NCBI RefSeq assembly: GCF_001184025.1
Contig: NZ_BBYG01000012.1
Span: 186,001 to 250,000 of the forward strand
Length of the DNA stretch: 64,000 nucleotides
Direction: 5' to 3'
DNA from: Streptomyces maremycinicus
Lineage (GTDB): Bacteria > Actinomycetota > Actinomycetes > Streptomycetales > Streptomycetaceae
Shown: piece after piece, positions 1 through 64,000 of the stretch
Numbering within the stretch: the stretch's first letter is position 1
How the letters are laid out: the number at the start of each line of letters is the position of its first letter
Notes under the pieces: generated by a model
Databases searched by the model: none
What the model was told of the DNA's origin: nothing
The model's input: only the letters and a program-made list of their open reading frames with translations
Translations under genes and position numbers: made by a program

Positions 1-148
1 GCTGGAAGGCCCCCACCACGACCTCGGCGACGAGCATCGCCTGCGCGATGACCAGAGCCGCTCCGACAGCCCCCAGACCGACGACCGCCACCAGGAAGAG
101 GCGGGTGGCGCGGGCGTACCGGAGGAGACGCGGGTCGATCGGTTTCAC
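1..148 (-). CDS. cydD: CydD/CydCD-type ABC transporter, N-terminus only (partial)
   Basis: Only the first 49 codons lie in the window; the gene continues beyond base 1. The peptide begins VKPIDPRLLRYARATR and runs into a hydrophobic stretch (FLVAVVGLGAVGAALVIAQ), typical of the first membrane segment of the cysteine/glutathione exporter that supports cytochrome bd assembly. It follows cydA and cydB on the same strand, as in cydABCD operons. The GTG start is the right half of a perfect parS palindrome (142-155). An AAGGG Shine-Dalgarno (about 158-162) sits nine bases upstream. Assignment is from context plus the short N-terminus. Confidence 0.8.
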   Translation of the reverse strand, partial: MKPIDPRLLRYARATRLFLVAVVGLGAVGAALVIAQAMLVAEVVVGAFQ

Positions 149-155
149 GTGAAAC
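142..155. other. parS site 1 (perfect), overlaps the cydD start codon
   Basis: GTTTCACGTGAAAC, the 14-bp ParB-binding palindrome of Streptomyces. On the minus strand the second half-site (GTGAAAC) contains the cydD GTG start codon. Confidence 0.9.
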
Positions 156-175
156 ACCCTTTTCTCACAGAGCGT

Positions 176-189
176 GTTTCACGTGAAAC
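176..189. other. parS site 2 (perfect), in a 28-bp palindrome
   Basis: Perfect GTTTCACGTGAAAC. The flanks extend it to a perfect 28-bp palindrome covering 169-196 (half-site AGAGCGTGTTTCAC). It lies between cydB and cydD. Confidence 0.9.
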
Positions 190-209
190 ACGCTCTCCTC
201 ATGTGGGGT

Positions 210-223
210 GTTTCACGTGAAAC
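210..223. other. parS site 3 (perfect), in a 32-bp palindrome after cydB
   Basis: Perfect GTTTCACGTGAAAC inside a perfect 32-bp palindrome at 201-232 (half-site ATGTGGGGTGTTTCAC). It starts six bases after the cydB stop codon, where a transcription terminator would be expected. Confidence 0.9.
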
Positions 224-237
224 ACCCCACATCAGAC

Positions 238-1242
238 TCAGTGGGCGGGCTCGGCGATGTGCTGCGTACCGATCCGCTTGCGGAACACCCAGTACGTCCA
301 GCCCTGGTAGAGGAGCACGATCGGCGTGGCGATTCCCGCACACCAGGTCATGATCTTCAGCGTGTACGGGCTCGACGAGGCGTTGGTCACCGTCAGGCTC
401 CAGCTGTCGTTGAGCGTGGACGGCATGACGTTCGGAAAGAGCGTCAGGAAGAGCATCGCCACGGCGGCCACGATGGTGACGCCGGAGAACGCGAACGACC
501 AGCCCTCGCGTCCCGCCTGGTTCGCCACGAGCGCCGCGACCAGGGCGCCGACCGCCACGACCAGGGCGACCAGACTCTTGGCGTCACCACTGTCGACCTG
601 CGTCCACAGCAGGAAGATCGAAGCGAACACGGCGGTCGCGAGCCCCACCTTGAGCGCCAGCCTCCGTGCCCGTTCCCGGATCTCGCCGACGGTCTTCAGG
701 GCCGTGAACACCGCGCCGTGGAAGGTGAACAGTGTCAGGGTCACCAGACCACCGAGCAGCGCGTACGGGTTGAGCAGGTCCCACACATTGCCCACGTACT
801 CGAAGTTCTGATCGATCTTGACGCCCCCCACGATGTTGCCGAAGGCGACACCCCAGAGGAACGCGGGAAGGAGGGAGGTCCAGAAGATCGCGGTCTCCCA
901 GTTGCGCTGCCAGTTCTCCTCGGGACGCTTCGCCCGGTACTCGAAGGCGACGCCCCGCACGATCAGGCAGACCAGGATGAGCAGCAGCGGCAGGTAGAAG
1001 CCGGAGAAGAGCGTGGCGTACCACTCGGGGAAGGCGGCGAAGGTCGCGCCGCCCGCCGTGAGCAGCCACACCTCGTTGCCGTCCCAGACGGGTCCGATCG
1101 TGTTGATGAGCACCCGCCGCTCGGGGCGGTCGCGGGCGAGCAGCTTGGTGAGGATGCCGACCCCGAAGTCGAAGCCCTCCAGGAAGAAGTAGCCGGTCCA
1201 CAGGACGGCGATCAGGACGAACCAGACGTCGTGCAGTTCCAT
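238..1242 (-). CDS. cydB: Cytochrome bd ubiquinol oxidase subunit II (CydB)
   Basis: 334-residue membrane protein, the second subunit of the cytochrome bd quinol oxidase, which reduces oxygen to water with high affinity at the cytoplasmic membrane. Family signatures near the N-terminus are GFDFGVG (about 23-29) and GPVWDGNEVWL (about 50-60), followed by several hydrophobic segments; length is normal for the family. It lies 20 bases downstream of cydA on the same strand and upstream of cydD, so it is very likely cotranscribed. Two parS palindromes separate it from cydD and could act as a partial terminator. Confidence 0.95.
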   Translation of the reverse strand: MELHDVWFVLIAVLWTGYFFLEGFDFGVGILTKLLARDRPERRVLINTIGPVWDGNEVWLLTAGGATFAAFPEWYATLFSGFYLPLLLILVCLIVRGVAFEYRAKRPEENWQRNWETAIFWTSLLPAFLWGVAFGNIVGGVKIDQNFEYVGNVWDLLNPYALLGGLVTLTLFTFHGAVFTALKTVGEIRERARRLALKVGLATAVFASIFLLWTQVDSGDAKSLVALVVAVGALVAALVANQAGREGWSFAFSGVTIVAAVAMLFLTLFPNVMPSTLNDSWSLTVTNASSSPYTLKIMTWCAGIATPIVLLYQGWTYWVFRKRIGTQHIAEPAH

Positions 1243-1262
1243 GTCTGTGCAGCTCCCTCGGC

Positions 1263-2771
1263 CTAGTAGGAGAAGGCCATCGGCTTGTCGGCGTCCCGGG
1301 AGTCGCCGCCGATCTTCGTGGGCGGGTTGAGGTCGGCCTCGGTGAGTTCGGGCGGGCCGGCCTTCACGTACTTCACCAGCAGCTTGACCTCGATGACGGC
1401 GAGGACCGCGTAGAGCGCCGTGAAGACGATCATCGAGGTGAGGACCTCGCCCTGGGAGACCCCGGGGGAGACCGCGTCACGGGTCTGGAGGACTCCGTAG
1501 ACGACCCAGGGCTGGCGGCCCATCTCGGTGAAGATCCAGCCCCAGGAGTTGGCGATCAGCGGGAAGCCCAGGGTCCAGATCGCCGCGAGCCAGTAGAGCC
1601 GGGTGAGCTTGGGGCCGAGTGCCTTGTTCTTGAACAGCACCACATGCGGCACCTCGTCCTCGCCGACCCTCAGGTGCTGAGGCAGCAGGAACTTCTTGCG
1701 GGTGAGCCAGAGTCCTGCCAGGCCGAGCGCGAAGGACGACATGCCGAAGCCGATCATCCAGCGGAATCCCCAGTAGGCGACGGGGATGTTGGGCCGGTAG
1801 TCGCCGGGCCCGTACTTCTCCTGTTCGGCCTTGTTCACATCGTTGATGCCGGGGACGTACGAGCTGAAGTCGTCGTTCGCGAGGAAGGACAGCAGACCCG
1901 GGATCTCGATGGCGACCTTGTTGTGCCCCTCCTCGACGTCGCCGTAGGCGAAGACCGAGAACGGCGCGGGCGCCTCGCCGTCCCACAGGGCCTCGGCGGC
2001 GGCCATCTTCATCGGCTGCTGCTTGAACATGACCTTGCCGAGGGTGTCGCCGCTGATGGCGGTGAGCAGACCGGCGATGACCACGGTGACCAGGCCCAAC
2101 CGCAGCGAGGTCTTCATCACCGGGATGTGCTTCTTGCGGTACAGATGGAAGGCGGCGATGCCGACCATGAAGGCGCCACCGGTGAGGAAGGCGGCGGACA
2201 TGGTGTGGAAGACCTGGCTGAGCGCGGTGTTCTGGGTCAGCACGGCCCAGAAGTCGGTGAGCTCGGCCCGCCCCTTCTCCTTGTTGATCCGGTAGCCGAC
2301 GGGGTGCTGCATCCACGAGTTGGCCGCGAGGATGAAGTACGCCGACAGGATCGTGCCGATCGAGACCATCCAGATGCAGGCCAGGTGGACCTTCTTCGGC
2401 AGCTTGTCCCAGCCGAAGATCCACAGACCGATGAAGGTGGACTCGAAGAAGAAGGCGATCAGGGCCTCGAACGCGAGCGGGGCGCCGAAGACGTCTCCGA
2501 CGAAGCGCGAGTAGTCGGACCAGTTCATACCGAACTGGAACTCCTGCACGATGCCGGTGACGACACCCATCGCAATGTTGATCAAGAAGAGTTTGCCCCA
2601 GAACTTCGTCGCCCTGAGGTACTTCTCGTTCGCCGTGCGTACCCAGGCGGTCTCCAGCCCGGCGGTGAGGGCCGCGAGGGAGATCGTCAGGGGGACGAAG
2701 AGGAAGTGGTAGACGGTGGTGATGCCGAACTGCCAGCGCGCCAGTGTCTCCGGCGCCAAAGCCAGGTCCAC
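1263..2771 (-). CDS. cydA: Cytochrome bd ubiquinol oxidase subunit I (CydA)
   Basis: 502-residue haem-bearing subunit of the cytochrome bd oxidase. The N-terminus (VDLALAPETLARWQFGITTVYH) carries the conserved early His (about residue 22) corresponding to a haem ligand of the family, followed by FLFVPLTI and the GMNWSDYSRFVGDVFGAPLA region. A hydrophilic loop around GINDVNKAEQEKYGPGDYRP corresponds to the quinol-binding Q-loop. The GTG start at 2771 was chosen over the longer ATG frame (to 2825) because AAGGAG sits six bases upstream and the longer frame would run over the Rex operator. First gene of the cyd operon. Confidence 0.95.
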   Translation of the reverse strand: MDLALAPETLARWQFGITTVYHFLFVPLTISLAALTAGLETAWVRTANEKYLRATKFWGKLFLINIAMGVVTGIVQEFQFGMNWSDYSRFVGDVFGAPLAFEALIAFFFESTFIGLWIFGWDKLPKKVHLACIWMVSIGTILSAYFILAANSWMQHPVGYRINKEKGRAELTDFWAVLTQNTALSQVFHTMSAAFLTGGAFMVGIAAFHLYRKKHIPVMKTSLRLGLVTVVIAGLLTAISGDTLGKVMFKQQPMKMAAAEALWDGEAPAPFSVFAYGDVEEGHNKVAIEIPGLLSFLANDDFSSYVPGINDVNKAEQEKYGPGDYRPNIPVAYWGFRWMIGFGMSSFALGLAGLWLTRKKFLLPQHLRVGEDEVPHVVLFKNKALGPKLTRLYWLAAIWTLGFPLIANSWGWIFTEMGRQPWVVYGVLQTRDAVSPGVSQGEVLTSMIVFTALYAVLAVIEVKLLVKYVKAGPPELTEADLNPPTKIGGDSRDADKPMAFSY

Positions 2772-2803
2772 GTCGTCACTCCTTACCCACTCGTGGATCA
2801 CGC

Positions 2804-2821
2804 TTGTGAAAGCGTTCACAT
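2804..2821. promoter_or_regulatory. Rex operator (ROP) upstream of cydA
   Basis: TTGTGAAAGCGTTCACAT matches the redox-sensing repressor Rex operator TTGTGAAnnnnTTCACAA at all but the last base. It lies 33 bases upstream of the cydA GTG. In Streptomyces coelicolor the cyd operon is a known Rex target that responds to the NADH/NAD+ ratio. A second overlapping TGTGAA half-site follows at about 2820-2827. Confidence 0.85.
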
Positions 2822-2859
2822 TCACAAGCTAGTATGACGCACTGATTTTCGACAAGCGA

Positions 2860-2893
2860 AGGGGGGTCCCCGGCTACCCGCGGGAACCCCCCT
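2860..2893 (-). terminator. Hairpin downstream of the hisC-type gene
   Basis: Inverted repeat AGGGGGGT ... ACCCCCCT with a further inner CCCG/CGGG, between the aminotransferase stop (2936) and the cydA promoter. It is the likely terminator that isolates the cyd promoter. Confidence 0.6.
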
Positions 2894-2935
2894 GCCACCC
2901 CTGCCGACCAGCCGGAACCGGCGGCCGATCACTCG

Positions 2936-4015
2936 TTACAGCTCCTTGCGGAAGCCTTCCGCCACCTTCAGGAAGATGTCGTTCGCCTCGTTCTCCCCGA
3001 TCGTCACCCGCACACCCTCACCCGGGAAGGGCCGCACCACGACACCAGCCCGCTCACAGGCGGCGGCGAAGGGAACCGTGGCCTCGCCGAGCCGCAGCCA
3101 CACGAAGTTGGCCTGGGTCTCGGGCACCGTCCAGCCCTGCGCGCGCAGCCCCTCGACCACCCGCAGGCGCTCGCACACCAGGGAACCGACCCGGCCGAGC
3201 AGCGCGTCCTCGGCACGCAGCGAGGCGATCGCGGCCTCCTGCGCGAGCTGGCTCACACCGAACGGCACCGCCGTCTTGCGCAGGGCCTCCGCCACCGGCT
3301 CGTGGGCGATGGCGAAGCCGATCCGCAGACCGGCCAGCCCGTAGGCCTTGGAGAAGGTCCGCAGGACGCAGACATTGGGCCGCTCGCGGTACAGCTCCAC
3401 ACCGTCCGGCACCTCGGGGTCGCGGATGAACTCGCGGTACGCCTCGTCGAGCACGACCAGCACGTCACGCGGCACCCGGTCGAGGAACCGTTCCAGCTCG
3501 GCCCGCTTCACCACGGTGCCCGTGGGGTTGTTGGGGTTGCAGACGAAGATCAGACGGGTCCGCTCGGTGATGGCGTCGGCCATCGCGTCCAGGTCGTGCA
3601 CGTCCCCGGGCGTCAGCGGTACCTGCACGGCCTTCGCGCCGCTGATCTGCGTGATGATCGGGTAGGCCTCGAAGGACCGCCAGGCGTAGATCACCTCGTC
3701 GCCGGGGCCAGACGTGGCCTGGACGAGCTGCTGGGCGACACCGACCGAGCCGGTGCCGGTGGCCAGGTGGGAGGCGGGGACGCCGAACCGCTCGGACAGC
3801 TCCTTGATCAGAAGCGTGCAGGCCAGGTCCGGATAGCGGTTGAAGGCGGCGGCCGCCGCCGTCACCGACTCCATCACGCCCGGCAGCGGCGGATAGGGGT
3901 TCTCGTTGGAGGACAGCTTGTAGGCCACGGGACCGCCGCCCGCGGCCGGCTTGCCCGGCTTGTAGGTGGGGATCCCCTCCAGCTCGGCGCGCAGCTTGGG
4001 GCTCGTCTCGCTCAC
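2936..4015 (-). CDS. hisC: Histidinol-phosphate / aromatic aminotransferase, HisC type
   Basis: 359-residue fold-type I PLP aminotransferase. Features include [11 protein letters not shown] (substrate region), CNPNNPTGT (PLP phosphate/ring contacts), [10 protein letters not shown] (the Asp that binds the pyridine nitrogen), [14 protein letters not shown] (Schiff-base Lys in SKAYG, then the conserved Arg) and FVWLRLG near the end. The GTG start ([20 protein letters not shown]) was chosen for an excellent GAGGAGG six bases upstream. There are no other histidine genes nearby, so this may be a second HisC paralogue or a phenylalanine/tyrosine aminotransferase; sequence alone does not separate these. 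Confidence 0.85.
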
Positions 4016-4428
4016 CGCAGTCCTCCTCGTGACCACCACCGGGTTCAATACTGCTCACCTTATGAGGATTCGGCGCCGGTGCGTACAGCTGAGCGGGGAC
4101 CGGGGCTCGAAACGGAGGGACCTCTGCGACTTCTGAGGACGAAGCCGCACGAAGGCGTACGCGCCAGGGGGCGCGCTGCACATATATCTACGCGCCCGTG
4201 GTGCACTCCGTGGCGCGCATCCCTCGTGCAGGTGAGTTGAGACCTCTTCGAGACATCGGCGCGTTGGCAGGCTCATCCGTGCCGACGCGTCACGTCTTGG
4301 CATTGGAGGAGTTAACTGCATTGGTTTCCAAGGTACTTGGTGGTGTTTGGCCTTGCAGAAACGTGCCTGTCAATGCGTGCATATGCGTCCGCCCTACCCC
4401 ACCGAATGAGCCCTACTATCGGCTCGCC
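4016..4428. other. Divergent promoter region between hisC-type gene and lacI-type gene
   Basis: 413 bases without a convincing gene. The minus-strand reading frame at 4055-4321 is Arg/Pro-rich with no family resemblance. The region holds an inverted repeat GGGCGCG ... CGCGCCC (about 4169-4199) and, just before the lacI-type start, a TACTAT hexamer at 4414-4419 that could be a -10 element. No consensus operator can be assigned. Confidence 0.5.
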
Positions 4429-5541
4429 ATGACAGCAGCAGGGAAGCACCAGGTGAGCCGCGCGGAAACCTCACGCCGAGGCAGCCGGCCGGGCCGGGCG
4501 GGCATCAGGGACGTGGCCGCCGCCGCCGGAGTCTCCATCACGACCGTCTCCGACGCCCTCAACGGCAAGGGCAGGCTCCCGGACGCCACCCGACGCCATG
4601 TCCGCGAGGTCGCCGACCGACTCGGCTACCGCCCTTCGGCGGCGGCCCGAACCCTCCGTACCGGCAAGTCGGGCCTCATCGGCCTGACCGTGACGACATA
4701 CGGGGATGAACCTTTCACCTTCACCGAGTTCGCGTACTTCGCGGAGATGGCGCGCGCCGCGACCTCGGCCGCGCTCGCCCGCGGCTACGCGCTCGTCATC
4801 CTCCCCGCGACCTCGCGCCACGACGTGTGGTCCAACGTCGCCCTGGACGGCACGGTCGTCATCGATCCCTCCGATCAGGATCCGGTGGTCAGCGAGCTGG
4901 TCCGGCAGGGGTTACCGGTCGTCTCCGACGGCCGCCCGGCCGGCACGCTCCCGGTCACCGCGTGGGTGGACAACGACCACGAGGCCGCCGTCCTCGACAT
5001 CCTCGACCACCTGGCCGACGCCGGCGCCCGCCGGATCGGCCTCCTCACCGGCACCACGACGGACACCTACACACACCTGTCGACCAGCGCGTACCTGCGG
5101 TGGTGCGAGCGGGTCGGGCAGGACCCGGTCTACGAGGCCTACCCCGCCCACGACCCGTGCGCGGGCGCCGTGGCCGCCGACCGGCTCCTCGCCCGCCCCG
5201 ACCGCCCCGACGCCGTCTACGGACTGTTCGACCCCAACGGCACCGACCTGCTCGCCGCGGCCCGCCGCTACGGGCTGCGGGTCCCCGAGGACCTGCTGAT
5301 CGTGTGCTGTAGCGAGTCCACGGTGTACGCCAACACCGAGCCGCCGGTGACGACCCTGTCGCTGAAGCCGCGCCGCATCGGCACGGCGGTGGTGCAACTC
5401 CTCATCGACGCGATCGAGGGTGCGGAATCGGACCGCCCGGTCGAGCAGGTGATACCCACGGAACTGTTCGTACGGACGTCCTCGCAGCGACGCCCCCCAC
5501 GGACCACGGTCAGCCCGCCCCGGACGCCGGAGGAGAACTAG
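4429..5541 (+). CDS. LacI-family transcriptional regulator with a TTA codon
   Basis: 370-residue repressor. An N-terminal LacI helix-turn-helix (GIRDVAAAAGVSITTVSDAL, about residues 25-45) and hinge (GYRPSAAARTLRTGKSGLIG) are followed by a periplasmic-binding-protein-like effector domain. The ATG at 4429 has no Shine-Dalgarno, but a TACTAT hexamer lies ten bases upstream, suggesting a leaderless transcript. Leu162 is encoded by TTA (4912-4914), the codon read by the developmental bldA tRNA in Streptomyces; I found no other in-frame TTA in a real gene of this window. Likely developmentally timed. The effector sugar is unknown. Confidence 0.88.
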   Translation: MTAAGKHQVSRAETSRRGSRPGRAGIRDVAAAAGVSITTVSDALNGKGRLPDATRRHVREVADRLGYRPSAAARTLRTGKSGLIGLTVTTYGDEPFTFTEFAYFAEMARAATSAALARGYALVILPATSRHDVWSNVALDGTVVIDPSDQDPVVSELVRQGLPVVSDGRPAGTLPVTAWVDNDHEAAVLDILDHLADAGARRIGLLTGTTTDTYTHLSTSAYLRWCERVGQDPVYEAYPAHDPCAGAVAADRLLARPDRPDAVYGLFDPNGTDLLAAARRYGLRVPEDLLIVCCSESTVYANTEPPVTTLSLKPRRIGTAVVQLLIDAIEGAESDRPVEQVIPTELFVRTSSQRRPPRTTVSPPRTPEEN

Positions 5542-5543
5542 CC

Positions 5544-5597
5544 GGCCGCCGCTCCCCAGGACCCACGCCACGGCGCGAGTCGCGGGGAGCGGCGGCC
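5544..5597 (+). terminator. Terminator hairpin after the lacI-type gene
   Basis: Perfect 14-bp inverted repeat GGCCGCCGCTCCCC ... GGGGAGCGGCGGCC beginning two bases after the stop codon. Confidence 0.65.
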
Positions 5598-5675
5598 TGT
5601 TCGGGGGAGCGCGGGGGCGGACGGCGCGGGAGAGGTGGTGCGGCAGGGGCGGGCGTTGCGGGAGGGGGCGCGCGG

Positions 5676-5733
5676 TGCGGAGGGGAGCGGGCCCTGCCGG
5701 AGGGGAGCGGGCGCTGCGGAGGGGAGCGGCAGC
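5676..5733. repeat. Short G-rich tandem repeat, 3 copies
   Basis: Three near-identical units, each containing CGGAGGGGAGCGG, spaced 20 and 19 bases apart. Noncoding, purine-rich on the plus strand. Confidence 0.65.
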
Positions 5734-6143
5734 GCGTAGGGAGTGGTGCGCGTCAACGAAAGTTGGCGGGAGGCACGTACGGGCGGTTTTCGGCGGTGCG
5801 GGAGACATCGGACGTCGCATCGGCAACAGCCTCCTCATCGACCCCGTTCCGGCCGCCGAAATCGACCGCGTCCGGCCGATGCCGTCCTCGGATCCGTCCG
5901 ACGGAGCAGCCCGCAGGGGTGGGGCGCGGGTGCGGGCACGGTGCGCGCCGGGTGAGCGCGCACTGCCGAAGCCCTGCCCAATCGGGGCGAATGCCGCGAT
6001 GAACTGGAGCCTTGCTCCGATTCACCACCCCTGGGTCATCACACGGCACGATCCGCATTCCTATGATGGACGCACGGCACCGCGGGCCGCTGCGACCAGG
6101 CAGCCCGAAGGGTGCAGATGCGGCGCGATGGTGGAGGGGTCTG

Positions 6144-7229
6144 ATGACTCAGGGGGCCGGTCAGGGACCCGAGGTGGAGCGGACGGCGACGTTGCGCGAC
6201 TTCCGGGTGCCCGCGTACGTGCACGAGACCGGTCCGTACGACCCCGGCACGGAACCCGGCAATGCCGCGCCGCCGATCGAGGAGCCGCTGGAGCACCCGG
6301 ACGGCTACACGCCCACCCAGCGCGACCTGCCCGTCATCAGCCGGCGCGGTGACACCCTCCAGGTGGCGGTGGACCCGGCGGCCGTGCAGGCCCCGCTGCC
6401 GGCGACCGGCCCGGGACCGCTGTTCGTCGTCGGCGACGTCCATGGCTACCTCGACGAACTGGTGGCCGCGCTCCAGGAGAAGGGCCTGGTCGACTCCGCC
6501 GGCAACTGGTGCGCGGGCACCGCCCGGCTGTGGTTCCTCGGTGACTTCACCGACCGCGGCCCGGACGGCATCGGCGTCATCGACCTCGTCATGCGGCTGT
6601 CCGCGGAGGCCGCGGCGGCCGGCGGGTACTGCAAGGCCCTCATGGGCAACCACGAACTGCTGCTGCTCGGCGCCAAGCGTTTCGGCGACACGCCCGTGAA
6701 CTCCGGTGCGGGCACCGCCACCTTCCAGGCGGCCTGGCTGCTCAACGGCGGCCAGAAGCACGACATGGACCGTCTCCAGGATCACCACCTCCAGTGGATG
6801 GCCCGCCTCGACGCGGTCGAGGAGGTCGACGGCCACCTGCTCGTCCACTCCGACACCACCGCCTACCTCGACTACGGCGACTCGATCGAGGCGGTCAACG
6901 ACACCGTCCGCGAGACGATCACGCGCAACGACGCGGACGAGGTGTGGGACCTGTTCCGCAAGTTCACCAAGCGCTTCTCCTTCCGCGACGAGGGCGGCGC
7001 CGACGCCGTACGCTCCCTGCTCGATACGTACGGCGGCACCCGGATCGTTCACGGCCACAGCCCGATTCCCTACCTTCTGGGCGAAGTCGGCTCCGAGGAC
7101 GGCGAGGACAACGGCGGCCCGCATGTCGAGGGGCCGCACGTCTACGCGGACGGGCTGGCCATCGCGATGGACGGCGGCGTGACGATGGCCGGAAAGCTGC
7201 TGGTCCAGCAACTGCCCCTGGACATCTGA
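6144..7229 (+). CDS. Calcineurin-like metallophosphoesterase (Ser/Thr phosphatase type)
   Basis: 361-residue protein with the metallophosphatase signature in order: GDVHGY (about 96), GDFTDRGPDG (about 135), GNHE (about 168) and a late GTRIVHGHSPI. These supply the two-metal ligands and catalytic His of the PPP/calcineurin superfamily. An N-terminal segment of about 90 residues before the motif has no recognised domain. The ATG at 6144 follows GGAGGGG by four bases. Probable cytoplasmic protein phosphatase or nucleotide phosphohydrolase; the substrate is not evident. Stands alone between terminators. Confidence 0.88.
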   Translation: MTQGAGQGPEVERTATLRDFRVPAYVHETGPYDPGTEPGNAAPPIEEPLEHPDGYTPTQRDLPVISRRGDTLQVAVDPAAVQAPLPATGPGPLFVVGDVHGYLDELVAALQEKGLVDSAGNWCAGTARLWFLGDFTDRGPDGIGVIDLVMRLSAEAAAAGGYCKALMGNHELLLLGAKRFGDTPVNSGAGTATFQAAWLLNGGQKHDMDRLQDHHLQWMARLDAVEEVDGHLLVHSDTTAYLDYGDSIEAVNDTVRETITRNDADEVWDLFRKFTKRFSFRDEGGADAVRSLLDTYGGTRIVHGHSPIPYLLGEVGSEDGEDNGGPHVEGPHVYADGLAIAMDGGVTMAGKLLVQQLPLDI

Positions 7230-7234
7230 GTAGT

Positions 7235-7253
7235 CCCCGGGCATCTCCCGGGG
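7235..7253 (+). terminator. Short hairpin after the phosphoesterase gene
   Basis: CCCCGGG-catct-CCCGGGG just after the stop codon at 7229. Confidence 0.5.
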
Positions 7254-7432
7254 CAGAAGTACCCCACTGTGGGTCGTCGGTGACGTCGCAGGCCAGGGGC
7301 CAATTTCGGCAAACCCCCTGTCACCCCATGCCGTCACCGCTCTACCATCGGGTTATCCGTAGCAGGCTCCCCTCCGTTTCTGCCCGACGGCTCGTTGGCA
7401 TGCGAGCCCCAAGCCCTACGGAGCATCGGGGG

Positions 7433-8308
7433 ATGCAGATGAACAGCGTTCCGCAGCACCTCAACAGCGAGGACCGCCAAGAGTACGAGCGAATCCTCGA
7501 CGAGGCGCTGCGCTCCGCCCCACACCACCCGGAACTGACCGCAGTCGGACAGCGGCTCAACCCCGAACAACTGCGCACCATGGCCCTCAACGCCTCGGCC
7601 CTCATCACGGTGGCCGCGGCGGCCGAGTACCAGCACTATGTGAAGGTCCGCGAGGAACTGCGCCATCCCGCGCCGTCCACCCCGTCGTCCCCGTCCGAGA
7701 CCGGCTCCGCGGAGCCGGGCGCGGCCGCGATGGGGCTCGCCACCACCATGGGGGAGGCGGCCCAGGCCGCCGAAGCCGCCGGGGCGGGCGCCGTCGCCGC
7801 GGTCCTGACCCCCGTCCTCGCCGGGGCAGCCGCGGTGATCTTCCTGCTCGTCGGCTATCTCCTCAGGATGCTCGACCCCGAGCAGGGGTTCGCCCGGACC
7901 ATGGTCACCGCCGGCTGGACGTTCGGGGCCGTGGCGGTGGCCGCGATCCTCGTCGCCACCGTCGCGCTGCTGCTCACCGCTCTGCGCAACCGGCCCTCCC
8001 TGGAGGCGGGACCGTACAGCGAACTGAGCCAGGAGGTCGACCAGGCCAGGGAAGCCTGGCGGGAAGCCCTGCTGGTGCGCGGCATCCTGCCGTTTCTCCG
8101 GGAGGCGCTCGCCGATCCCGGCACGGCGGCGGCCCTGCACACCGCTCCCGCCCCACCGGCCCCCGTCAACCGCCTCCCGAAGATCGGCTACGACCGCCCG
8201 GGGTTCAGCAGCCCGGACGACGGCCGCTCGACCGGCCCGCGCCCGAGCTTCAGCAGCCCGGACTACAGCAGCCCGGACTTCGGCGGCCCGGAGCACCAGC
8301 CGGAATAG
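7433..8308 (+). CDS. Membrane protein of unknown function
   Basis: About 291 residues. An N-terminal cytoplasmic segment (about 1-110) is followed by two hydrophobic helices (AVAAVLTPVLAGAAAVIFLL and TFGAVAVAAILVATVALLL, roughly 120-185), a charged helical region (SQEVDQAREAWREALLVRGI) and a repetitive tail rich in SSPDDG / FSSPDYSSPDFGGPE. I do not recognise a family. Two ATGs (7433 and 7439) are possible and neither has a strong Shine-Dalgarno. Actinobacterial codon bias and a clean reading frame support it as a gene. Confidence 0.75.
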   Translation: MQMNSVPQHLNSEDRQEYERILDEALRSAPHHPELTAVGQRLNPEQLRTMALNASALITVAAAAEYQHYVKVREELRHPAPSTPSSPSETGSAEPGAAAMGLATTMGEAAQAAEAAGAGAVAAVLTPVLAGAAAVIFLLVGYLLRMLDPEQGFARTMVTAGWTFGAVAVAAILVATVALLLTALRNRPSLEAGPYSELSQEVDQAREAWREALLVRGILPFLREALADPGTAAALHTAPAPPAPVNRLPKIGYDRPGFSSPDDGRSTGPRPSFSSPDYSSPDFGGPEHQPE

Positions 8309-8354
8309 GCACTCGGCTTGCGCCCCCGCCGACCCCACCGAGGGGGAGCGCAAG

Positions 8355-8380
8355 CCGTACGCCCGGCGCCGGGCGTACGG
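8355..8380. terminator. Bidirectional terminator palindrome
   Basis: A perfect 26-bp palindrome (half-site CCGTACGCCCGGC) between the convergent membrane-protein and TerD-vWA genes. Confidence 0.6.
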
Positions 8381-8536
8381 GTGAGGAGCCGGTCCACGGA
8401 CCGGGCCTGCCCGCCCTGCGGCGCTCAGCGCCGCGCTCGGCCCGCGTCCGGCCCCGTGCTCAGTGCTGCCTTGTGCTCAGTGCTGCCCTCTGCCGGCCCG
8501 GTCACGGAGCCGTGCGGCCCAGAAGAGCGAGCCCCG

Positions 8537-8573
8537 GGTCATCGGTCATCGGTCATCGGTCGGTCATCGGTCA
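8537..8573. repeat. GGTCATC tandem repeat
   Basis: Four to five tandem copies of a 7-base unit (GGTCATC), one with a GGTC slip, ending at the stop codon of the TerD-vWA gene on the opposite strand. Confidence 0.7.
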
Positions 8574-10046
8574 GATGATGCCCGCTCGGCCGGCCTCGGT
8601 GAGCCAGCTGGGGAACTCGGACAGCAGCCGGTCGTAGAGCTCTTGGTCCGGGACGGTGCTGATGTCGTCCACGGAGAAGAACCCCACATTGTCGACGCGG
8701 CGGCCCGGCAGTGTGTCGAACCGCTCCAGGACGCCGTAATTGGACCGGCCGAGCCCGACGAACTGCCAGAAGATCGGCTCCTCGACCGCCGCCCGCAGCT
8801 CCCGCTCGATCGCCGCGTCGCGATAGACCCCTCCGTCGGAGAAGAACAGCACCAAGGTCGGAGCGGCCGCCGGATTCTCCCGGACATACGATCTGACCTG
8901 GGCGATCGCCTTCTGTTCCTCGTTCTGGATACCGACCGAGCGCATGTCGACCTGTCCCGGCTCCATTCCCTTGCGAGGCTTCTTGCCGCGCCGGAACAGA
9001 CTGATCTCGCCCACCCGCACATGCAGCCGCAGCCACTCGGGGAGCTCCCCCAACCGCAGGTCGGGAAGGCGTGCGGCCTCGCTGGCGAAGGTCCAGGCCT
9101 GCATCTCACCGTCGTCGTCGAGTTGCGCCGCCACCGCCGCCATACGCTCCACGACGTCCGCCACCACCCCCCGCGAGTACAGGAACGACATCGACCCGGA
9201 GGCATCGAGGACGAGTACGATCCGCGCGCTGATCCCCGCCACTCCCCGCTTGCTCAGGCTGACCGCGACCTGCTCCTTGCGCAGCGACAGCCGCTTGCGC
9301 ATGTCGACGGGAAGCCGCTCCTCCCCCTTGGTCAGCCGCGGACCGGGCGGTGCGGTACTGGTGGACGACGTGCTGGTGGACGACGTGCTCGTGGGCGGGA
9401 TACCGGTCGGCGCAGAGCTGGTCGGTGGAGTGACCATGGGTGGGGTCATGGCTTGTGGGGTGATCGCGGGCGGAGCGACCGGGCGGCTCGGCGGGGTGAC
9501 CGCCTGCTCGGGTTCGTCGTCGACCGTGATGCCGAAGTCCGTGGCCACCCCGGAGAGCCCGGAGGCGTACCCCTGTCCGACCGCCCGGAACTTCCAGCGC
9601 CCCTCGCGCAGATACAGCTCACCGGCGATGAACGCCGTCTCCGTGGCGCCCTGCATCTCGAAGCGGGCCACTTCGGAGCGCCCTTCCCCGTCGAGCAGTC
9701 TCAACGTCAGGCCGGTCACCTGACCGAAGGTGCCGCCGTCGGCCGACGCACACAGCACCACCCGTGTGATGGCGCCCTCCAGTGAGCGCAGGTCGACCTG
9801 GACCGCGTCGCTCATCACACCGGCCTCACTCCGCTTGCCGATGTGGCGTACGGCGCCGGAGGCGTGCAGCGGCTGGTTGTAGAAGACGAAGTCCCCGTCG
9901 TCACGCACCCGGCCGTCCTGCGCCAGCAGCAGCGCCGAGGCGTCGATGTCCGGCCCGCCGGCCCTCTCGGCCCAGCTGAGTTCGACCCGTACGTCCGGCA
10001 CGTCGACCGGCAGATTGGCACCCTTGCTCAGGAATCGCGCTGTCAT
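8571..10046 (-). CDS. TerD-domain and von Willebrand A-domain fusion protein
   Basis: 491 residues. The N-terminus ([14 protein letters not shown] ... [21 protein letters not shown], about 1-175) is a TerD-family stress/tellurite domain with acidic calcium-site residues ([17 protein letters not shown]). A Pro/Thr/Ser linker (about 180-235, with repeated TSTS units) leads to a vWA domain (about 270-491) with the MIDAS motif DASGSMS; this resembles TerF-like proteins. The ATG overlaps the upstream gene stop by four bases (ATGA), so the two are translationally coupled. Likely a cytoplasmic or membrane-peripheral stress-response protein; the exact role is not known. Confidence 0.88.
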
Positions 10047-11077
10047 GGAGGCAAGTGTGCCGAGTCGGCGCTCCGGGGCAACCCAATGAGCGCGATGCTC
10101 TCCTCCTGGGCGACCGCCAGGAGCCGGCCGTCAGGGCTCAACGCCGCGACCGGTGTCGGTATGTGGGTGACTCCGAAGGCACCCGCCCGGCGCGACACCC
10201 TCACCTCGGGCCACTCCTCCACCACTTCACCCGTCATGACGTCGATCAACCGGGGGTGGCCGTGCAGGGAGACGACGCGACCGCCTCCGGCGAGCAGCGT
10301 GCCGACCTCGAAATCTACGGAGTTGCGACGCAGCCACGCCCGCCGGGACAGGGACCACACTCCGATTCGGCGGGGACCGAGGGCGGCGGTGTCCTCGTCC
10401 GTGAGGAACTCGTCTCCGGTCGCCACCACCAGTCGGTCATGGTCGAGCCAGCACGCGGACTCCACCTCGGCGTCGATACCCGGCTGCCAGGGCAGCACCC
10501 CGTGGCCGTCCAGCACGGCCGGGTCCGCCAGGGCACCCTCGAGATCGAACACCTCGACGATGCCGTACGGATGCCAGACCCATCCCGCCACCAGCACATG
10601 CCTGCCGTCCCCGGCCACCGACAGCCGGGAATGGAACACATCCCTCGCCTCACGGGGGCCGGTGGTGAGCCGCTGTCCCGTCGCCGCGTCCTCGATCTGG
10701 AGCACGCCGTACTCCTCCGGGCAGTGGACCAGGATCTCCCGGCCGTCCCTCAGGGTCCCCAGGGCCACGGGGTAGTCGTAGTCCTCGGCGTGGTCCGGGC
10801 AGCGCGTCAGCTCACGGAGGGGGTGCGTGCCCTCCAGCAACAGCGCTTCGGTCCCCCGTTCCGGGTAGACGACGCTGTAGCGGCCGGACGGTGAGACGAC
10901 ACCTCTGTCGAAGCCGGTGCCGGTGTTGAGGCCAGTGTTGAAGCCGGGGCCGTGATCGATGGCGATCCGGCGCTCCACGCCGTCGGTGCTCCACGCCCGG
11001 CCCCCCACCACGTCGACCAGTTCGTCGCCCTGCCAGGCCAACGACCGGACCGGCGCTGTCGATTTCACCCACTCCAC
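10043..11077 (-). CDS. Beta-propeller-like protein coupled to the TerD-vWA gene
   Basis: 344 residues from a GTG start ([20 protein letters not shown]), chosen because GAGAGGG lies just upstream and the extra 20 residues of the longer frame are an Arg-rich translation of promoter DNA. The protein has repeated beta-strand-like units such as [30 protein letters not shown] and [16 protein letters not shown], resembling WD40/YVTN propeller blades. No catalytic motif was seen. Its stop overlaps the TerD-vWA start (10043-10046), so the pair is probably one functional unit, perhaps sensor plus effector (inference). Confidence 0.75.
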
Positions 11078-11203
11078 GGTCCCTCTCCCCCTCCGCCGAC
11101 GGCAACCACGCCGCCTCCCCATCGGTGACGGCTGCACGGTGGCGGCTGCTCAGGGCGCTGTCCCCCGGTGTGGACCCCTGGGGACAGCGCCCGTCCGCGT
11201 ACG

Positions 11204-13042
<1,839 letters not shown>

Positions 13043-13103
13043 CTACGCCGGCATTACCCGGTAACAGGTTCGGCGGTCGACGCAGCGGCTACCGCCTACC
13101 GAC

Positions 13104-13117
13104 GTTTCATGTGAAAC
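13104..13117. other. parS-like site (one mismatch) in the thiC leader
   Basis: GTTTCATGTGAAAC differs from the parS consensus at one base. It lies in the expanded loop of the TPP riboswitch. Confidence 0.65.
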
Positions 13118-13136
13118 ATCACTCGACTCGAGAGAC

Positions 13137-13150
13137 GTTCCACGTGAAAC
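13137..13150. other. parS-like site (one mismatch) in the thiC leader
   Basis: GTTCCACGTGAAAC differs from the parS consensus at one base. It is 33 bases from the other thiC-leader site, also within the riboswitch loop. Confidence 0.65.
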
Positions 13151-13284
13151 ATCGCAAAGACGGAGGTCAGCGCCCTCTCAGCCCGGTGCTCCGAGCTCCC
13201 GCGTGTGCAAAGGTTGGCTCCACGCTAGCGTCAATTCTGGCGCGGTGAACAGAGGGCCCGTGCCGTTCTTGCGATGATCGGTCG

Positions 13285-15399
13285 GTGACCACGACACACC
13301 AGCCCCCGTACCCGCCGCCCGAGCCGCCTCGCCGACCCGGCGCCACCAGTGGCCCCGGCAGCGGTTCTGGCACTGGCTCAGGCAGCGGTTCGGGCAGCGG
13401 CCCCAGAGGGGACCGCGACTTCAGCAACGGTCACGAGCACCCGCGGAACCCCGAGCGCGGGCCGGGATACGCCGGTGGACTCGGTGGGCTGAGACGCGTC
13501 GGAACTCCCGGCGGTCAAGGCGGTCAAGGACCCGGCTCCGACGGCGGCTTCGGGCCTGCTGCGCGGACGGGGCCGGGTTCCGGCTTCGGTTCTGGTTCTG
13601 GTTCCGGGAACGGGAACGGGAACGGGAACGGTCGAGGCTACGGAAACGGCCCAGGGCTCGGCACCGGCCGGGGTCACCAGGACGGGCAGGGGCACGGAAG
13701 CGGGCAGGAGACCCAGAACGGCCAGGGCTACGGGAACGACCAGGGCTACGGAGGCGACCGGAGGTACGGGGGCGGAGCCGCTCCCGGGCAGGAGTACGGC
13801 CCCGACCGTGGCGCCGGCCCTCGTCCCGACCCTCGTCCCGGCCCTGGTGACGGATACGGCTTCGACCGCGAACACAGCCAAGGTCACGGCCAGGGCCAGG
13901 GCCACGACGGTGGTCATGGTGGCGGGCCCGGTGACGGCCCGGGCCAGGGTCACGGCGGCGGTCACGGCCATGGCGGTGGTCATGGCCCGGGCGACGGACA
14001 CGGGCACGGGCACGGGCCTGGCGACGGGCACGGTTCGGGCTCGGGCGGCGGGCACGGGCATTCGCACAGCCACAGTCACGGCCCGGCGGCACCCGTCTCC
14101 CAGCACCTGCGCAAGGTCATCGCCGCCATCCTGATCCCGTTCGGAGCCGCGGTACTGGTGGGGCTCGTGGTGCTCTGGCCCGGTGGAGCCCCGGCCCATG
14201 AACGCACCGGAGTCGGCTTCGACCGGCAGACCCAGCAGGCCACGGTCACCAAGGTCGTCAGCGTGAGCTGCGCATCGGTGAACGCCTCGGGCGGCACCCC
14301 CACCGGCGACACCTCCACGGCCGAGGGCTCCTCCGCGCAGCAGCAGGCGAGCGGCGACTGCAAGCGGGCCACGATCCGAGTGGACACCGGCGACGACAAG
14401 GGCCGTACGTTCACCGAGATCGTCCAGCCGGACCAGTCACGGCAGTTGGAGCAGGGCGAGAAGGTCGTGGTCGCCTACGAGCCCTCCGCGCCCAAGGACC
14501 TCCAGTACTCGGTGACCGATGTGAACCGCCGCATCCCCATGGCGGTCCTGGCCATCATCTTCGCGGTCGCCGTCGTGGTCGTCGGGCGGCTGCGGGGTGT
14601 CATGGCGCTGGTCGCGCTGGCCATCAGCTTCATGGTGCTGAACTTCTTCGTCCTGCCCGCGATCCTCCAGGGGTCGAACCCGCTGGTCGTCGCGGTGGTG
14701 GGATCGAGCGCCATCATGCTGATCGCGCTCTATCTCTGTCACGGGCTGTCGGCCCGCACCTCCGTCGCGGTGCTCGGCACGCTGATCTCCCTGCTGCTGA
14801 TCGGCGTCCTGGGCTCGGTGTTCATCGACTGGGCCGCGCTGACCGGCAACACGGACGACAACACCGGCCTGATCCACGGCCTGTACCCGTCCATCGACAT
14901 GAGCGGTCTGCTGCTGGCCGGCATCATCATCGGCTCGCTCGGTGTCCTCGACGACGTGACGGTCACCCAGACCTCGGCGGTCTGGGAACTGCACGAGGCC
15001 AACCCCGCGATGGGCTGGCGCGGCCTGTACCGGGCCGGCATCCGCATCGGCCGCGACCACATCGCGTCCGTGGTCAACACGCTCGTCCTCGCCTACGCCG
15101 GTGCCGCGCTGCCGCTGCTGCTGCTCTTCTCGATCGCGCAGAGCAGCGTGGGCAGTGTCGCCAACAGCGAGCTGGTCGCCGAGGAGATCGTGCGCACCCT
15201 GGTGGGCTCGATCGGCCTGGTCGCCTCCGTGCCCGTCACGACGGCCCTGGCGGCCCTGGTGGTCTCCGCCGACCGGCCGGGCGCCGGCAAGGCCCACGTG
15301 GCGGCTCCGGAAGCGGCTCCTGCGGCTGCGGTGGGGGCGACGGCCGCGGGGGGCAGCGCCCAGGCCCGGGGCGGCCGTGGCAGGCGACGCAAGCGCTGA
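13285..15399 (+). CDS. YibE/F-like membrane protein with a long Gly/His-rich N-terminus
   Basis: 704 residues from a GTG. Residues 1 to about 270 are low complexity: Pro-rich start, SGSGSGTGS and GNGNGNG runs, then a His/Gly/Asp region ending in GHGHSHSHSHGP. After that come HLRKVIAAILIPFGAAVLVGLVVL (first membrane helix), an extracytoplasmic domain (about 310-400), and a YibE/F membrane domain with seven or so helices including NGSSAIM-like and DDVTVTQTS motifs. The short C-tail is Arg/Lys-rich. Function of the family is unknown. The His-rich part could bind metal (inference). Divergent from thiC; the start has no clear Shine-Dalgarno. Confidence 0.85.
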   Translation: MTTTHQPPYPPPEPPRRPGATSGPGSGSGTGSGSGSGSGPRGDRDFSNGHEHPRNPERGPGYAGGLGGLRRVGTPGGQGGQGPGSDGGFGPAARTGPGSGFGSGSGSGNGNGNGNGRGYGNGPGLGTGRGHQDGQGHGSGQETQNGQGYGNDQGYGGDRRYGGGAAPGQEYGPDRGAGPRPDPRPGPGDGYGFDREHSQGHGQGQGHDGGHGGGPGDGPGQGHGGGHGHGGGHGPGDGHGHGHGPGDGHGSGSGGGHGHSHSHSHGPAAPVSQHLRKVIAAILIPFGAAVLVGLVVLWPGGAPAHERTGVGFDRQTQQATVTKVVSVSCASVNASGGTPTGDTSTAEGSSAQQQASGDCKRATIRVDTGDDKGRTFTEIVQPDQSRQLEQGEKVVVAYEPSAPKDLQYSVTDVNRRIPMAVLAIIFAVAVVVVGRLRGVMALVALAISFMVLNFFVLPAILQGSNPLVVAVVGSSAIMLIALYLCHGLSARTSVAVLGTLISLLLIGVLGSVFIDWAALTGNTDDNTGLIHGLYPSIDMSGLLLAGIIIGSLGVLDDVTVTQTSAVWELHEANPAMGWRGLYRAGIRIGRDHIASVVNTLVLAYAGAALPLLLLFSIAQSSVGSVANSELVAEEIVRTLVGSIGLVASVPVTTALAALVVSADRPGAGKAHVAAPEAAPAAAVGATAAGGSAQARGGRGRRRKR

Positions 15400-15408
15400 G
15401 CCCGGAGG

Positions 15409-15445
15409 GCGCCCGAGTACGGATCGCACCGGCCGACTCGGGCGC
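15409..15445 (+). terminator. Terminator hairpin after the YibE/F gene
   Basis: 10-bp inverted repeat GCGCCCGAGT ... ACTCGGGCGC, nine bases after the stop. The following 180 bases to the ssgA stop contain nothing I can identify. Confidence 0.6.
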
Positions 15446-15624
15446 ACTGCTCACCTTCCCGGCAAGGCCGTTTCAACGCCTGCGCCACCGCAAGAAGAAG
15501 CGTTACTGCACAACATGACACCGACCGCGACGAAACACTCTCCACGACTCGACGCGCCACGGTCCTCCGCGCCACCACCTGCCGCGCCACCCCTCACGTC
15601 GCTCTCACTCGCTGCGTCCGCACA

Positions 15625-16071
15625 TCAGCCGGCGCTCTGCTCCTCCGCCAGGATCCGGTCCAGTGCCTCGTCCAGATGCGCGTCGAAATCGGCGAGAGCA
15701 CCCTCCTGGCCCAGTGGCACCAGTTTGTCGGTGCGGTCGAGGAACGCCACGAGCGGTGCCGCCGAGGAGCGGAACAGCGCCTGGTCTCCTCCGACCTGAA
15801 GGCGGATCAGAACCTCCCCCAGCACATCGGGGTCCACCGGCGAGACACGGACATCCCCTTCGCCGCACGGCCTGCCCACCCCGTCGATGAGCAGCTCGCG
15901 CCCGAAGGCCCAGGTCACCGGGGCGTCACCGGGCAGATGGAAGGTGAGCCGGACCGCGTACGGATCGCACGACTCGTACCCCAGCTCCACCGGAATGCGG
16001 AACGAGAGCTCATCGGAGACGAGGAAGCTCATCATGACCTCTGCCTGTACTGCCTGTACGGACTCGCGCAT
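15625..16071 (-). CDS. ssgA: Sporulation protein SsgA
   Basis: 148-residue SsgA-like protein, specific to morphologically complex actinomycetes, which directs the sites of septum formation during sporulation. Recognised by VMMSFLVSDELSFRIPVEL, RLTFHLPGDAPVTWAFGREL and PLVAFLDRTDKLVPLGQE. Slightly longer than the usual ~136-145 residues. The N-terminus reads MRESVQAVQAEV because of a 9-bp direct duplication (TGCCTGTAC, 16042-16059), which adds VQA. It lies about 100 bases downstream of ssgR on the same strand, the arrangement known in S. coelicolor, where SsgR activates ssgA. Confidence 0.95.
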   Translation of the reverse strand: MRESVQAVQAEVMMSFLVSDELSFRIPVELGYESCDPYAVRLTFHLPGDAPVTWAFGRELLIDGVGRPCGEGDVRVSPVDPDVLGEVLIRLQVGGDQALFRSSAAPLVAFLDRTDKLVPLGQEGALADFDAHLDEALDRILAEEQSAG

Positions 16072-16171
16072 CGCCTAACCCCGTCATTTGCCGCCGACTG
16101 GCCGGGAATGGACCTTCTGACCCTGCATGCATCTTGCTGAAAGTACACAACAGATCACAAGGAGTGAGTTT

Positions 16172-17071
16172 TCAGATACTGATAGAGATCGCCAGCGATC
16201 CCAGAAGCCGTCCGATCTCGCTCTGGAGTTGGCGCGCCGCCGGCAGCAGACGGTCGGCGTGATGGGCGGGCAGAGAGATCGCCATGGTGGCCGCGGTGGT
16301 ACCCACGGTGATCGGGATGGCCGCGCACACCGTGCCCAGCGCGTACTCCTGCCGTTCGACGACCGGCTCCATCCGCCGCATCCGCTCCAGGCGCCGTAGC
16401 AAGGTGCGGTTGTCGCGCACGGTGTACGGGGTGATCGACTGCGCGGGGTAGCGGTCCAGATGGTCGCGGCGGGCGTCTTCGTCCAGCTGGGAGAGCAGGC
16501 ACTGGCCGATCGCGTGCGCGTGTCCGGTCTCGCCGAAGTCGGCCCACTCCTCGACCGCCGGATTGCCCGGGGTGTCGGAGACGCACATGATCTCGATCTC
16601 GCCGTCGCGGTACCGGGCGTAGTAGACGGGCACACCGATCGAATCGCGCCACTGCGCGAGGGTGTCGGCGACCGTGCTGCGACGTTTCTGCGCCGCTCCG
16701 CTCCTGCCGAGCCGCTCAGCCGCCTCACCGAGGAAGAACAGCCCCTTCTCCCGTCGCAGATAGCCCTCGTGCACGAGGGTGCGCAGCAGGTGGTAGGCCG
16801 TCGGCAGGGCGAGTTCGGTCTCGCGGGCGAGTTGTTTGGCCGGAGCCCCGCACTCGTGCGCCGCGACGGATTCCAGCAGGCGCATGGCGCGCTGGACGGA
16901 GCCGATCAGGGTGGCGGCGGGGTGCGGATGCTCGGGAGTGTTCGAGTTCGCGTTCGGATTCGGGTTCAGGTTCAGGTTCGGGTTCGGGTTCGGTGGGCGC
17001 TGGAGCGGGGGTGCGGCGGAACGCGGCCGGGCGGGGGGTGCGAACGGTTCTGCCGATGCGGTGTCAACCAT
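16172..17071 (-). CDS. ssgR: IclR-family regulator SsgR
   Basis: 299 residues from ATG 17071 (a GTG two codons upstream is possible). An N-terminal low-complexity Asn/Pro tract (NPNPNLNLNPNPNANSN, about 28-44) precedes an IclR winged helix (LIGSVQRAMRLLESVAAH ... LARETELALPTAYHLLRTL) and an IclR effector domain (about 130-290). The Asn/Pro tract is encoded by a tandem hexamer (16940-16993). Its position immediately upstream of ssgA matches the S. coelicolor activator SsgR. The last bases read SISI. Confidence 0.9.
   Translation of the reverse strand: MVDTASAEPFAPPARPRSAAPPLQRPPNPNPNLNLNPNPNANSNTPEHPHPAATLIGSVQRAMRLLESVAAHECGAPAKQLARETELALPTAYHLLRTLVHEGYLRREKGLFFLGEAAERLGRSGAAQKRRSTVADTLAQWRDSIGVPVYYARYRDGEIEIMCVSDTPGNPAVEEWADFGETGHAHAIGQCLLSQLDEDARRDHLDRYPAQSITPYTVRDNRTLLRRLERMRRMEPVVERQEYALGTVCAAIPITVGTTAATMAISLPAHHADRLLPAARQLQSEIGRLLGSLAISISI
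16940..16993 (-). repeat. Hexanucleotide repeat inside ssgR
   Basis: Imperfect tandem repeat of (C/A/G)GGTTC-type hexamers on the plus strand, encoding alternating Asn-Pro/Leu in SsgR. Such tracts can expand or contract in frame. Confidence 0.7.
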
Positions 17072-17277
17072 GACCACGGGTCACTTCCGGAGCGCGAGGG
17101 GGGAGATCCGTGCGGGGAACACGGGAGGGGGGGTGTGCGCCACTCGCGGGGGTTCGCCCCGCGACGAGTTCCGGACTTTAACCGTCTGCCACCGCGTACA
17201 GACGGGCTGTCAGGGAAACTTCCCCCGGCCGAGGGAACAGGCGATTCCTGTTACCGCTCACCGGCCTCCCGCACGGC

Positions 17278-17490
17278 TCACCAGTCGCTGCGCGACGAGG
17301 AGCTCGAAGTGAACTTCCTTACGACGTAGATCAGTCCGCCGACCAGCGCCACGAACACCAGCAGCTTGAAGAGCAGACCGATCACGAACCCCACGACGCT
17401 GGCTATGAGGCCGCCGAACACGACCAGGGCGATGGCCGGCACCGCGACCCACTTCACCCACCACGGCATTCCCGCGAAGATCTCTCGCAT
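17278..17490 (-). CDS. Small two-helix membrane protein (DUF5326-like)
   Basis: 70 residues: MREIFAGMPWWVKWVAVPAI, then a hydrophobic span (ALVVFGGLIASVVGFVIGLLF, KLLVFVALVGGLIYVV) and a Ser-rich tail (SSSSSRSDW). The ATG at 17490 was preferred to one five codons upstream because AGGAAAAGGG immediately precedes it. Short membrane proteins of this type are common in Streptomyces. Function unknown. Transcribed alone on the minus strand. Confidence 0.75.
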   Translation of the reverse strand: MREIFAGMPWWVKWVAVPAIALVVFGGLIASVVGFVIGLLFKLLVFVALVGGLIYVVRKFTSSSSSRSDW

Positions 17491-17721
17491 CGCCCTTTTC
17501 CTCATCCTCTTCGGTCGATGTCCGGCTCCCTTGCCGGGCCGGAGCGCTTCGATGTCCTGCCGTCGATGCTAGGTCCGAAGAGGGGGCCGACGGGGGCCTC
17601 GCATCCCTTGTCCTCCCCTGACCGAACCCCTAGGGAACCCCGAGACCGCTGGTCAACCGGCAGACGGACCGGCGCAGGCAGGCACCGGGCGGCCATGCCC
17701 ACGGCAGGGTCAGGGGGAAGG

Positions 17722-18039
17722 TCAGCTCTCGGCCGGCGAGAACACGACCATGACCCGGAGGTCCTCGCTGATGTGATGGAACTTGTGGGCGACCCCGGCC
17801 GGGACGTACACCACACTGCCGCGGGCCACCTGCGTGGTCTCCAGGCCGACCGTGATCGAGGCGCGCCCGCTCACCACGAAGTACACCTCGTCCTGGTTGT
17901 GCGGATTCTGCGGATCGTGCGCGCCGGCGTCGAGCGCGTACAGACCGACGGACATGTTCCGTTCACGCAGAAACTGTAGATACGCACCGTCGTTGGCGGC
18001 TCGCTCCGCCTCCAGTTCGTCCAACCGGAATGCCTTCAT
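17722..18039 (-). CDS. Cupin-domain protein
   Basis: 105 residues, a single small cupin barrel. Motifs are DPQNPHNQDEVYFVVSGRASI (metal-ligand His/Glu set) and VPAGVAHKFHHI (second cupin motif). The start MKAFRLDELEAERAAND is supported by good length and by the divergent neighbour at 18098. Likely a cytoplasmic metal-dependent small-molecule-binding protein or dioxygenase/isomerase; the substrate cannot be inferred. Confidence 0.85.
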   Translation of the reverse strand: MKAFRLDELEAERAANDGAYLQFLRERNMSVGLYALDAGAHDPQNPHNQDEVYFVVSGRASITVGLETTQVARGSVVYVPAGVAHKFHHISEDLRVMVVFSPAES

Positions 18040-18097
18040 CGACCTTGTCCGCCTTCGTCCGGTGCTCGTTCTCGATCTCTCTGCCACGATCAGACAC

Positions 18098-18475
18098 ATG
18101 AAGAATTTCGTAGTCAAGACGATCGCCAACGCAGGTGCCCTGGCGGTCGCCGTCTGGCTGCTCGACAAGATCACTCTGACCGGTGACAGCACGGGCAAGA
18201 AGATCGGCACCCTGGTCGTCGTCGCACTCCTTTTCGGCCTGGTGAACTTCCTGGTCAAGCCGGTCGTGAAGGTGCTGACCTTTCCACTGTTCATACTCAC
18301 GCTCGGCCTGATCACCCTGGTGGTCAACGCCCTGATGCTGCTGTTGACCTCGTGGCTGGCCGACAAGCTCGACCTGAGCTTCCACGTGGAGGGCTTCTGG
18401 ACCGCGGTCCTGGGCGGCCTGATCATTTCCGTCGTCTCCTGGGCACTCAACGTCGTCATGCCCGACGGGGACTGA
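18098..18475 (+). CDS. Phage-holin family four-helix membrane protein
   Basis: 125 residues of almost entirely hydrophobic sequence: GALAVAVWLLDKITL, TLVVVALLFGLVNFLVKPVV, LTFPLFILTLGLITLVVNALMLLL, and WTAVLGGLIISVVSWALN. This matches the small 'phage holin family' (DUF360/YvlD-like) membrane proteins, which despite the name are chromosomal. The LVKPVVKVLTFPLFILTLGL motif is diagnostic. The ptpA gene starts seven bases after its stop, so they may form an operon. Confidence 0.85.
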   Translation: MKNFVVKTIANAGALAVAVWLLDKITLTGDSTGKKIGTLVVVALLFGLVNFLVKPVVKVLTFPLFILTLGLITLVVNALMLLLTSWLADKLDLSFHVEGFWTAVLGGLIISVVSWALNVVMPDGD

Positions 18476-18482
18476 GCCCACG

Positions 18483-18974
18483 ATGACCTACCGCGTCTGC
18501 TTCGTCTGCACCGGCAACATCTGCCGCTCGCCGATGGCCGAGTCGGTCCTCCGCGCGCGGGTGGAGGACGCCGGGCTCGGGGCACTGGTCGAGGTCGAGA
18601 GCGCCGGCACGGGGGACTGGCACGAGGGCGAGAACGCCGATCCGCGTGCCCTCGTCGTCCTGGAGGAGCACGGTTACGCCCTCCGGCACACAGCCCGGCG
18701 CTTCGAACCGTCCTGGTTCGCCCGCCTCGACCTCGTCGTAGCCCTCGACTCCGGCCATCGGAAGGCCCTGCGCCTCCTCGCACCCACCGAGGAGGACGCG
18801 GCGAAGGTACGGCTGCTTCGGTCCTACGATCCCGCGGCGGTAGACGACCTCGACGTCCCCGACCCCTACTACGGGGGCCGGAGCGGTTTCGAGGAGTGCC
18901 TTGAGATGGTGGAGGAGGCGAGCGCCGGGCTGCTCGCCGCCGTACGGGGCGATGTGGAAGGACGAGTGGCATGA
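18483..18974 (+). CDS. ptpA: Low-molecular-weight protein tyrosine phosphatase
   Basis: 163-residue cytoplasmic phosphatase. The P-loop CTGNICRS places the nucleophile at Cys9 and phosphate-binding Arg at 15, and VPDPYYGG near residue 125 carries the general-acid Asp. Length and order match the family. S. coelicolor PtpA, encoded in the same neighbourhood, affects antibiotic production. The stop overlaps the next start by four bases (ATGA), so it is translationally coupled to the downstream PLP lyase. Confidence 0.93.
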   Translation: MTYRVCFVCTGNICRSPMAESVLRARVEDAGLGALVEVESAGTGDWHEGENADPRALVVLEEHGYALRHTARRFEPSWFARLDLVVALDSGHRKALRLLAPTEEDAAKVRLLRSYDPAAVDDLDVPDPYYGGRSGFEECLEMVEEASAGLLAAVRGDVEGRVA

Positions 18975-20128
18975 GCGGACCAGCTACCGACGGAGAGCTT
19001 TCCGGAGCCCCCGGCGAGGGCACGCGCGCGGTGCGGGCGGGGCTGCCCGAACCGGTGAAGTACGAGCCGACCCTTCCCGGGCCGGTGTTCGCGGCGCACT
19101 TCCACCTGCCGGGCGAGCCCACGGGCCCGTACACCTACGGCCGCGACGAGAACCCGACCTGGACCCACCTCGAGCACGCCATCGGTGAGCTCGAAGCGCC
19201 GGGCCAGGACGACGTCGAGACGCTCGCCTTCGCCTCCGGCATGGCCGCGATCTCGTCGGTGCTGTTCTCCCAGCTGCGGGCCGGTGACGTCGTCGTGCTG
19301 CCCGCCGACGGCTACCAGGTGCTGCCCCTGGTGCGCGCCCAGTTGGAGGCGTACGGCATCGAGGTCCGCACCGCGCCGACCGCCGACGACGCCCAGCTGG
19401 ACGTCCTGGACGACGCGAAGCTGCTGTGGATCGAGTCGCCCTCGAACCCCGGACTGGACGTGTGCGACATCCGGCGGCTCGTCGAGGCGGCACACGCGCG
19501 TGGCGCTCTGGTGGCTGTGGACAACACGCTCGCCACCCCGCTCGGGCAGCGCCCGCTGGAGCTCGGCGCCGACTTCTCGGTGGCCAGCGGCACCAAGCAG
19601 CTCACGGGTCACGGCGACGTCCTCCTCGGCTACGTCACCGGGCGGGCCGGTACGCCGATGACGGCCGTACGCCGCTGGCGCAAGATCGTCGGGGCCATCC
19701 CGGGGCCCATGGAGGCCTGGCTCGCGCACCGGTCGATCGCCACCCTCCAATTGCGCGTCGAGCGCCAGAACGCCACCGCCCTGGCCGTGGCCCAGGTGCT
19801 GCGAGGCAGGCCCGAGGTGACCGGCCTGCGCTACCCGGGGCTGCCGGACGACCCGTCTCACAAGGTCGCCTCGCAGCAGATGCGCCGCTACGGGTGCGTG
19901 ATCTCCTTCACGCTGGCCACGCGCGCGCGTGCCGAGCGTTTCCTCGAGGCACTGCGGATCGTGGACGACGCGACGAGCTTCGGCGGGGTGCGGTCCACCG
20001 CGGAGCGGCGCGGGCGCTGGGGCGGGGACGCGGTACCGGAGGGCTTCATCCGGCTGTCCGTCGGTGCCGAGGATCCCGAGGACCTCGTGGCGGATGTGGT
20101 CCGTGCGCTGGAGGAGTCGGCACGGTGA
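18971..20128 (+). CDS. Cystathionine gamma-lyase/synthase-type PLP enzyme
   Basis: 385-residue Cys/Met-metabolism PLP enzyme. Family features: YTYGRDENPTWTHLEHAI (cofactor phosphate region), FASGMAAISSVL, ESPSNPGLDVCDI, VDNTLATPLGQRPLELGAD, and SGTKQLTGHGDVLLGY with the Schiff-base Lys. The C-terminal SFGGVRSTAERR and RLSVGAED complete the fold. Most like a cystathionine gamma-lyase (cleaves cystathionine to cysteine), but gamma-synthase activity cannot be excluded. Coupled to ptpA by a four-base overlap. Confidence 0.9.
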   Translation: MSGPATDGELSGAPGEGTRAVRAGLPEPVKYEPTLPGPVFAAHFHLPGEPTGPYTYGRDENPTWTHLEHAIGELEAPGQDDVETLAFASGMAAISSVLFSQLRAGDVVVLPADGYQVLPLVRAQLEAYGIEVRTAPTADDAQLDVLDDAKLLWIESPSNPGLDVCDIRRLVEAAHARGALVAVDNTLATPLGQRPLELGADFSVASGTKQLTGHGDVLLGYVTGRAGTPMTAVRRWRKIVGAIPGPMEAWLAHRSIATLQLRVERQNATALAVAQVLRGRPEVTGLRYPGLPDDPSHKVASQQMRRYGCVISFTLATRARAERFLEALRIVDDATSFGGVRSTAERRGRWGGDAVPEGFIRLSVGAEDPEDLVADVVRALEESAR

Positions 20129-20169
20129 CCGCCTTACGGACTCCCGGCCGGGGCCCCGCTACGCGCAAC

Positions 20170-20208
20170 GGACGGTCCGAGCCTCCCCCCTCGTGGCTCG
20201 GACCGTCC
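20170..20208 (+). terminator. Terminator hairpin after the PLP lyase gene
   Basis: Perfect 14-bp stem GGACGGTCCGAGCC ... GGCTCGGACCGTCC with an 11-base loop. Confidence 0.7.
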
Positions 20209-20287
20209 TCGGTTCCACATGCGAAGAACCGCGCGAACAAGGCTAGTTGACTCTGTGTCAGTGTCCAATCACAGTAGCGACAGAGAC

Positions 20288-20305
20288 CTATCGACATATT
20301 TATAG
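20288..20305. promoter_or_regulatory. Candidate LysR-type operator
   Basis: CTAT-N10-ATAG dyad in an AT-rich pocket about 50 bases upstream of the LysR-type start. It fits the T-N11-A style of LysR-type operators. Weak evidence. Confidence 0.35.
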
Positions 20306-20357
20306 TTGGGCCTTGCCTCGGAGCTGGAGGAAGGACGGCGAAAAGGGAGGAAGCCCC

Positions 20358-21263
20358 GTGGATCTGGCCTTGTTGCGCACCTTCGTGACCGTGCACCGGG
20401 CCGGCTCCTTCACCCGCGCCGCCGCACTGCTGGGGCTGTCCCAGCCGGCCGTGACCTCGCAGATCCGCACCCTGGAACGGCAGCTGGGCCGCCCCCTGTT
20501 CCTGCGGCAGGCCCGTGGTGTGACGCCGACGAGCATCGGCGACGAGCTCGCCCACAAGGCCGCTCCCCATCTCGACGCCCTGGTGGAGATCGCCGGGACC
20601 GGCCCCGGCGACGAGTCCGCCGAGCGGACCCTGCACCTCGCCGGGCCTCCCGAATTCACCGCCGAGCGGGCCCTTCCCGCGCTCACCGAGCTGTCCGGCG
20701 ACGACGGCCAGGGTTTCGCCCTGCGTGCCTCCTTCGGGAACGCCGAGGAGGTCCTGGAGGGCCTGGCCGCCGGCCACCACGACCTGGCCATCAGCACGGC
20801 ACGGCCGCGCGGCTCGCTGCTCACCGCCACTCCGCTGTGCGACGAGGAGCACGTCCTGGTCGCCGCCCCGCAGTGGGACGAGCGGATCGACGCCGACAAG
20901 CCGGGCCGCAAGGGCGCGTCCGCGCTGGAGAACCTCCCGGTGGTCGAGGTCCATGAATCGCTGCCCCTGGTCTCCCGCTACTGGGCCTCTGTCTTCGACG
21001 CCCGCCCCGCCGCTTCGGGCACCGTCATCGTGCCCGACCTGCGCGCGGTCCTCGCGTGTGCGGCCGCGGGCGCCGGTCTGGCGGTCCTTCCCCGCTACCT
21101 GTGCGCGGCGGCGCTGGAGCGCGGTGACATCGTCGCGCTGCACGAGCCGGCGGTGCCGCCGCTGAGGACATACGTCCTCGTGGCGCGCACAGGAACGCTG
21201 GCGACACCGCATATCGCGCGAGCCCACGAGTGGCTGCTGGGCGCCGCCACGGCGTGGTGCTGA
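20358..21263 (+). CDS. LysR-family transcriptional regulator
   Basis: 301 residues from GTG 20358, preceded by GGGAGG at seven bases. The N-terminal winged helix (DLALLRTFVTVHRAGSFTRAAALLGLSQPAVTSQIRTLE) is classic LysR, followed by a two-lobed substrate-binding domain (about 90-295; VLACAAAGAGLAVLPRYL near the end). Target and effector are unknown. Neither neighbour is divergently arranged in the usual LysR way: the lyase and NUDIX genes run in the same direction. Confidence 0.9.
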   Translation: MDLALLRTFVTVHRAGSFTRAAALLGLSQPAVTSQIRTLERQLGRPLFLRQARGVTPTSIGDELAHKAAPHLDALVEIAGTGPGDESAERTLHLAGPPEFTAERALPALTELSGDDGQGFALRASFGNAEEVLEGLAAGHHDLAISTARPRGSLLTATPLCDEEHVLVAAPQWDERIDADKPGRKGASALENLPVVEVHESLPLVSRYWASVFDARPAASGTVIVPDLRAVLACAAAGAGLAVLPRYLCAAALERGDIVALHEPAVPPLRTYVLVARTGTLATPHIARAHEWLLGAATAWC

Positions 21264-21329
21264 GCCGGTTTACGCGCGGTGACAAGAAGCGACCGCAAGG
21301 AACGGGCCCGACCTGCGGCCTCTCCCGAT

Positions 21330-21343
21330 GTTTCACGTGGAAC
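21330..21343. other. parS-like site (one mismatch) upstream of the NUDIX gene
   Basis: GTTTCACGTGGAAC, one mismatch to parS, ending 21 bases before the NUDIX ATG. Confidence 0.65.
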
Positions 21344-21364
21344 CAGCCGGGCCACATTTCTCCC

Positions 21365-21847
21365 ATGACCGTCCGACCCGTGGTCAAGCGCACCGCACGA
21401 GCCGTTCTGCTGGACGGCGACAACCTGATCCTGATCAAGCGCACCAAGCCCGGTGTGGATCCCTACTGGGTCACGCCCGGTGGCGGGGTCGAACCGGATG
21501 ACGCCACCGTGGTGGACGCCCTGCACCGCGAGGTGCACGAAGAACTCGGCGCCAAGATCACCGACGTGGTGCCCTGCTTCGTCGACACCGTCGAGCACAT
21601 CGGTGACGACGGAGGTGCGACCGGCGTGAAGGTGCAGCACTTCTTCGTCTGCCGCCTGGAGTCCATGGACCCGTCCCAGCGTCACGGCCCCGAGATCGAG
21701 GAACCCGCCGGGGAGTACGAGATCGTCCGGGTGCCGTTCACCCGGGTCGGGATCGCCTCCGTCCACCTCGTCCCGCTGTCGCTGCGACATTATCTCGACG
21801 GCAACATCGAGGGCGTCCGCGCCATGCACGCGCCCGACCTCGGCTGA
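21365..21847 (+). CDS. NUDIX hydrolase
   Basis: 160-residue pyrophosphohydrolase. The Nudix box runs from GGGVEPDDATVVDALHREV to HEELGA (about residues 38-62), with the REVHEELG metal-binding Glu residues intact. The substrate class (nucleotide sugar, ADP-ribose or oxidised nucleotide) cannot be read from the sequence. The ATG at 21365 lacks a Shine-Dalgarno, so translation may be leaderless. A parS-like site lies in its promoter region. Confidence 0.9.
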   Translation: MTVRPVVKRTARAVLLDGDNLILIKRTKPGVDPYWVTPGGGVEPDDATVVDALHREVHEELGAKITDVVPCFVDTVEHIGDDGGATGVKVQHFFVCRLESMDPSQRHGPEIEEPAGEYEIVRVPFTRVGIASVHLVPLSLRHYLDGNIEGVRAMHAPDLG

Positions 21848-21885
21848 GGGCCGGACGCCGTCCGGGGACGTCGCGCGGCGCCGGG

Positions 21886-23631
21886 TCAGCTTCCGGTCGC
21901 GACGAGTTCCTCGACCGAGTCGTGGCGTATGCGCTCCTCGGGGATGCCGACGCCGCGCAGGGCGTCCACTCCGCTGCGGATCATGCCGGGCGGGCCGGAG
22001 ACAAAGGCGTCGTACTCGGCCCAGGGCCCGAAGGTGCGTATCGCGTCCGGCAACTGGAGCAGGCCGTGCCGGTCGACCACCGGTCGGACCTCGAGCCAGG
22101 AGTGGGACTGCTTCAGCCGGAGCATCGTGTCGATGTCGTACAGGTCGTGATCGCTGCGCGCGCCGTAGAACACCTCGACCGGACGCCGGGTGCCGTGCTC
22201 GGCGACATCCTCGACCAGTGCCTTGATGGGGGCTATGCCGGTGCCGCCGCCGAGGCAGAGCAGTCCGCTGTCCCGGGTGTGGTCGACGGTCATCGAACCC
22301 GCCGGGGGACCGAGCCGGATGACGTCACCGGGCCGGGCGCGGTGCACCAGGGCGCTGGACACCCAGCCCGCGGGGACGGCCTTCACATGGAACGCCAGCA
22401 GGCCGTCGGAGCGGGGCGCCGAGGCGAAGGAGTAGTGCCGCCAGATCCGCGGCCACCAGGGCGTCTCCAGGCTCGCGTACTGCCCGGCGAGGAAGGGGTA
22501 GGGCTGGTTGGGGCGGACGGTGAGGACGGCGACGTCCGGCGTTCTGAGGTCGTGGGTGACGACCTCCGCGTACCACCAGGGCGGGGCCCGCAGTTCGTCC
22601 ACGGCCGCCGCGTCGATCATGACCTGGGAGATCGTGGTGTAGGTCCGGACCCAGGCCGCCTCCGTCTCGGCGTTCCACACGGCTCCCGCGTACTTGCTCA
22701 GGGCGCCGATGAGGCACTCGCCGACGGCCGGATAGTGCTCGGGCCTGGTGCCGTACTTGCGGTGGCCACGACCCAGGTTCTGGAGGTAGTCGACGAGGAC
22801 CGTCTTGTTGTCTATGTGCTCGGCGGCGGTGAGCAGTGCCTTGAGGAGCCGGTCCCGCTGGGCGTCCATGGCGGGCGGGAACAGAGAGCGCAGATCGGGA
22901 TGGCGGACGAACAGCAGCGCGTAGAAGTACGACGTGACCTTGTCGGCCACCGGGGCCACCTCGGCCATCGTGCGCCGGACGAGGACGGCGTCCGGAGACG
23001 CGGAGCTGACGGGCGTCGGCCGCTGAGCGGGCTTCGGGGACTCGGCGGGCGAGTCGGTGAACTGCCGTACGGACGAACGGGACTCGGCGAGCACGGGCCG
23101 CGGCGGGGACGGGGGCGCATCCGCCGAGACTGAGGCCGAAGCCGAGGCCGAAGCCGACGGCTGCGGCTGCGGCCGGGACGTCGACGGCTGGAAAGGAGTC
23201 CAGGGTTCGGCGCGGCCCTGTGCGGTGTCGGGTGTCACGGGCGGGCCCGGTGCCCCGGCCGGGGCGGGCGTCCGGGGCTGGGCGGAGGGTGCTGCGTCGG
23301 CGGGCCGGCGGACCTCGTCCGTGGATCCCGGCCAGGGCGGCGAGTGGGTCTGTGCGCTCGCGGGGGCGGTCGTCGCATCAGGGACCGACGCGTCGGAAGT
23401 CGGCGGGTCCGGGGGTATTCGGCGCTCGGTGTCCGTGGTGCCGCCCTCAGGCGCGTCCCCGTGGGGGTCGACCGCGGTGCGTCCCACCGGGCGCAGTGCG
23501 GCCAGGCGTCGACCCTCGGAAGCCCCTTGCTCGCCCTGCGGAGCCGGCTCCGGCTGCTTGCGCGGGGTGAACCATCCGTCCCCGCCGCCGGACATGCCGT
23601 TGTCGGCCGACCTGCTGGCCGGAGCGTCCAT
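21886..23631 (-). CDS. Flavohaemoglobin-like globin-reductase with long disordered N-terminus
   Basis: 581 residues from ATG 23631 (GGCGAGG upstream); the open frame extends 62 codons further. Residues 1 to about 210 are Pro/Ala/Ser-rich with an ASASASASVSAD run and no fold. A globin domain follows (VRRTMAEVAPVADKVTSYFYALLFVRHPDLRSLFP ... with the proximal-His region RGHRKYG), then a ferredoxin-NADP reductase module: RHYSFASAPR (FAD), GPPAGSMTVD, LCLGGGTGIAPIKAL (NADPH) and VSGPPGMI. Likely nitric-oxide dioxygenase or oxygen sensing. The long disordered N-terminus is atypical for Hmp. Confidence 0.85.
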   Translation of the reverse strand: MDAPASRSADNGMSGGGDGWFTPRKQPEPAPQGEQGASEGRRLAALRPVGRTAVDPHGDAPEGGTTDTERRIPPDPPTSDASVPDATTAPASAQTHSPPWPGSTDEVRRPADAAPSAQPRTPAPAGAPGPPVTPDTAQGRAEPWTPFQPSTSRPQPQPSASASASASVSADAPPSPPRPVLAESRSSVRQFTDSPAESPKPAQRPTPVSSASPDAVLVRRTMAEVAPVADKVTSYFYALLFVRHPDLRSLFPPAMDAQRDRLLKALLTAAEHIDNKTVLVDYLQNLGRGHRKYGTRPEHYPAVGECLIGALSKYAGAVWNAETEAAWVRTYTTISQVMIDAAAVDELRAPPWWYAEVVTHDLRTPDVAVLTVRPNQPYPFLAGQYASLETPWWPRIWRHYSFASAPRSDGLLAFHVKAVPAGWVSSALVHRARPGDVIRLGPPAGSMTVDHTRDSGLLCLGGGTGIAPIKALVEDVAEHGTRRPVEVFYGARSDHDLYDIDTMLRLKQSHSWLEVRPVVDRHGLLQLPDAIRTFGPWAEYDAFVSGPPGMIRSGVDALRGVGIPEERIRHDSVEELVATGS

Positions 23632-24059
23632 GGTGTGCCTCGCCTCGAACATCTTTCGGTCGGTCTGCGCACTTCCTGGATCGGAAGGTGCCTGCTTCCC
23701 CCGCAAAGGGCCTGTTCTTCCGTTCGGTTCCACGACCAGGGCCGCCGCGGTCCACCCGTATGTCCCCTCCCGTACCCCCACGGAGGACGGCTGTGCGGGT
23801 TCGGGCTGCACTTTCACCGCAGCATCGCATCCTGTCCGGACGCCTCGGTCACATCACCGGAAATGCGGGTCTTCGATCTCTCCGTCCCGTTAGGCTGCAT
23901 TGCCCTGTTCTCGGCTCGCGCGGAACACATGAACCGCGTCGCGCGCACTTCGTTCCGGAAGCGAACCGGAGTCGACCATACCGGCCGTCGTCCGCCGCAC
24001 AAGTCCCGCCCTTCCGTCACCGGAACACGCTCGTCACGCGATGGGCGGATTTTCCTCAA
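23632..24059. other. Gap between HAD phosphatase and globin-reductase genes
   Basis: 428 bases on the way into the globin-reductase gene. The first 186 bases are an in-frame extension of that gene, which may or may not be translated. The remainder holds no reading frame I would accept and presumably contains the promoter. No operator or terminator was recognised. Confidence 0.4.
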
Positions 24060-24692
24060 TCAGCCTTCGCCGCATACCAATTCATAGGCATCCCACAGAT
24101 CCTTTCCCACGTAGGAGTGGGTCGCGAGGCCCGCCAGATGGTGGTCCGAGTTGACCGCCACGGACACCGGCACGACCCCGAACAGATCCTTGTCGGAGAG
24201 CGAATCGCCGTAAGCGACACAGTCATCCCGCTTCACTCCGAACTCCGCGCAGAGCCGGTCGGCGATCAGCACCTTCGCGGCCGCGCTCAGCGCTCCCGCC
24301 GGGTCCAAGGGCTCGCTGAAGGGGACCGCCGGGAACCGGGACCCGTACGTCGCGTGGGCGCCCCAGCCGGTGAGTCTTTCGACGAAGAAGGAAGGCGAGA
24401 GCGACACGACCGCGCAGTACTCTCCCCGGCGTCTGATCTCGGTCCAGACATCGCGGATGCGAGCCAGCCACGGCGCCCCGTCGAAGGCCGCCGTCACATG
24501 CTCCTCGGTGAGCTCAGCCCAGAGGTCGTACACCTGCGCCGCGTACTCCGGCGGCCCGATCAACCCCGCCGAGATCGAGCGCTCCAGCGCCACCGTCTGG
24601 GCTTCCAGACCTAGTTGGCGTGAGATCTCCAACGGGGCCGACGTCCCGTGCATCAGGGTGCCGTCGAGGTCGAAGAGGTGAAGTCTCGCCAT
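24060..24692 (-). CDS. HAD-family phosphatase (SerB-like)
   Basis: 210 residues. HAD motifs in order: DLDGTLMHG (motif I, nucleophile Asp8), VVSLSPSFFVERLTGWG (motif II), AAKVLIADRL (motif III Lys) and YGDSLSDKDLF (motif IV). The arrangement is that of the phosphoserine-phosphatase-like subgroup, cytoplasmic. The substrate is not determined. The start ATG is good although the Shine-Dalgarno is weak. Confidence 0.88.
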   Translation of the reverse strand: MARLHLFDLDGTLMHGTSAPLEISRQLGLEAQTVALERSISAGLIGPPEYAAQVYDLWAELTEEHVTAAFDGAPWLARIRDVWTEIRRRGEYCAVVSLSPSFFVERLTGWGAHATYGSRFPAVPFSEPLDPAGALSAAAKVLIADRLCAEFGVKRDDCVAYGDSLSDKDLFGVVPVSVAVNSDHHLAGLATHSYVGKDLWDAYELVCGEG

Positions 24693-24760
24693 GGCCCGAG
24701 GCTAACGGGCCGTCCTGACACCTCCCTGACAGGGCTCCTCACGCGGTGCCGTTCGCCCCT

Positions 24761-24774
24761 GTTTCACGTGAAAC
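24761..24774. other. parS site (perfect)
   Basis: GTTTCACGTGAAAC upstream of the HAD phosphatase gene (69 bases from its start), between divergent genes. Confidence 0.9.
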
Positions 24775-24823
24775 ACTCCCGCGCCCGCCGCTTCGGTGAG
24801 CATCGGACGGTGGGCTGTGAGCC

Positions 24824-24901
24824 GTGGGCAATGAGCGGTGGGCGATGGGTGGTGGGTGGTGGGTGGCGGGTGGCGGGTGGTGGGCAATGAGCGGTGGGCG
24901 A
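24824..24901 (+). repeat. G-rich 7-base tandem repeat flanked by 22-base direct repeats
   Basis: A 22-base sequence starting GTGGGCAATGAGCGGTGGGC occurs at 24824-24845 and again at 24880-24901. Between them are five heptads (T/C)GGGTGG. The plus strand has many GGG runs and could form a G-quadruplex. It is about 85 bases upstream of the GNAT gene start. Confidence 0.8.
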
Positions 24902-24984
24902 CGCGCCAGGGCGTGGCCAAAAGCACGTACGTCCCAGGGGAAACAGGTGGACGCCGACGGTACGGGTCGGACAGCCTGACCTGC

Positions 24985-25851
24985 GTGCCGACTCCTTCCC
25001 TCACCGCTCTGCCCATCCGCCGTCTGACGCACCGCGACCTCACCGCCTGTGCCGACTTGTCCGAGGACCGGGGGTGGCCGCGCGAGGAGCACAAGTGGGG
25101 CCTGCTCCTGTCGGCCGGAACGGGTTACGGCATCGACGATCCCGACGGCGGACTCGTTGCCGCCTGCGTCGTCACCGAGTACGGCCCGCACGGGCGTCCC
25201 ACCCTCGGTGCCATCGGCATGGTGCTGGTGGCGGAACGGCACGCCCGGCAGGGCATCGGCCGGCGGCTGATGCGGCACGTCGTCTCCTTGATGGGCACCA
25301 CCCCGCTGACCCTGCACGCCACACCCAACGGCCGTCCGCTCTACGAGGAGCTGGGCTTCAAGGTCACCGGCCGGGCGGAAATGGTGCGCGGGCGTCTCGC
25401 GGTGGACGAGACCGCTTCGGCCGTCGCCACCCGCGCGGCCACGGCCGAGGACCTCAGGGCGATCCTCCGGCTCGACGAGGAGGTCTTCGGCACCGATCGA
25501 ACGCATGTGATCACCCGGCTGCCCGCCTTCGCCGACCGGTTGCGGGTGGCCGAGGACGACGGCCGGATCATCGGTTACGCGGCCGCGTGGCCCAACATGG
25601 ACACCCATGTCGTGGGCCCGCTGATCGCCAGGGACACGGAGACCGCGAAGGCCCTGCTGGCCTCCCTCGCCGCCCGTACGGAACGGCCGTTGCGTACCGA
25701 TATCGACGTGCGGCACGAGGAACTGCTGGAGTGGGTGAAAGCCAGGGGTCTGGAATCCGTCGCCTTCAACGCCGTGATGACCCACGGGATCACCGAGTTG
25801 CCGGGCGACTGGAGCCGCCGGTTCGCTCCGCTGACGGTGGCAGCCGGCTGA
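24985..25851 (+). CDS. Tandem GNAT acetyltransferase
   Basis: 288 residues from GTG 24985 (VPTPSLTALPIRRLTHRDL); the longer frame upstream translates the G-rich repeat and is unlikely. Two acetyl-CoA-binding folds: the first (about 10-130) shows VLVAERHARQGIGRRLMRH, the acetyl-CoA loop; the second (about 145-280) is a degenerate GNAT/DUF-like domain (LRLDEEVFGTDR, GRIIGYAAAW). Substrate unknown. No Shine-Dalgarno is visible, so the start carries some doubt. Confidence 0.82.
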   Translation: MPTPSLTALPIRRLTHRDLTACADLSEDRGWPREEHKWGLLLSAGTGYGIDDPDGGLVAACVVTEYGPHGRPTLGAIGMVLVAERHARQGIGRRLMRHVVSLMGTTPLTLHATPNGRPLYEELGFKVTGRAEMVRGRLAVDETASAVATRAATAEDLRAILRLDEEVFGTDRTHVITRLPAFADRLRVAEDDGRIIGYAAAWPNMDTHVVGPLIARDTETAKALLASLAARTERPLRTDIDVRHEELLEWVKARGLESVAFNAVMTHGITELPGDWSRRFAPLTVAAG

Positions 25852-25867
25852 TCCGGGGGACACGGCG

Positions 25868-25904
25868 GAACGCCGGTTCCCGTGATGGTCGGGAACCGGC
25901 GTTC
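25868..25904. terminator. Bidirectional terminator
   Basis: Perfect 15-bp stem GAACGCCGGTTCCCG ... CGGGAACCGGCGTTC between the convergent GNAT and GlcG-like genes. Confidence 0.75.
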
Positions 25905-25921
25905 TCGGTGGGGGTGACAGG

Positions 25922-26341
25922 TCAGGCGAGCGTCTCCACGGCAGCCGTGGCGAAGCCGTGGTCCTGCTCCGGGGCGCCGCCCCCGACGCCGATCGCACCG
26001 ATCAGACGGCCGTCACGGTGCACCGGCACCCCGCCGGCGATGAACAGCAGCGGCCGGTCGAGCGCGGTGGGCAGGGTGTGGAAGAGGCCGCCGGGCTGAA
26101 CGGCCTCGACGAGGTCGGCCGTGGGCGCGTTCAGCTGAAGTGCCGTGTACGCCTTGCGTGTGCTCGTCTCCCCGGAGATCAGTACGGCCCGGTCATCGCG
26201 CCGGAAGGCCAGCAGATGGCCGCCGGCGTCAAGGACGGTGACGCTGACTGTGACCTCGGCGGCCTCGGCTGCACGGCGGGCCGCGGTGACGAGGGCTTCG
26301 GCGTCCTGAATGGTCAGCGGCGCGACGGTGGTGGTGCTCAT
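25922..26341 (-). CDS. GlcG/HbpS-family haem-binding-like protein
   Basis: 139 residues, DUF336/GlcG fold: TIQDAEALVTAARRAAE, VTVLDAGGHLLAFRRDD, STRKAYTALQLNAPT and the terminal GGVPVHRDGRLIGAIGVGG. Streptomyces HbpS belongs to this family and is a haem- and redox-sensing accessory protein, but HbpS has a signal peptide and this copy does not, so it is probably cytoplasmic. AAGGAG lies upstream. It sits downstream of the MFS gene on the same strand, with a gap of about 200 bases. Confidence 0.85.
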   Translation of the reverse strand: MSTTTVAPLTIQDAEALVTAARRAAEAAEVTVSVTVLDAGGHLLAFRRDDRAVLISGETSTRKAYTALQLNAPTADLVEAVQPGGLFHTLPTALDRPLLFIAGGVPVHRDGRLIGAIGVGGGAPEQDHGFATAAVETLA

Positions 26342-26542
26342 GAGGGGAACTTCTCCTTGCGGTGTTGGCGGGGGGTGCTGCCGGAATCCGGCGCGGGTTC
26401 GACAGGACCGAGGTCTCAGTGCCGCGGTATCGGTGCCGAGGTTTCGGTGCCGAGGTCGTGATGCGGTCGAGGTCCGCGGGTGGTCGGGGACGGTCGCCTG
26501 CTCGCCGGGACGTCCCTGGCCCGGCGAGGTGACCGAGGGGTC

Positions 26543-27757
26543 TTACCGGTGGACGGCGGTCCGCGACGCGACGGGCGTTCCACCACCGGCGACCACGGCA
26601 CCGGCAGGAGCGTTCTCACGGCGCTCCAGTGCGGCCGAGACGACGGCGAGGAGCAGGGCGCCCGCGGCGAGGGCGGCTCCGACCCAGTTCGGGGCGGTGT
26701 AGCCGAGTCCGGCGGCGATGACGAGGCCGCCGAGCCAGGCGGACAGCGCGTTGCCCAGGTTGAAGGCGCCGATGTTCACGGCCGAGGCCAGCGTCGGCGC
26801 ACCGTGGGCCTGGTCCAGGACGCGCTTCTGGAGCGGCGGGACGGTGGCGAAGCCCAGGGCGCCGATCAGGGCGATCGTGACGGCCGCCAGGACCTTGTGG
26901 TGGGCGGTGAGGGTGAAGAGCGCCAGGACGACCGCCAGGGCGCCCAGGGAGACGTACAGCATCGGCATCAGCGCGCGGTCAGCGTACCTGCCGCCGACGA
27001 GGTTGCCGCCGACCATGCCGAGCCCGAAGAGGACCAGCAGCCAGGTGACGGACCCGTCGGCGAAGCCGGTCACGTGCGTCATCATCGGCGTGATGTAGGT
27101 GATGGCCGCGAAGACGCCGCCGAAGCCGAGGACGGTCATCGCCATGGCGAGCAGTACCTGGACGTTCTTGAAGGCGGCCAGCTCGTGCCGCAGGTTCACT
27201 CCCTCGGCCCGCGGCATCTCGGGCACGAGCCTGGCGACACCGGTCAGGCCCACGACGCCGAGCGCGGCGACGACGGCGAAGGTGACGCGCCAGCCGACGC
27301 TCTGTCCGACGAGGGTGCCCAGCGGAACGCCCACGACGTTGGCGACGGTGAGGCCGGTGAACATCATGGCGATGGCCCCGGCCTTCTTGTCCGGTGCGAC
27401 CAGGTCCGCCGCGACGACCGAGCCGATGCCGAAGAAGGCTCCGTGGGCGAGTGAGGCGACCACGCGGCCGATCAGCATCACGGTGAACGACGGGGCGACG
27501 GCGGAGAGCAGGTTGCCGATGATGAACAGGCCCATGAGCAGCATCAGCATCCGCTTGCGGGAGACCTTGGTGCCGAGGACCGTCATGAGCGGGGCACCGA
27601 ACATGACCCCGAGCGCGTAGCCGGTCACCAGGAAGCCGGCCGTGGGGATGGAGACCCCGAAGTCGGCCGCGACCTCGGGCAGCAGACCCATGATCACGAA
27701 CTCGGTCGTTCCGATTCCGAAGGCCCCGATCGCGAGGGCCAGAAGCGCGAGAGGCAT
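26543..27757 (-). CDS. MFS efflux transporter (DHA1, AraJ/YdhP-like)
   Basis: 404 residues with 12 predicted membrane helices, starting MPLALLALAIGAFGIGTTEF and carrying the family motifs FVIMGLLPEVAADFGVS, VLGTKVSRKRML (loop 2-3) and GRVVASLAHGAFFGIGSVVA. Proton-driven drug or sugar efflux is typical of this group; the substrate is unknown. ATG 27757 was chosen over an upstream one because homologous proteins begin at this hydrophobic segment. Divergent from the MarR gene, which probably controls it. Confidence 0.88.
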   Translation of the reverse strand: MPLALLALAIGAFGIGTTEFVIMGLLPEVAADFGVSIPTAGFLVTGYALGVMFGAPLMTVLGTKVSRKRMLMLLMGLFIIGNLLSAVAPSFTVMLIGRVVASLAHGAFFGIGSVVAADLVAPDKKAGAIAMMFTGLTVANVVGVPLGTLVGQSVGWRVTFAVVAALGVVGLTGVARLVPEMPRAEGVNLRHELAAFKNVQVLLAMAMTVLGFGGVFAAITYITPMMTHVTGFADGSVTWLLVLFGLGMVGGNLVGGRYADRALMPMLYVSLGALAVVLALFTLTAHHKVLAAVTIALIGALGFATVPPLQKRVLDQAHGAPTLASAVNIGAFNLGNALSAWLGGLVIAAGLGYTAPNWVGAALAAGALLLAVVSAALERRENAPAGAVVAGGGTPVASRTAVHR

Positions 27758-27781
27758 AGGGGGTAAGACCTTCCCAGACGA

Positions 27782-27836
27782 TTGCAGATGCGCTTTGCGT
27801 GCGTTCACAATAGTTGCACACGCTGGCTATCTGCAA
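27782..27836. promoter_or_regulatory. Candidate MarR operator in the MFS/marR divergent promoter
   Basis: TTGCAGAT (27782-27789) and its inverse ATCTGCAA (27829-27836), with another TTGCA at 27815-27819 forming GTTGCA-N12-TGCAAC. The repeated TTGCA half-sites in the shared intergenic region are a plausible regulator site. Confidence 0.45.
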
Positions 27837-27900
27837 CCGCCGTATATCGCGAAGCTGCTCTATCCTGGTGTCAGCCGCTCCGGGACGGAGGAGAACCCCT

Positions 27901-28374
27901 ATGACTGCGACGGACCCCGCGCTCACCGCTCTCGCCCAGGGCTGGTGCGCCCTCTCCCTGCTGCACGGGAGGATCGAGGCCCACATCGAGCGCGCGCTCC
28001 AGAGCCGGCACGACCTGAGCGTGCGCGAGTACTACCTGCTCGACGTCCTCAGCCGACAGCACGACGGCGACGGCGGACATCTCCAGATGAAGCAGGTGGC
28101 CGACGCGGTCGTCCTCAGCCAGAGCGCGACCACCCGGCTGGTGACCCGCCTCGAGGACCGCGGCCTGCTCGAGCGCTATCTGTGCCCCACCGACCGACGG
28201 GGCATCTACACCAACGTCACCGACGCCGGTCTGAAGCTCCTCGCCGAAGCCCGTCCCACCAACGACGCCGCCCTGCGCCAGGCACTCGACGAAGCCGCCA
28301 GGAACCCGGAACTGGCGCCGCTGGTACGGGTCGTGGAGTCACTGAACACGCCCGTCGCCGCCGTGGACGCTTAG
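27901..28374 (+). CDS. MarR-family transcriptional regulator
   Basis: 157 residues with the MarR winged helix: LSVREYYLLDVLSRQ, LQMKQVADAVVLSQSATTRLVTRLEDRGLLER, and the wing CPTDRRGIYTNVTDAG. Strong GGAGGAG lies just upstream of ATG 27901. It is divergent from the MFS exporter and is likely its repressor, de-repressed by a small-molecule ligand (inference). Confidence 0.92.
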   Translation: MTATDPALTALAQGWCALSLLHGRIEAHIERALQSRHDLSVREYYLLDVLSRQHDGDGGHLQMKQVADAVVLSQSATTRLVTRLEDRGLLERYLCPTDRRGIYTNVTDAGLKLLAEARPTNDAALRQALDEAARNPELAPLVRVVESLNTPVAAVDA

Positions 28375-28384
28375 GGTTGCGGGC

Positions 28385-28837
28385 ATGGGAGATCTTGAAA
28401 TACGGGCCGCCGCCGCCGAGGACATACCCGCGATCGTCGCCATGCTCGCCGACGACCCCCTGGGCGCACAGCGCGAGTCGCCGGACGATCTCAGCCCTTA
28501 TCTGACCGCGCTGGAACGACTCACCGCCGACCCGAACCAGCGCCAGGTCGTCGCGGTCCGCGAGGGACGAGTTGTCGGAACGCTCCAGTTGACGATCATC
28601 CCGGGCCTGTCCCGGCGCGGCTCGACCAGGTCGATCATCGAAGGCGTGCGGGTGCACGCCGACGAGCGTGGCAGTGGTCTGGGCACACGGTTCATCGAGT
28701 GGGCCATCGAGGAATCCCGGCGTGAGAACTGCCAGTTGGTGCAGCTCACCTCCGACAGCTCACGCACCGACGCCCGCCGCTTCTACGAGCGCCTGGGCTT
28801 CGTCGCGTCCCACGTGGGCTTCAAGCTCCAGCTCTGA
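28385..28837 (+). CDS. GNAT N-acetyltransferase
   Basis: 150 residues. The acetyl-CoA-binding motif is GVRVHADERGSGLGTRFIEW (about 87-106), followed by NCQLVQLTSDSSRTDARRFYERLGF (about 113-138), the typical C-terminal motif B. It lies ten bases after the MarR stop, probably in the same transcript. Substrate unknown. Its 3' end is followed by a parS palindrome. Confidence 0.88.
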   Translation: MGDLEIRAAAAEDIPAIVAMLADDPLGAQRESPDDLSPYLTALERLTADPNQRQVVAVREGRVVGTLQLTIIPGLSRRGSTRSIIEGVRVHADERGSGLGTRFIEWAIEESRRENCQLVQLTSDSSRTDARRFYERLGFVASHVGFKLQL

Positions 28838-28865
28838 GGTCTCCGAGTACGAGCAGAAGCGCCTT

Positions 28866-28879
28866 GTTTCACGTGAAAC
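28866..28879. other. parS site (perfect), in a 34-bp palindrome between convergent genes
   Basis: Perfect GTTTCACGTGAAAC at the centre of a perfect 34-bp palindrome (28856-28889, half-site GAAGCGCCTTGTTTCAC). It lies between the GNAT stop (28837) and the beta-lactamase-like stop (28904), where a bidirectional terminator is expected. Confidence 0.92.
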
Positions 28880-28903
28880 AAGGCGCTTCCTCTGTAGGGG
28901 CGG

Positions 28904-30289
28904 CTATCCGATGCCGCGCCAACCCTCCGGGTCGATGCCACCGGGCACAGCAGCCCTCTCGTCGTACGGCTGACGCGTGAACACGAACGACCCGAGGTCC
29001 AGGTGGTCCACGCTCCCGTCCGGCCGCCGTACGGCCCGCAGAAGCTCTCCCGCGTAGTAGCCCTCCAGGCCGGTCCAGGTGCCGTCCCCGTTCGGCCTGA
29101 ACCGGGAGCGCCGGCCACCGCCGGACAACGGTCCCAGGGAGACCATCCCGTCGGCCGTCACCCGGAGCGCGAAGGGGCTGGTCCCCCAGTGCCACTGACC
29201 CGCCAGCTCCAGGACGGCGGGGTCCACATCCCGCAGCAGACGCCACGGCTCGGGAATCCGCGGCTCGGCCTCGGCGACGATCCGTACGAGATCGGCGGCC
29301 ACCTGGGACGTCAGAAGGCCGGACGTGCAGTTGGCGAGCACCACCGCGGCCACGTCGTCCGCCACATCGATGGTGAGGGTGGCCAGGAAGCCGGGTACCG
29401 AGCCGGAGTGGCCCACGAGCAGACGGCCGTCCCGGTGCTGGATCTGTAGTCCGAGTCCATAGGTGGCCCCGTCCGCCACGTCGGCCGGCCCGGCCGGTGC
29501 CGCGGGCGTCCACATCTCGCGCAGGGTCTCCGCGCTCAGCACGCGGTCGTCGCCCCGGGCCAGAAAGGCGGCGAAGCGCGCGAGGTCGCCGGTCGTGGAC
29601 CAGAGCTGGCCTGCCGGGGCCATCCGCCCGAAGTCCTCGGCGGGCTCGGGCAGCATCACATCGGCCCAGGGATGAACCGCCCAGCCGCCCGCCGCCGGAG
29701 CCTGTGATCTGACACTCGTGCGATCCAGGCCCAGAGGTTCGAGAACTTCCCGCCGCAGAACCTCCTCCCAGGGCGCCCCGCGGAGCTCCTCCACGAGAGC
29801 ACCCAGAAGCGCGTAACCGGGGTTCGAGTAGTGATGGCGCCGGCCGGCCGGGAACGGGGCGGCCCGGTCGCCGAGGACATCGGCGAGCCCCGGCCGCAGC
29901 GAACCCGGGGTCCGCTCCCACCAGGGGCCGGGCGACTCGGCCGCCAACCCACCGGTGTGGGCGAGCAGTTCGGCCACCGTGGCCTCCCCCGCGCCGGTGC
30001 CGGGCAGGTGCTTCTCCAGCGGGTCCTCGAGGCCGAGCACTCCCTCGTCACGCAGTCGCAGCACGAGCACGGCGGTGAAGGTCTTGGTGATCGAGCCGAT
30101 CCGGTACTGCACGTTCTCGTCCGGCGCGTGTCCGTCGACCGAGGTCCGCGCCCCGTGCCACACGGCCCGTCCGTCCCGTACGACCGCGGCGACCAGCGAC
30201 GGAGCCCGTCCCTCGGCCTGGGCCACGGCGACGCGGTGCAGCAACGCCCGCCGGGTACCGGGAAGGAGCTCATCCTGAGGTGTCGTCAT
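28904..30289 (-). CDS. Beta-lactamase-family serine hydrolase (class C-like)
   Basis: 461 residues. The SxxK motif SITK (Ser66, Lys69), a YSN motif (HHYSNPGYALLG, about 155) and a later HSGS motif (about 298) define the penicillin-recognising fold, followed by a lipocalin-like C-terminal domain (about 350-455; FRPNGDGTWTGLEGYYAGE). There is no signal peptide, so it is probably a cytoplasmic esterase/D-aminopeptidase-like enzyme and not a resistance beta-lactamase. Its start is 129 bases before the divergent reductase gene. Confidence 0.9.
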   Translation of the reverse strand: MTTPQDELLPGTRRALLHRVAVAQAEGRAPSLVAAVVRDGRAVWHGARTSVDGHAPDENVQYRIGSITKTFTAVLVLRLRDEGVLGLEDPLEKHLPGTGAGEATVAELLAHTGGLAAESPGPWWERTPGSLRPGLADVLGDRAAPFPAGRRHHYSNPGYALLGALVEELRGAPWEEVLRREVLEPLGLDRTSVRSQAPAAGGWAVHPWADVMLPEPAEDFGRMAPAGQLWSTTGDLARFAAFLARGDDRVLSAETLREMWTPAAPAGPADVADGATYGLGLQIQHRDGRLLVGHSGSVPGFLATLTIDVADDVAAVVLANCTSGLLTSQVAADLVRIVAEAEPRIPEPWRLLRDVDPAVLELAGQWHWGTSPFALRVTADGMVSLGPLSGGGRRSRFRPNGDGTWTGLEGYYAGELLRAVRRPDGSVDHLDLGSFVFTRQPYDERAAVPGGIDPEGWRGIG

Positions 30290-30418
30290 GGGCCCAGTCC
30301 ATCCGCCCGCGCGGCCGGCGTCGAGCTCATTTCGCCGCGGCGCCTGTCTCGGAGCCGATGAGATTCCCGCACCGCGTCGGTCTGCACGCGTGAGACCGAT
30401 TCACGGAAGGCTGGCGCC

Positions 30419-30982
30419 ATGCGGAAACTGATCTACGGCATGAACCTGTCCCTGGACGGCTACACCGCGGCGCCCGGCGACGACATCGGCTGGAGCGTGC
30501 CGAGCGACGAGCTGTTCCAGTTCTGGTCCGACCAGCTGCGGGCGACCGATCTGACGCTGTACGGGCGCAGGCTGTGGCAGACGATGAGCTCCTACTGGCC
30601 GACCGGCGACCAGCGGCCCGACGCCACCCCGGCGGAGATCGAGTTCGCGCGCCGATGGCGGGACATGTCGAAGGTGGTGTTCTCCTCGACGATCGACGAG
30701 GTCGACTGGAACACCCGCCTGGTCACCGGCGACGCCGTCGCCGAGATCGCCCGGCTCAAGGCCCAGGACGGCGGCCCGATGGACATCGGCGGCGCGACGC
30801 TCGCCGGGGCGGCCATGCGGGCCGGGCTGATCGACGAGTACGTGCTGGCTACCGCGCCGGTCCTGGTGGGCGGCGGCACGCCGTTCTTCGCCGGGCTGGA
30901 CAACTGGGTGAACCTGAACCTGGTGGAGACGCGGACGTTTCCCTCCGGCGTGATCCTCACCAGGTACGAGACGAGGCGCTGA
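30419..30982 (+). CDS. RibD C-terminal-type (dihydrofolate reductase family) protein
   Basis: 187 residues, starting MRKLIYGMNLSLDGYTAAPG, the signature of the YwjB/YyaP reductase group. Further motifs are LYGRRLWQTMSSYW, KVVFSSTIDEVDWNTRLV and MDIGGATLAGAAMRAGLIDEY. It probably uses NADPH on an unknown substrate. It ends 12 bases before the dnaB stop on the opposite strand, so the two genes converge with almost no spacer. Confidence 0.9.
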   Translation: MRKLIYGMNLSLDGYTAAPGDDIGWSVPSDELFQFWSDQLRATDLTLYGRRLWQTMSSYWPTGDQRPDATPAEIEFARRWRDMSKVVFSSTIDEVDWNTRLVTGDAVAEIARLKAQDGGPMDIGGATLAGAAMRAGLIDEYVLATAPVLVGGGTPFFAGLDNWVNLNLVETRTFPSGVILTRYETRR

Positions 30983-30994
30983 GCGGGCACCGGA

Positions 30995-32473
30995 TCAGGT
31001 CTGCGCCATGTCCACGAAGCGGGAGTAGTGGCCCTGGAAGGCGACGGTGATCGTGGCCGTAGGGCCGTTACGGTGCTTGCCCACGATGATGTCCGCCTCG
31101 CCCGCGCGCGGGGACTCCTTCTCGTAGGCGTCCTCACGGTGCAGCAGGATGACCATGTCCGCGTCCTGCTCGATGGAGCCGGACTCACGCAGGTCGGACA
31201 CCATCGGCTTCTTGTCGGTGCGCTGTTCGGGACCACGGTTGAGCTGCGAGAGCGCGATCACCGGGACCTCCAGCTCCTTGGCCAGCAGCTTGAGGTTACG
31301 GGACATGTCCGAGACCTCCTGCTGACGGCTTTCGGAGCGTTTGGACCCACCGGCCTGCATCAGCTGGAGATAGTCGATGATCACGAGCTTGATGTCGTTG
31401 CGCTGCTTCAGCCGGCGGCACTTGGCCCGGATCTCCATCATCGACAGGTTCGGGGAGTCGTCGATGTACAGCGGTGCGGAGGACACCTCGGGCATCCGGC
31501 GCGCCAGACGCGTCCAGTCCTCGTCCGTCATGGTGCCGGAACGCATGTGGTGCAGGGCGACCCGGGCTTCGGCGGAGAGAAGGCGCATCGCGATCTCGTT
31601 GCGCCCCATTTCCAGGGAGAAGATGACGCTGGGCAGGTTGTGTTTGATCGACGCCGCGCGCGCGAAGTCCAGCGCGAGCGTCGACTTGCCCATGGCGGGA
31701 CGCGCCGCGATGACGATCATCTGGCCGGGGTGCAGGCCGTTGGTGAGCGAGTCGAGGTCCGTGAATCCGGTGGGCACACCCGTCATCTCGCCGCTGCGCG
31801 AGCCGATCGCCTCGATCTCGTCGAGGGCACCCTCCATGATGTCGCCGAGCGGCAGGTAGTCCTCACTGGTGCGCTGCTCGGTGACCGCGTAGATCTCGGC
31901 CTGGGCGCGGTTGACGATCTCGTCGACGTCGTCGTCGCCCGCGTATCCCATCTGCGTGATGCGGGTGCCGGCCTCCACCAGGCGGCGCAGCACGGCGCGT
32001 TCGTGGACGATCTCCGCGTAGTACTCGGCGTTGGCGGCCGTCGGCACCGTCTGGACGAGGGTGTGCAGATAGGACGCCCCGCCGACCTTGTTGATCTCAC
32101 CGCGTTTGGTGAGCTCGGCGGCGATCGTGATGGGGTCGGCCGGCTCGCCCTTGGCGTAGACGTCCAGGATCGCCTGGTAGATCGTCTCGTGCGCGGGCTT
32201 GTAGAAGTCGTGGCCCTTGAGGACCTCGACCACGTCGGCGATGGCGTCCTTGGACAGCAGCATGCCGCCGAGGACCGACTGCTCGGCGTCCAGGTCCTGC
32301 GGCGGTACCCGCTCGAAGGCGGTGCCACCGCCTTCCCACTCGCCGCTGTCCCGACCGCGGTCGTGCTGTTCGTCACGACCGCGCCCTCCTTCGCCGCGCC
32401 GCCGGGCCGGAGGCAGACGATCACTGGGCCCGCTGTCGGCCCACGGGTCGTCCAAGGGCTCGGAAATGCTCAC
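30995..32473 (-). CDS. dnaB: Replicative DNA helicase DnaB
   Basis: 492-residue hexameric helicase that unwinds DNA at the replication fork. The N-terminal domain begins at FERVPPQDLDAEQSVLGGML (after a disordered charged stretch of about 55 residues). The C-terminal RecA-like domain has Walker A ARPAMGKSTLA, Walker B LVIIDYLQLMQ, and the downstream SQLNRG and DLRESGSIEQDAD motifs. GTG 32473 follows GGAGGAGG; length agrees with other Streptomyces DnaB (about 490). No intein interrupts it. Its promoter region contains DnaA-box-like 9-mers. Confidence 0.96.
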   Translation of the reverse strand: MSISEPLDDPWADSGPSDRLPPARRRGEGGRGRDEQHDRGRDSGEWEGGGTAFERVPPQDLDAEQSVLGGMLLSKDAIADVVEVLKGHDFYKPAHETIYQAILDVYAKGEPADPITIAAELTKRGEINKVGGASYLHTLVQTVPTAANAEYYAEIVHERAVLRRLVEAGTRITQMGYAGDDDVDEIVNRAQAEIYAVTEQRTSEDYLPLGDIMEGALDEIEAIGSRSGEMTGVPTGFTDLDSLTNGLHPGQMIVIAARPAMGKSTLALDFARAASIKHNLPSVIFSLEMGRNEIAMRLLSAEARVALHHMRSGTMTDEDWTRLARRMPEVSSAPLYIDDSPNLSMMEIRAKCRRLKQRNDIKLVIIDYLQLMQAGGSKRSESRQQEVSDMSRNLKLLAKELEVPVIALSQLNRGPEQRTDKKPMVSDLRESGSIEQDADMVILLHREDAYEKESPRAGEADIIVGKHRNGPTATITVAFQGHYSRFVDMAQT

Positions 32474-32654
32474 CGAGCAGCCTCCTCCCGTCCGCCGAGC
32501 GGACCTCGCCATGCCTTCTTTCTACGGCACGGCACTGACAATCGAGAGCGCCAACTCCGGTTGTGGCGCGTCGGTTTTATGAGGGTTTCCTCGGCCGACG
32601 GACGGAGCGGGCGCCGGACCACGGTAGGCCCGTCTGCACCGTCAGCCAATCTGG

Positions 32655-32743
32655 TTATCCACAGGCCATGTGGACGACGGCCCCGATGCTGTGGAGAACT
32701 CCGCGAAACCTGTGCACGACCCGGTGGACAGCGCTGTGAACAA
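32655..32743. promoter_or_regulatory. Cluster of DnaA-box-like sequences upstream of dnaB
   Basis: TTATCCACA at 32655-32663 is the canonical DnaA box. TGTGGACGA (32669), TGTGGAGAA (32690) and TGTGAACAA (32735) are each one mismatch from the reverse complement of the Streptomyces box TTGTCCACA. Weaker two-mismatch versions occur at 32711 and 32723. Read directly from sequence; binding is inferred. Confidence 0.7.
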
Positions 32744-32908
32744 GCCCTCGACTTTTCTTACGGAGCGTCGCTGACCTGCACTTTCCCCATCCACCGGCTG
32801 TGCAGAAGAAAAAGTTGCCCGGTCGGGCCAAGATCTCTTCGAACGGCGCGCGAGAGGATACGCGACAAGAGAAGCAGTAAGGGTCACATGCGCACTGGAT
32901 CTCTTACC

Positions 32909-32917
32909 TGTGGACGA
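32909..32917. promoter_or_regulatory. Single DnaA-box-like 9-mer at the MATE promoter
   Basis: TGTGGACGA, one mismatch to the DnaA box (reverse), directly followed by TAGATT (32919-32924), a possible -10 element for a leaderless MATE transcript starting near 32932. Binding there would overlap the promoter. Confidence 0.5.
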
Positions 32918-32931
32918 TTAGATTGGTGGTC

Positions 32932-34269
32932 ATGACACAGGCACCCGCGCCCCCCGAGGCCGCCCGTCGGCGGCACGATCGAGAGATCGTCGCACTGGCC
33001 GTCCCGGCCTTCGGCGCGCTCGTCGCCGAGCCGCTGTTCGTCATGGCCGACAGCGCGATCGTCGGCCATCTCGGCACCGCCCAACTGGCCGGACTCGGCA
33101 TCGCCTCCGCTCTTCTGACGACAGCCGTCAGCGTCTTCGTCTTCCTCGCCTACGCCACCACCGCCGCCGTAGCGCGCCGCGTGGGCGCCGGTGATCTGCC
33201 GGCAGCCATCCGCCAGGGGATGGACGGCATCTGGCTGGCACTGCTCCTCGGCGCCGCCGTGATCGCGGCCACCCTGCCCACCGCTCCGGCACTCGTCGAA
33301 CTCTTCGGAGCCTCGGACACCGCCGCGCCCTACGCGACCACCTATCTGCGCGTCTCGGCGCTCGGTATCCCGGCCATGCTCGTCGTGCTGGCCGCGACCG
33401 GTGTGCTGCGTGGCCTCCAGGACACAAGGACTCCGCTCTATGTCGCCGTCGCGGGCTTCGTCGCCAACGCCGCTTTGAACGTCGTCCTCGTCTACGGCGC
33501 GGGCCTCGGGATCGCAGGCTCCGCCTGGGGCACCGTGATCGCCCAGTGGGGCATGGCCGTCGTCTACCTCGCCGTGGTGGTCCGTGGAGCCCGGCGCCAT
33601 GGCGCGTCGCTGCGCCCTGATGCCGCCGGCATCAGGGCCTCCGCCCAGGCCGGGGTTCCCCTGCTGGTCCGCACGCTCTCGCTGCGGGCCATTCTGATGA
33701 TCGCCACCGCCGTCGCCGCCCGCCTCGGGGACGACGACATCGCCGCGCATCAGATCGCTCTGGGCTTGTGGAGCCTGCTGGCCTTCGCTCTCGACGCCAT
33801 CGCGATAGCCGGGCAGGCCATCATCGGACGGTATCTCGGTGCGGACGACGCTCAGGGCGCCCGTGACGTCTGCCGCCGCATGGTCCAGTGGGGCATCGCC
33901 GTGGGTGCCGTGCTCGGGCTGCTGGTCGTGATCGCCCGCCCGCTGTTCCTGCCGCTCTTCACCGGCGACCCCGCGGTGAAGGAAGCCGCGCTGCCCGCTC
34001 TTCTCGTGGTGGCGCTCTCCCAGCCCGTCTGCGGCATCGTCTTCGTACTGGACGGTGTGCTGATGGGCGCGGGCGACGGCCCCTATCTCGCTTGGGCGAT
34101 GGTTCTCACCCTGGCGGTCTTCGCTCCGGTGGCCCTGCTGGTGCCGGTTCTCGGCGGCGGACTGACCGCCGTATGGGGAGCGATGACCCTGATGATGGCG
34201 GTCCGCATGCTGACCCTGTGGCTACGGGCCCGCTCCGGTCGCTGGATCATCACCGGCGCCAGCCGCTGA
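32932..34269 (+). CDS. MATE-family multidrug exporter
   Basis: 445 residues with about 12 membrane helices. MATE motifs are ALAVPAFGALVAEPLFVMADSA, VGHLGTAQLAGLGIAS, TGVLRGLQDTRTPLYVAV (conserved) and LDGVLMGAGD. Likely Na+ or H+ coupled export of cationic compounds. The ATG at 32932 lacks a Shine-Dalgarno and has a close -10-like hexamer, so translation may be leaderless. The stop is immediately followed by the 52-bp parS palindrome. Confidence 0.93.
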   Translation: MTQAPAPPEAARRRHDREIVALAVPAFGALVAEPLFVMADSAIVGHLGTAQLAGLGIASALLTTAVSVFVFLAYATTAAVARRVGAGDLPAAIRQGMDGIWLALLLGAAVIAATLPTAPALVELFGASDTAAPYATTYLRVSALGIPAMLVVLAATGVLRGLQDTRTPLYVAVAGFVANAALNVVLVYGAGLGIAGSAWGTVIAQWGMAVVYLAVVVRGARRHGASLRPDAAGIRASAQAGVPLLVRTLSLRAILMIATAVAARLGDDDIAAHQIALGLWSLLAFALDAIAIAGQAIIGRYLGADDAQGARDVCRRMVQWGIAVGAVLGLLVVIARPLFLPLFTGDPAVKEAALPALLVVALSQPVCGIVFVLDGVLMGAGDGPYLAWAMVLTLAVFAPVALLVPVLGGGLTAVWGAMTLMMAVRMLTLWLRARSGRWIITGASR

Positions 34270-34321
34270 CCGGTTCACCTGGCTCCCGGTTTCACGTGAA
34301 ACCGGGAGCCAGGTGAACCGG
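34270..34321. terminator. 52-bp perfect palindrome centred on parS, after the MATE gene
   Basis: Begins at the base after the MATE stop codon. Every base pairs: half-site CCGGTTCACCTGGCTCCCGG then TTTCAC, with the parS core 34289-34302 in the middle. Read as RNA it would be a 26-bp stem with no loop beyond the central bases. It probably terminates transcription and is also a ParB site. Confidence 0.7.
34289..34302. other. parS site (perfect), centre of the 52-bp palindrome
   Basis: GTTTCACGTGAAAC at the centre of the longest palindrome I found in this window. Confidence 0.92.
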
Positions 34322-34340
34322 CCGGTCGTGCAGGACCGGT

Positions 34341-34354
34341 GTTTCACGTGAAAC
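34341..34354. other. parS site (perfect)
   Basis: GTTTCACGTGAAAC, 52 bases (start to start) from the previous site, between the MATE gene and the rplI terminator. Confidence 0.9.
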
Positions 34355-34362
34355 AGGCAAGC

Positions 34363-34399
34363 AGAAGGGGCCGCACCCCCGTGGAGTGCGGCCCCTTCT
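34363..34399 (-). terminator. Terminator of the rpsF-ssb-rpsR-rplI operon
   Basis: 13-bp perfect stem AGAAGGGGCCGCA ... TGCGGCCCCTTCT with an 11-base loop, 25 bases beyond the rplI stop. Confidence 0.8.
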
Positions 34400-34424
34400 C
34401 AGCTCTTCGAGCCAAGCGCGGCGA

Positions 34425-34871
34425 TCAGGCCGCGACGACCTCGATGTTGACCTTGGCGGCAACCTCGGGGTGCAGACGCACGGACGTCACGTGGGCGCCC
34501 AGGGTCTTGATCGCCGAGCCGAGCTCGATGCGGCGCTTGTCGACCTCGGGGCCACCGGCAGCCTTGATCGCGGAAGCGATGTCGGCCGGGGTGACGGAAC
34601 CGAAGAGACGACCGGCGTCGCCGGAGCGCACGGCCAGACGAACCTTGACGCCCTCGAGCTGGGCCTTCACGGAGTTGGCCTGCTCGATGGTCTGGATTTC
34701 GTGGATCTTGCGAGCACGACGGATCTGCTCGACGTCCTTCTCGCCACCCTTGGTCCAGCGGATAGCGAAATTCCGCGGGATCAGGTAGTTGCGAGCGTAA
34801 CCGTCCTTGACGTCGACGACGTCACCAGCGGCACCGAGGCCAGAGACCTCGTGGGTGAGGATGATCTTCAT
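34425..34871 (-). CDS. rplI: 50S ribosomal protein L9
   Basis: 148-residue large-subunit protein. The N-terminal signature [33 protein letters not shown] is diagnostic of L9; a linking helix (about 41-75) leads to the C-terminal rRNA-binding domain ([14 protein letters not shown]). Length is standard. Last gene of the rpsF operon; Shine-Dalgarno AAGGG lies upstream, 18 bases after the rpsR stop. Confidence 0.97.
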
Positions 34872-34889
34872 TAGTCGGTCACCCTTCCC

Positions 34890-35126
34890 TTATCGCGCCT
34901 GGGCGGTGTACGGCAGCAGCGCCATCTCACGGCTGTTCTTGACGGCCGTGGCGACGTCACGCTGGTGCTGCGTGCAGTTGCCGGTCACGCGACGGGCACG
35001 GATCTTGCCGCGGTCGGAAATGAACTTCCGCAGCATGTTCGTGTCCTTGTAGTCCACGTACGTGACCTTGTCCTTGCAGAATGCGCAGACCTTCTTCTTA
35101 GGCTTGCGCACAGGCGGCTTCGCCAT
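34890..35126 (-). CDS. rpsR: 30S ribosomal protein S18
   Basis: 78 residues of S18, recognised by [26 protein letters not shown] and [21 protein letters not shown]. The N-terminus has CAFCKDK and a later Cys in TGNCTQHQ, so this is the zinc-ribbon (C+) form. Streptomyces often carries a second, zinc-free S18 copy elsewhere. Shine-Dalgarno AGGAGAAAC precedes the ATG. Third gene of the operon. Confidence 0.96.
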
Positions 35127-35207
35127 GGTGTTTCTCCTGTGTGATCAAGAAGTGGGATACGACCCGCCCTCGACCCGGACAGGCCCGGAGAACCGGGCCC
35201 GAACGGC

Positions 35208-35819
35208 CTAGAAGGGGGGTTCGTCCGAGTAGCCGCCGCCGGAGCCGCCGCTGCTGCCGCCGGAGTTTCCACCCCAGCCGCCGCCACCGCCGGCGCCCTG
35301 GTTGCCGGCGGCAGGAGCGCCGGTAGCCCACGGGTCGTCGGCGGGAGCGCCGCCGCTCGGCTGGCCGCCGCCGGAGTTTCCACCCCAGCCGCCGCCCTGC
35401 TGGCCGCCACCGCCACCGCCGCCGTAACCACCCTGGCCGCCCTGGCCACCGCGGCCGGAAGCCTTGGTGACCTTGGCCGTGGCACTGCGCAGGCTGGCGC
35501 CGACTTCCTCGACGTCCAGTTCGTAGACCGTGCGCTTGACGCCCTCACGGTCCTCGTAGGACCGCTGCTTCAGCCGGCCCTGCACGATGACGCGCATGCC
35601 TCGCTGAAGCGACTCCGCGACGTTCTCCGCCGCCTGACGCCAGACCGAGCAGGTCAGGAACAGGCTCTCGCCGTCCTTCCACTCGTTCGTCTGGCGGTCG
35701 AAGGTGCGGGGAGTGGACGCGACACGGAACTTCGCGACCGCCGCACCGGAGGGGGTGAAGCGCAGCTCGGGGTCGTCGACAAGATTGCCGACGACCGTGA
35801 TGACGGTCTCGCCTGCCAT
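35208..35819 (-). CDS. ssb: Single-stranded DNA-binding protein
   Basis: 203 residues. An OB-fold domain (about 1-115) starts [21 protein letters not shown], with [18 protein letters not shown] and [21 protein letters not shown] Gly/Gln/Asn-rich flexible tail follows ([17 protein letters not shown], two WGGNSGG units), ending in the acidic SDEPPF tip that recruits replication and repair proteins. Lies between rpsF and rpsR, as in most bacteria. Shine-Dalgarno GAGAGGTTCC precedes the ATG. Confidence 0.97.
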
Positions 35820-35900
35820 GGGGGAACCTCTCGGCGGGTTTGCTGCTGGCTGCTAGTGCTGCTGCTACTCAGAATCCCGAGATCAGCTGAGCTGGAGAGC

Positions 35901-36191
35901 TCAGTGGGTCTCGGGACGGAGGACCTTGGTCCGGAGGACCGACTCGTTCAGGTTCATCTGGCGGTCGAGCTCCTTGACGACCGCAGGCTCGGCCTGAAGG
36001 TCGATGACCGAGTAGATGCCCTCGGGCTTCTTCTTGATCTCGTACGAGAGACGACGGCGGCCCCAGGTGTCGACCTTCTCCACCTTTCCGTTGCCCTCAC
36101 GGACGACGGAGAGGAAGTTCTCGATCAGCGGAGAGACAGCGCGCTCTTCGAGATCGGGGTCGAGGATGACCATCACTTCGTAGTGACGCAT
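35901..36191 (-). CDS. rpsF: 30S ribosomal protein S6
   Basis: 96-residue S6: [66 protein letters not shown]. The start is fixed by AAAGGAGGTGGG just upstream. First gene of rpsF-ssb-rpsR-rplI. Its leader contains a hairpin CCACGG-tcgat-CCGTGG (36221-36237) just before the Shine-Dalgarno, possibly the feedback site used by S6:S18 complexes in other bacteria (not established here). Confidence 0.96.
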
Positions 36192-36478
36192 GTGGAACCC
36201 ACCTCCTTTGGACTCAGCGGCCACGGTCGATCCGTGGCAGGAGGGTTGTGATGCGTACGCAACGGTATCGGCCGCCACTGACAATCGGGGGTCGGCTGGC
36301 GACTTCCCCGCTCTCAGCTGGACGGACTCCCTGGCAATGCCTGGGCAGACACCGGTGCAGACGGTACAGACTACCTGCACACACGCTTCCGGTTGAAATC
36401 CGGCGTGGATGGCCGTCAGTCTGTACACGTCGGGTGTGTATGGCGCTACGATGCGCCGCCTTCCGCAGGAGGTGCCAC

Positions 36479-36790
36479 ATGGCACAGGCATTGCGACCCA
36501 ATACCGCCGGATCCCTCTTCGCCACCGACGGCAGAGCCCATCCCCTCCAGGACACCTTGCTGGCAGTGACGCTGGTGCTCGGTGTGACCGCGTTCATCAC
36601 GTCGTTCTTCCACAGCCTTCATCTGCTCAGCTCCTGGGTGGGCCTGGTCGGAATCCTGACCGGTGCGTACGGACAGTGGATCTCCGAGACCACCCGTGAG
36701 CGCTTCGGTCTGATCCTGGGTCTCGGTGCCGCGGGCTTCGGCTTCTTCATCGGAATGGCCCACGGCGGCCTCTTCGGCGGAGTCTGGTGA
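36479..36790 (+). CDS. Small membrane protein of unknown function
   Basis: 103 residues starting [20 protein letters not shown], with three hydrophobic segments ([40 protein letters not shown] and [28 protein letters not shown]). The start is set by GGAGGTG eight bases upstream. Divergent from rpsF, with about 290 bases between that hold both promoters. I do not recognise the family beyond small conserved Streptomyces membrane proteins. Followed by two GC-rich hairpins. Confidence 0.78.
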
Positions 36791-36795
36791 CCCGA

Positions 36796-36838
36796 CCGGC
36801 GCGGGCGGTGCCGGCGCCACGGACCCCGCCCGCGCCGG
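36796..36838 (+). terminator. Terminator hairpin after the small membrane protein
   Basis: 12-bp stem CCGGCGCGGGCG ... CGCCCGCGCCGG. Confidence 0.6.
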
Positions 36839-36871
36839 AGGACGCCTAGACACCTACGAATCAGGACGGAA

Positions 36872-36898
36872 CGCCCCGGCCGCACGCGGGCCGGGGCG
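36872..36898. terminator. Second GC-rich hairpin upstream of femX
   Basis: 10-bp stem CGCCCCGGCC ... GGCCGGGGCG with a 7-base loop, in the 215-base gap before femX. Could be part of a tandem terminator or of the femX leader. Confidence 0.45.
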
Positions 36899-37005
36899 CA
36901 GGTTCCGTACGCCCAGTCGGGCTGGTCGCAAGGCGCAGTAGGCTTCGGCGCGAGAGCCGGAGCCCCTGTACCCATGGGGACACACCAGCCCGAGGAGCGC
37001 CCCGA

Positions 37006-38127
37006 ATGAGCCTGACCCTGAGGACGATCAGCCGCGAGCAGCATCTGGCATACATCCAGAGCCTGCCGTCGGCTAGCCACATGCAGGTTCCGGCCTGGGC
37101 CGATGTCAAGGCCGAGTGGCGTTCGGAGAGCCTCGGCTGGTTCGACGAGCGCAACGGTGAACTGGTCGGCGTGGGCCTCGTCCTCTACCGCCAGCTGCCC
37201 AAGATCAAGCGCTACCTGGCCTACCTTCCCGAGGGCCCGGTCATCAACTGGTACGCGCCGAACCTGACCGACTGGCTGGAACCGATGCTCGCGCACCTGA
37301 AGCAGCAGGGCGCCTTCTCGGTGAAGATGGGCCCGCCGGTGATCATCCGCCGCTGGGAGGCCACGTCCATCAAGGCGGGCATCCAGAGCCCGGACGTGAA
37401 GCGACTGCGCGACATCGAGGCCGACTTCATCGAGCCGCGTGCCTTCGAGGTGGCCGACAAGCTGCGCCGCATGGGCTGGCAGCAGGGCGAGGACGGCGGC
37501 GCCGGCTTCGGCGACGTCCAGCCGCGCTACGTCTACCAGGTGCCGCTGGCGAACCGTTCGCTCGAAGAGGTCCACAAGAACTTCAACCAGCTGTGGCGCC
37601 GCAACATCAAGAAGGCCGAGAAGGCCGGCGTCGAGGTCGTCCAGGGCGGTTACCACGACCTGGAGGAGTGGCAGCGGCTGTACGAGATCACGGCGGTGCG
37701 GGATCACTTCCGGCCACGTCCGCTCTCCTACTTCCAGCGCATGTGGTCGGCCCTCAACACCGAGGACCCCAACCGCATGCGGCTGTACTTCGCCCGCCAC
37801 AACGGCGTGAACCTCGCTGCGGCGACGATGCTGATCGTCGGCGGCCACGTCTGGTACTCCTACGGCGCGTCCGACAACATCGGCCGTGAGTTCCGGCCCT
37901 CGAACGCGATGCAGTGGCGGATGCTGCGCGACGCCTACGCGCTCGGCGCGACCGTCTACGACCTGCGTGGCATCTCCGACTCGCTGGACGAGACCGACCA
38001 TCTCTTCGGTCTGATCCAGTTCAAGGTCGGCACCGGCGGACAGGCCGCGGAGTACCTCGGCGAGTGGGACTTCCCGCTGAACAAGCTGCTCCACAAGGCT
38101 CTCGACATCTACATGTCGCGCCGCTGA
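37006..38127 (+). CDS. femX: FemX-type peptidoglycan branching aminoacyltransferase
   Basis: 373-residue cytoplasmic FemABX enzyme that transfers an aminoacyl group (glycine in S. coelicolor) from tRNA to the lipid-linked stem pentapeptide, building the interpeptide bridge. Features are MSLTLRTISREQHLAYIQ, QVPAWADVKAEWRSESLGWF, WRRNIKKAEKAGVEV (coiled helical arm), SYGASDNIGREFRPSNAMQW and YDLRGISDSLDETDHLFGL. A GAGGAG Shine-Dalgarno precedes ATG 37006. The alanine-racemase-like gene 85 bases downstream runs the same way. Confidence 0.9.
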   Translation: MSLTLRTISREQHLAYIQSLPSASHMQVPAWADVKAEWRSESLGWFDERNGELVGVGLVLYRQLPKIKRYLAYLPEGPVINWYAPNLTDWLEPMLAHLKQQGAFSVKMGPPVIIRRWEATSIKAGIQSPDVKRLRDIEADFIEPRAFEVADKLRRMGWQQGEDGGAGFGDVQPRYVYQVPLANRSLEEVHKNFNQLWRRNIKKAEKAGVEVVQGGYHDLEEWQRLYEITAVRDHFRPRPLSYFQRMWSALNTEDPNRMRLYFARHNGVNLAAATMLIVGGHVWYSYGASDNIGREFRPSNAMQWRMLRDAYALGATVYDLRGISDSLDETDHLFGLIQFKVGTGGQAAEYLGEWDFPLNKLLHKALDIYMSRR

Positions 38128-38212
38128 CGTCACGTCCGGTGATTCCATACCTCTGACGCCTCTGACGCGTTTCCCCCACACCGCAGCCACGAGAAAGGTC
38201 CCAGGTCCGGCC

Positions 38213-39244
38213 ATGGCGCTCACCCTCTACGTCGACACCGCGCGCTGGCGGGCGCACCACAAGCACGTGCAGGAGCAGTTCCCGGGACTCGTCCCGGTCT
38301 GCAAGGGCAACGGCTACGGGTTCGGGCACGACCGGCTGGCCGAGGAGGCCACCCGGCTGGGCTCGGACGTCCTCGCCGTCGGCACGACGTACGAGGCCGC
38401 GCGCATCAAGGACTTCTTCGGCGGCGACCTCCTGGTGCTGACGCCCTACCGGCGCGGTGAGGAGCCCGTCCCGCTGCCCGACCGGGTCGTGCGCTCCGTG
38501 TCGTCGATCGACGGCGTGTACGGCCTCGTGGGCGCTCGGGTGGTCATCGAGGTCATGTCGTCGATGAAGCGGCACGGCATCAGCGAGCAGGACCTGCCGC
38601 AGCTGCACGCGGCCATCGAGAACGTCAGGCTGGAGGGTTTCGCGATCCACCTCCCGCTGGACCGCACCGACGGCTCCGACGCCGTCGAGGAGGTCATCGG
38701 CTGGATGGACCGGCTGCGCGCGGCCCGGCTGCCGCTGCACACGATGTTCGTCAGTCACCTCAAGGCCGACGAACTCGCCCGGCTGCGGCAGCAGTTCCCG
38801 CAGACCCGCTTCCGCGCCCGTATCGGCACGCGGCTGTGGCTGGGGGACCACGACGCCACCGAGTACCGCGGTGCCGTCCTCGATGTCACGCGCGTCTCCA
38901 AGGGTGACCGCTTCGGCTACCGGCAGCAGAAGGCGGCCTCCGACGGCTTCCTGGTGGTCGTGGCGGGCGGAACCTCGCACGGGGTGGGTCTGGAGGCCCC
39001 CAAGGCCCTCCACGGCGTCATGCCGCGCGCCAAGGGCGTCGCCCGCGCGGGCCTCGCCACGGTGAACCGGAACCTGTCTCCGTTCGTCTGGGGCGGCAAG
39101 CAGCGCTGGTTCGCCGAGCCGCCGCACATGCAGGTGTCCATCCTGTTCGTGCCCTCGGACGCGCCGGAGCCGCACGTCGGCGACGAACTCGTGGCGCATC
39201 TGCGGCACACCACCACGCAGTTCGACCGGATCGTGGACCGCTGA
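38213..39244 (+). CDS. Alanine-racemase-family PLP protein
   Basis: 343 residues. The N-terminal domain is an alanine-racemase-type PLP barrel with the cofactor Lys in VCKGNGYGFG (about residue 28). The C-terminal part (about 235-340) has RFGYRQQKAASDGFLVVVAGGTSHGVGLE and does not look like a standard racemase C-domain. In Streptomyces this gene typically follows femX, so a role in wall precursor or D-amino-acid metabolism is likely (inference). Catalytic Tyr was not clearly located. Shine-Dalgarno is weak (AGGTCC). Confidence 0.82.
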   Translation: MALTLYVDTARWRAHHKHVQEQFPGLVPVCKGNGYGFGHDRLAEEATRLGSDVLAVGTTYEAARIKDFFGGDLLVLTPYRRGEEPVPLPDRVVRSVSSIDGVYGLVGARVVIEVMSSMKRHGISEQDLPQLHAAIENVRLEGFAIHLPLDRTDGSDAVEEVIGWMDRLRAARLPLHTMFVSHLKADELARLRQQFPQTRFRARIGTRLWLGDHDATEYRGAVLDVTRVSKGDRFGYRQQKAASDGFLVVVAGGTSHGVGLEAPKALHGVMPRAKGVARAGLATVNRNLSPFVWGGKQRWFAEPPHMQVSILFVPSDAPEPHVGDELVAHLRHTTTQFDRIVDR

Positions 39245-39273
39245 GGCGCGACACCGAAGAACGAGGCCGGCAA

Positions 39274-39314
39274 CGGGAAAGGCCGTACACGGAGTTCGTG
39301 TACGGCCTTTCCCG
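39274..39314. terminator. Bidirectional terminator, 18-bp perfect stem
   Basis: CGGGAAAGGCCGTACACG ... CGTGTACGGCCTTTCCCG with a 5-base loop, between the convergent alanine-racemase-like and GT87 genes. Confidence 0.85.
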
Positions 39315-39393
39315 TCGGCGCGTCAGCCCGTCGGCTCACTGGCCTGTCAGCGCGCCGACCAGATCCTGATGCCCTGGCCGACGCCCTGTTCGC

Positions 39394-40893
39394 TCAGAGC
39401 GAACTGTCGGTGGCATCCTGTTTGCCCCAGTCCACCTGGGGCCCGTCGAAGTGGGATGCGTGCCGCGGCGGATGCGCCGCGGCACCGAGCACGAAGACGT
39501 CCTCCGCCCCGTCGAGCACTCCGCCCGAGGGGTCGTCGTCGCCCGCCTGCCGCACCACGTCCCGCTCCGGCATCAGGATGTCGCGCACGACGACTCCGCA
39601 CAGGTAGAGCGTTCCCAACAGGTGCACGCCGATGGCCCAGTGGTAGCCGTCGGTCGGCAGGCCCTTGTGGGCGTCTCCGCTCATCGTGTACGCGAGGTAC
39701 ATCCAGATACCCAGGAAGTAGGCGACCTCGCACGCCTGCCAGATCAGGAAGTCCCGCCACTTCGGCCGGGCCAGCACCGCCAGCGGCACCAGCCACAGGA
39801 CGTACTGCGGCGAGTAGACCTTGTTGGTGAGGATGAAGGCGGCCACGATCAGAAAAGCCAGCTGGGCGAAACGGGGACGGCGGGGCGCGGTCAGCGCCAG
39901 CAGGGCGATGCCCGCGGCGCACACGACGACGAGAAGCGTGGCGAGGGTGTTGACGCTGTCGGTGGTCAGTGGATCGCTGGAGTTCTGCGCCATGATCAGC
40001 CAGAAGGATCCGAAGTCGACGCCGCGCTCCTGGCTGAACCGGTAGAACTTCGACCACCCGTCGAAGGCGAAGAGCATGACGGGCAGGTTCACCACCAGCC
40101 AGGCGACGACCGCACCTCCCGCGGCCTTGCCGAAGTCCCGCCACTTCCCCGCCCGCCAGCACAGCACGAACAGGGGGCCGAGGAGGAACACGGGATAGAG
40201 CTTGGCGGCCGTGGCAAGCCCCAGGAGGACTCCGAAGGCGAGGGACCGGCCCCGCGACCACATGAGCATCGCCGCGGCCGTCAGAGCGACCGCCAGCAGG
40301 TCCCAGTTGATGGTCGCGGTCAACGCGAAGGCGGGCGCCAGGGCGACCAGCAGACCGTCCCAGGGGCGCCGGGCGTGCGTCCGGGCCACACAGACGGCGA
40401 TCACGGCCGCGCACGCCATCAGCATCCCGGCGTTGACCATCCAGTACCACTGTTCCTGGTCCTGGATGCTGCCGCTGCCCGGGGTCAGCCAGTTGGCCAC
40501 CTCCATGAACACGCCGGTCAGTACCGGGTACTCGAGGTAGTCCATGTCGCCGGGGAGCTTGTCGAAGTACGGCACGAGCCCGTCGGCGAAACCGCGCCCC
40601 TGATACAGGTGCGGGATGTCCGAGTAGCAGGCGTGCGTGTACTGGGTGGTGGCACCGAAGAACCAGCCGCCGTTGTAGCAAGGCGCCTTCTGGATCAGTC
40701 CTAGGGCGAACATCCCGATCGCCACGAGCGCGACGATCCGTACGGGCGTCCACCAGGACGTCCCGAGCAGCGCCCGGCGGCCGATGGGGCCGCCGATCAG
40801 CTCACTGCCGGCCGCGGCCACCGGGTCATCGCTGGTCGGCTTCACCGGATCCGGCTCGTGCGCGCGCGTCGGCGTCGATTCTGCACTGGGCAT
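39394..40893 (-). CDS. GT87-family polyprenol-phosphate mannosyltransferase-like membrane protein
   Basis: 499 residues with about ten membrane helices. After a cytoplasmic N-terminus it has PVRIVALVAIGMFALGL, then an extracytoplasmic loop with YTHACYSDIPHLYQGRGFADGLVPY and DYLEYPVLTG. The YPV/PHLYQ region carries the acidic catalytic residues of DUF2029/GT87 enzymes, which use lipid-linked mannose. LPSPQYVLWL-type helix motif near 380. ATG 40893 was preferred to 40902 for better spacing from GGCAGGA. Acceptor unknown; glycolipid or cell-envelope glycan is likely. Confidence 0.85.
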   Translation of the reverse strand: MPSAESTPTRAHEPDPVKPTSDDPVAAAGSELIGGPIGRRALLGTSWWTPVRIVALVAIGMFALGLIQKAPCYNGGWFFGATTQYTHACYSDIPHLYQGRGFADGLVPYFDKLPGDMDYLEYPVLTGVFMEVANWLTPGSGSIQDQEQWYWMVNAGMLMACAAVIAVCVARTHARRPWDGLLVALAPAFALTATINWDLLAVALTAAAMLMWSRGRSLAFGVLLGLATAAKLYPVFLLGPLFVLCWRAGKWRDFGKAAGGAVVAWLVVNLPVMLFAFDGWSKFYRFSQERGVDFGSFWLIMAQNSSDPLTTDSVNTLATLLVVVCAAGIALLALTAPRRPRFAQLAFLIVAAFILTNKVYSPQYVLWLVPLAVLARPKWRDFLIWQACEVAYFLGIWMYLAYTMSGDAHKGLPTDGYHWAIGVHLLGTLYLCGVVVRDILMPERDVVRQAGDDDPSGGVLDGAEDVFVLGAAAHPPRHASHFDGPQVDWGKQDATDSSL

Positions 40894-40928
40894 GAGCGAC
40901 ATCCTGCCGTACGGACCTAGGAAAACGC

Positions 40929-40966
40929 CGAGGGCCGCCCCACCTCGTTGGGTGGAGCGGCCCTCG
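40929..40966 (-). terminator. Terminator after the penicillin-binding protein gene
   Basis: Stem CGAGGGCCGC / GCGGCCCTCG plus an inner CCACC / GGTGG, with a 5-base loop. On the minus strand it follows the PBP stop codon (41025). Confidence 0.7.
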
Positions 40967-40979
40967 TTTCACGTGAAAC
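40966..40979. other. parS site (perfect)
   Basis: GTTTCACGTGAAAC between the GT87 start and the PBP stop, adjoining the PBP terminator. Confidence 0.9.
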
Positions 40980-40987
40980 AAGCGCAT

Positions 40988-41001
40988 GTTTCACGTGAAA
41001 C
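40988..41001. other. parS site (perfect)
   Basis: GTTTCACGTGAAAC, 22 bases (start to start) from the preceding site, i.e. about two helical turns. Confidence 0.9.
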
Positions 41002-41024
41002 ACGCAAGTGGGGCAACGGTGCGA

Positions 41025-43706
41025 CTAGCCGCCCGGGCCTCCGAAGAAGCCGCCATTGCTGGTATTCCCTCTGGTGTCGCTCTCCGTCTCGGTCGCGGTG
41101 GCCGATGGGCTGGTTTCGCCTGAGCCGCCGTTCCCGTTCCCGTTGCTCGTCCCGCCGTCTTCCTCCTCGCAGCCGAAGAACTTGGAGCAGGTCTCGGACG
41201 GCGACGGCGAGGGCTCGATCTCCGTCTCGCTGGGAGACGCGGACGGCGACGGCGACTCCTCTTCGGTCTCGGTGGCCGAGGGCGTCGGAGTCGGGGACGG
41301 TTCCGCGTTCACGACCTCGCCGATCGGCTGGGGCTCCGGGAAGTCCTTCGCCTTCGTGCCCTTCAGCGCCTCGGCCATGTAGTCGTGCCAGATCTGGGCC
41401 GGGAACGAGGCACCGTGGATCTTCTCCTGGCCACCTGTTCCGAACATCTCCAGGAACGTGCGGTTCTTGTTCGACTCGTCGTCGTCGTAGCGGAACATGG
41501 TGACCGCGGTCGACAACTGCGGGGTGTAGCCCACGAACCAGGCCGACTTGTTGCCGTCGGTGGTACCGGTCTTGCCGGCCACCTCACGGCCGGGCAGCTG
41601 GGCGTTGGTACCGGTGCCCTTCTCGACCACGGTCTTCAGGACGTCCGTGACGTTGTCGGCGACCTTCGCGGTGAACGCCTGCTTCGTCTCGGTCTCGTGC
41701 GTGAAGATCTGGCCCTTCTCGCTCGTGACCTTCTCCACGGAGTAGGGGTCACGCTGCTTGCCGCTGGCGGCGAAGGTGCCGTACGCGCCCGCCATCCGGA
41801 TCGCGCTCGGGTCGGAGATGCCGATCGAGAACGACGGGAAGCCGCTGTTGGTGAGGCTGGACTCCTTGAGGCCCGCGCTGACGGCGGAGTCCTTCACCTT
41901 GTCCAGGCCGACGTCCATGCCGAGCTGCACGAAGGCGGAGTTCACCGACTCGCGCATCGCTTCGCGAAGGTCGATCTTGTACTTGGGCGGCGTTCCGAGC
42001 GAGACGTTGCCGTCATTGGTCTGAAGCCACTCCTCGCCCTTCTCGTTCTTCCAGACCGTGCCGTCGTAGTTCTCGATCTTGAGCTTGTTCTTGCCGCTGA
42101 ACAGGCTCTTGGGCGACACGATGGTGCGTTCGTCCTGCGCCTGCGACGAGCCCAGGTCCGGATCGCGCACGCCCCAGGTCATCGCGGCGGCCAGCACGAA
42201 CGGCTTGAACGTCGAACCGACCTGGGCGCCGGTCTGGTCGGCGTTGTCGGTGAAGTGCTTGGTGGCGTCCTCACCGCCGTAGATGGCCCGGATGGCACCG
42301 GTGGCCGGTTCCACGGACGCCCCGCCGAACTGGACGTGCGTGTCCGTATCCGGCCGCTGCTTCGGCTTGATGTTGGCCTTCTGGACCTTCGCGACCGAGT
42401 CCGCGAGCTGCTTGACCTTGTTCTTGTCGAAGGTCGTGTAGATCGAGTAGCCGCCCTGCTGGAGCAGGTCCTGGGTGATCCCGGTCTTCTTGCTGTTGGT
42501 GACCAGGTAGCCGTTGGCGAGGTCGACGAGGTAGCCGATCTGGCCCTTGAGGTCGGTGTTGGAGCGGGGGTTCTGCCAGTCGGGGAGGTCGGTGTACTGG
42601 GCCCGCACCGACGCCTTCAGGTGGCCGTACTCGACCATCTTGTCGAGGGTGTCCTGCATCTGGAGCCGGGCCCGCTTGCTGTTCGCGGCGGGGGTGGCGC
42701 CGACCGGGTCGACCGAGGTCGTGCCGGCCGGGTCGTAGTAGGTGGCGCCCTTCAGCATGGCGGCCAGGAACGCGCACTCGCCCGGGTTGAGCTTGATCGC
42801 GTCCTTGTTGAAGTAGGCGCGGGAGGCGGCCTGGATCCCGTAGGCGTTGCGGCCGTAGTACGCGGAGTTCAGGTAGCCGGCCATGATCTGGTCCTTGTCG
42901 ACCTCGGCCCCCACCTTGATGGACACGAAGATCTCCTTGAACTTCCGGGAGATCGTCTGCGACTGGTCGTTCAGCATGGCGTTCTTGACGTACTGCTGGG
43001 TGATCGTCGATCCACCCTGCGTCTGGCCGCCCCGGGCCATGTTGAACACGGCGCGGGCGATGCCCTTGGGGTCGATGCCGCTGTCGTCGTAGAAGGTCTT
43101 GTTCTCCTGCGAGATCACCGCCCAGCGCATCTCCTCGGGGATCTGCGAGAGGCCGATGTTCTGCCGGTTCGTCTCACCACCGGTGGCAACCATCTGGCTG
43201 CCGTCCTTCCAGTAGTAGACGTTGTTCTGCGCCGTGGCCGTCTTGGCGACGTCCGGGATGCCCACCATGGCGTACCCGATGCCCGCGACGGCCACCAGAC
43301 CGCCCACGAAGCCGACGAACAGGCCCGCGACGAGCTTCCAGGAGGGCATCCAGCGCTGCCAGCCGTACTTGCCGGCGCGCGGGTAGTCGATCAGACGCTT
43401 GCTGTCGGGCGCAGGCCGTCCTCTGCCCCGTCCGGGGCCGGCCGGGGCTCCGCGACGGCCTCCCGTGGGCTCGGCCGCTCTGCGCCGCCCGCCCGAGTCT
43501 CTCTGGGATGCGCGCCGGGCGTCGGCGCGGTTGCCGTGCGACTGGTCTTCGCCTCCGGCCCCGTAACCCAACCCGTAGTCGGAAGGAGATCCGGTTGCGC
43601 CTCGCGGTGCCGCGCGGCGGCCGGAGGACGGACCGGACTGGCCGCGTCGGGCCGCGGCACGTCCGCCTCCCTGCGGCTGCGGCGGTTTGCGACGGTGCTC
43701 GCTCAT
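41025..43706 (-). CDS. Bifunctional class A penicillin-binding protein
   Basis: 893 residues. The cytoplasmic N-terminus (1-120) is Arg/Gly/Pro-rich. One membrane anchor (about 124-148) is followed by a GT51 glycosyltransferase domain (catalytic Glu201 in ISQENKTFYDD; GGSTITQQYVKNAML; KFKEIFVSIKV) and a transpeptidase domain (STFK with Ser498/Lys501; SVNSAF near 625; KTGTTDG near 697). The C-terminal tail (about 790-893) is Pro/Ser/Thr/Glu-rich, ends GGFFGGPGG and includes two Cys. It synthesises and crosslinks peptidoglycan outside the membrane. The ATG is given by the MSEHRRK start common in Streptomyces. Confidence 0.93.
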   Translation of the reverse strand: MSEHRRKPPQPQGGGRAAARRGQSGPSSGRRAAPRGATGSPSDYGLGYGAGGEDQSHGNRADARRASQRDSGGRRRAAEPTGGRRGAPAGPGRGRGRPAPDSKRLIDYPRAGKYGWQRWMPSWKLVAGLFVGFVGGLVAVAGIGYAMVGIPDVAKTATAQNNVYYWKDGSQMVATGGETNRQNIGLSQIPEEMRWAVISQENKTFYDDSGIDPKGIARAVFNMARGGQTQGGSTITQQYVKNAMLNDQSQTISRKFKEIFVSIKVGAEVDKDQIMAGYLNSAYYGRNAYGIQAASRAYFNKDAIKLNPGECAFLAAMLKGATYYDPAGTTSVDPVGATPAANSKRARLQMQDTLDKMVEYGHLKASVRAQYTDLPDWQNPRSNTDLKGQIGYLVDLANGYLVTNSKKTGITQDLLQQGGYSIYTTFDKNKVKQLADSVAKVQKANIKPKQRPDTDTHVQFGGASVEPATGAIRAIYGGEDATKHFTDNADQTGAQVGSTFKPFVLAAAMTWGVRDPDLGSSQAQDERTIVSPKSLFSGKNKLKIENYDGTVWKNEKGEEWLQTNDGNVSLGTPPKYKIDLREAMRESVNSAFVQLGMDVGLDKVKDSAVSAGLKESSLTNSGFPSFSIGISDPSAIRMAGAYGTFAASGKQRDPYSVEKVTSEKGQIFTHETETKQAFTAKVADNVTDVLKTVVEKGTGTNAQLPGREVAGKTGTTDGNKSAWFVGYTPQLSTAVTMFRYDDDESNKNRTFLEMFGTGGQEKIHGASFPAQIWHDYMAEALKGTKAKDFPEPQPIGEVVNAEPSPTPTPSATETEEESPSPSASPSETEIEPSPSPSETCSKFFGCEEEDGGTSNGNGNGGSGETSPSATATETESDTRGNTSNGGFFGGPGG

Positions 43707-44059
43707 CGAACGATTACTCCTCGGGCAGGCGCATCCGTGCGCGCCTGGAAAGGGCGGCTGGTTTCCTGTCCCCCCGAAGTACGGATGCGGTCGGTCGCGC
43801 ATTCACCCGTACTGCACCGAGGACCTCGACGCCCCCCGGCGTCTCATGGGTCCCGGTGGTGTGCATGGCGCACAGACTACGCACCGTCAAAACCTGCCTA
43901 GGCCCGAAGTTCACCGCAAACCAGGCAACTTGCCCTCAATGAATCGGTGATGTGATCCCGTTCACCCTTTCCCCTCTTGTCGCATCCGGAAGGCCGTTCT
44001 ATCGTCATGATGTATCGAGTCGATACATCAGCGCGACATAAGGACGAGAGGAGGCGACG
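43707..44059. other. PBP / PadR divergent intergenic region
   Basis: 353 bases. Holds the PBP promoter on the left and the PadR promoter with its operator at 44008-44030. Reading frames through it are not credible. Confidence 0.6.
44008..44030. promoter_or_regulatory. PadR operator palindrome
   Basis: Perfect inverted repeat TGATGTATCGA-g-TCGATACATCA, 23 bases, ending 29 bases before the PadR ATG. It is AT-rich against a GC-rich background and contains the ATGTAT / ATACAT half-sites typical of PadR-family autoregulators. Likely bound by the PadR protein encoded just downstream. Confidence 0.75.
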
Positions 44060-44743
44060 ATGAGCCGGCGTGCCGGGATCCTCGAGTTCGCCGTCCTCGG
44101 CCTTCTCCGCGAGTCTCCGATGCACGGCTATGAGCTGCGCAAACGACTGAACACGTCCCTGGGCGTGTTCCGTGCGTTCAGCTACGGCACGCTCTACCCC
44201 TGCCTCAAGACGCTGGTCACCAACGGCTGGTTGATCGAGGAGCCGGGCAGCACCCACGAAGACGCCCTCGCCGCACCACTCGCAGGGCGTCGCGCCAAGA
44301 TCGTCTACCGGTTGACGGCGGAGGGTAAGGAGCACTTCGAGGAGCTGCTCTCGCAGACGGGTCCCGACGCGTACGAGGACGAACACTTCGCCGCTCGTTT
44401 CGCCTTCTTCGGACAGACGTCACGCGATGTACGCATGCGCGTACTCGAGGGCCGCCGCAGCCGGCTGGAGGAGCGCCTCGAGAAGATGCGCGCCTCCCTG
44501 GCGCGCACCCGGGAGCGCCTCGACGACTACACGCTTGAGCTCCAGCGCCACGGTATGGAGTCCGTGGAGCGCGAAGTGCGCTGGCTGAACGAGCTCATCG
44601 AGAGCGAGCGGGCCGGACGGGACCTGACAGGTTCCGCCTCCGGGGGGTCCGCTCAACAGAACACCACATCTGGATCGACGGGCGGCCTGCCCCGTCCCGG
44701 GGACACCCCCGGGACGGATCTGCCCGACGAAACCGCCACGTGA
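44060..44743 (+). CDS. PadR-family transcriptional regulator
   Basis: 227 residues. The PadR winged helix begins [25 protein letters not shown] and continues [22 protein letters not shown] (helix-turn-helix and wing), followed by [18 protein letters not shown] and a long charged coiled-coil helix (about 130-195, dimerisation). The Gly/Ser/Thr-rich tail is variable. Strong GAGGAGG Shine-Dalgarno lies before ATG 44060. It is 44 bases upstream of the inositol-phosphate synthase gene, same strand, so it may autoregulate both. Confidence 0.9.
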
Positions 44744-44787
44744 GCGCCTGTTCAGGGCCTCACTCGTACACACAGGGAGCAACCGGA

Positions 44788-45870
44788 ATGGGTTCGGTTC
44801 GCGTAGCCATCGTCGGCGTCGGAAACTGCGCCGCCTCGCTGGTGCAGGGCGTCGAGTACTACAAGGACGCCGACCCGGCGTCCAAGGTCCCGGGTCTGAT
44901 GCACGTGCAGTTCGGCGACTACCACGTCGGTGACGTCGAGTTCGTCGCCGCCTTCGACGTCGACGCGAAGAAGGTCGGCCTCGACCTCTCGGACGCCATC
45001 GGTGCCAGCGAGAACAACACCATCAAGATCTGCGACGTCCCGAACAAGGGCGTCACGGTCCAGCGTGGCCACACCCTGGACGGTCTCGGCAAGTACTACC
45101 GCGAGACCATCGAGGAGTCCGCCGAGGCCCCGGTCGACGTCGTCCAGATCCTCAAGGACCGCCAGGTCGACGTCCTTGTCTGCTACCTGCCCGTCGGTTC
45201 CGAGAACGCGGCGAAGTTCTACGCCCAGGCCGCCATCGACGCCAAGGTCGCGTTCGTCAACGCCCTCCCGGTCTTCATCGCCGGCACCAAGGAGTGGGCG
45301 GACAAGTTCACCGAGGCCGGCGTCCCGATCGTCGGTGACGACATCAAGTCCCAGGTCGGCGCCACCATCACGCACCGTGTGATGGCGAAGCTGTTCGAGG
45401 ACCGCGGTGTCCGGCTCGAGCGCACCATGCAGCTCAACGTCGGCGGCAACATGGACTTCAAGAACATGCTGGAGCGCGACCGCCTCGAGTCCAAGAAGAT
45501 CTCGAAGACGCAGGCCGTCACCTCGCAGATCCCCGACCGCGACCTGGGCGAGAAGAACGTCCACATCGGTCCCTCGGACTACGTGGCCTGGCTGGACGAC
45601 CGCAAGTGGGCGTACGTCCGCCTCGAGGGCCGCGCCTTCGGTGACGTCCCGCTGAACCTGGAGTACAAGCTCGAGGTCTGGGACTCCCCGAACTCCGCGG
45701 GTGTCATCATCGACGCCCTGCGCGCCGCGAAGATCGCCAAGGACCGCGGTATCGGTGGCCCGATCCTGTCGGCGTCCTCGTACTTCATGAAGTCCCCGCC
45801 GGTGCAGTACTTCGACGACGAGGCCTACGCCAACGTCGAGAAGTTCATCCGCGGTGAGGTCGAGCGCTGA
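44788..45870 (+). CDS. ino1: Inositol-3-phosphate synthase
   Basis: 360-residue NAD-dependent enzyme that converts glucose-6-phosphate to inositol-1/3-phosphate, precursor of phosphatidylinositol and mycothiol in actinobacteria. The Rossmann motif [20 protein letters not shown] is followed by SRTG-like [27 protein letters not shown] (about 225-252) and [25 protein letters not shown]. Length matches the actinobacterial form. GGGAG precedes ATG 44788. Immediately downstream of padR. Confidence 0.95.
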
Positions 45871-45910
45871 CTCGTCCCGCACGGAAAATTCGCTCCTGCC
45901 AGGGCTGAGA

Positions 45911-45942
45911 AGGGTCCCCGGGTCCTATGACCCGGGGACCCT
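45911..45942 (+). terminator. Terminator after the inositol-phosphate synthase gene
   Basis: 13-bp stem AGGGTCCCCGGGT ... ACCCGGGGACCCT with a 6-base loop. Confidence 0.75.
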
Positions 45943-45965
45943 CCCCGTATGTGAGGCTGTGCCGC

Positions 45966-47228
45966 ATGGCCGTCGTCCGTGATCTGCGCGTCCTGCTGCG
46001 CTTCGGGAACTTCCGGCGGCTTCTCGCGGTGCGGCTGCTCTCCCAGTGCGCGGACGGCGTCTACCAGGTCGCACTCGCCACCTATGTCGTCTTCTCCCCG
46101 GAGAAGCAGACCTCGGCCGGCGCGATCGCCTCCGCCATGGCGGTCCTGCTGCTGCCCTACTCCCTCGTCGGCCCCTTCGCCGGTGTCCTGCTGGACCGCT
46201 GGCGCCGCCGGCAGGTCTTCCTCTACGGCAATCTGCTGCGCGCCCTGCTGGCGTCCGTGACGGCCGTCCTGATGATCAGCCATGTCCCCGACTGGCTCTT
46301 CTACGTCTCCGCGCTGTGCGTCACCGCCGTCAACCGCTTCGTCCTGGCCGGCCTCTCGGCGGCTCTGCCGCGCGTCGTCGACGGCGACCGCCTGGTGATG
46401 GCCAACTCCCTCTCTCCGACCGCCGGAACACTGGCCGCGGTCGCGGGCGGCGGCCTCGCCCTCGTCGTCCGGCTGGTGGTCGCGGACTCCGACGCCGCGG
46501 TGGTGCTGCTCGGCTGCGCCCTGTACCTGTCCGCGGCGCTCGCCTCCCTGGCCATGGCTGCGGATCTGCTCGGACCCGACCGTGATCTGGTCCAGCCCCG
46601 GCTGGCGAGCGCACTCCGGGGCACCGCCCGCGGCCTCTCGGCGGGCCTGCGTCACCTGGCCGAGCCCAAGCGCAGGGAGGCCGCCTGGGCGCTCGGCTCG
46701 ATCTCCCTGATGCGGTTCTCCTACGGCGCCCTGACCGTGATGGTGCTGATGCTCTGCCGGTACGCCTGGTCGTCCGACCCTGACGACGGGCTGGCCCTGC
46801 TGGGGCTGGCCGTAGGGGTCTCCGGCGTGGGGTTCTTCGTCGCCGCCGTGGTCACTCCGGCGGCTGCGGGAGGGCTGGGTCCGGGCCGCTGGATCATCGT
46901 CTGCGCCGCGTCCGCCGCGGTCCTCGTGCTCGCTCTCATGCTGCCGTTCACCCAGGTGACCACGTTCGTCGCGGCGTTCGTGCTGGGGGTGGTCACCCAG
47001 GGAGCGAAGATCGCCACCGACACCATCGTCCAGTCGTCCGTGCAGGACGGCTTCCGCGGCCGGATCTTCTCTCTCTACGACGTCGCGTTCAATGTCGCCT
47101 TTGTCGGCGCCGCGGCTGTGGCCGCTCTGATGCTGCCGCCCGACGGACGTTCCGCCGCATTGGTGGTCACGGTCGCCGTTATCTACGGAACAATTGCTGC
47201 CGCTATGACCCGCTTTGAACGCCGGTAA
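45966..47228 (+). CDS. MFS transporter
   Basis: 420 residues with about 12 membrane helices. N-terminal MAVVRDLRVLLRFGNFRRLLAVRLLSQCADGVYQVALATYVVF, and a loop 2-3 DRWRRRQVFLYGNLLRAL; the NreB/MefA-like subgroup is likely. LGVVTQGAKIATDTIVQSSVQDGFRGRIFSLYDV is a recognisable later segment. Substrate unknown; efflux is the usual role. Starts 24 bases after the inositol-phosphate synthase terminator with no strong Shine-Dalgarno. Confidence 0.85.
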   Translation: MAVVRDLRVLLRFGNFRRLLAVRLLSQCADGVYQVALATYVVFSPEKQTSAGAIASAMAVLLLPYSLVGPFAGVLLDRWRRRQVFLYGNLLRALLASVTAVLMISHVPDWLFYVSALCVTAVNRFVLAGLSAALPRVVDGDRLVMANSLSPTAGTLAAVAGGGLALVVRLVVADSDAAVVLLGCALYLSAALASLAMAADLLGPDRDLVQPRLASALRGTARGLSAGLRHLAEPKRREAAWALGSISLMRFSYGALTVMVLMLCRYAWSSDPDDGLALLGLAVGVSGVGFFVAAVVTPAAAGGLGPGRWIIVCAASAAVLVLALMLPFTQVTTFVAAFVLGVVTQGAKIATDTIVQSSVQDGFRGRIFSLYDVAFNVAFVGAAAVAALMLPPDGRSAALVVTVAVIYGTIAAAMTRFERR

Positions 47229-47354
47229 GTGTCACATCAATGACACAGACTCCCCCTCGGCTTCAGGCTTGTCAGTGGGGGCCGGTAGCTTACGTGCGTC
47301 TTACTTCGCGAGTGATTTCGCGCCACACGTCCAAGTTTTTAGGGGGACCCCTAA

Positions 47355-47864
47355 GTGTCGACTCCGCCGCCCCAGGGCCAGAATCCGTTCGCGCAGCAGG
47401 GCCAGCAGCCCTACGGCCAGCCCCAGGGCCAGCCCCAGGGCCAGAACCCGTTCGCGCAGCAGCCCGGCTACCCGCAGCCCGGTGCCGCTCCCTACGGCGC
47501 GGTCCCGCCGGAGCAGCCCCGACGCAAGGTCAGCTTCAAGCTGATCAAGAACGTCGTCATCGTTCTCGCGGCCATCGGTGTGGGCATCGGCGTCTACATA
47601 TCGAACCAGGACGACGCCAACACGGCGGCGGTCGGCGACTGCATGCACCGCGGCAGCAGCGACGACAACAACCCCGACCTCGAGGTCGTCAAGTGCGACT
47701 CCTCGAAGGCCCAGTTCATCGTGCTGGCGAAGATCGAAGGCACGTACACGCAGGTCACGGCCGACAGCAAGTGCGCCGAAGAAGCCAAGGACTTCCAGTA
47801 CCAGTACACCGAGAGCGGTGACGGCAGTAACTTCCTGCTCTGCCTGAAGGACTACAAGAAGTAA
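47355..47864 (+). CDS. Single-pass membrane protein with extracytoplasmic domain
   Basis: 169 residues from a GTG. A cytoplasmic Gln/Pro/Gly-rich segment with two NPFAQQ units (about 9-35) precedes one membrane helix (LIKNVVIVLAAIGVGIGVYI) and a small outside domain (about 88-169) with four Cys (GDCMHRGSS, VVKCDSS, KCAEEAK, LLCLKDYKK), probably two disulphides. I do not recognise a named family. GGGGGA lies upstream. Its 3' end is followed by two parS palindromes. Confidence 0.8.
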   Translation: MSTPPPQGQNPFAQQGQQPYGQPQGQPQGQNPFAQQPGYPQPGAAPYGAVPPEQPRRKVSFKLIKNVVIVLAAIGVGIGVYISNQDDANTAAVGDCMHRGSSDDNNPDLEVVKCDSSKAQFIVLAKIEGTYTQVTADSKCAEEAKDFQYQYTESGDGSNFLLCLKDYKK

Positions 47865-47886
47865 GGCAGTTGCTGGAAGGGGCGGT

Positions 47887-47900
47887 GTTTCACGTGAAAC
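47887..47900. other. parS site (perfect), in a 36-bp palindrome
   Basis: Perfect GTTTCACGTGAAAC inside a perfect 36-bp palindrome, 47876-47911 (half-site GAAGGGGCGGTGTTTCAC), 11 bases beyond the upstream stop codon. Confidence 0.92.
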
Positions 47901-47942
47901 ACCGCCCCTTCGCCTGTCCGCCTGCCGTGCAGCCGGGGCCAT

Positions 47943-47956
47943 GTTTCACGTGAAAC
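47943..47956. other. parS site (perfect), in a 32-bp palindrome
   Basis: Perfect GTTTCACGTGAAAC inside a perfect 32-bp palindrome, 47934-47965 (half-site CGGGGCCATGTTTCAC), ten bases from the pcnA stop. This and the previous site form the intergenic spacer between convergent genes. Confidence 0.92.
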
Positions 47957-47975
47957 ATGGCCCCGCTTCACAGCC

Positions 47976-49442
47976 TCACTCCTGTTCGGCCCACCACTCC
48001 TTGAGCGCCGCCACTGCCGCGTCGTACTCCATCGGCCCGTTCTCCAGGCGCAGTTCCAGCAAGTGCTTGTACGCCTTGCCGATGGCAGGTCCGGGACCGA
48101 CGCCCAGGATCTCCATGATCTGGTTGCCGTCGAGGTCGGGGCGGATCGCGTCCAGCTCCTCCCGCTCCTTCAGCTGGACGATGCGCTCCTCCAGCCCGTC
48201 GTAGGCGCGGGAGAGCGCGGCCGCCCTGCGCTTGTTCCGGGTGGTGCAGTCCGAGCGGGTCAGCTTGTGCAGGCGGTCGAGGAGCGGTCCCGCGTCCCGC
48301 ACATAGCGACGCACCGCGGAGTCCGTCCACTCGCCGGTGCCATAGCCGTGGAAGCGCAGATGGAGCTCGACCAGCCGGGAGACGTCCTTCACCAGCTCGT
48401 TGGAGTACTTCAGAGCCGTCATGCGCTTCTTCGTCATCTTCATCCCGACCACCTCGTGGTGGTGGAACGAGACGCGCCCGTCGTTCTCGAAGCGACGGGT
48501 GCGCGGCTTGCCGATGTCGTGCAGCAGCGCGGCCAGCCGCAGCGTGAGGTCGGGGCCGCTCTCCTCGAGGGCGATCGCCTGCTCGAGGACGATCAGGGTG
48601 TGTTCGTAGACGTCTTTGTGACGGTGGTGCTCGTCGCTCTCCAAGCGCAGGGCGGGCAGCTCGGGCAGCACATGGTCGGCGATGCCGGTGTCGACCAGCA
48701 GCGACAGCCCCTTGCGCGGGTGCGCGGACAGGATCAGCTTGTTCAGCTCGTCCCGTACCCGCTCGGCCGAGACGATCTCGATGCGGCCTGCCATCTCCTT
48801 CATCGCGGTGACGACCTCGGGGTCGACCTCGAAGTCGAGCTGGGCGGCGAAGCGGGCGGCGCGCATCATGCGCAGCGGGTCGTCCGAGAAGGACTCCTCC
48901 GGCGTACCCGGGGTGCGCAGCACACGCGCCGCGAGGTCCTCGAGGCCACCGTGCGGGTCGATGAACTCCTTCTCGGGAAGCGCCACGGCCATGGCGTTCA
49001 CGGTGAAGTCCCGGCGGACGAGGTCCTGCTCGATGGAGTCGCCGTACGACACCTCGGGCTTGCGCGAGGTGCGGTCGTAGGCTTCCGACCGGTAGGTGGT
49101 GACCTCGATCTGGAAGCTTCGATCGACGTCTCCGACGCGGGCGTCCTTCTGGACCCCGACGGTGCCGAACGCGATCCCGACCTCCCACACGGCGTCCGCC
49201 CACGGCCGGACGATCTTCAGGACGTCCTCGGGCCGGGCGTCCGTCGTGAAGTCCAGGTCGTTGCCGAGCCGGCCGAGCAGCGCGTCCCGCACCGAGCCGC
49301 CGACCAGGGCGAGAGAGAACCCGGCCTCCTGGAAACGGCGGGCAAGGTCGTCGGCGACAGGGGCGACCCGCAGCAGTTCACCGACCGCGCGGTGCTGCAC
49401 CTGGCTCAGGACGCTGAGATTGTCTTCATTGGCGTTCGGCAC
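47976..49442 (-). CDS. pcnA: CCA tRNA nucleotidyltransferase / poly(A) polymerase family with HD domain
   Basis: 488 residues. The nucleotidyltransferase head has ALVGGSVRDALLGRLGNDLDFTTDARPED (metal-binding DxD in LDFTT), the tRNA-binding head RRDFTVNAMAVALPEKEFID, and a C-terminal HD domain (LLHDIGKPRT, about 275). Adds CCA to tRNA or poly(A) to RNA; the family cannot be split by sequence alone. GTG 49442 (VPNANED) is the usual start; no Shine-Dalgarno. Divergent from the following membrane protein gene, as in mycobacteria. Confidence 0.9.
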   Translation of the reverse strand: MPNANEDNLSVLSQVQHRAVGELLRVAPVADDLARRFQEAGFSLALVGGSVRDALLGRLGNDLDFTTDARPEDVLKIVRPWADAVWEVGIAFGTVGVQKDARVGDVDRSFQIEVTTYRSEAYDRTSRKPEVSYGDSIEQDLVRRDFTVNAMAVALPEKEFIDPHGGLEDLAARVLRTPGTPEESFSDDPLRMMRAARFAAQLDFEVDPEVVTAMKEMAGRIEIVSAERVRDELNKLILSAHPRKGLSLLVDTGIADHVLPELPALRLESDEHHRHKDVYEHTLIVLEQAIALEESGPDLTLRLAALLHDIGKPRTRRFENDGRVSFHHHEVVGMKMTKKRMTALKYSNELVKDVSRLVELHLRFHGYGTGEWTDSAVRRYVRDAGPLLDRLHKLTRSDCTTRNKRRAAALSRAYDGLEERIVQLKEREELDAIRPDLDGNQIMEILGVGPGPAIGKAYKHLLELRLENGPMEYDAAVAALKEWWAEQE

Positions 49443-49699
49443 AACAAAAGAGGGTACGTGGCCCGGCCGATCCGGGGCGCCCCTATATGCAGCGGGCGGA
49501 CATCCTTCCCGATAGCCGGGCAAGACGTCTGCTTACCCTCCACTTCGCGACTTTCTCTCATAGACGCAGATAGCGGACGATCCGACCGGCTTCCACGATC
49601 TTGTGGAGCAGTCCGCGGCACTTCCCCTCAGCGCGCATCGTTACCATGCGTGGACGCACATTCCGACGACCACTGACGACGACGAGGGACGGCGAACGC

Positions 49700-52123
49700 G
49701 TGGCCGAGGCGGCAGACTTTCCGGGGATGACTCCCTCACCTGCCCGCCGGTGGCTGCGGCGCACCGGCGCACTGCTCGCCGGGGCGCCCCTGCTGGCCGG
49801 TCTGCTCCAGCTGCCCGCCGCCACCCCCGCGCAGGCAGCCGGCCCGACCTCCGCCAAGGAGGCCGCCGACACCGGCACGGTGGCCGTCACCGTCGACTCG
49901 CTCAGCCCCACCGCTCCCACCGACGGTGACACCCTGACCGTCTCCGGCACGGTCACCAACAACGGCAAGCAGGCGGTCACCGACGCCCATGTGGGTCTGC
50001 GGGTGGGATCCGCCCTCACCACCCGCTCGGCGATCGACAGCGCCGCCAAGCGCGCGGATGTCCTCTCCGACGAGGACGGCTCCGAGGTGGGCGGCAAGTA
50101 CGTCGCCGAGTTCGCCAAGCTCACACCGGGCGTCGCCGAGCACTTCAGCATCTCCGTCCCGGTGAACAAGCTCGACCTGGACGACGACGGCGTCTATCCG
50201 CTCGGTGTCTCCCTCGCGGGCGAGACGGCCGCGCAGCCGTGGGAGCGGGTGCTGGGCGTCCAGCGGACCTTCCTGCCGTGGCAGCCCGAGGAGGCGGATA
50301 CCCCGACCCGGACGACGGTGCTGTGGCCGCTGGTCTCCACCGTCCACATGTCGGCGGAGACCGGTTCGAACGCGCAGCAGACGCCGGTCTTCCTCAACGA
50401 CGACCTGGCCAAGGACCTGTCGCCCGGCGGCCGCCTGGAGCAGCTCCTGAGCCTGGGCAGGGAACTGGACGTCACCTGGGTGATCGACCCGGACCTGCTC
50501 GCGTCCGTCGACGCCATGACCGGCAGCTACCGGGTCCGCGGCGAGGGAGACACCACCACCGCCGGCACCCACCAGGCGGTCGCCAAGCAGTGGCTCGACG
50601 AACTCCAGGACGCGGTGCTCGGCAAGGAGGTCGTGGCACTGCCGTTCGCCGACCCCGACCTGGCCTCGCTCGCCCACAACGGCACCGGCGTCGCCGGCTC
50701 GCTGAGCCAGCTCAAGGCGGCCACCGACGTCGCCGCCACCACCGTGGAGACCGTGCTCCATGTGACCCCGGACACCGACTTCGCCTGGCCGGTGGACGGC
50801 GCCGTCGACCCGTCGATCGTGAAGGTCGCCACCTCGGCGGGAGCCGACAAGGTGATCGCGCGCAGCGACAGCCTGACGGAGAACGGCGATCTCACCTACA
50901 CCCCCTCCGCGGCCCGGCCCATCGGCGGTGGTACCACGGCGGTGGTCGCGGACGCCCGGCTGTCGACGGCGTTCGAGGGCGACCTGACGAACGCCTCCAC
51001 GTCCACGCTCGCGGTGCAGGAGTTCCTCGCGCAGAGCCTGGCCCTGAACCTCCAGACGAGCAAGCAGCGCAGCGTCGTCGTCGCCCCGCAGCGCATGCCG
51101 ACCGCGAGTCAGGCCCGGTCGCTGGCGACGGCCGTCAGCATGCTCCAGGGCGGTACCTGGTCGCAGTCCCAGCCGCTCGAGGCGGCCGCCAAGGCCAAGC
51201 CCGACCCGGGCGCCACCACGAAGGTGCCGTCGAAGTCGTCGTACCCCTCCTCGCTGCGCAAGCAGGAGCTGCCCCGGTCGGCCTTCGAGCAGATCGCGTA
51301 CACGCAGGACAAGCTCGACAACTTCAAGGTGATCCTCGCGAACGAGGCCCGGGTGGTGACCCCCTTCGGGCGGGCCATGAACCGTGAGATGTCGACGTCC
51401 TGGCGGGGCCGGAGCACCGCCGCGAGCTCGTTCCGTCAGGGTGTGCAGGGCTACCTGGACACCCTGACCGGCCAGGTCAAGCTGATCGACAAGTCGGAGA
51501 CCAAGCTCTCCGGGCGAAGCGCCACGATCCCGGTGACCGTGCAGAACAACCTGGTGCAGGGCGTCGACCACCTGATCCTGCGTCTCACCTCGAAGAACCC
51601 GACCCGTCTGGAGATCTCCGACGAGGCCTACGCCGAGCAGATGGTGACGGTCTCCGGCGGACACACCACGACGGTGAAGTTCACCACGTCCGCCAAGGTC
51701 AACGGCCAGACGACGGTGGTCGCCCAGCTGTACACCGAGGACGGCCAGAAGTACGGCGAAGAGGTCGCCTTCGACGTACGGGTCACCGAGATCACGGCCA
51801 CGGTGATGCTGGTCATCGGCGGCGGCGTCCTGCTGCTCGTGCTGGCAGGCTTCCGCATGTACACCCAGCGCAAGCGTGCCGCGGCGCGGGAAGCCGAAGA
51901 GAGCGACGAGACCGAAGAAGACGGCGAGGCCGGCCAGGCCGGTGCCGACGAGACGGGCGAGCCCGCCGACGGCCCGGAGAACGCCGCGGACCGGAACCGT
52001 GTCGAGAAGGAGTCCGGCGGCCGAGCAGTGGCAGCCGACCCGGAGCAGCCGAGTGACGGGACACCGGACACCGCGGTGGAAAACGCTGACCCGTCCGGCA
52101 CGGGTGAGAGAGTGGACCGTTGA
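49700..52123 (+). CDS. Large secreted/membrane-anchored protein (DUF6049-like)
   Basis: 807 residues from GTG 49700. A Sec-type signal (RRTGALLAGAPLLAGLLQ, about 19-45) is followed by a long extracytoplasmic part: an N-terminal Ig-like region (VAVTVDSLSPTAPTDGDTLTVSGTV), mixed alpha/beta, and a second beta-rich region. There is a C-terminal membrane helix (VMLVIGGGVLLLVLAGF, about 705-722) and an acidic cytoplasmic tail of about 75 residues. The position before murJ and sigM is conserved in actinobacteria (Rv3909 in M. tuberculosis, from memory). Function unknown; cell-envelope role likely. Confidence 0.85.
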   Translation: MAEAADFPGMTPSPARRWLRRTGALLAGAPLLAGLLQLPAATPAQAAGPTSAKEAADTGTVAVTVDSLSPTAPTDGDTLTVSGTVTNNGKQAVTDAHVGLRVGSALTTRSAIDSAAKRADVLSDEDGSEVGGKYVAEFAKLTPGVAEHFSISVPVNKLDLDDDGVYPLGVSLAGETAAQPWERVLGVQRTFLPWQPEEADTPTRTTVLWPLVSTVHMSAETGSNAQQTPVFLNDDLAKDLSPGGRLEQLLSLGRELDVTWVIDPDLLASVDAMTGSYRVRGEGDTTTAGTHQAVAKQWLDELQDAVLGKEVVALPFADPDLASLAHNGTGVAGSLSQLKAATDVAATTVETVLHVTPDTDFAWPVDGAVDPSIVKVATSAGADKVIARSDSLTENGDLTYTPSAARPIGGGTTAVVADARLSTAFEGDLTNASTSTLAVQEFLAQSLALNLQTSKQRSVVVAPQRMPTASQARSLATAVSMLQGGTWSQSQPLEAAAKAKPDPGATTKVPSKSSYPSSLRKQELPRSAFEQIAYTQDKLDNFKVILANEARVVTPFGRAMNREMSTSWRGRSTAASSFRQGVQGYLDTLTGQVKLIDKSETKLSGRSATIPVTVQNNLVQGVDHLILRLTSKNPTRLEISDEAYAEQMVTVSGGHTTTVKFTTSAKVNGQTTVVAQLYTEDGQKYGEEVAFDVRVTEITATVMLVIGGGVLLLVLAGFRMYTQRKRAAAREAEESDETEEDGEAGQAGADETGEPADGPENAADRNRVEKESGGRAVAADPEQPSDGTPDTAVENADPSGTGERVDR

Positions 52124-52167
52124 GGATGTCGTGGCCGGTGGGCCCGGGACGATGAGGTGGGGTAACC

Positions 52168-54441
52168 ATGAACGCGCCGTACGACGGTGACCGCGGCCAG
52201 GCCGCGGGCGGCTCGGGCCACCCCGAGGGCCCGCCGCCCGAGCATGGCCAGGTGCCGCCGCAGCACCCCGCGGACATGTACCTCCAGGACGCCTACGACC
52301 AGGACCCCTACCGGGCCCAGGACCTCACCGCGCAGGACCCGGTCGCCGAGGCGCTCTACGACCGTGCCGCGCACCCCCCGCCGCCGCCGGGCATGCACCA
52401 GCCGCAGCAGCCCCTCTACGGGCGGCCCCCGCAGTCCCCGTACGCCCCAGACCCGCGGGTGTGGGCCCAGACCCCGGCGCCCGAGCCGGAGGGCCCCACG
52501 CAGTACCTGCCCTACGGCGACGACCCCCGTACGACGCAGTTCGTGGGTGTGGACGACCTGGTGACGCACTCCGGCGAGGAGCAGCACCAGCCCGACGCAT
52601 TCGCCCACCTCTTCCGGGACCAGCAGCAGGGCGGCGCCCGCTCCGCGGAGGCCCCGTCGGTGCCCGGCCCGGCGTCCGCTCCGGGCGGTCAGGGGGCGGT
52701 ACCGCCGTACCAGGCGCCGGTGGCGGCGGACGCCGCCGCCGACCAGACCATGAACCTCACCGCCACGCCCGCCGCGCCCCCCGCGGCGGCCGCCCCTGCG
52801 GCGAAGAAGGGCGGACGCGCCGGTGGACTGCTGAAGTCCAGCGCCGTCATGGCGGCGGGCACGATGGTCTCCCGCCTCACCGGCTTCGTACGCTCCGCGC
52901 TGATCGTCTCGGCGCTCGGTGTCGGTCTGCTCGGCGACACCTTCCAGGTCGCCTACCAGCTGCCCACGATGATCTACATCCTGACCGTCGGCGGCGGCCT
53001 CAACTCGGTCTTCGTACCGCAGCTCGTGCGCGCCATGAAGGAGGACGAGGACGGCGGCGAGGCGTACGCCAACCGGCTGCTCACGCTGGTCATGGTGGCG
53101 CTCGGCCTGCTCACGGTCGCCGCGATCGCGGCGGCGCCCGTCCTGATCCGCCTCCTGTCGGACTCGGTCGCCAGCAACCCGGCGGCCAACGAGGTCGGCG
53201 TCACGTTCGTCCGCTACTTCCTGCCCTCGATCTTCTTCATGGGCGTCCACGTGGTGATGGGACAGATCCTCAACGCGCGCGGCAAGTTCGGCGCGATGAT
53301 GTGGACGCCGGTCCTGAACAACATCGTCATCATCGTGACCCTGGGCATGTTCATCTGGGTCTACGGCACCTCCGCCGACTCCGGCATGAAGGTCACGACC
53401 ATCCCGCCGGAGGGTGAGCGGCTCCTCGGCATCGGGATCCTGCTCGGCCTCGTCGTACAGGCCCTCGCCATGATCCCGTACCTGCGCGAGACCGGGTTCC
53501 GCCTGCGGCTGCGCTTCGACTGGAAGGGCCACGGCCTCGGCAAGGCGGCGACCCTCGCCAAGTGGACCGTGCTGTTCGTCCTGGCCAACCAGGCCGGCGC
53601 GCTCGTCGTCACCCAGCTGTCCACGTCGGCGGGCAAGGACTCACCGGTCGACGGCACCGGCTTCGCCGCCTACGCCAACGCCCAGCTGATCTGGGGCCTG
53701 CCCCAGGCCATCATCACCGTCTCCCTGATGGCCGCGCTGCTGCCCCGCATCTCCCGCTCCGCGGCCGAAGGCGACGCCGGCGCGGTCCGCGACGACATCT
53801 CCCAGGGCCTGCGCACCACGGCCGTCGCGATCGTCCCGATCGCCTTCGGCTTCCTCGCGCTCGGCATCCCGATGTGCACGCTGATCTTCGGTTCCTCCGG
53901 CACCAGCGAGGCCACGAACATGGGCTTCATGCTGATGGCCTTCGGCCTCGGCCTGATCCCCTACTCCGTGCAGTACGTCGTCCTGCGCGCCTTCTACGCC
54001 TACGAGGACACCCGGACCCCCTTCTACAACACGGTGATCGTGGCCGCGGTCAACGCGAGCGCCTCGGCACTCTGTTACTTCCTCCTCCCCGCCCGCTGGG
54101 CCGTGGTCGGGATGGCGGCCTCCTACGGCCTGGCGTACGCGATCGGCGTCGGCGTCGCCTGGAACAGACTGCGCAAGCGGCTCGGTGGCGACCTCGACGG
54201 CTCCCATGTCCTGCGGACCTACGCCCGGCTGTGCATCGCCTCGGTTCCGGCCGCCCTGATCAGCGGCGCGGCCTGCTACGGCATCGGCCACAGCCTGGGC
54301 CAGGGCGTCCTGGGTTCGTTCGCCGCGCTGCTGGCCGGCGGGGCCCTGCTGCTCGGTGTCTTCTTCGTCGCGGCCCGCCGGATGCGCATCGAGGAGCTCA
54401 ATTCTCTGGTCGGCATGGTCCGGGGACGCCTGGGTCGCTGA
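52168..54441 (+). CDS. murJ: Lipid II flippase MurJ with a long cytoplasmic N-terminus
   Basis: 757 residues. Residues 1 to about 220 are Pro/Gln/Asp/Gly-rich, cytoplasmic, with no fold. Then 14 or so membrane helices of the MOP superfamily: SSAVMAAGTMVSRLTGFVRSAL, NSVFVPQLVRAM, VRYFLPSIFFMGVHVVMGQILNARGKFG, SLMAALLPRISRSAAEGD. This is MviN/MurJ, which moves lipid II across the membrane for peptidoglycan synthesis. Unlike the mycobacterial protein, the pseudokinase part is a separate downstream gene. GAGGTGGGG precedes ATG 52168, 44 bases after the previous stop. Confidence 0.93.
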   Translation: MNAPYDGDRGQAAGGSGHPEGPPPEHGQVPPQHPADMYLQDAYDQDPYRAQDLTAQDPVAEALYDRAAHPPPPPGMHQPQQPLYGRPPQSPYAPDPRVWAQTPAPEPEGPTQYLPYGDDPRTTQFVGVDDLVTHSGEEQHQPDAFAHLFRDQQQGGARSAEAPSVPGPASAPGGQGAVPPYQAPVAADAAADQTMNLTATPAAPPAAAAPAAKKGGRAGGLLKSSAVMAAGTMVSRLTGFVRSALIVSALGVGLLGDTFQVAYQLPTMIYILTVGGGLNSVFVPQLVRAMKEDEDGGEAYANRLLTLVMVALGLLTVAAIAAAPVLIRLLSDSVASNPAANEVGVTFVRYFLPSIFFMGVHVVMGQILNARGKFGAMMWTPVLNNIVIIVTLGMFIWVYGTSADSGMKVTTIPPEGERLLGIGILLGLVVQALAMIPYLRETGFRLRLRFDWKGHGLGKAATLAKWTVLFVLANQAGALVVTQLSTSAGKDSPVDGTGFAAYANAQLIWGLPQAIITVSLMAALLPRISRSAAEGDAGAVRDDISQGLRTTAVAIVPIAFGFLALGIPMCTLIFGSSGTSEATNMGFMLMAFGLGLIPYSVQYVVLRAFYAYEDTRTPFYNTVIVAAVNASASALCYFLLPARWAVVGMAASYGLAYAIGVGVAWNRLRKRLGGDLDGSHVLRTYARLCIASVPAALISGAACYGIGHSLGQGVLGSFAALLAGGALLLGVFFVAARRMRIEELNSLVGMVRGRLGR

Positions 54442-54579
54442 GACCGGGGGTAGGCGCACAACCATCGTCCGCCGCCGCGTGTCGTGCATAGCGGCGGACT
54501 GTGGGCACAATTGGGTTCGGCGTCGGACGGCGCGCACGAGGTCGGACGGCGCGCACTGAATGGGGAGGCAGGAACGACG

Positions 54580-56295
54580 GTGGCAGAACGGAGCACAGCT
54601 GCCGTCGACGTGGCAGACAACAGCGGTGACAAGCCGCTGACCGCACAAGCGGACCAGTCCACGGCCGACGGGGTGGCCAAGAACCGGGAGCAGGACACGG
54701 ACAGCGACGAGGCACAGGGGAGCGGCGGGGCGGAGCGTCCCGGAAAGGCCTCACCGCCGGAACTGCACAGCGGTCACAAGCTCGCCAGACGCTATCGCCT
54801 CGAAGAGTGCGTCACCCGTCTGGACGGTTTCAGCAGTTGGCGTGCGGTCGACGAGAAACTCCGTCGTGCCGTCGGCGTCCACATCCTGCCCGCGGACCAC
54901 ACCAGGGCCCGCTCCGTGCTGGCCGCGGCCCGCTCCTCCGCGCTGCTCGGAGATCCCCGCTTCGTCCAAGTGCTGGACGCCGTCGACGAGAACGACCTCG
55001 TCTACGTGGTCCATGAGTGGCTGCCCGACGCCATCGAGCTGACCGCGTTGCTCGCGGCCGGCCCGCTGGAGCCGCACGACGCCTACCAGATGGTGAGTCA
55101 GATCGCCTCCGCCATGGCCGCCGCCCACCGCGAAGGCCTGGCGCATCTGCGTCTGAACCCCAACGCTGTTCTGCGCACCTCCTCCGGCCAGTGGCGCATC
55201 CGCGGTCTCGCGGTGAACGCCGCCTTGCGCGGCGTCACCTCGGACACTCCTCAGCGCACCGACACCGAGGCCATCGGCGCCCTGCTGTACGCGGCGCTCA
55301 CCCAGCGCTGGCCGTACGAGAACGACGCCTACGGCCTCGCGGGGCTGCCCAAGGACATCGGTCTGATCGCCCCCGACCAGGTGCGCGCCGGCGTTCACCG
55401 GGGTCTGTCGGAGCTGTCGATGCGCGCCCTCGTCAACGACGGTGCGACCGCCTCCCGGCACGAGTCCGCCTGCACGACGCCGGAGGAGCTGGTGAAGGCG
55501 ATCGGCGAGATGCCCCGCATCCGTCCGCCGGAGCCCGCCTTCACCGCCCCGCCCGAGTACCAGCGCACGACGTACCAGCAGGGCACCTACGGCCGTCCCG
55601 CGCCGCACTCGGGTGCCACCCAGCAGGTGCCCACGGCGCCGCCTCCGCTCCAGAGCCGCACCGGCAAGGCACTGAAGTGGGCGGTCTCCGCCCTCCTCAT
55701 CGCCGCCCTCGGCCTGGGCAGCTGGCAGCTGGCCGACGCCCTGATGGACCAGAGCCAGGCGGATGATCCGAACCAGACCCAGACGACGGACGAGGGCGAC
55801 AAGAACAGCACCGCGCCCAAGCCGGTCACCACGCTCAAGATCCACGATGCCGCCGAGTACTACCCGGACGGCAAGGCCCAGCACCCCGACGACGTGAAGC
55901 TGACGTACGACAACAACAGCTCCACGTACTGGCGGTCGTACTCCTTCGAGGGTGGGCCGGTACTCGCGCCGTTCAAGAAGGGCGTGGGGATCGTCTACGA
56001 CCTCGGCTCCGAGCAGAGCGTCACGGCAGCCTCGATAGGGCTTCGCTACGGCGGCGACTACACCGCCGCGAGCCTGTACGCGGCCGATTCGCTGTCGTCG
56101 TCGGCCAGCCTCACGTCCATGACGAAGATCGCCACCGCCCAGACGTCCGGGCAGGAACTGAAGATCTCCGTCAAGACACCGGTGAAGACGCGGTACGTTC
56201 TCGTATGGATCACCGCCGCGCCCTACGCGCCGCGCGACCAGTACAGCGACCCCGGCTACAAGCAGGCCATCACCGACGTGAAGTTCACCGGCTGA
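54580..56295 (+). CDS. Membrane pseudokinase with extracytoplasmic sensor-like domain
   Basis: 571 residues from GTG 54580 (GGGGAGGCAGGA upstream). A cytoplasmic Ser/Thr-kinase-like domain (about 68-320; YRLEECVTRLDGFSSWRAVD, VYVVHEWLPDAIELTALL) lacks the expected Lys, the HRD Asp (HLRLNPNAVLR) and DFG, so it is a pseudokinase. A Pro/Gln-rich linker, one membrane helix (WAVSALLIAALGLGSWQL) and a C-terminal discoidin-like beta domain (KIHDAAEYYPDGK ... AITDVKFTG) follow. Mycobacterium fuses an equivalent module to MviN; here it is a separate gene. Role in MurJ or FhaA signalling is inferred. Confidence 0.85.
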   Translation: MAERSTAAVDVADNSGDKPLTAQADQSTADGVAKNREQDTDSDEAQGSGGAERPGKASPPELHSGHKLARRYRLEECVTRLDGFSSWRAVDEKLRRAVGVHILPADHTRARSVLAAARSSALLGDPRFVQVLDAVDENDLVYVVHEWLPDAIELTALLAAGPLEPHDAYQMVSQIASAMAAAHREGLAHLRLNPNAVLRTSSGQWRIRGLAVNAALRGVTSDTPQRTDTEAIGALLYAALTQRWPYENDAYGLAGLPKDIGLIAPDQVRAGVHRGLSELSMRALVNDGATASRHESACTTPEELVKAIGEMPRIRPPEPAFTAPPEYQRTTYQQGTYGRPAPHSGATQQVPTAPPPLQSRTGKALKWAVSALLIAALGLGSWQLADALMDQSQADDPNQTQTTDEGDKNSTAPKPVTTLKIHDAAEYYPDGKAQHPDDVKLTYDNNSSTYWRSYSFEGGPVLAPFKKGVGIVYDLGSEQSVTAASIGLRYGGDYTAASLYAADSLSSSASLTSMTKIATAQTSGQELKISVKTPVKTRYVLVWITAAPYAPRDQYSDPGYKQAITDVKFTG

Positions 56296-56323
56296 GGTCT
56301 CACCGGAGGGGAGAGGGGGTCCG

Positions 56324-57049
56324 ATGGCGGAAGGCGCCGGATATGACGGAGCGAGCGACCAGGACCTCCTCACCCGCCACGTAGAGGGCGACCCCGACGC
56401 CTTCGGCGAACTCGTGCGGCGTCACCGCGACCGGCTCTGGGCGGTGGCCCTGCGCACGCTGGGCGACCGCGAGGAAGCCGCTGACGCCGTCCAGGACGCC
56501 CTCGTGTCCGCCTACCGGGCCGCGCACACCTTCCGAGGCCAGTCCGCCGTCACGACCTGGCTGCACCGCATCACGGTGAACGCCTGTCTGGACCGCGCCC
56601 GCAAAGCGGCCTCACGCAAGACCTCACCCGTCGACGACACCGAGCGACTGGAGCAACTGCTCGAGCCGCACGAGTCGGCGTCGGCCCCCGCCGAACGCAA
56701 CGACCTGCACCGCCAGCTCCTCGAAGCGCTCGGCACCCTCCCTCCCGACCAGCGAGCCGCCCTCGTCCTCGTGGACATGCAGGGCTACCCGGTCGCCGAG
56801 GCCGCCCGTGTACTCGATGTGCCGACCGGGACCGTGAAGAGCCGCTGCGCCCGGGGCAGAGCCAGACTCCTGCCGCTTCTCTCTCATCTGCGGCCGGACT
56901 CCACCGCCGCCGGCAGAGAAAACGGCACAGGACGGAACCGGGCGCAGGGGACATCCGTCCCACCGACAGCGGATCCTCGGAACGAGGAGCCGGGCAATGC
57001 CGGGACAGACGATTCAGCTGCTGTGAAGGGCGGAGGTGGGCGAGCGTGA
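56324..57049 (+). CDS. sigM: ECF sigma factor SigM
   Basis: 241 residues. Region 2 is DQDLLTRHVEGDPDAFGELVRRHRDRLWAVALRTLGDREEAADAVQDALVSAYR, ending in the -10 recognition part; region 4 is GTLPPDQRAALVLVDMQGYPVAEAARVLDVPTGTVKSRCARGRARLLPLL. A Gly-rich C-tail of about 50 residues is family-variable. In M. tuberculosis SigM lies at the same place between mviN and trxB. The stop overlaps the anti-sigma gene start by four bases (GTGA). Confidence 0.94.
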   Translation: MAEGAGYDGASDQDLLTRHVEGDPDAFGELVRRHRDRLWAVALRTLGDREEAADAVQDALVSAYRAAHTFRGQSAVTTWLHRITVNACLDRARKAASRKTSPVDDTERLEQLLEPHESASAPAERNDLHRQLLEALGTLPPDQRAALVLVDMQGYPVAEAARVLDVPTGTVKSRCARGRARLLPLLSHLRPDSTAAGRENGTGRNRAQGTSVPPTADPRNEEPGNAGTDDSAAVKGGGGRA

Positions 57050-57957
57050 CCCCGACGACGGACACGACCGGGCACCCGGACGTCGCGGAGATCGCCGACC
57101 TCACCGAGGGCCTGCTCGCTCCCTCCCGGAGCGCCGACCTGCGTCGGCACCTGGACGCCTGTGAACTCTGCGCGGACGTCCACGCCTCGCTGGAGGAGAT
57201 CCGTGGCCTGCTGGGCACTCTCCCCGGCCCGCCGCGCATGCCGGACGACGTAGCTCACCGCATCGATGCCGCGCTCGCCGCCGAGGCACTGCTGGACGCC
57301 ACGGCGCCGGAGGACGCGGACACCTCACCGACGGTGAACGTGGTCGCGAGCGACGCCGACGCACCTCATGTTTCACGTGAAACAGCAACGGCGGCGGATC
57401 GGCCCGCCGGGCGGGCCGACGTCAGCACCGGCCCGGGCCGCAAGGACCGCAAGCGGGGCGGCCGCCGCAGGGTCGCTGTCCTCGGGGCCGTCGTCGCCAC
57501 CGCGGCGCTGGGCCTCGGCTCCCTCCTGGTGACGTCGCTGACGGACGGCGACGGACCGGGCACCTCGGCTCATCAGTCGACCGGGCCGGACACCTTCTCC
57601 GCGAGCGGGCTGGAGGGGCGGGTCACCGATCTCCTCTCCAAGGCCGCCGAGACCCGCGGCTCGCACAGCGTGGGCATCCAAGGGAACTCCGACCCCGCGT
57701 CGCCCAGTGACGGACCACCCCAGCTCTTCCGGCAGCCCGTGGTGCCCTCGTGTGTGGAGCAGGGCATCGGTCGCAGCGACGCGGCACTCGCCGTCGAGGA
57801 AGGCACCTACGAAGGCACGGGCGCCCTGCTCGTCGTGCTGCCCGACCCATCCGACAGCACGCGGGTCGACGCCTACATCATGGACAAGACCTGTGTGGCT
57901 CATCCGGAGTCGGGGCCGGCGAAGGTTCTGCTGACGAACTCCTACACGCGTCGCTGA
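57046..57957 (+). CDS. rsmA: Anti-sigma factor for SigM (RsmA-like)
   Basis: 303 residues from GTG overlapping the sigM stop. The N-terminal zinc-binding anti-sigma motif is HLDACELC (about 26-33). A single membrane helix (VAVLGAVVATAALGLGSLLV, about 146-165) and an extracytoplasmic domain follow. A perfect parS site (57370-57383) is read in-frame as VSRET within the flexible region before the helix. Anti-SigM membrane anti-sigma is inferred from coupling and synteny with M. tuberculosis (Rv3912). Confidence 0.85.
   Translation: MTPTTDTTGHPDVAEIADLTEGLLAPSRSADLRRHLDACELCADVHASLEEIRGLLGTLPGPPRMPDDVAHRIDAALAAEALLDATAPEDADTSPTVNVVASDADAPHVSRETATAADRPAGRADVSTGPGRKDRKRGGRRRVAVLGAVVATAALGLGSLLVTSLTDGDGPGTSAHQSTGPDTFSASGLEGRVTDLLSKAAETRGSHSVGIQGNSDPASPSDGPPQLFRQPVVPSCVEQGIGRSDAALAVEEGTYEGTGALLVVLPDPSDSTRVDAYIMDKTCVAHPESGPAKVLLTNSYTRR
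57370..57383. other. parS site (perfect) inside the anti-sigma gene
   Basis: GTTTCACGTGAAAC, read in the gene frame as GTT TCA CGT GAA AC., encoding VSRET at residues 109-113. Confidence 0.92.
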
Positions 57958-58040
57958 CGCCCCCTGTTCCCGTCTCACCTCTGCGCCATGTCCCCCTGGA
58001 ACCCCCTACGGTGCGATCCCTCCGTGTGCCCGGACACACC

Positions 58041-58068
58041 GGGAATGCACGCCCCTTAGGATCCGTTG
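58041..58068 (+). promoter_or_regulatory. SigR (disulphide-stress) promoter of trxBA
   Basis: GGGAAT, 18 bases, then GTTG: matches the SigR/SigH consensus GGAAT-N18-GTT. It lies 68 bases upstream of trxB. trxBA of S. coelicolor is a known SigR target induced by thiol oxidation. Confidence 0.85.
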
Positions 58069-58135
58069 GGTGGGGTGAGAGTCCAAGTAGCTCCCACCGC
58101 TCAACCGATGCAGTCCAGAGACGAGGAAACAAGCC

Positions 58136-59104
58136 GTGAGCGACGTCCGTAACGTGATCATCATCGGCTCCGGGCCCGCCGGCTACACCGCGGCGCTGTA
58201 CACCGCGCGCGCGTCGCTGAAGCCGCTCGTGTTCGAAGGAGCCGTCACCGCGGGCGGCGCTCTGATGAACACCACCGAGGTGGAGAACTTCCCCGGCTTC
58301 CAGGACGGCATCATGGGGCCGGAGCTCATGGACAACATGCGTGCCCAGGCCGAGCGTTTCGGTGCCGAGCTGATCCCCGACGACATCGTCTCCGTCGACC
58401 TCACGGGTGAGATCAAGACCGTCACGGACACCGCGGGCACGATCCACCGTGCCAAGGCCGTCATCGTGACCACCGGCTCCCAGCACCGCAAGCTCGGTCT
58501 GCCGAACGAGGACGCCCTCTCCGGCCGCGGTGTCTCCTGGTGCGCCACCTGTGACGGCTTCTTCTTCAAGGACCAGGACATCGCCGTGATCGGCGGCGGC
58601 GACACCGCGATGGAGGAGGCCACGTTCCTCTCCCGCTTCGCCAAGTCCGTGACGATCGTCCACCGCCGGGACACCCTGCGCGCCTCCAAGGCGATGCAGG
58701 AGCGCGCCTTCGCCGACCCGAAGATCAAGTTCGTGTGGGACAGCGAGGTCGCCGAGATCCAGGGCGACCCGAAGCTGGCCGGGCTGAAGCTGCGCAACCT
58801 CAAGACGGGCGAGCTCTCGGACCTCGCGGTCACCGGCCTCTTCATCGCGATCGGCCACGACCCGCGTACCGAGCTCTTCAAGGGTCAGCTCGACCTGGAC
58901 GAGGAGGGCTACCTGAAGGTCGCCGCGCCCTCCACCCGGACGAACCTGACCGGCGTCTTCGCCGCCGGTGACGTGGTGGACCACACCTACCGCCAGGCGA
59001 TCACCGCGGCCGGCACCGGCTGCTCCTCCGCTCTCGACGCCGAGCGCTACCTCGCCGCCCTCGCGGACGAGGAGCAGGCCGAGCCCGAGAAGACCGCCGT
59101 CTGA
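58136..59104 (+). CDS. trxB: Thioredoxin reductase
   Basis: 322-residue FAD enzyme that reduces thioredoxin with NADPH. FAD motif [18 protein letters not shown], redox-active CATC (Cys136, Cys139) in [17 protein letters not shown] motif [14 protein letters not shown], and the FAD C-motif [13 protein letters not shown] 58136 is preceded by GAGGAAA. First gene of trxBA under the SigR promoter, after sigM-rsmA. Confidence 0.97.
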
Positions 59105-59146
59105 CCCTCTCCCCGCCCCACCGCACACAGAATTAAGGAGCCCCCT

Positions 59147-59479
59147 GTGGCCGGCACCCTGAAGAACGTGACCGACGCCGACTTCGAAGAGGTCGTCCTC
59201 AAGAGCGACAAGCCCGTCCTGGTGGACTTCTGGGCCGCCTGGTGCGGTCCGTGCCGCCAGATCGCCCCCTCGCTCGAGGCCATCGCCGCCGAGCACGGCG
59301 ACAAGATCGAGGTCGTCAAGCTCAACATCGACGAGAACCCGGGTACGGCCGCCAAGTACGGCGTCATGTCGATCCCGACGCTGAACGTCTACCAGGGTGG
59401 CGAGGTCGCCAAGACCATCGTCGGCGCCAAGCCGAAGGCCGCGCTGGTGCGCGACCTGGAGACCTTCATCTCCGAGTGA
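59147..59479 (+). CDS. trxA: Thioredoxin
   Basis: 110 residues. The active site WCGPC has Cys33 and Cys36; VDFWAAWCGPCRQIAPSLE and cis-Pro region MSIPTLNVYQGG are typical. GTG 59147 is preceded by AAGGAG. 42 bases downstream of trxB, so part of the same operon. A parS site and a terminator follow. Confidence 0.97.
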   Translation: MAGTLKNVTDADFEEVVLKSDKPVLVDFWAAWCGPCRQIAPSLEAIAAEHGDKIEVVKLNIDENPGTAAKYGVMSIPTLNVYQGGEVAKTIVGAKPKAALVRDLETFISE

Positions 59480-59508
59480 CACGCTGAGCCGTCTCGCCGA
59501 CGGCAGAT

Positions 59509-59522
59509 GTTTCACGTGAAAC
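59509..59522. other. parS site (perfect)
   Basis: GTTTCACGTGAAAC between the trxA stop and its terminator. Confidence 0.9.
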
Positions 59523-59525
59523 ACG

Positions 59526-59555
59526 AATGGGCCAGCCCTCGCGGGCTGGCCCATT
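59526..59555. terminator. Bidirectional terminator between trxA and the GNAT gene
   Basis: Stem AATGGGCCAGCCC ... GGGCTGGCCCATT (13 bp) followed by a T-rich stretch. Confidence 0.8.
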
Positions 59556-59571
59556 TGCGTTACCGGAATCT

Positions 59572-60189
59572 TCAGAGCGGCCGCAGCGCCGGCTCCTTCT
59601 GGACGGCCCCCAGCAGCCGGTCGAGCGCCATCTCCACATCTTCCTTCCAGGACAGCGTGGTCCGCAGCTCCAACCTCATCCGGGGATGGGCGGGGTGAGG
59701 ACGGACCGTCTTGAAGCCCACAGCCAGCAGATGATCGGCCGGAAGCACACAGGCCGGCTCCTTCCAGCGCGCGTCTCCGAAGGCCTCGATCGCTTTGAAG
59801 CCCCGTCGCAGCAGATCCTTGGCGACCGTCTGGACCATCACACGGCCCAGTCCCTGTCCCTGGTAACCCGGCATGATGAAAGCGGTCATCAGCTGCACGG
59901 CATCCGGCGACACAGGGCTCGTGGGGAACGCCGTGGAGCGGGGAACGTAAGCGGGCGGCGCGTAGAGCACGAACCCCACGGGAACGTCGTCCACATAGAC
60001 GACCCGGCCGCACGACCCCCAGTCCAGCAGGACAGCCGAGATCCAGGACTCCTTCTCCAGAGCGGGTGTACCCGCCCTTACCGCGGCCGCACTGCTGACG
60101 GGGTCCAGCTCCCAGAAGACACACGCCCGACAGCGTTTGGGAAGGTCTTGAAGGTTGTCCAGCGTGAGCGGTACGAGCCGACGCCCCAT
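59572..60189 (-). CDS. GNAT N-acetyltransferase
   Basis: 205 residues: MGRRLVPLTLDNLQDLPKRC at the start, then an acetyl-CoA motif around LMTAFIMPGYQGQGLGRVMVQ (about 105-125), then KAIEAFGDARWKEPACVLPAD. The gene between trxA and parB in Streptomyces is always of this type. AGGAAC lies nine bases upstream of ATG 60189. Substrate unknown. Convergent with trxA. Confidence 0.9.
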   Translation of the reverse strand: MGRRLVPLTLDNLQDLPKRCRACVFWELDPVSSAAAVRAGTPALEKESWISAVLLDWGSCGRVVYVDDVPVGFVLYAPPAYVPRSTAFPTSPVSPDAVQLMTAFIMPGYQGQGLGRVMVQTVAKDLLRRGFKAIEAFGDARWKEPACVLPADHLLAVGFKTVRPHPAHPRMRLELRTTLSWKEDVEMALDRLLGAVQKEPALRPL

Positions 60190-60335
60190 GAAGGCTGTTC
60201 CTCGCTTCCTTCGCTCGCGGCGTCGCGAGCGGCTGTCAGAGCGCTCCGTTCCCTGAGCAGGCTGCCGACAAAGCCGCCGACCGCCCCCAGTCCCAGCCCG
60301 GCGCTCACCAGTCCGGTCCGGCTCATCGTTCGCAT
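60078..60335 (-). CDS. Possible small membrane-associated protein overlapping the GNAT start
   Basis: 85 residues from ATG 60335, preceded by an excellent GGAGGCGGGGG. It begins MRTMSRTGLVSAGLGLGAVGGFVGSLLRERSALTAARD, with one hydrophobic segment, and ends inside the GNAT gene in another frame (112-base overlap). The second half looks like a shadow of the GNAT sequence, so only the first ~45 residues could be selected. Low-confidence gene; the hydrophobic start and Shine-Dalgarno are the only support. Confidence 0.3.
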   Translation of the reverse strand: MRTMSRTGLVSAGLGLGAVGGFVGSLLRERSALTAARDAASEGSEEQPSWGVGSYRSRWTTFKTFPNAVGRVSSGSWTPSAVRPR

Positions 60336-60519
60336 GGCCCCCGCCTCCCGCTCCGAGGTACTGCCAGGTAGATGCGCCACAACCCCTTCGCATCGTATCC
60401 ACGATGCGATTCCATCGATACCGCCTGAAAGCAAAGAGCGAGCCGTGTTCCGGTACACACCGGACACGGCCCGCTCACAGGTCCCACGGCCCGACACCGC
60501 CTCGGCTCGAGCACGCGGC

Positions 60520-61620
60520 TCAGTCCTCCGACTCCTCGGCGTCGCCCTCCACGAGACCCTTCTGAAGGACAGGTCCCTCACCGGGCGCGAGCGAATCGAG
60601 GATGCGCTCCAGGTCCTCCATCGAGGCGAACTCGACGGTGATCTTGCCCTTCTTCTGCCCCAGGTCGACCTTCACCCGGGTCTCGAAGCGGTCCGAGAGG
60701 CGGGTCGCGAGGTCGGTCAGCGCCGGAGAGACCCGACCGCCGGCCCTCGGCCCCTTGGCACGCTGAGCGGCCTGGGGACGCGAGCCCATGAGGGTCACGA
60801 TCTCCTCGACGGCCCGCACCGAGAGTCCCTCGGCCACGATGCGATGGGCCAGCCGGTCCTGCTCCTCCGAGTCGTCGACCGAGAGAAGCGCGCGAGCGTG
60901 ACCGGCGGAGAGCACTCCGGCCGCGACCCGGCGCTGGACCGCAGACGAGAGCTTCAGCAGACGCAGAGTGTTGGACACCTGCGGACGGGATCGGCCGATC
61001 CGGTCCGCCAGCTGGTCGTGCGTGCAGTTGAAGTCCTTGAGCAACTGGTCGTAGGCGGCTGCCTCTTCCAGCGGGTTCAGCTGCGCCCGGTGGAGGTTCT
61101 CCAGAAGCGCGTCCAGGAGAAGCTTCTCGTCATCCGTGGCCCGCACGATCGCCGGGATCGCCTCCAGGCCGGCCTCACGGCAGGCACGGAAGCGCCGCTC
61201 ACCCATGATCAGCTCATAGCGCGCGGGGCCCAGCTGGCGTACGACGACCGGCTGGAGCAGACCGACCTCCTTGATGGAGGTGATGAGCTCGTGCAGCGCG
61301 TCCTCGTCGAAGACCTCCCGGGGCTGACGCGGGTTCGGCGCGATGTGGTCGAGGGGAATCTCAGCGAAGTGTGCGCCGATGGGAGGCGCGGGCATCTCCG
61401 CAGAGCCGTTCGCTGACTGCTCCTCTGTTTCACGTGAAACAGGCAGCAGTCCGGCCACCTTCGCCGCAGCCACTCCGCGGTCGGTCGTCAGAACCGGCAC
61501 GGCTGTCGGGGCCATGGCCGCTCCGCCCCCCACCGCGGCCTGCGCCGGCGTCTTCTCCGTCGGGGCCGCCGGGATCAGTGCGCCAAGTCCGCGGCCCAGC
61601 CCCCTCCGTCGCTCACTCAC
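60520..61620 (-). CDS. parB: Chromosome-partitioning protein ParB
   Basis: 366 residues. An N-terminal ParB/Sulfiredoxin-like domain ([29 protein letters not shown], then [13 protein letters not shown], the CTP-binding GERR motif) is followed by a helix-turn-helix ([23 protein letters not shown]-like [21 protein letters not shown], about 200-220) and a C-terminal dimer domain (about 290-366). It binds parS and spreads on flanking DNA to organise the origin region. GTG 61620 overlaps the parA stop by four bases (GTGA). A perfect parS site lies in its own coding region (61427-61440, encoding VSRET at residues 61-65). Confidence 0.97.
61427..61440. other. parS site (perfect) inside parB
   Basis: GTTTCACGTGAAAC, read in the parB frame as V-S-R-E-T (residues 61-65), in the unstructured N-terminal part. 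Confidence 0.93.
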
Positions 61621-62690
61621 TGAATGCCCTCCACCATGTTCGGGTTGTTCTGGGCGCCGATATGGGCGTGTGTCGCGTCGTAGCTGACCCCGACACCCCT
61701 CAGCGCCAGCTCTCGTGCTGCCTCAAGATAGGAGAGAGCACCGCTCGATCCCGGATCGTAGGTCAGCACCGTCTGTCCGTAGCTCGGCGCCTCGGAGATG
61801 CGGACCGAGCGGGGAATGCTCGTCCGCAGCACCTCCTCGACGAAGTGGGTGCGCACCTCTTCCGCGACCTGCGACGCGAGGCGCGTCCGGCCGTCGTACA
61901 TGGTGAGCAGAATGGTCGACACATGCAGGGCGGGGTTGAGGTGCCCCCGTACCAGGTCGACGTTGCGCAGCAACTGCCCCAGACCCTCCAGCGCGTAGTA
62001 CTCGCACTGGATCGGGATGAGTACCTCGGCACCGGCCACCATCGCGTTGACGGTCAGCAGGCCGAGTGACGGCGGGCAGTCGATGAGGATGTAGTCCAGC
62101 GGCTGCTCGTACGCCTGGATCGCGCGCTGGAGGCGGCTCTCACGTGCCACCAAGGAGACCAACTCGATCTCCGCGCCGGCGAGATCGATCGTGGCGGGAG
62201 CGCAGAAGAGGCCTTCTACATCGGGGACAGGCTGAACGACTTCCGCGAGCGGGCGACTGTCGACCAACACGTCATAGATGGACGGCACCTCGGCGTGGTG
62301 ATCGATCCCCAGGGCCGTGGACGCGTTGCCCTGAGGGTCGAGGTCGACCACCAGGACCCGGCCACCGTGCAGAGCCAGGGAAGCGGCAAGGTTGACGGTC
62401 GTCGTTGTCTTGCCCACCCCGCCCTTCTGGTTGGCGACGACGATCACACGGGTCTGCTCAGGGCGCGGCAGGCCCTCGCCGGCGCGGCCCAGAGCCTCCA
62501 CCGCGAGTTGGGCAGCACGACCGATCGGGGTGTCGTCCATCGGGGGCGGTGTTTCACGTGAAACATCCTCCCCAAAGGACTCGGTACGGGGACCGGGGAC
62601 CGGATCGGTCATCGGTCCCGCGATGTTGGCGTCGGACCGCAAGGATTCACTCTCCTCGACTTCAGGCTCGCAATGAACAGAGCCTCCCAT
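61617..62690 (-). CDS. parA: Chromosome-partitioning ATPase ParA
   Basis: 357 residues from ATG 62690 ([15 protein letters not shown]). The ATPase core starts near residue 78: [21 protein letters not shown] (deviant Walker A KGGVGKTT), [30 protein letters not shown], and [19 protein letters not shown]. Interacts with ParB to segregate origins, especially at sporulation septation in Streptomyces. The frame runs further upstream to 62912, but that part crosses a parS in a different reading phase and two DnaA boxes, so 62690 is preferred. A perfect parS lies at 62551-62564 (encodes VSRET at residues 43-47). Confidence 0.93.
62551..62564. other. parS site (perfect) inside parA
   Basis: GTTTCACGTGAAAC, read in the parA frame as V-S-R-E-T (residues 43-47), in the N-terminal tail before the ATPase fold. 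Confidence 0.93.
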
Positions 62691-62726
62691 GCCTTCGGGG
62701 TCACGAACCAGTGAGGCCTGTTGTTC

Positions 62727-62735
62727 TGTGGAGAA
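62727..62735. promoter_or_regulatory. DnaA-box-like 9-mer upstream of parA
   Basis: TGTGGAGAA, one mismatch to TTGTCCACA (reverse). Confidence 0.55.
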
Positions 62736-62744
62736 ATCCACCTC

Positions 62745-62753
62745 TGTGGACAA
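62745..62753. promoter_or_regulatory. Perfect Streptomyces DnaA box upstream of parA
   Basis: TGTGGACAA, the exact reverse complement of TTGTCCACA, 54 bases upstream of the parA ATG. Confidence 0.75.
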
Positions 62754-62848
62754 CTCCCGCCTCCCATCGAGTGAGCCGAGAGGCTTTCGGTCGCGGGGTT
62801 CGGCTGCGGCGCGGCCGCGGCTGATGATGCCGTGGAGCAGAGAGCGAC

Positions 62849-62862
62849 GTTTCACGTGAAAC
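62849..62862. other. parS site (perfect) upstream of parA
   Basis: GTTTCACGTGAAAC in the parAB upstream region. If the longer parA frame were translated, it would be read in a different phase (FHVK), unlike the VSRET seen in the true coding sites. Confidence 0.92.
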
Positions 62863-62940
62863 ACGATGCACAGCGCCGACGGCCGGATCCCCCGCGACAC
62901 TCCGTGATGCACGGGTTTGGCAGCTTGTGTGGAGTACGCC

Positions 62941-63657
62941 TCAGCGGCGACGGCGCGTTCGGCTGGTGCGTGCCGCCTTGGCCCGTTTGGCGGCGAACCT
63001 CACACCGCCGGGGCTCTCCCCGACCTCCACCCGTACCACCGTGGACAGCGGATCCACCACGCCCTCCCCGACATGGAGGATCGAGGTGCCCACGGCCCCG
63101 AGCTTGCTCAGAGCCGTGGACGCGCTCTTCAGCTCCTCCTCGGCGGTGTCGCCCTTGAGGGCGAGCATTTCGCCGTAGGGACGCAGCAGCGGGATGCCCC
63201 ATGTGGCCAGCCGGTCCAGCGGTGCCACCGCACGGGCCGTCACCACATGCACCGGCGGCATCGTGCCCATGACCTCCTCGGCCCGCCCACGAGCGACCGT
63301 CACATGATCCAGGCCGAGGAGCTCGACGACCTCGGTGAGGAAGTTGGTCCGGCGCAGGAGCGGCTCCAGCAGGGTGATCTTCAGGTCCTCCCGCACGAGC
63401 GCCAGGGGAATGCCGGGCAGACCGGCCCCCGACCCGACGTCGCAGACGGTCACCCCCTCGGGCACGACCTCGGAGAGCACCGCGCAGTTCAACATGTGCC
63501 TCTCCCAGAGGCGGGGCACCTCGCGTGGGCCGATGAGCCCGCGCTGCACGCCCGCCTCGGCGAGGAGCTCGGCGTAACGGACCGCATCACCGAAGCGATC
63601 GCCGAATACCTCTCGTGCCACCTCAGGCGCAGGGGGGAGTTCCGCTGCCTCCGTCAC
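62941..63657 (-). CDS. rsmG: 16S rRNA (guanine-527-N7) methyltransferase RsmG
   Basis: 238 residues, also called GidB. SAM-binding motif I is VCDVGSGAGLPGIPLAL (about 70-86); IGPREVPRLWERHMLNCAVLSEVVPEG precedes it and ARAVAPLDRLATWGIPLLRPYG follows. Methylates 16S rRNA; loss gives low-level streptomycin resistance. GTG 63657 follows GGAAGGACGG. The C-terminal tail is very basic. In the conserved order jag-rsmG-parA-parB. Confidence 0.95.
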   Translation of the reverse strand: MTEAAELPPAPEVAREVFGDRFGDAVRYAELLAEAGVQRGLIGPREVPRLWERHMLNCAVLSEVVPEGVTVCDVGSGAGLPGIPLALVREDLKITLLEPLLRRTNFLTEVVELLGLDHVTVARGRAEEVMGTMPPVHVVTARAVAPLDRLATWGIPLLRPYGEMLALKGDTAEEELKSASTALSKLGAVGTSILHVGEGVVDPLSTVVRVEVGESPGGVRFAAKRAKAARTSRTRRRR

Positions 63658-63727
63658 GGGGACCGTCCTTCCGTACCGCATCAGCGCTTGGGGCGCCGAC
63701 CACCAGAACTACCGGGCTGACAAAGAT

Positions 63728-63756
63728 CGGCCCCGTCTGCGCAACAGACGGGGCCG
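63728..63756 (-). terminator. Terminator between jag and rsmG
   Basis: 12-bp stem CGGCCCCGTCTG ... CAGACGGGGCCG with a 5-base loop. Confidence 0.75.
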
Positions 63757-63775
63757 GGGATATGTACGTACCGAA

Positions 63776-64000
63776 TCAGTTGGGCAGGACGACGACGAAG
63801 CGCTGCGGCTCCTCGCCCTCGGACTCGCTCCGCAGACCTGCGACCTTGACCGCGTCGTGGACGACCTTGCGCTCGAAGGGCGTCATGGGCTTCAGCTTCA
63901 CCGGCTCGCCGCTGTTCTTCGCGTCGGCCGCGGCCTTGGCGCCCAGCTCGGAGAGCTCGGCACGCTTCTGGGCACGGTAACCCGCGATGTCCAGCATCAG
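63776..64000 (-). CDS. jag: Jag/KhpB RNA-binding protein, C-terminal part (partial)
   Basis: 75 codons remain, the 5' end lies beyond the window. The sequence LDIAGYRAQKRAELSELGAKAAADAKNSG is the end of the KH region and the R3H domain follows (MTPFERKVVHDAVKVAGLRSESEGEEPQRFVVVLP). The R3H motif with ERKVVH confirms Jag. In actinobacteria it is followed on this strand by yidC, rnpA and rpmH near dnaA and oriC. Confidence 0.9.
   Translation of the reverse strand: MMLDIAGYRAQKRAELSELGAKAAADAKNSGEPVKLKPMTPFERKVVHDAVKVAGLRSESEGEEPQRFVVVLPN

Follow-up and report, generated by a model that had tools for sequence, protein, structure and literature searches.

Results

Genes and DnaA boxes between dnaB and the MATE gene

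The window, by which we mean the whole 64-kb stretch of DNA analysed, contains dnaB, the gene for the replicative DNA helicase, and a divergent gene for a MATE family efflux transporter, with rplI, ssb and rpsF located beyond the latter (Table 1). The two genes are separated by a gap of 458 bp (32474–32931), with dnaB transcribed leftwards and the MATE gene rightwards. We counted as a DnaA box any sequence with at most one mismatch from TTGTCCACA, described as the high-affinity DnaA box of S. coelicolor (PMC4285127), or from TTATCCACA. The initial annotation had reported five boxes in this gap and all five positions stand, including the perfect TTATCCACA at 32655; its description of the other four as one mismatch away from that sequence holds only for the box at 32690, those at 32669, 32735 and 32909 being one mismatch from TTGTCCACA instead. 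Likewise, the cluster does lie upstream of dnaB, given the likely GTG start, and it is indeed more than 30 kb from the origin, as oriC occupies the dnaA–dnaN interval, approximately 36–37 kb away and beyond the limits of the window. The last box adjoins a −10-like element of the MATE gene, as had also been noticed from the sequence; if this element (TAGATT, 32919–32924) is used, the MATE mRNA would be nearly leaderless.

Table 1. Features of the dnaB–MATE region, in window coordinates
Feature	Position	Strand	Basis or remark
dnaB, replicative DNA helicase	30995..32473	-	Pfam DnaB and DnaB_C, TIGR00665 above cut-off; sequence
Likely dnaB start, GTG	32473-32471	-	GGAGG site ahead of it
Predicted -10 of dnaB promoter, TACCGT	32621..32626	-	36-locus alignment
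Predicted -35 of dnaB promoter, TTGGCT	32644..32649	-	36-locus alignment
Proximal DnaA box, TTATCCACA	32655..32663	+	closest to predicted dnaB promoter, centre ~-45
DnaA box, TCGTCCACA	32669..32677	-	
DnaA box, TTCTCCACA	32690..32698	-	spacing maintained in many relatives
DnaA box, TTGTTCACA	32735..32743	-	TTGTCCACA in many streptomycete relatives
Weak DnaA-box-like sequence, TTCTGCACA	32799..32807	-	inside conserved alignment block
Distal DnaA box, TCGTCCACA	32909..32917	-	TCCACA core conserved in alignment; directly before MATE -10-like element
MATE -10-like element, TAGATT	32919..32924	+	sequence; block largely conserved
MATE family efflux transporter, divergent neighbour	32932..34269	+	Pfam MatE, TIGR00797 above cut-off; ATG at 32932

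Other sequence elements accompany the boxes. An inverted repeat, GTAA...TTAC (32877–32907), lies ahead of the MATE gene, is conserved in the streptomycete alignment and can be seen by eye in Streptosporangiaceae-type loci; it is a possible operator of another regulator. A GCAGGTCAG block lies between boxes at 32771–32779, and the motif GCAGGTCA occurs in 33 of the 39 streptomycete-type loci compared and in 29 of 122 other loci. CAGGTCA is present once in oriC and once in the cluster near crgA described below. When recurrent 8-mers were sought, with masking, in the 122 loci other than the streptomycete-type ones, most of the words obtained resembled DnaA boxes, some resembled −10 regions shared by related loci, and a few could not be assigned. 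At the gathering threshold, Rfam yielded a single match in the window, the Scr3920 Streptomyces RNA (20167–20292, minus strand), and none within the dnaB–MATE gap. Elsewhere in the window, two further DnaA boxes (TTCTCCACA and TTGTCCACA) are found at 62727–62753, inside the 5′ part of a listed parA-like ORF.

Box density compared with chance

The cluster is genuine and denser than chance would produce. The gap 32474–32931 holds five boxes, compared with a mean of 0.096 and a maximum of 2 in 5000 dinucleotide shuffles. In the whole window, TTATCCACA alone with one mismatch allowed gives 5 matches, a number also reached in 5 of 100 shuffles; this count being weak, the signal is one of clustering. 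The same is true on the scale of the genome (8.72 Mb), where YYVTCCACA occurs 600 times and the backward-pattern control 620 times, such that a genome-wide excess is absent. Four YYVTCCACA within the 263-bp stretch of the cluster have a Poisson probability of ~4e-9 for one window chosen beforehand. Along 224 kb of the contig (C12), six stretches reach at least three boxes per 300 bp: two in oriC, the dnaB gap, and those starting at 164437, 175921 and 275217.

Conservation of the cluster upstream of dnaB

We compared 161 loci, comprising the window, 80 named contigs found by way of DnaB and 80 genomes of the class taken from 148 searched; a further 40 genomes out of 197 searched represent other classes of the phylum, and both sets of genomes were picked by hand for diversity and for a match to the DnaB N-terminus. 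The 80 named loci were taken without a check of class, three of them being uncultured or MAG contigs without a genus, and the genus and family of class genomes outside the named set are our own guesses. Overlapping palindromic boxes were at first counted twice and then recounted as merged, which changed only the figures for which this is stated. One contig (L045) carries the label Saccharothrix sp. ST-888, possibly in error, and its dnaB region is of the Streptomycetaceae type; on account of this layout the locus was counted with the streptomycetes. In many dnaB genes of the class, the query aligns as two segments within a single long open frame, and the break lies close to query residues 261–270, as expected of inteins.

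Within 800 bp upstream of dnaB, at least three boxes per 300 bp are present in 130 of the 161 loci (71 of the 80 named, 58 of the 80 class genomes, and the window), the remaining 31 falling below this number. All 38 named streptomycete-type loci and 33 of the other 42 named loci are among the 130. The flanking DNA of 160 of these same loci reaches this density in one case, or in none (0/160) when overlapping palindromic boxes are merged. Expressed as density, the 800 bp upstream of dnaB contain 5.57 boxes per kb in the named loci and 4.36 in the class genomes, compared with 0.12–0.13 per kb elsewhere in the same loci and 0.11–0.12 per kb for permuted-motif controls. Besides Streptomycetaceae, 27 families are represented by our assignments; three boxes are reached by some member in 18 of them and two boxes in 23, and the four members of the family that we take to include the mycobacteria (f3) scored 4, 0, 2 and 3.

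Across the loci compared, the cluster goes with dnaB whether the MATE gene is present or absent. At least three boxes in 800 bp are found in 69 of 79 loci with a divergent MATE gene and in 63 of 82 without one there; with streptomycete-type loci excluded, these become 31 of 41 and 62 of 81. The position of rplI varies as well, its distance ranging between 0.2 and 9.6 kb among the 135 loci in which it could be located. In the other classes of the phylum, a density of at least three boxes per 300 bp is reached by 3 of 40 loci (one of the first 20, plus L260 and L262). Here, where the rplI–dnaB gap exceeds 190 bp (a limit chosen after the first data, and with two loci left unclassed), at least two boxes occur in 7 of 22 loci and fewer than two in 15 of 22; where the gap is shorter, at least two occur in 0 of 16.

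Geometry of the predicted dnaB promoter

Thirty-six of the 39 streptomycete-type loci were aligned, three (L040–L042) having been removed by hand because their DnaB match lacked the N-terminus. In all 36 the proximal box is unchanged, reading TGTGGATAA on the dnaB strand, and in all 36 a TTGG begins 14 bp after the start of the box. The predicted −10 lies at offset 37 from the box and reads TACCGT or TACGGT in 33 of the 36 loci and TAACGT or TAGCGT in the other three.

We then counted the promoter motif TTG-N3-N16-18-TANNNT after any box. The distance from box start to predicted −35 is 14 bp (38 cases) or 15 bp (one case) in all 39 streptomycete-type loci, and it lies between 13 and 16 bp in 38 of the 122 other loci, with 5 more pairs at 17 bp. 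The naive expectation is 0.2–0.3 pairs per distance, and the mean over distances of 21–80 bp is 1.3 and 1.6, raised because the cluster’s other boxes face the same promoter. The reverse direction gave no pairs at distances of 9–20 bp and 20 loci from other classes gave one pair only, at 9 bp; these are weak controls, as only 28, 6, 7 and 3 promoter motifs occur in them. In the 82 loci with a box 12–17 bp before the motif, 356 boxes (including one adjacent box per locus that is present by selection) lie upstream of the −35, 2 lie over the promoter core and 4 lie downstream.

In bacterial promoters generally, sites placed upstream of the core like these boxes are typical of activation and not of blocking. 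At the other end of the gap, the distal box immediately precedes the TAGATT of the MATE gene, which is a blocking position. A scan for the sigma-70 consensus found neither a dnaB nor a MATE promoter, and the promoter claim therefore rests on comparison; in most HrdB promoters the −35 is reported to be lacking or poorly conserved, and dnaB (SCO3911) is listed in the modelled HrdB regulon of S. coelicolor (PMC6344877). Cytosine methylation has been reported upstream of SCO3911, with higher dnaB transcription after treatment with a demethylating agent (PMC10148868).

Other box clusters near oriC

Across oriC from dnaB, a cluster at 275217–275426 of the contig (L005:5217–5426) is flanked by crgA and a rhomboid gene, whose 3′ ends face it. 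We searched 36 genomes for this arrangement, of which 23 had a neighbouring-gene anchor and 20 of those 23 were examined, the 13 without an anchor being left out. At least three boxes per 300 bp are present in 13 of the 20 and at least two in 18 of the 20; outside Streptomyces, the corresponding figures are 9 of 16 and 14 of 16. The boxes lie within ~0.3 kb beyond the matched 3′ end of crgA in 19 of the 20 regions, and a convergent rhomboid match, not always adjacent, is found in 18 of the 20. Rv0011c is crgA, and the crgA cluster is therefore probably the counterpart of the mycobacterial Rv0010c–Rv0011c site.

A further cluster, at 164437–164749 of the contig (L002:18437–18749), lies between pheA and a serS-like frame recognised by eye, and contains the genome’s only TTATCCACA-N0-30-TTATCCACA. 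Two samples were used here: 20 of 36 genomes with a pheA match, and a second, overlapping set of 20. Downstream of pheA, all 4 Streptomyces genomes have at least three boxes and none of the 16 others does. In 20-kb regions around pheA from 20 non-Streptomyces genomes, 2 reach three boxes, or 1 once overlapping boxes are merged; this one (L249, from the family f3) has its three boxes ~6 kb upstream of pheA, and these could, but need not, represent the Rv3843c site. The pheA-side cluster, being confined to Streptomyces in our sample, was rejected as a class-wide element. A last, small group, three boxes at 175921–175974 (L003:9921–9974), lies just before an ORF that by eye resembles a KptA-type RNA 2′-phosphotransferase.

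Discussion

The comparison of loci leads us to regard the cluster as probably the control region of a DnaA-controlled promoter of dnaB, most likely one that is activated. Under this reading, DnaA would bind first at the strong TTATCCACA, which stops ~5 bp short of the predicted −35, and come to occupy several of the boxes, and the resulting assembly would contact or stabilise RNA polymerase and so raise dnaB transcription. The distal box before the MATE −10-like element could let the same assembly hinder the MATE gene. Active DnaA would in this way determine how much helicase is on hand for DnaA to load at oriC, and the recurrence of the layout suggests that DnaA helps to set the supply of a helicase that DnaA itself needs. 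For this strain, we infer DnaA binding, the promoter, the sign of activation and the effect on the MATE gene. Several results count against the reading: the sigma-70 scan gave no promoter, 31 of 161 loci fall below three boxes per 300 bp, the members of family f3 score unevenly (4, 0, 2 and 3), the strict geometry is limited to 38 of 122 loci outside the streptomycetes, and boxes are sparse outside the class (3 of 40 loci at that density). If the reading is true, the amount of helicase available for loading would be governed by the replication initiator itself, in a class to which both antibiotic producers and mycobacteria belong, and helicase supply would be coupled to initiation. The positions at which mutations could be made in laboratory strains follow from the conserved layout.

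The alternative that deserves most consideration is that titration or inactivation of DnaA, in the manner of datA, is the main function of the cluster, and that its position beside dnaB is incidental. In keeping with such a role, dnaB lies 21–143 kb from dnaA in 30 of 47 genomes (those with both on one contig, the contig end not crossed and dnaB placed), the cluster beside the crgA 3′ end shows conservation too (three or more boxes in 13 of 20), and citing papers credit the S. coelicolor clusters near oriC with holding back initiation at the wrong time (PMC4585315, PMC5742627). However, with dnaA–dnaB distances of this range, nearness to oriC cannot separate titration from regulation, and against titration as the main role stand a box-to-promoter distance that is fixed in 39 of 39 streptomycete-type loci (with respect to a predicted promoter), the concentration of boxes upstream of the promoter core, and the finding that outside the class at least two boxes occur only with an rplI–dnaB gap of more than 190 bp (7 of 22 versus 0 of 16, by a limit set post hoc). 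The crgA cluster also bears on the opposite argument: it is conserved, and an effect on its neighbouring genes was not seen in the mycobacterial dnaA mutants described in PMC7738170, so conservation alone is no proof of promoter control. On balance we consider titration unlikely as the main role of the cluster, and it may nonetheless coexist with control of the dnaB promoter.

The remaining explanations are much less probable. A cluster whose primary target is the MATE gene would fit the conservation of the distal box core beside the MATE −10-like element in streptomycetes, but the 82 loci with no MATE gene in this position still average 3.85 boxes in 800 bp; because the cluster persists there, MATE cannot be the main reason for it, and we reject MATE as the main target, leaving this reading very improbable. 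Slightly less credible still is a second or ancestral replication origin: a looser scan gives a density of 10 per 300 bp, near the 11 of oriC, yet at the one-mismatch level there are 5 boxes compared with 8 plus 5 at oriC, and it is oriC that has the usual dnaA–dnaN setting. Chance or base composition has the least to recommend it and is virtually eliminated, for the absent genome-wide motif excess and the unremarkable whole-window count of TTATCCACA are outweighed by the shuffles and the conservation, on which grounds a chance origin was rejected. Control of dnaB by DnaA remains the reading that we prefer. The initial annotation had offered coordination of dnaB expression with initiation as one of two options, the other being titration, and it is the former that has been strengthened by comparison: the cluster follows dnaB with or without MATE, the distance from box to predicted −35 is fixed in streptomycete-type loci and recurs in 38 of 122 others, and DnaA binding upstream of dnaB has an effect on expression in mycobacteria (PMC7738170).

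It is informative to examine the clusters on either side of oriC together. We tentatively entertain, with rather less than even confidence, an ancestral actinomycete layout in which one cluster at dnaB couples helicase supply to DnaA and another, at the 3′ end of crgA, serves either to sequester DnaA or to recharge it; the Rv0010c–Rv0011c site of mycobacteria would then correspond to this second cluster. If the Streptomyces and mycobacterial clusters do match, two literatures are joined and the function of the crgA-side site becomes testable in a genus that is harmless.

Within Streptomyces, three clusters near oriC of S. coelicolor, named H69, H24 and D78 after cosmids, were reportedly described by Smulczyk-Krawczyszyn in 2006, and the genome studied here likewise has dense boxes near its oriC. 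Going by cosmid content, the crgA, dnaB–MATE and pheA clusters would be H69, H24 and D78; the S. coelicolor counterpart of the dnaB–MATE cluster is, on these cosmid names, probably H24. In contrast to the three clusters of S. coelicolor, this genome has one more, the small group at 175921. The 2006 paper is cited for a datA-like repression of initiation (PMC4585315, PMC5742627, PMC10950094), and this interpretation by the citing papers differs from the control of the dnaB promoter proposed here. The datA and DARS sites of E. coli, as cited in PMC4585315, resemble the present cluster in being DnaA-box clusters outside oriC. Repression of dnaB may be considered beside activation, since both are reported for DnaA at the E. 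coli nrdAB genes (PMC8203912).

The separate parts of the picture are already known, and neither class-wide conservation at dnaB nor a fixed promoter geometry was found in the literature searched, which was covered by title and the start of the abstract and included few subscription papers. A close parallel is mycobacterial. Five regions of M. tuberculosis DNA are bound by DnaA in vitro (oriC, rpmH–dnaA, Rv0057 upstream of dnaB, Rv0010c–Rv0011c and Rv3843c–RVnc0040), homologous regions are bound in M. smegmatis by ChIP-seq, and a DnaA variant with weaker binding upstream of dnaB under-expresses dnaB (PMC7738170). The Rv0057/dnaB site and the present cluster are alike in placing DnaA boxes or a DnaA-binding region upstream of dnaB, bound in the mycobacteria and predicted here. 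They differ in that family f3 loci have fewer boxes, and the portion of PMC7738170 covered here compares the site only with Caulobacter and gives no promoter geometry; its authors cite Caulobacter for dnaB and describe Rv0010c–Rv0011c and Rv3843c–RVnc0040 as lacking an obvious correspondence. In Caulobacter itself, the DnaA regulon includes dnaB with predicted boxes (Hottes 2005, as cited in PMC8203912), such that predicted DnaA boxes lie upstream of dnaB there as they do here, although Caulobacter belongs to another phylum.
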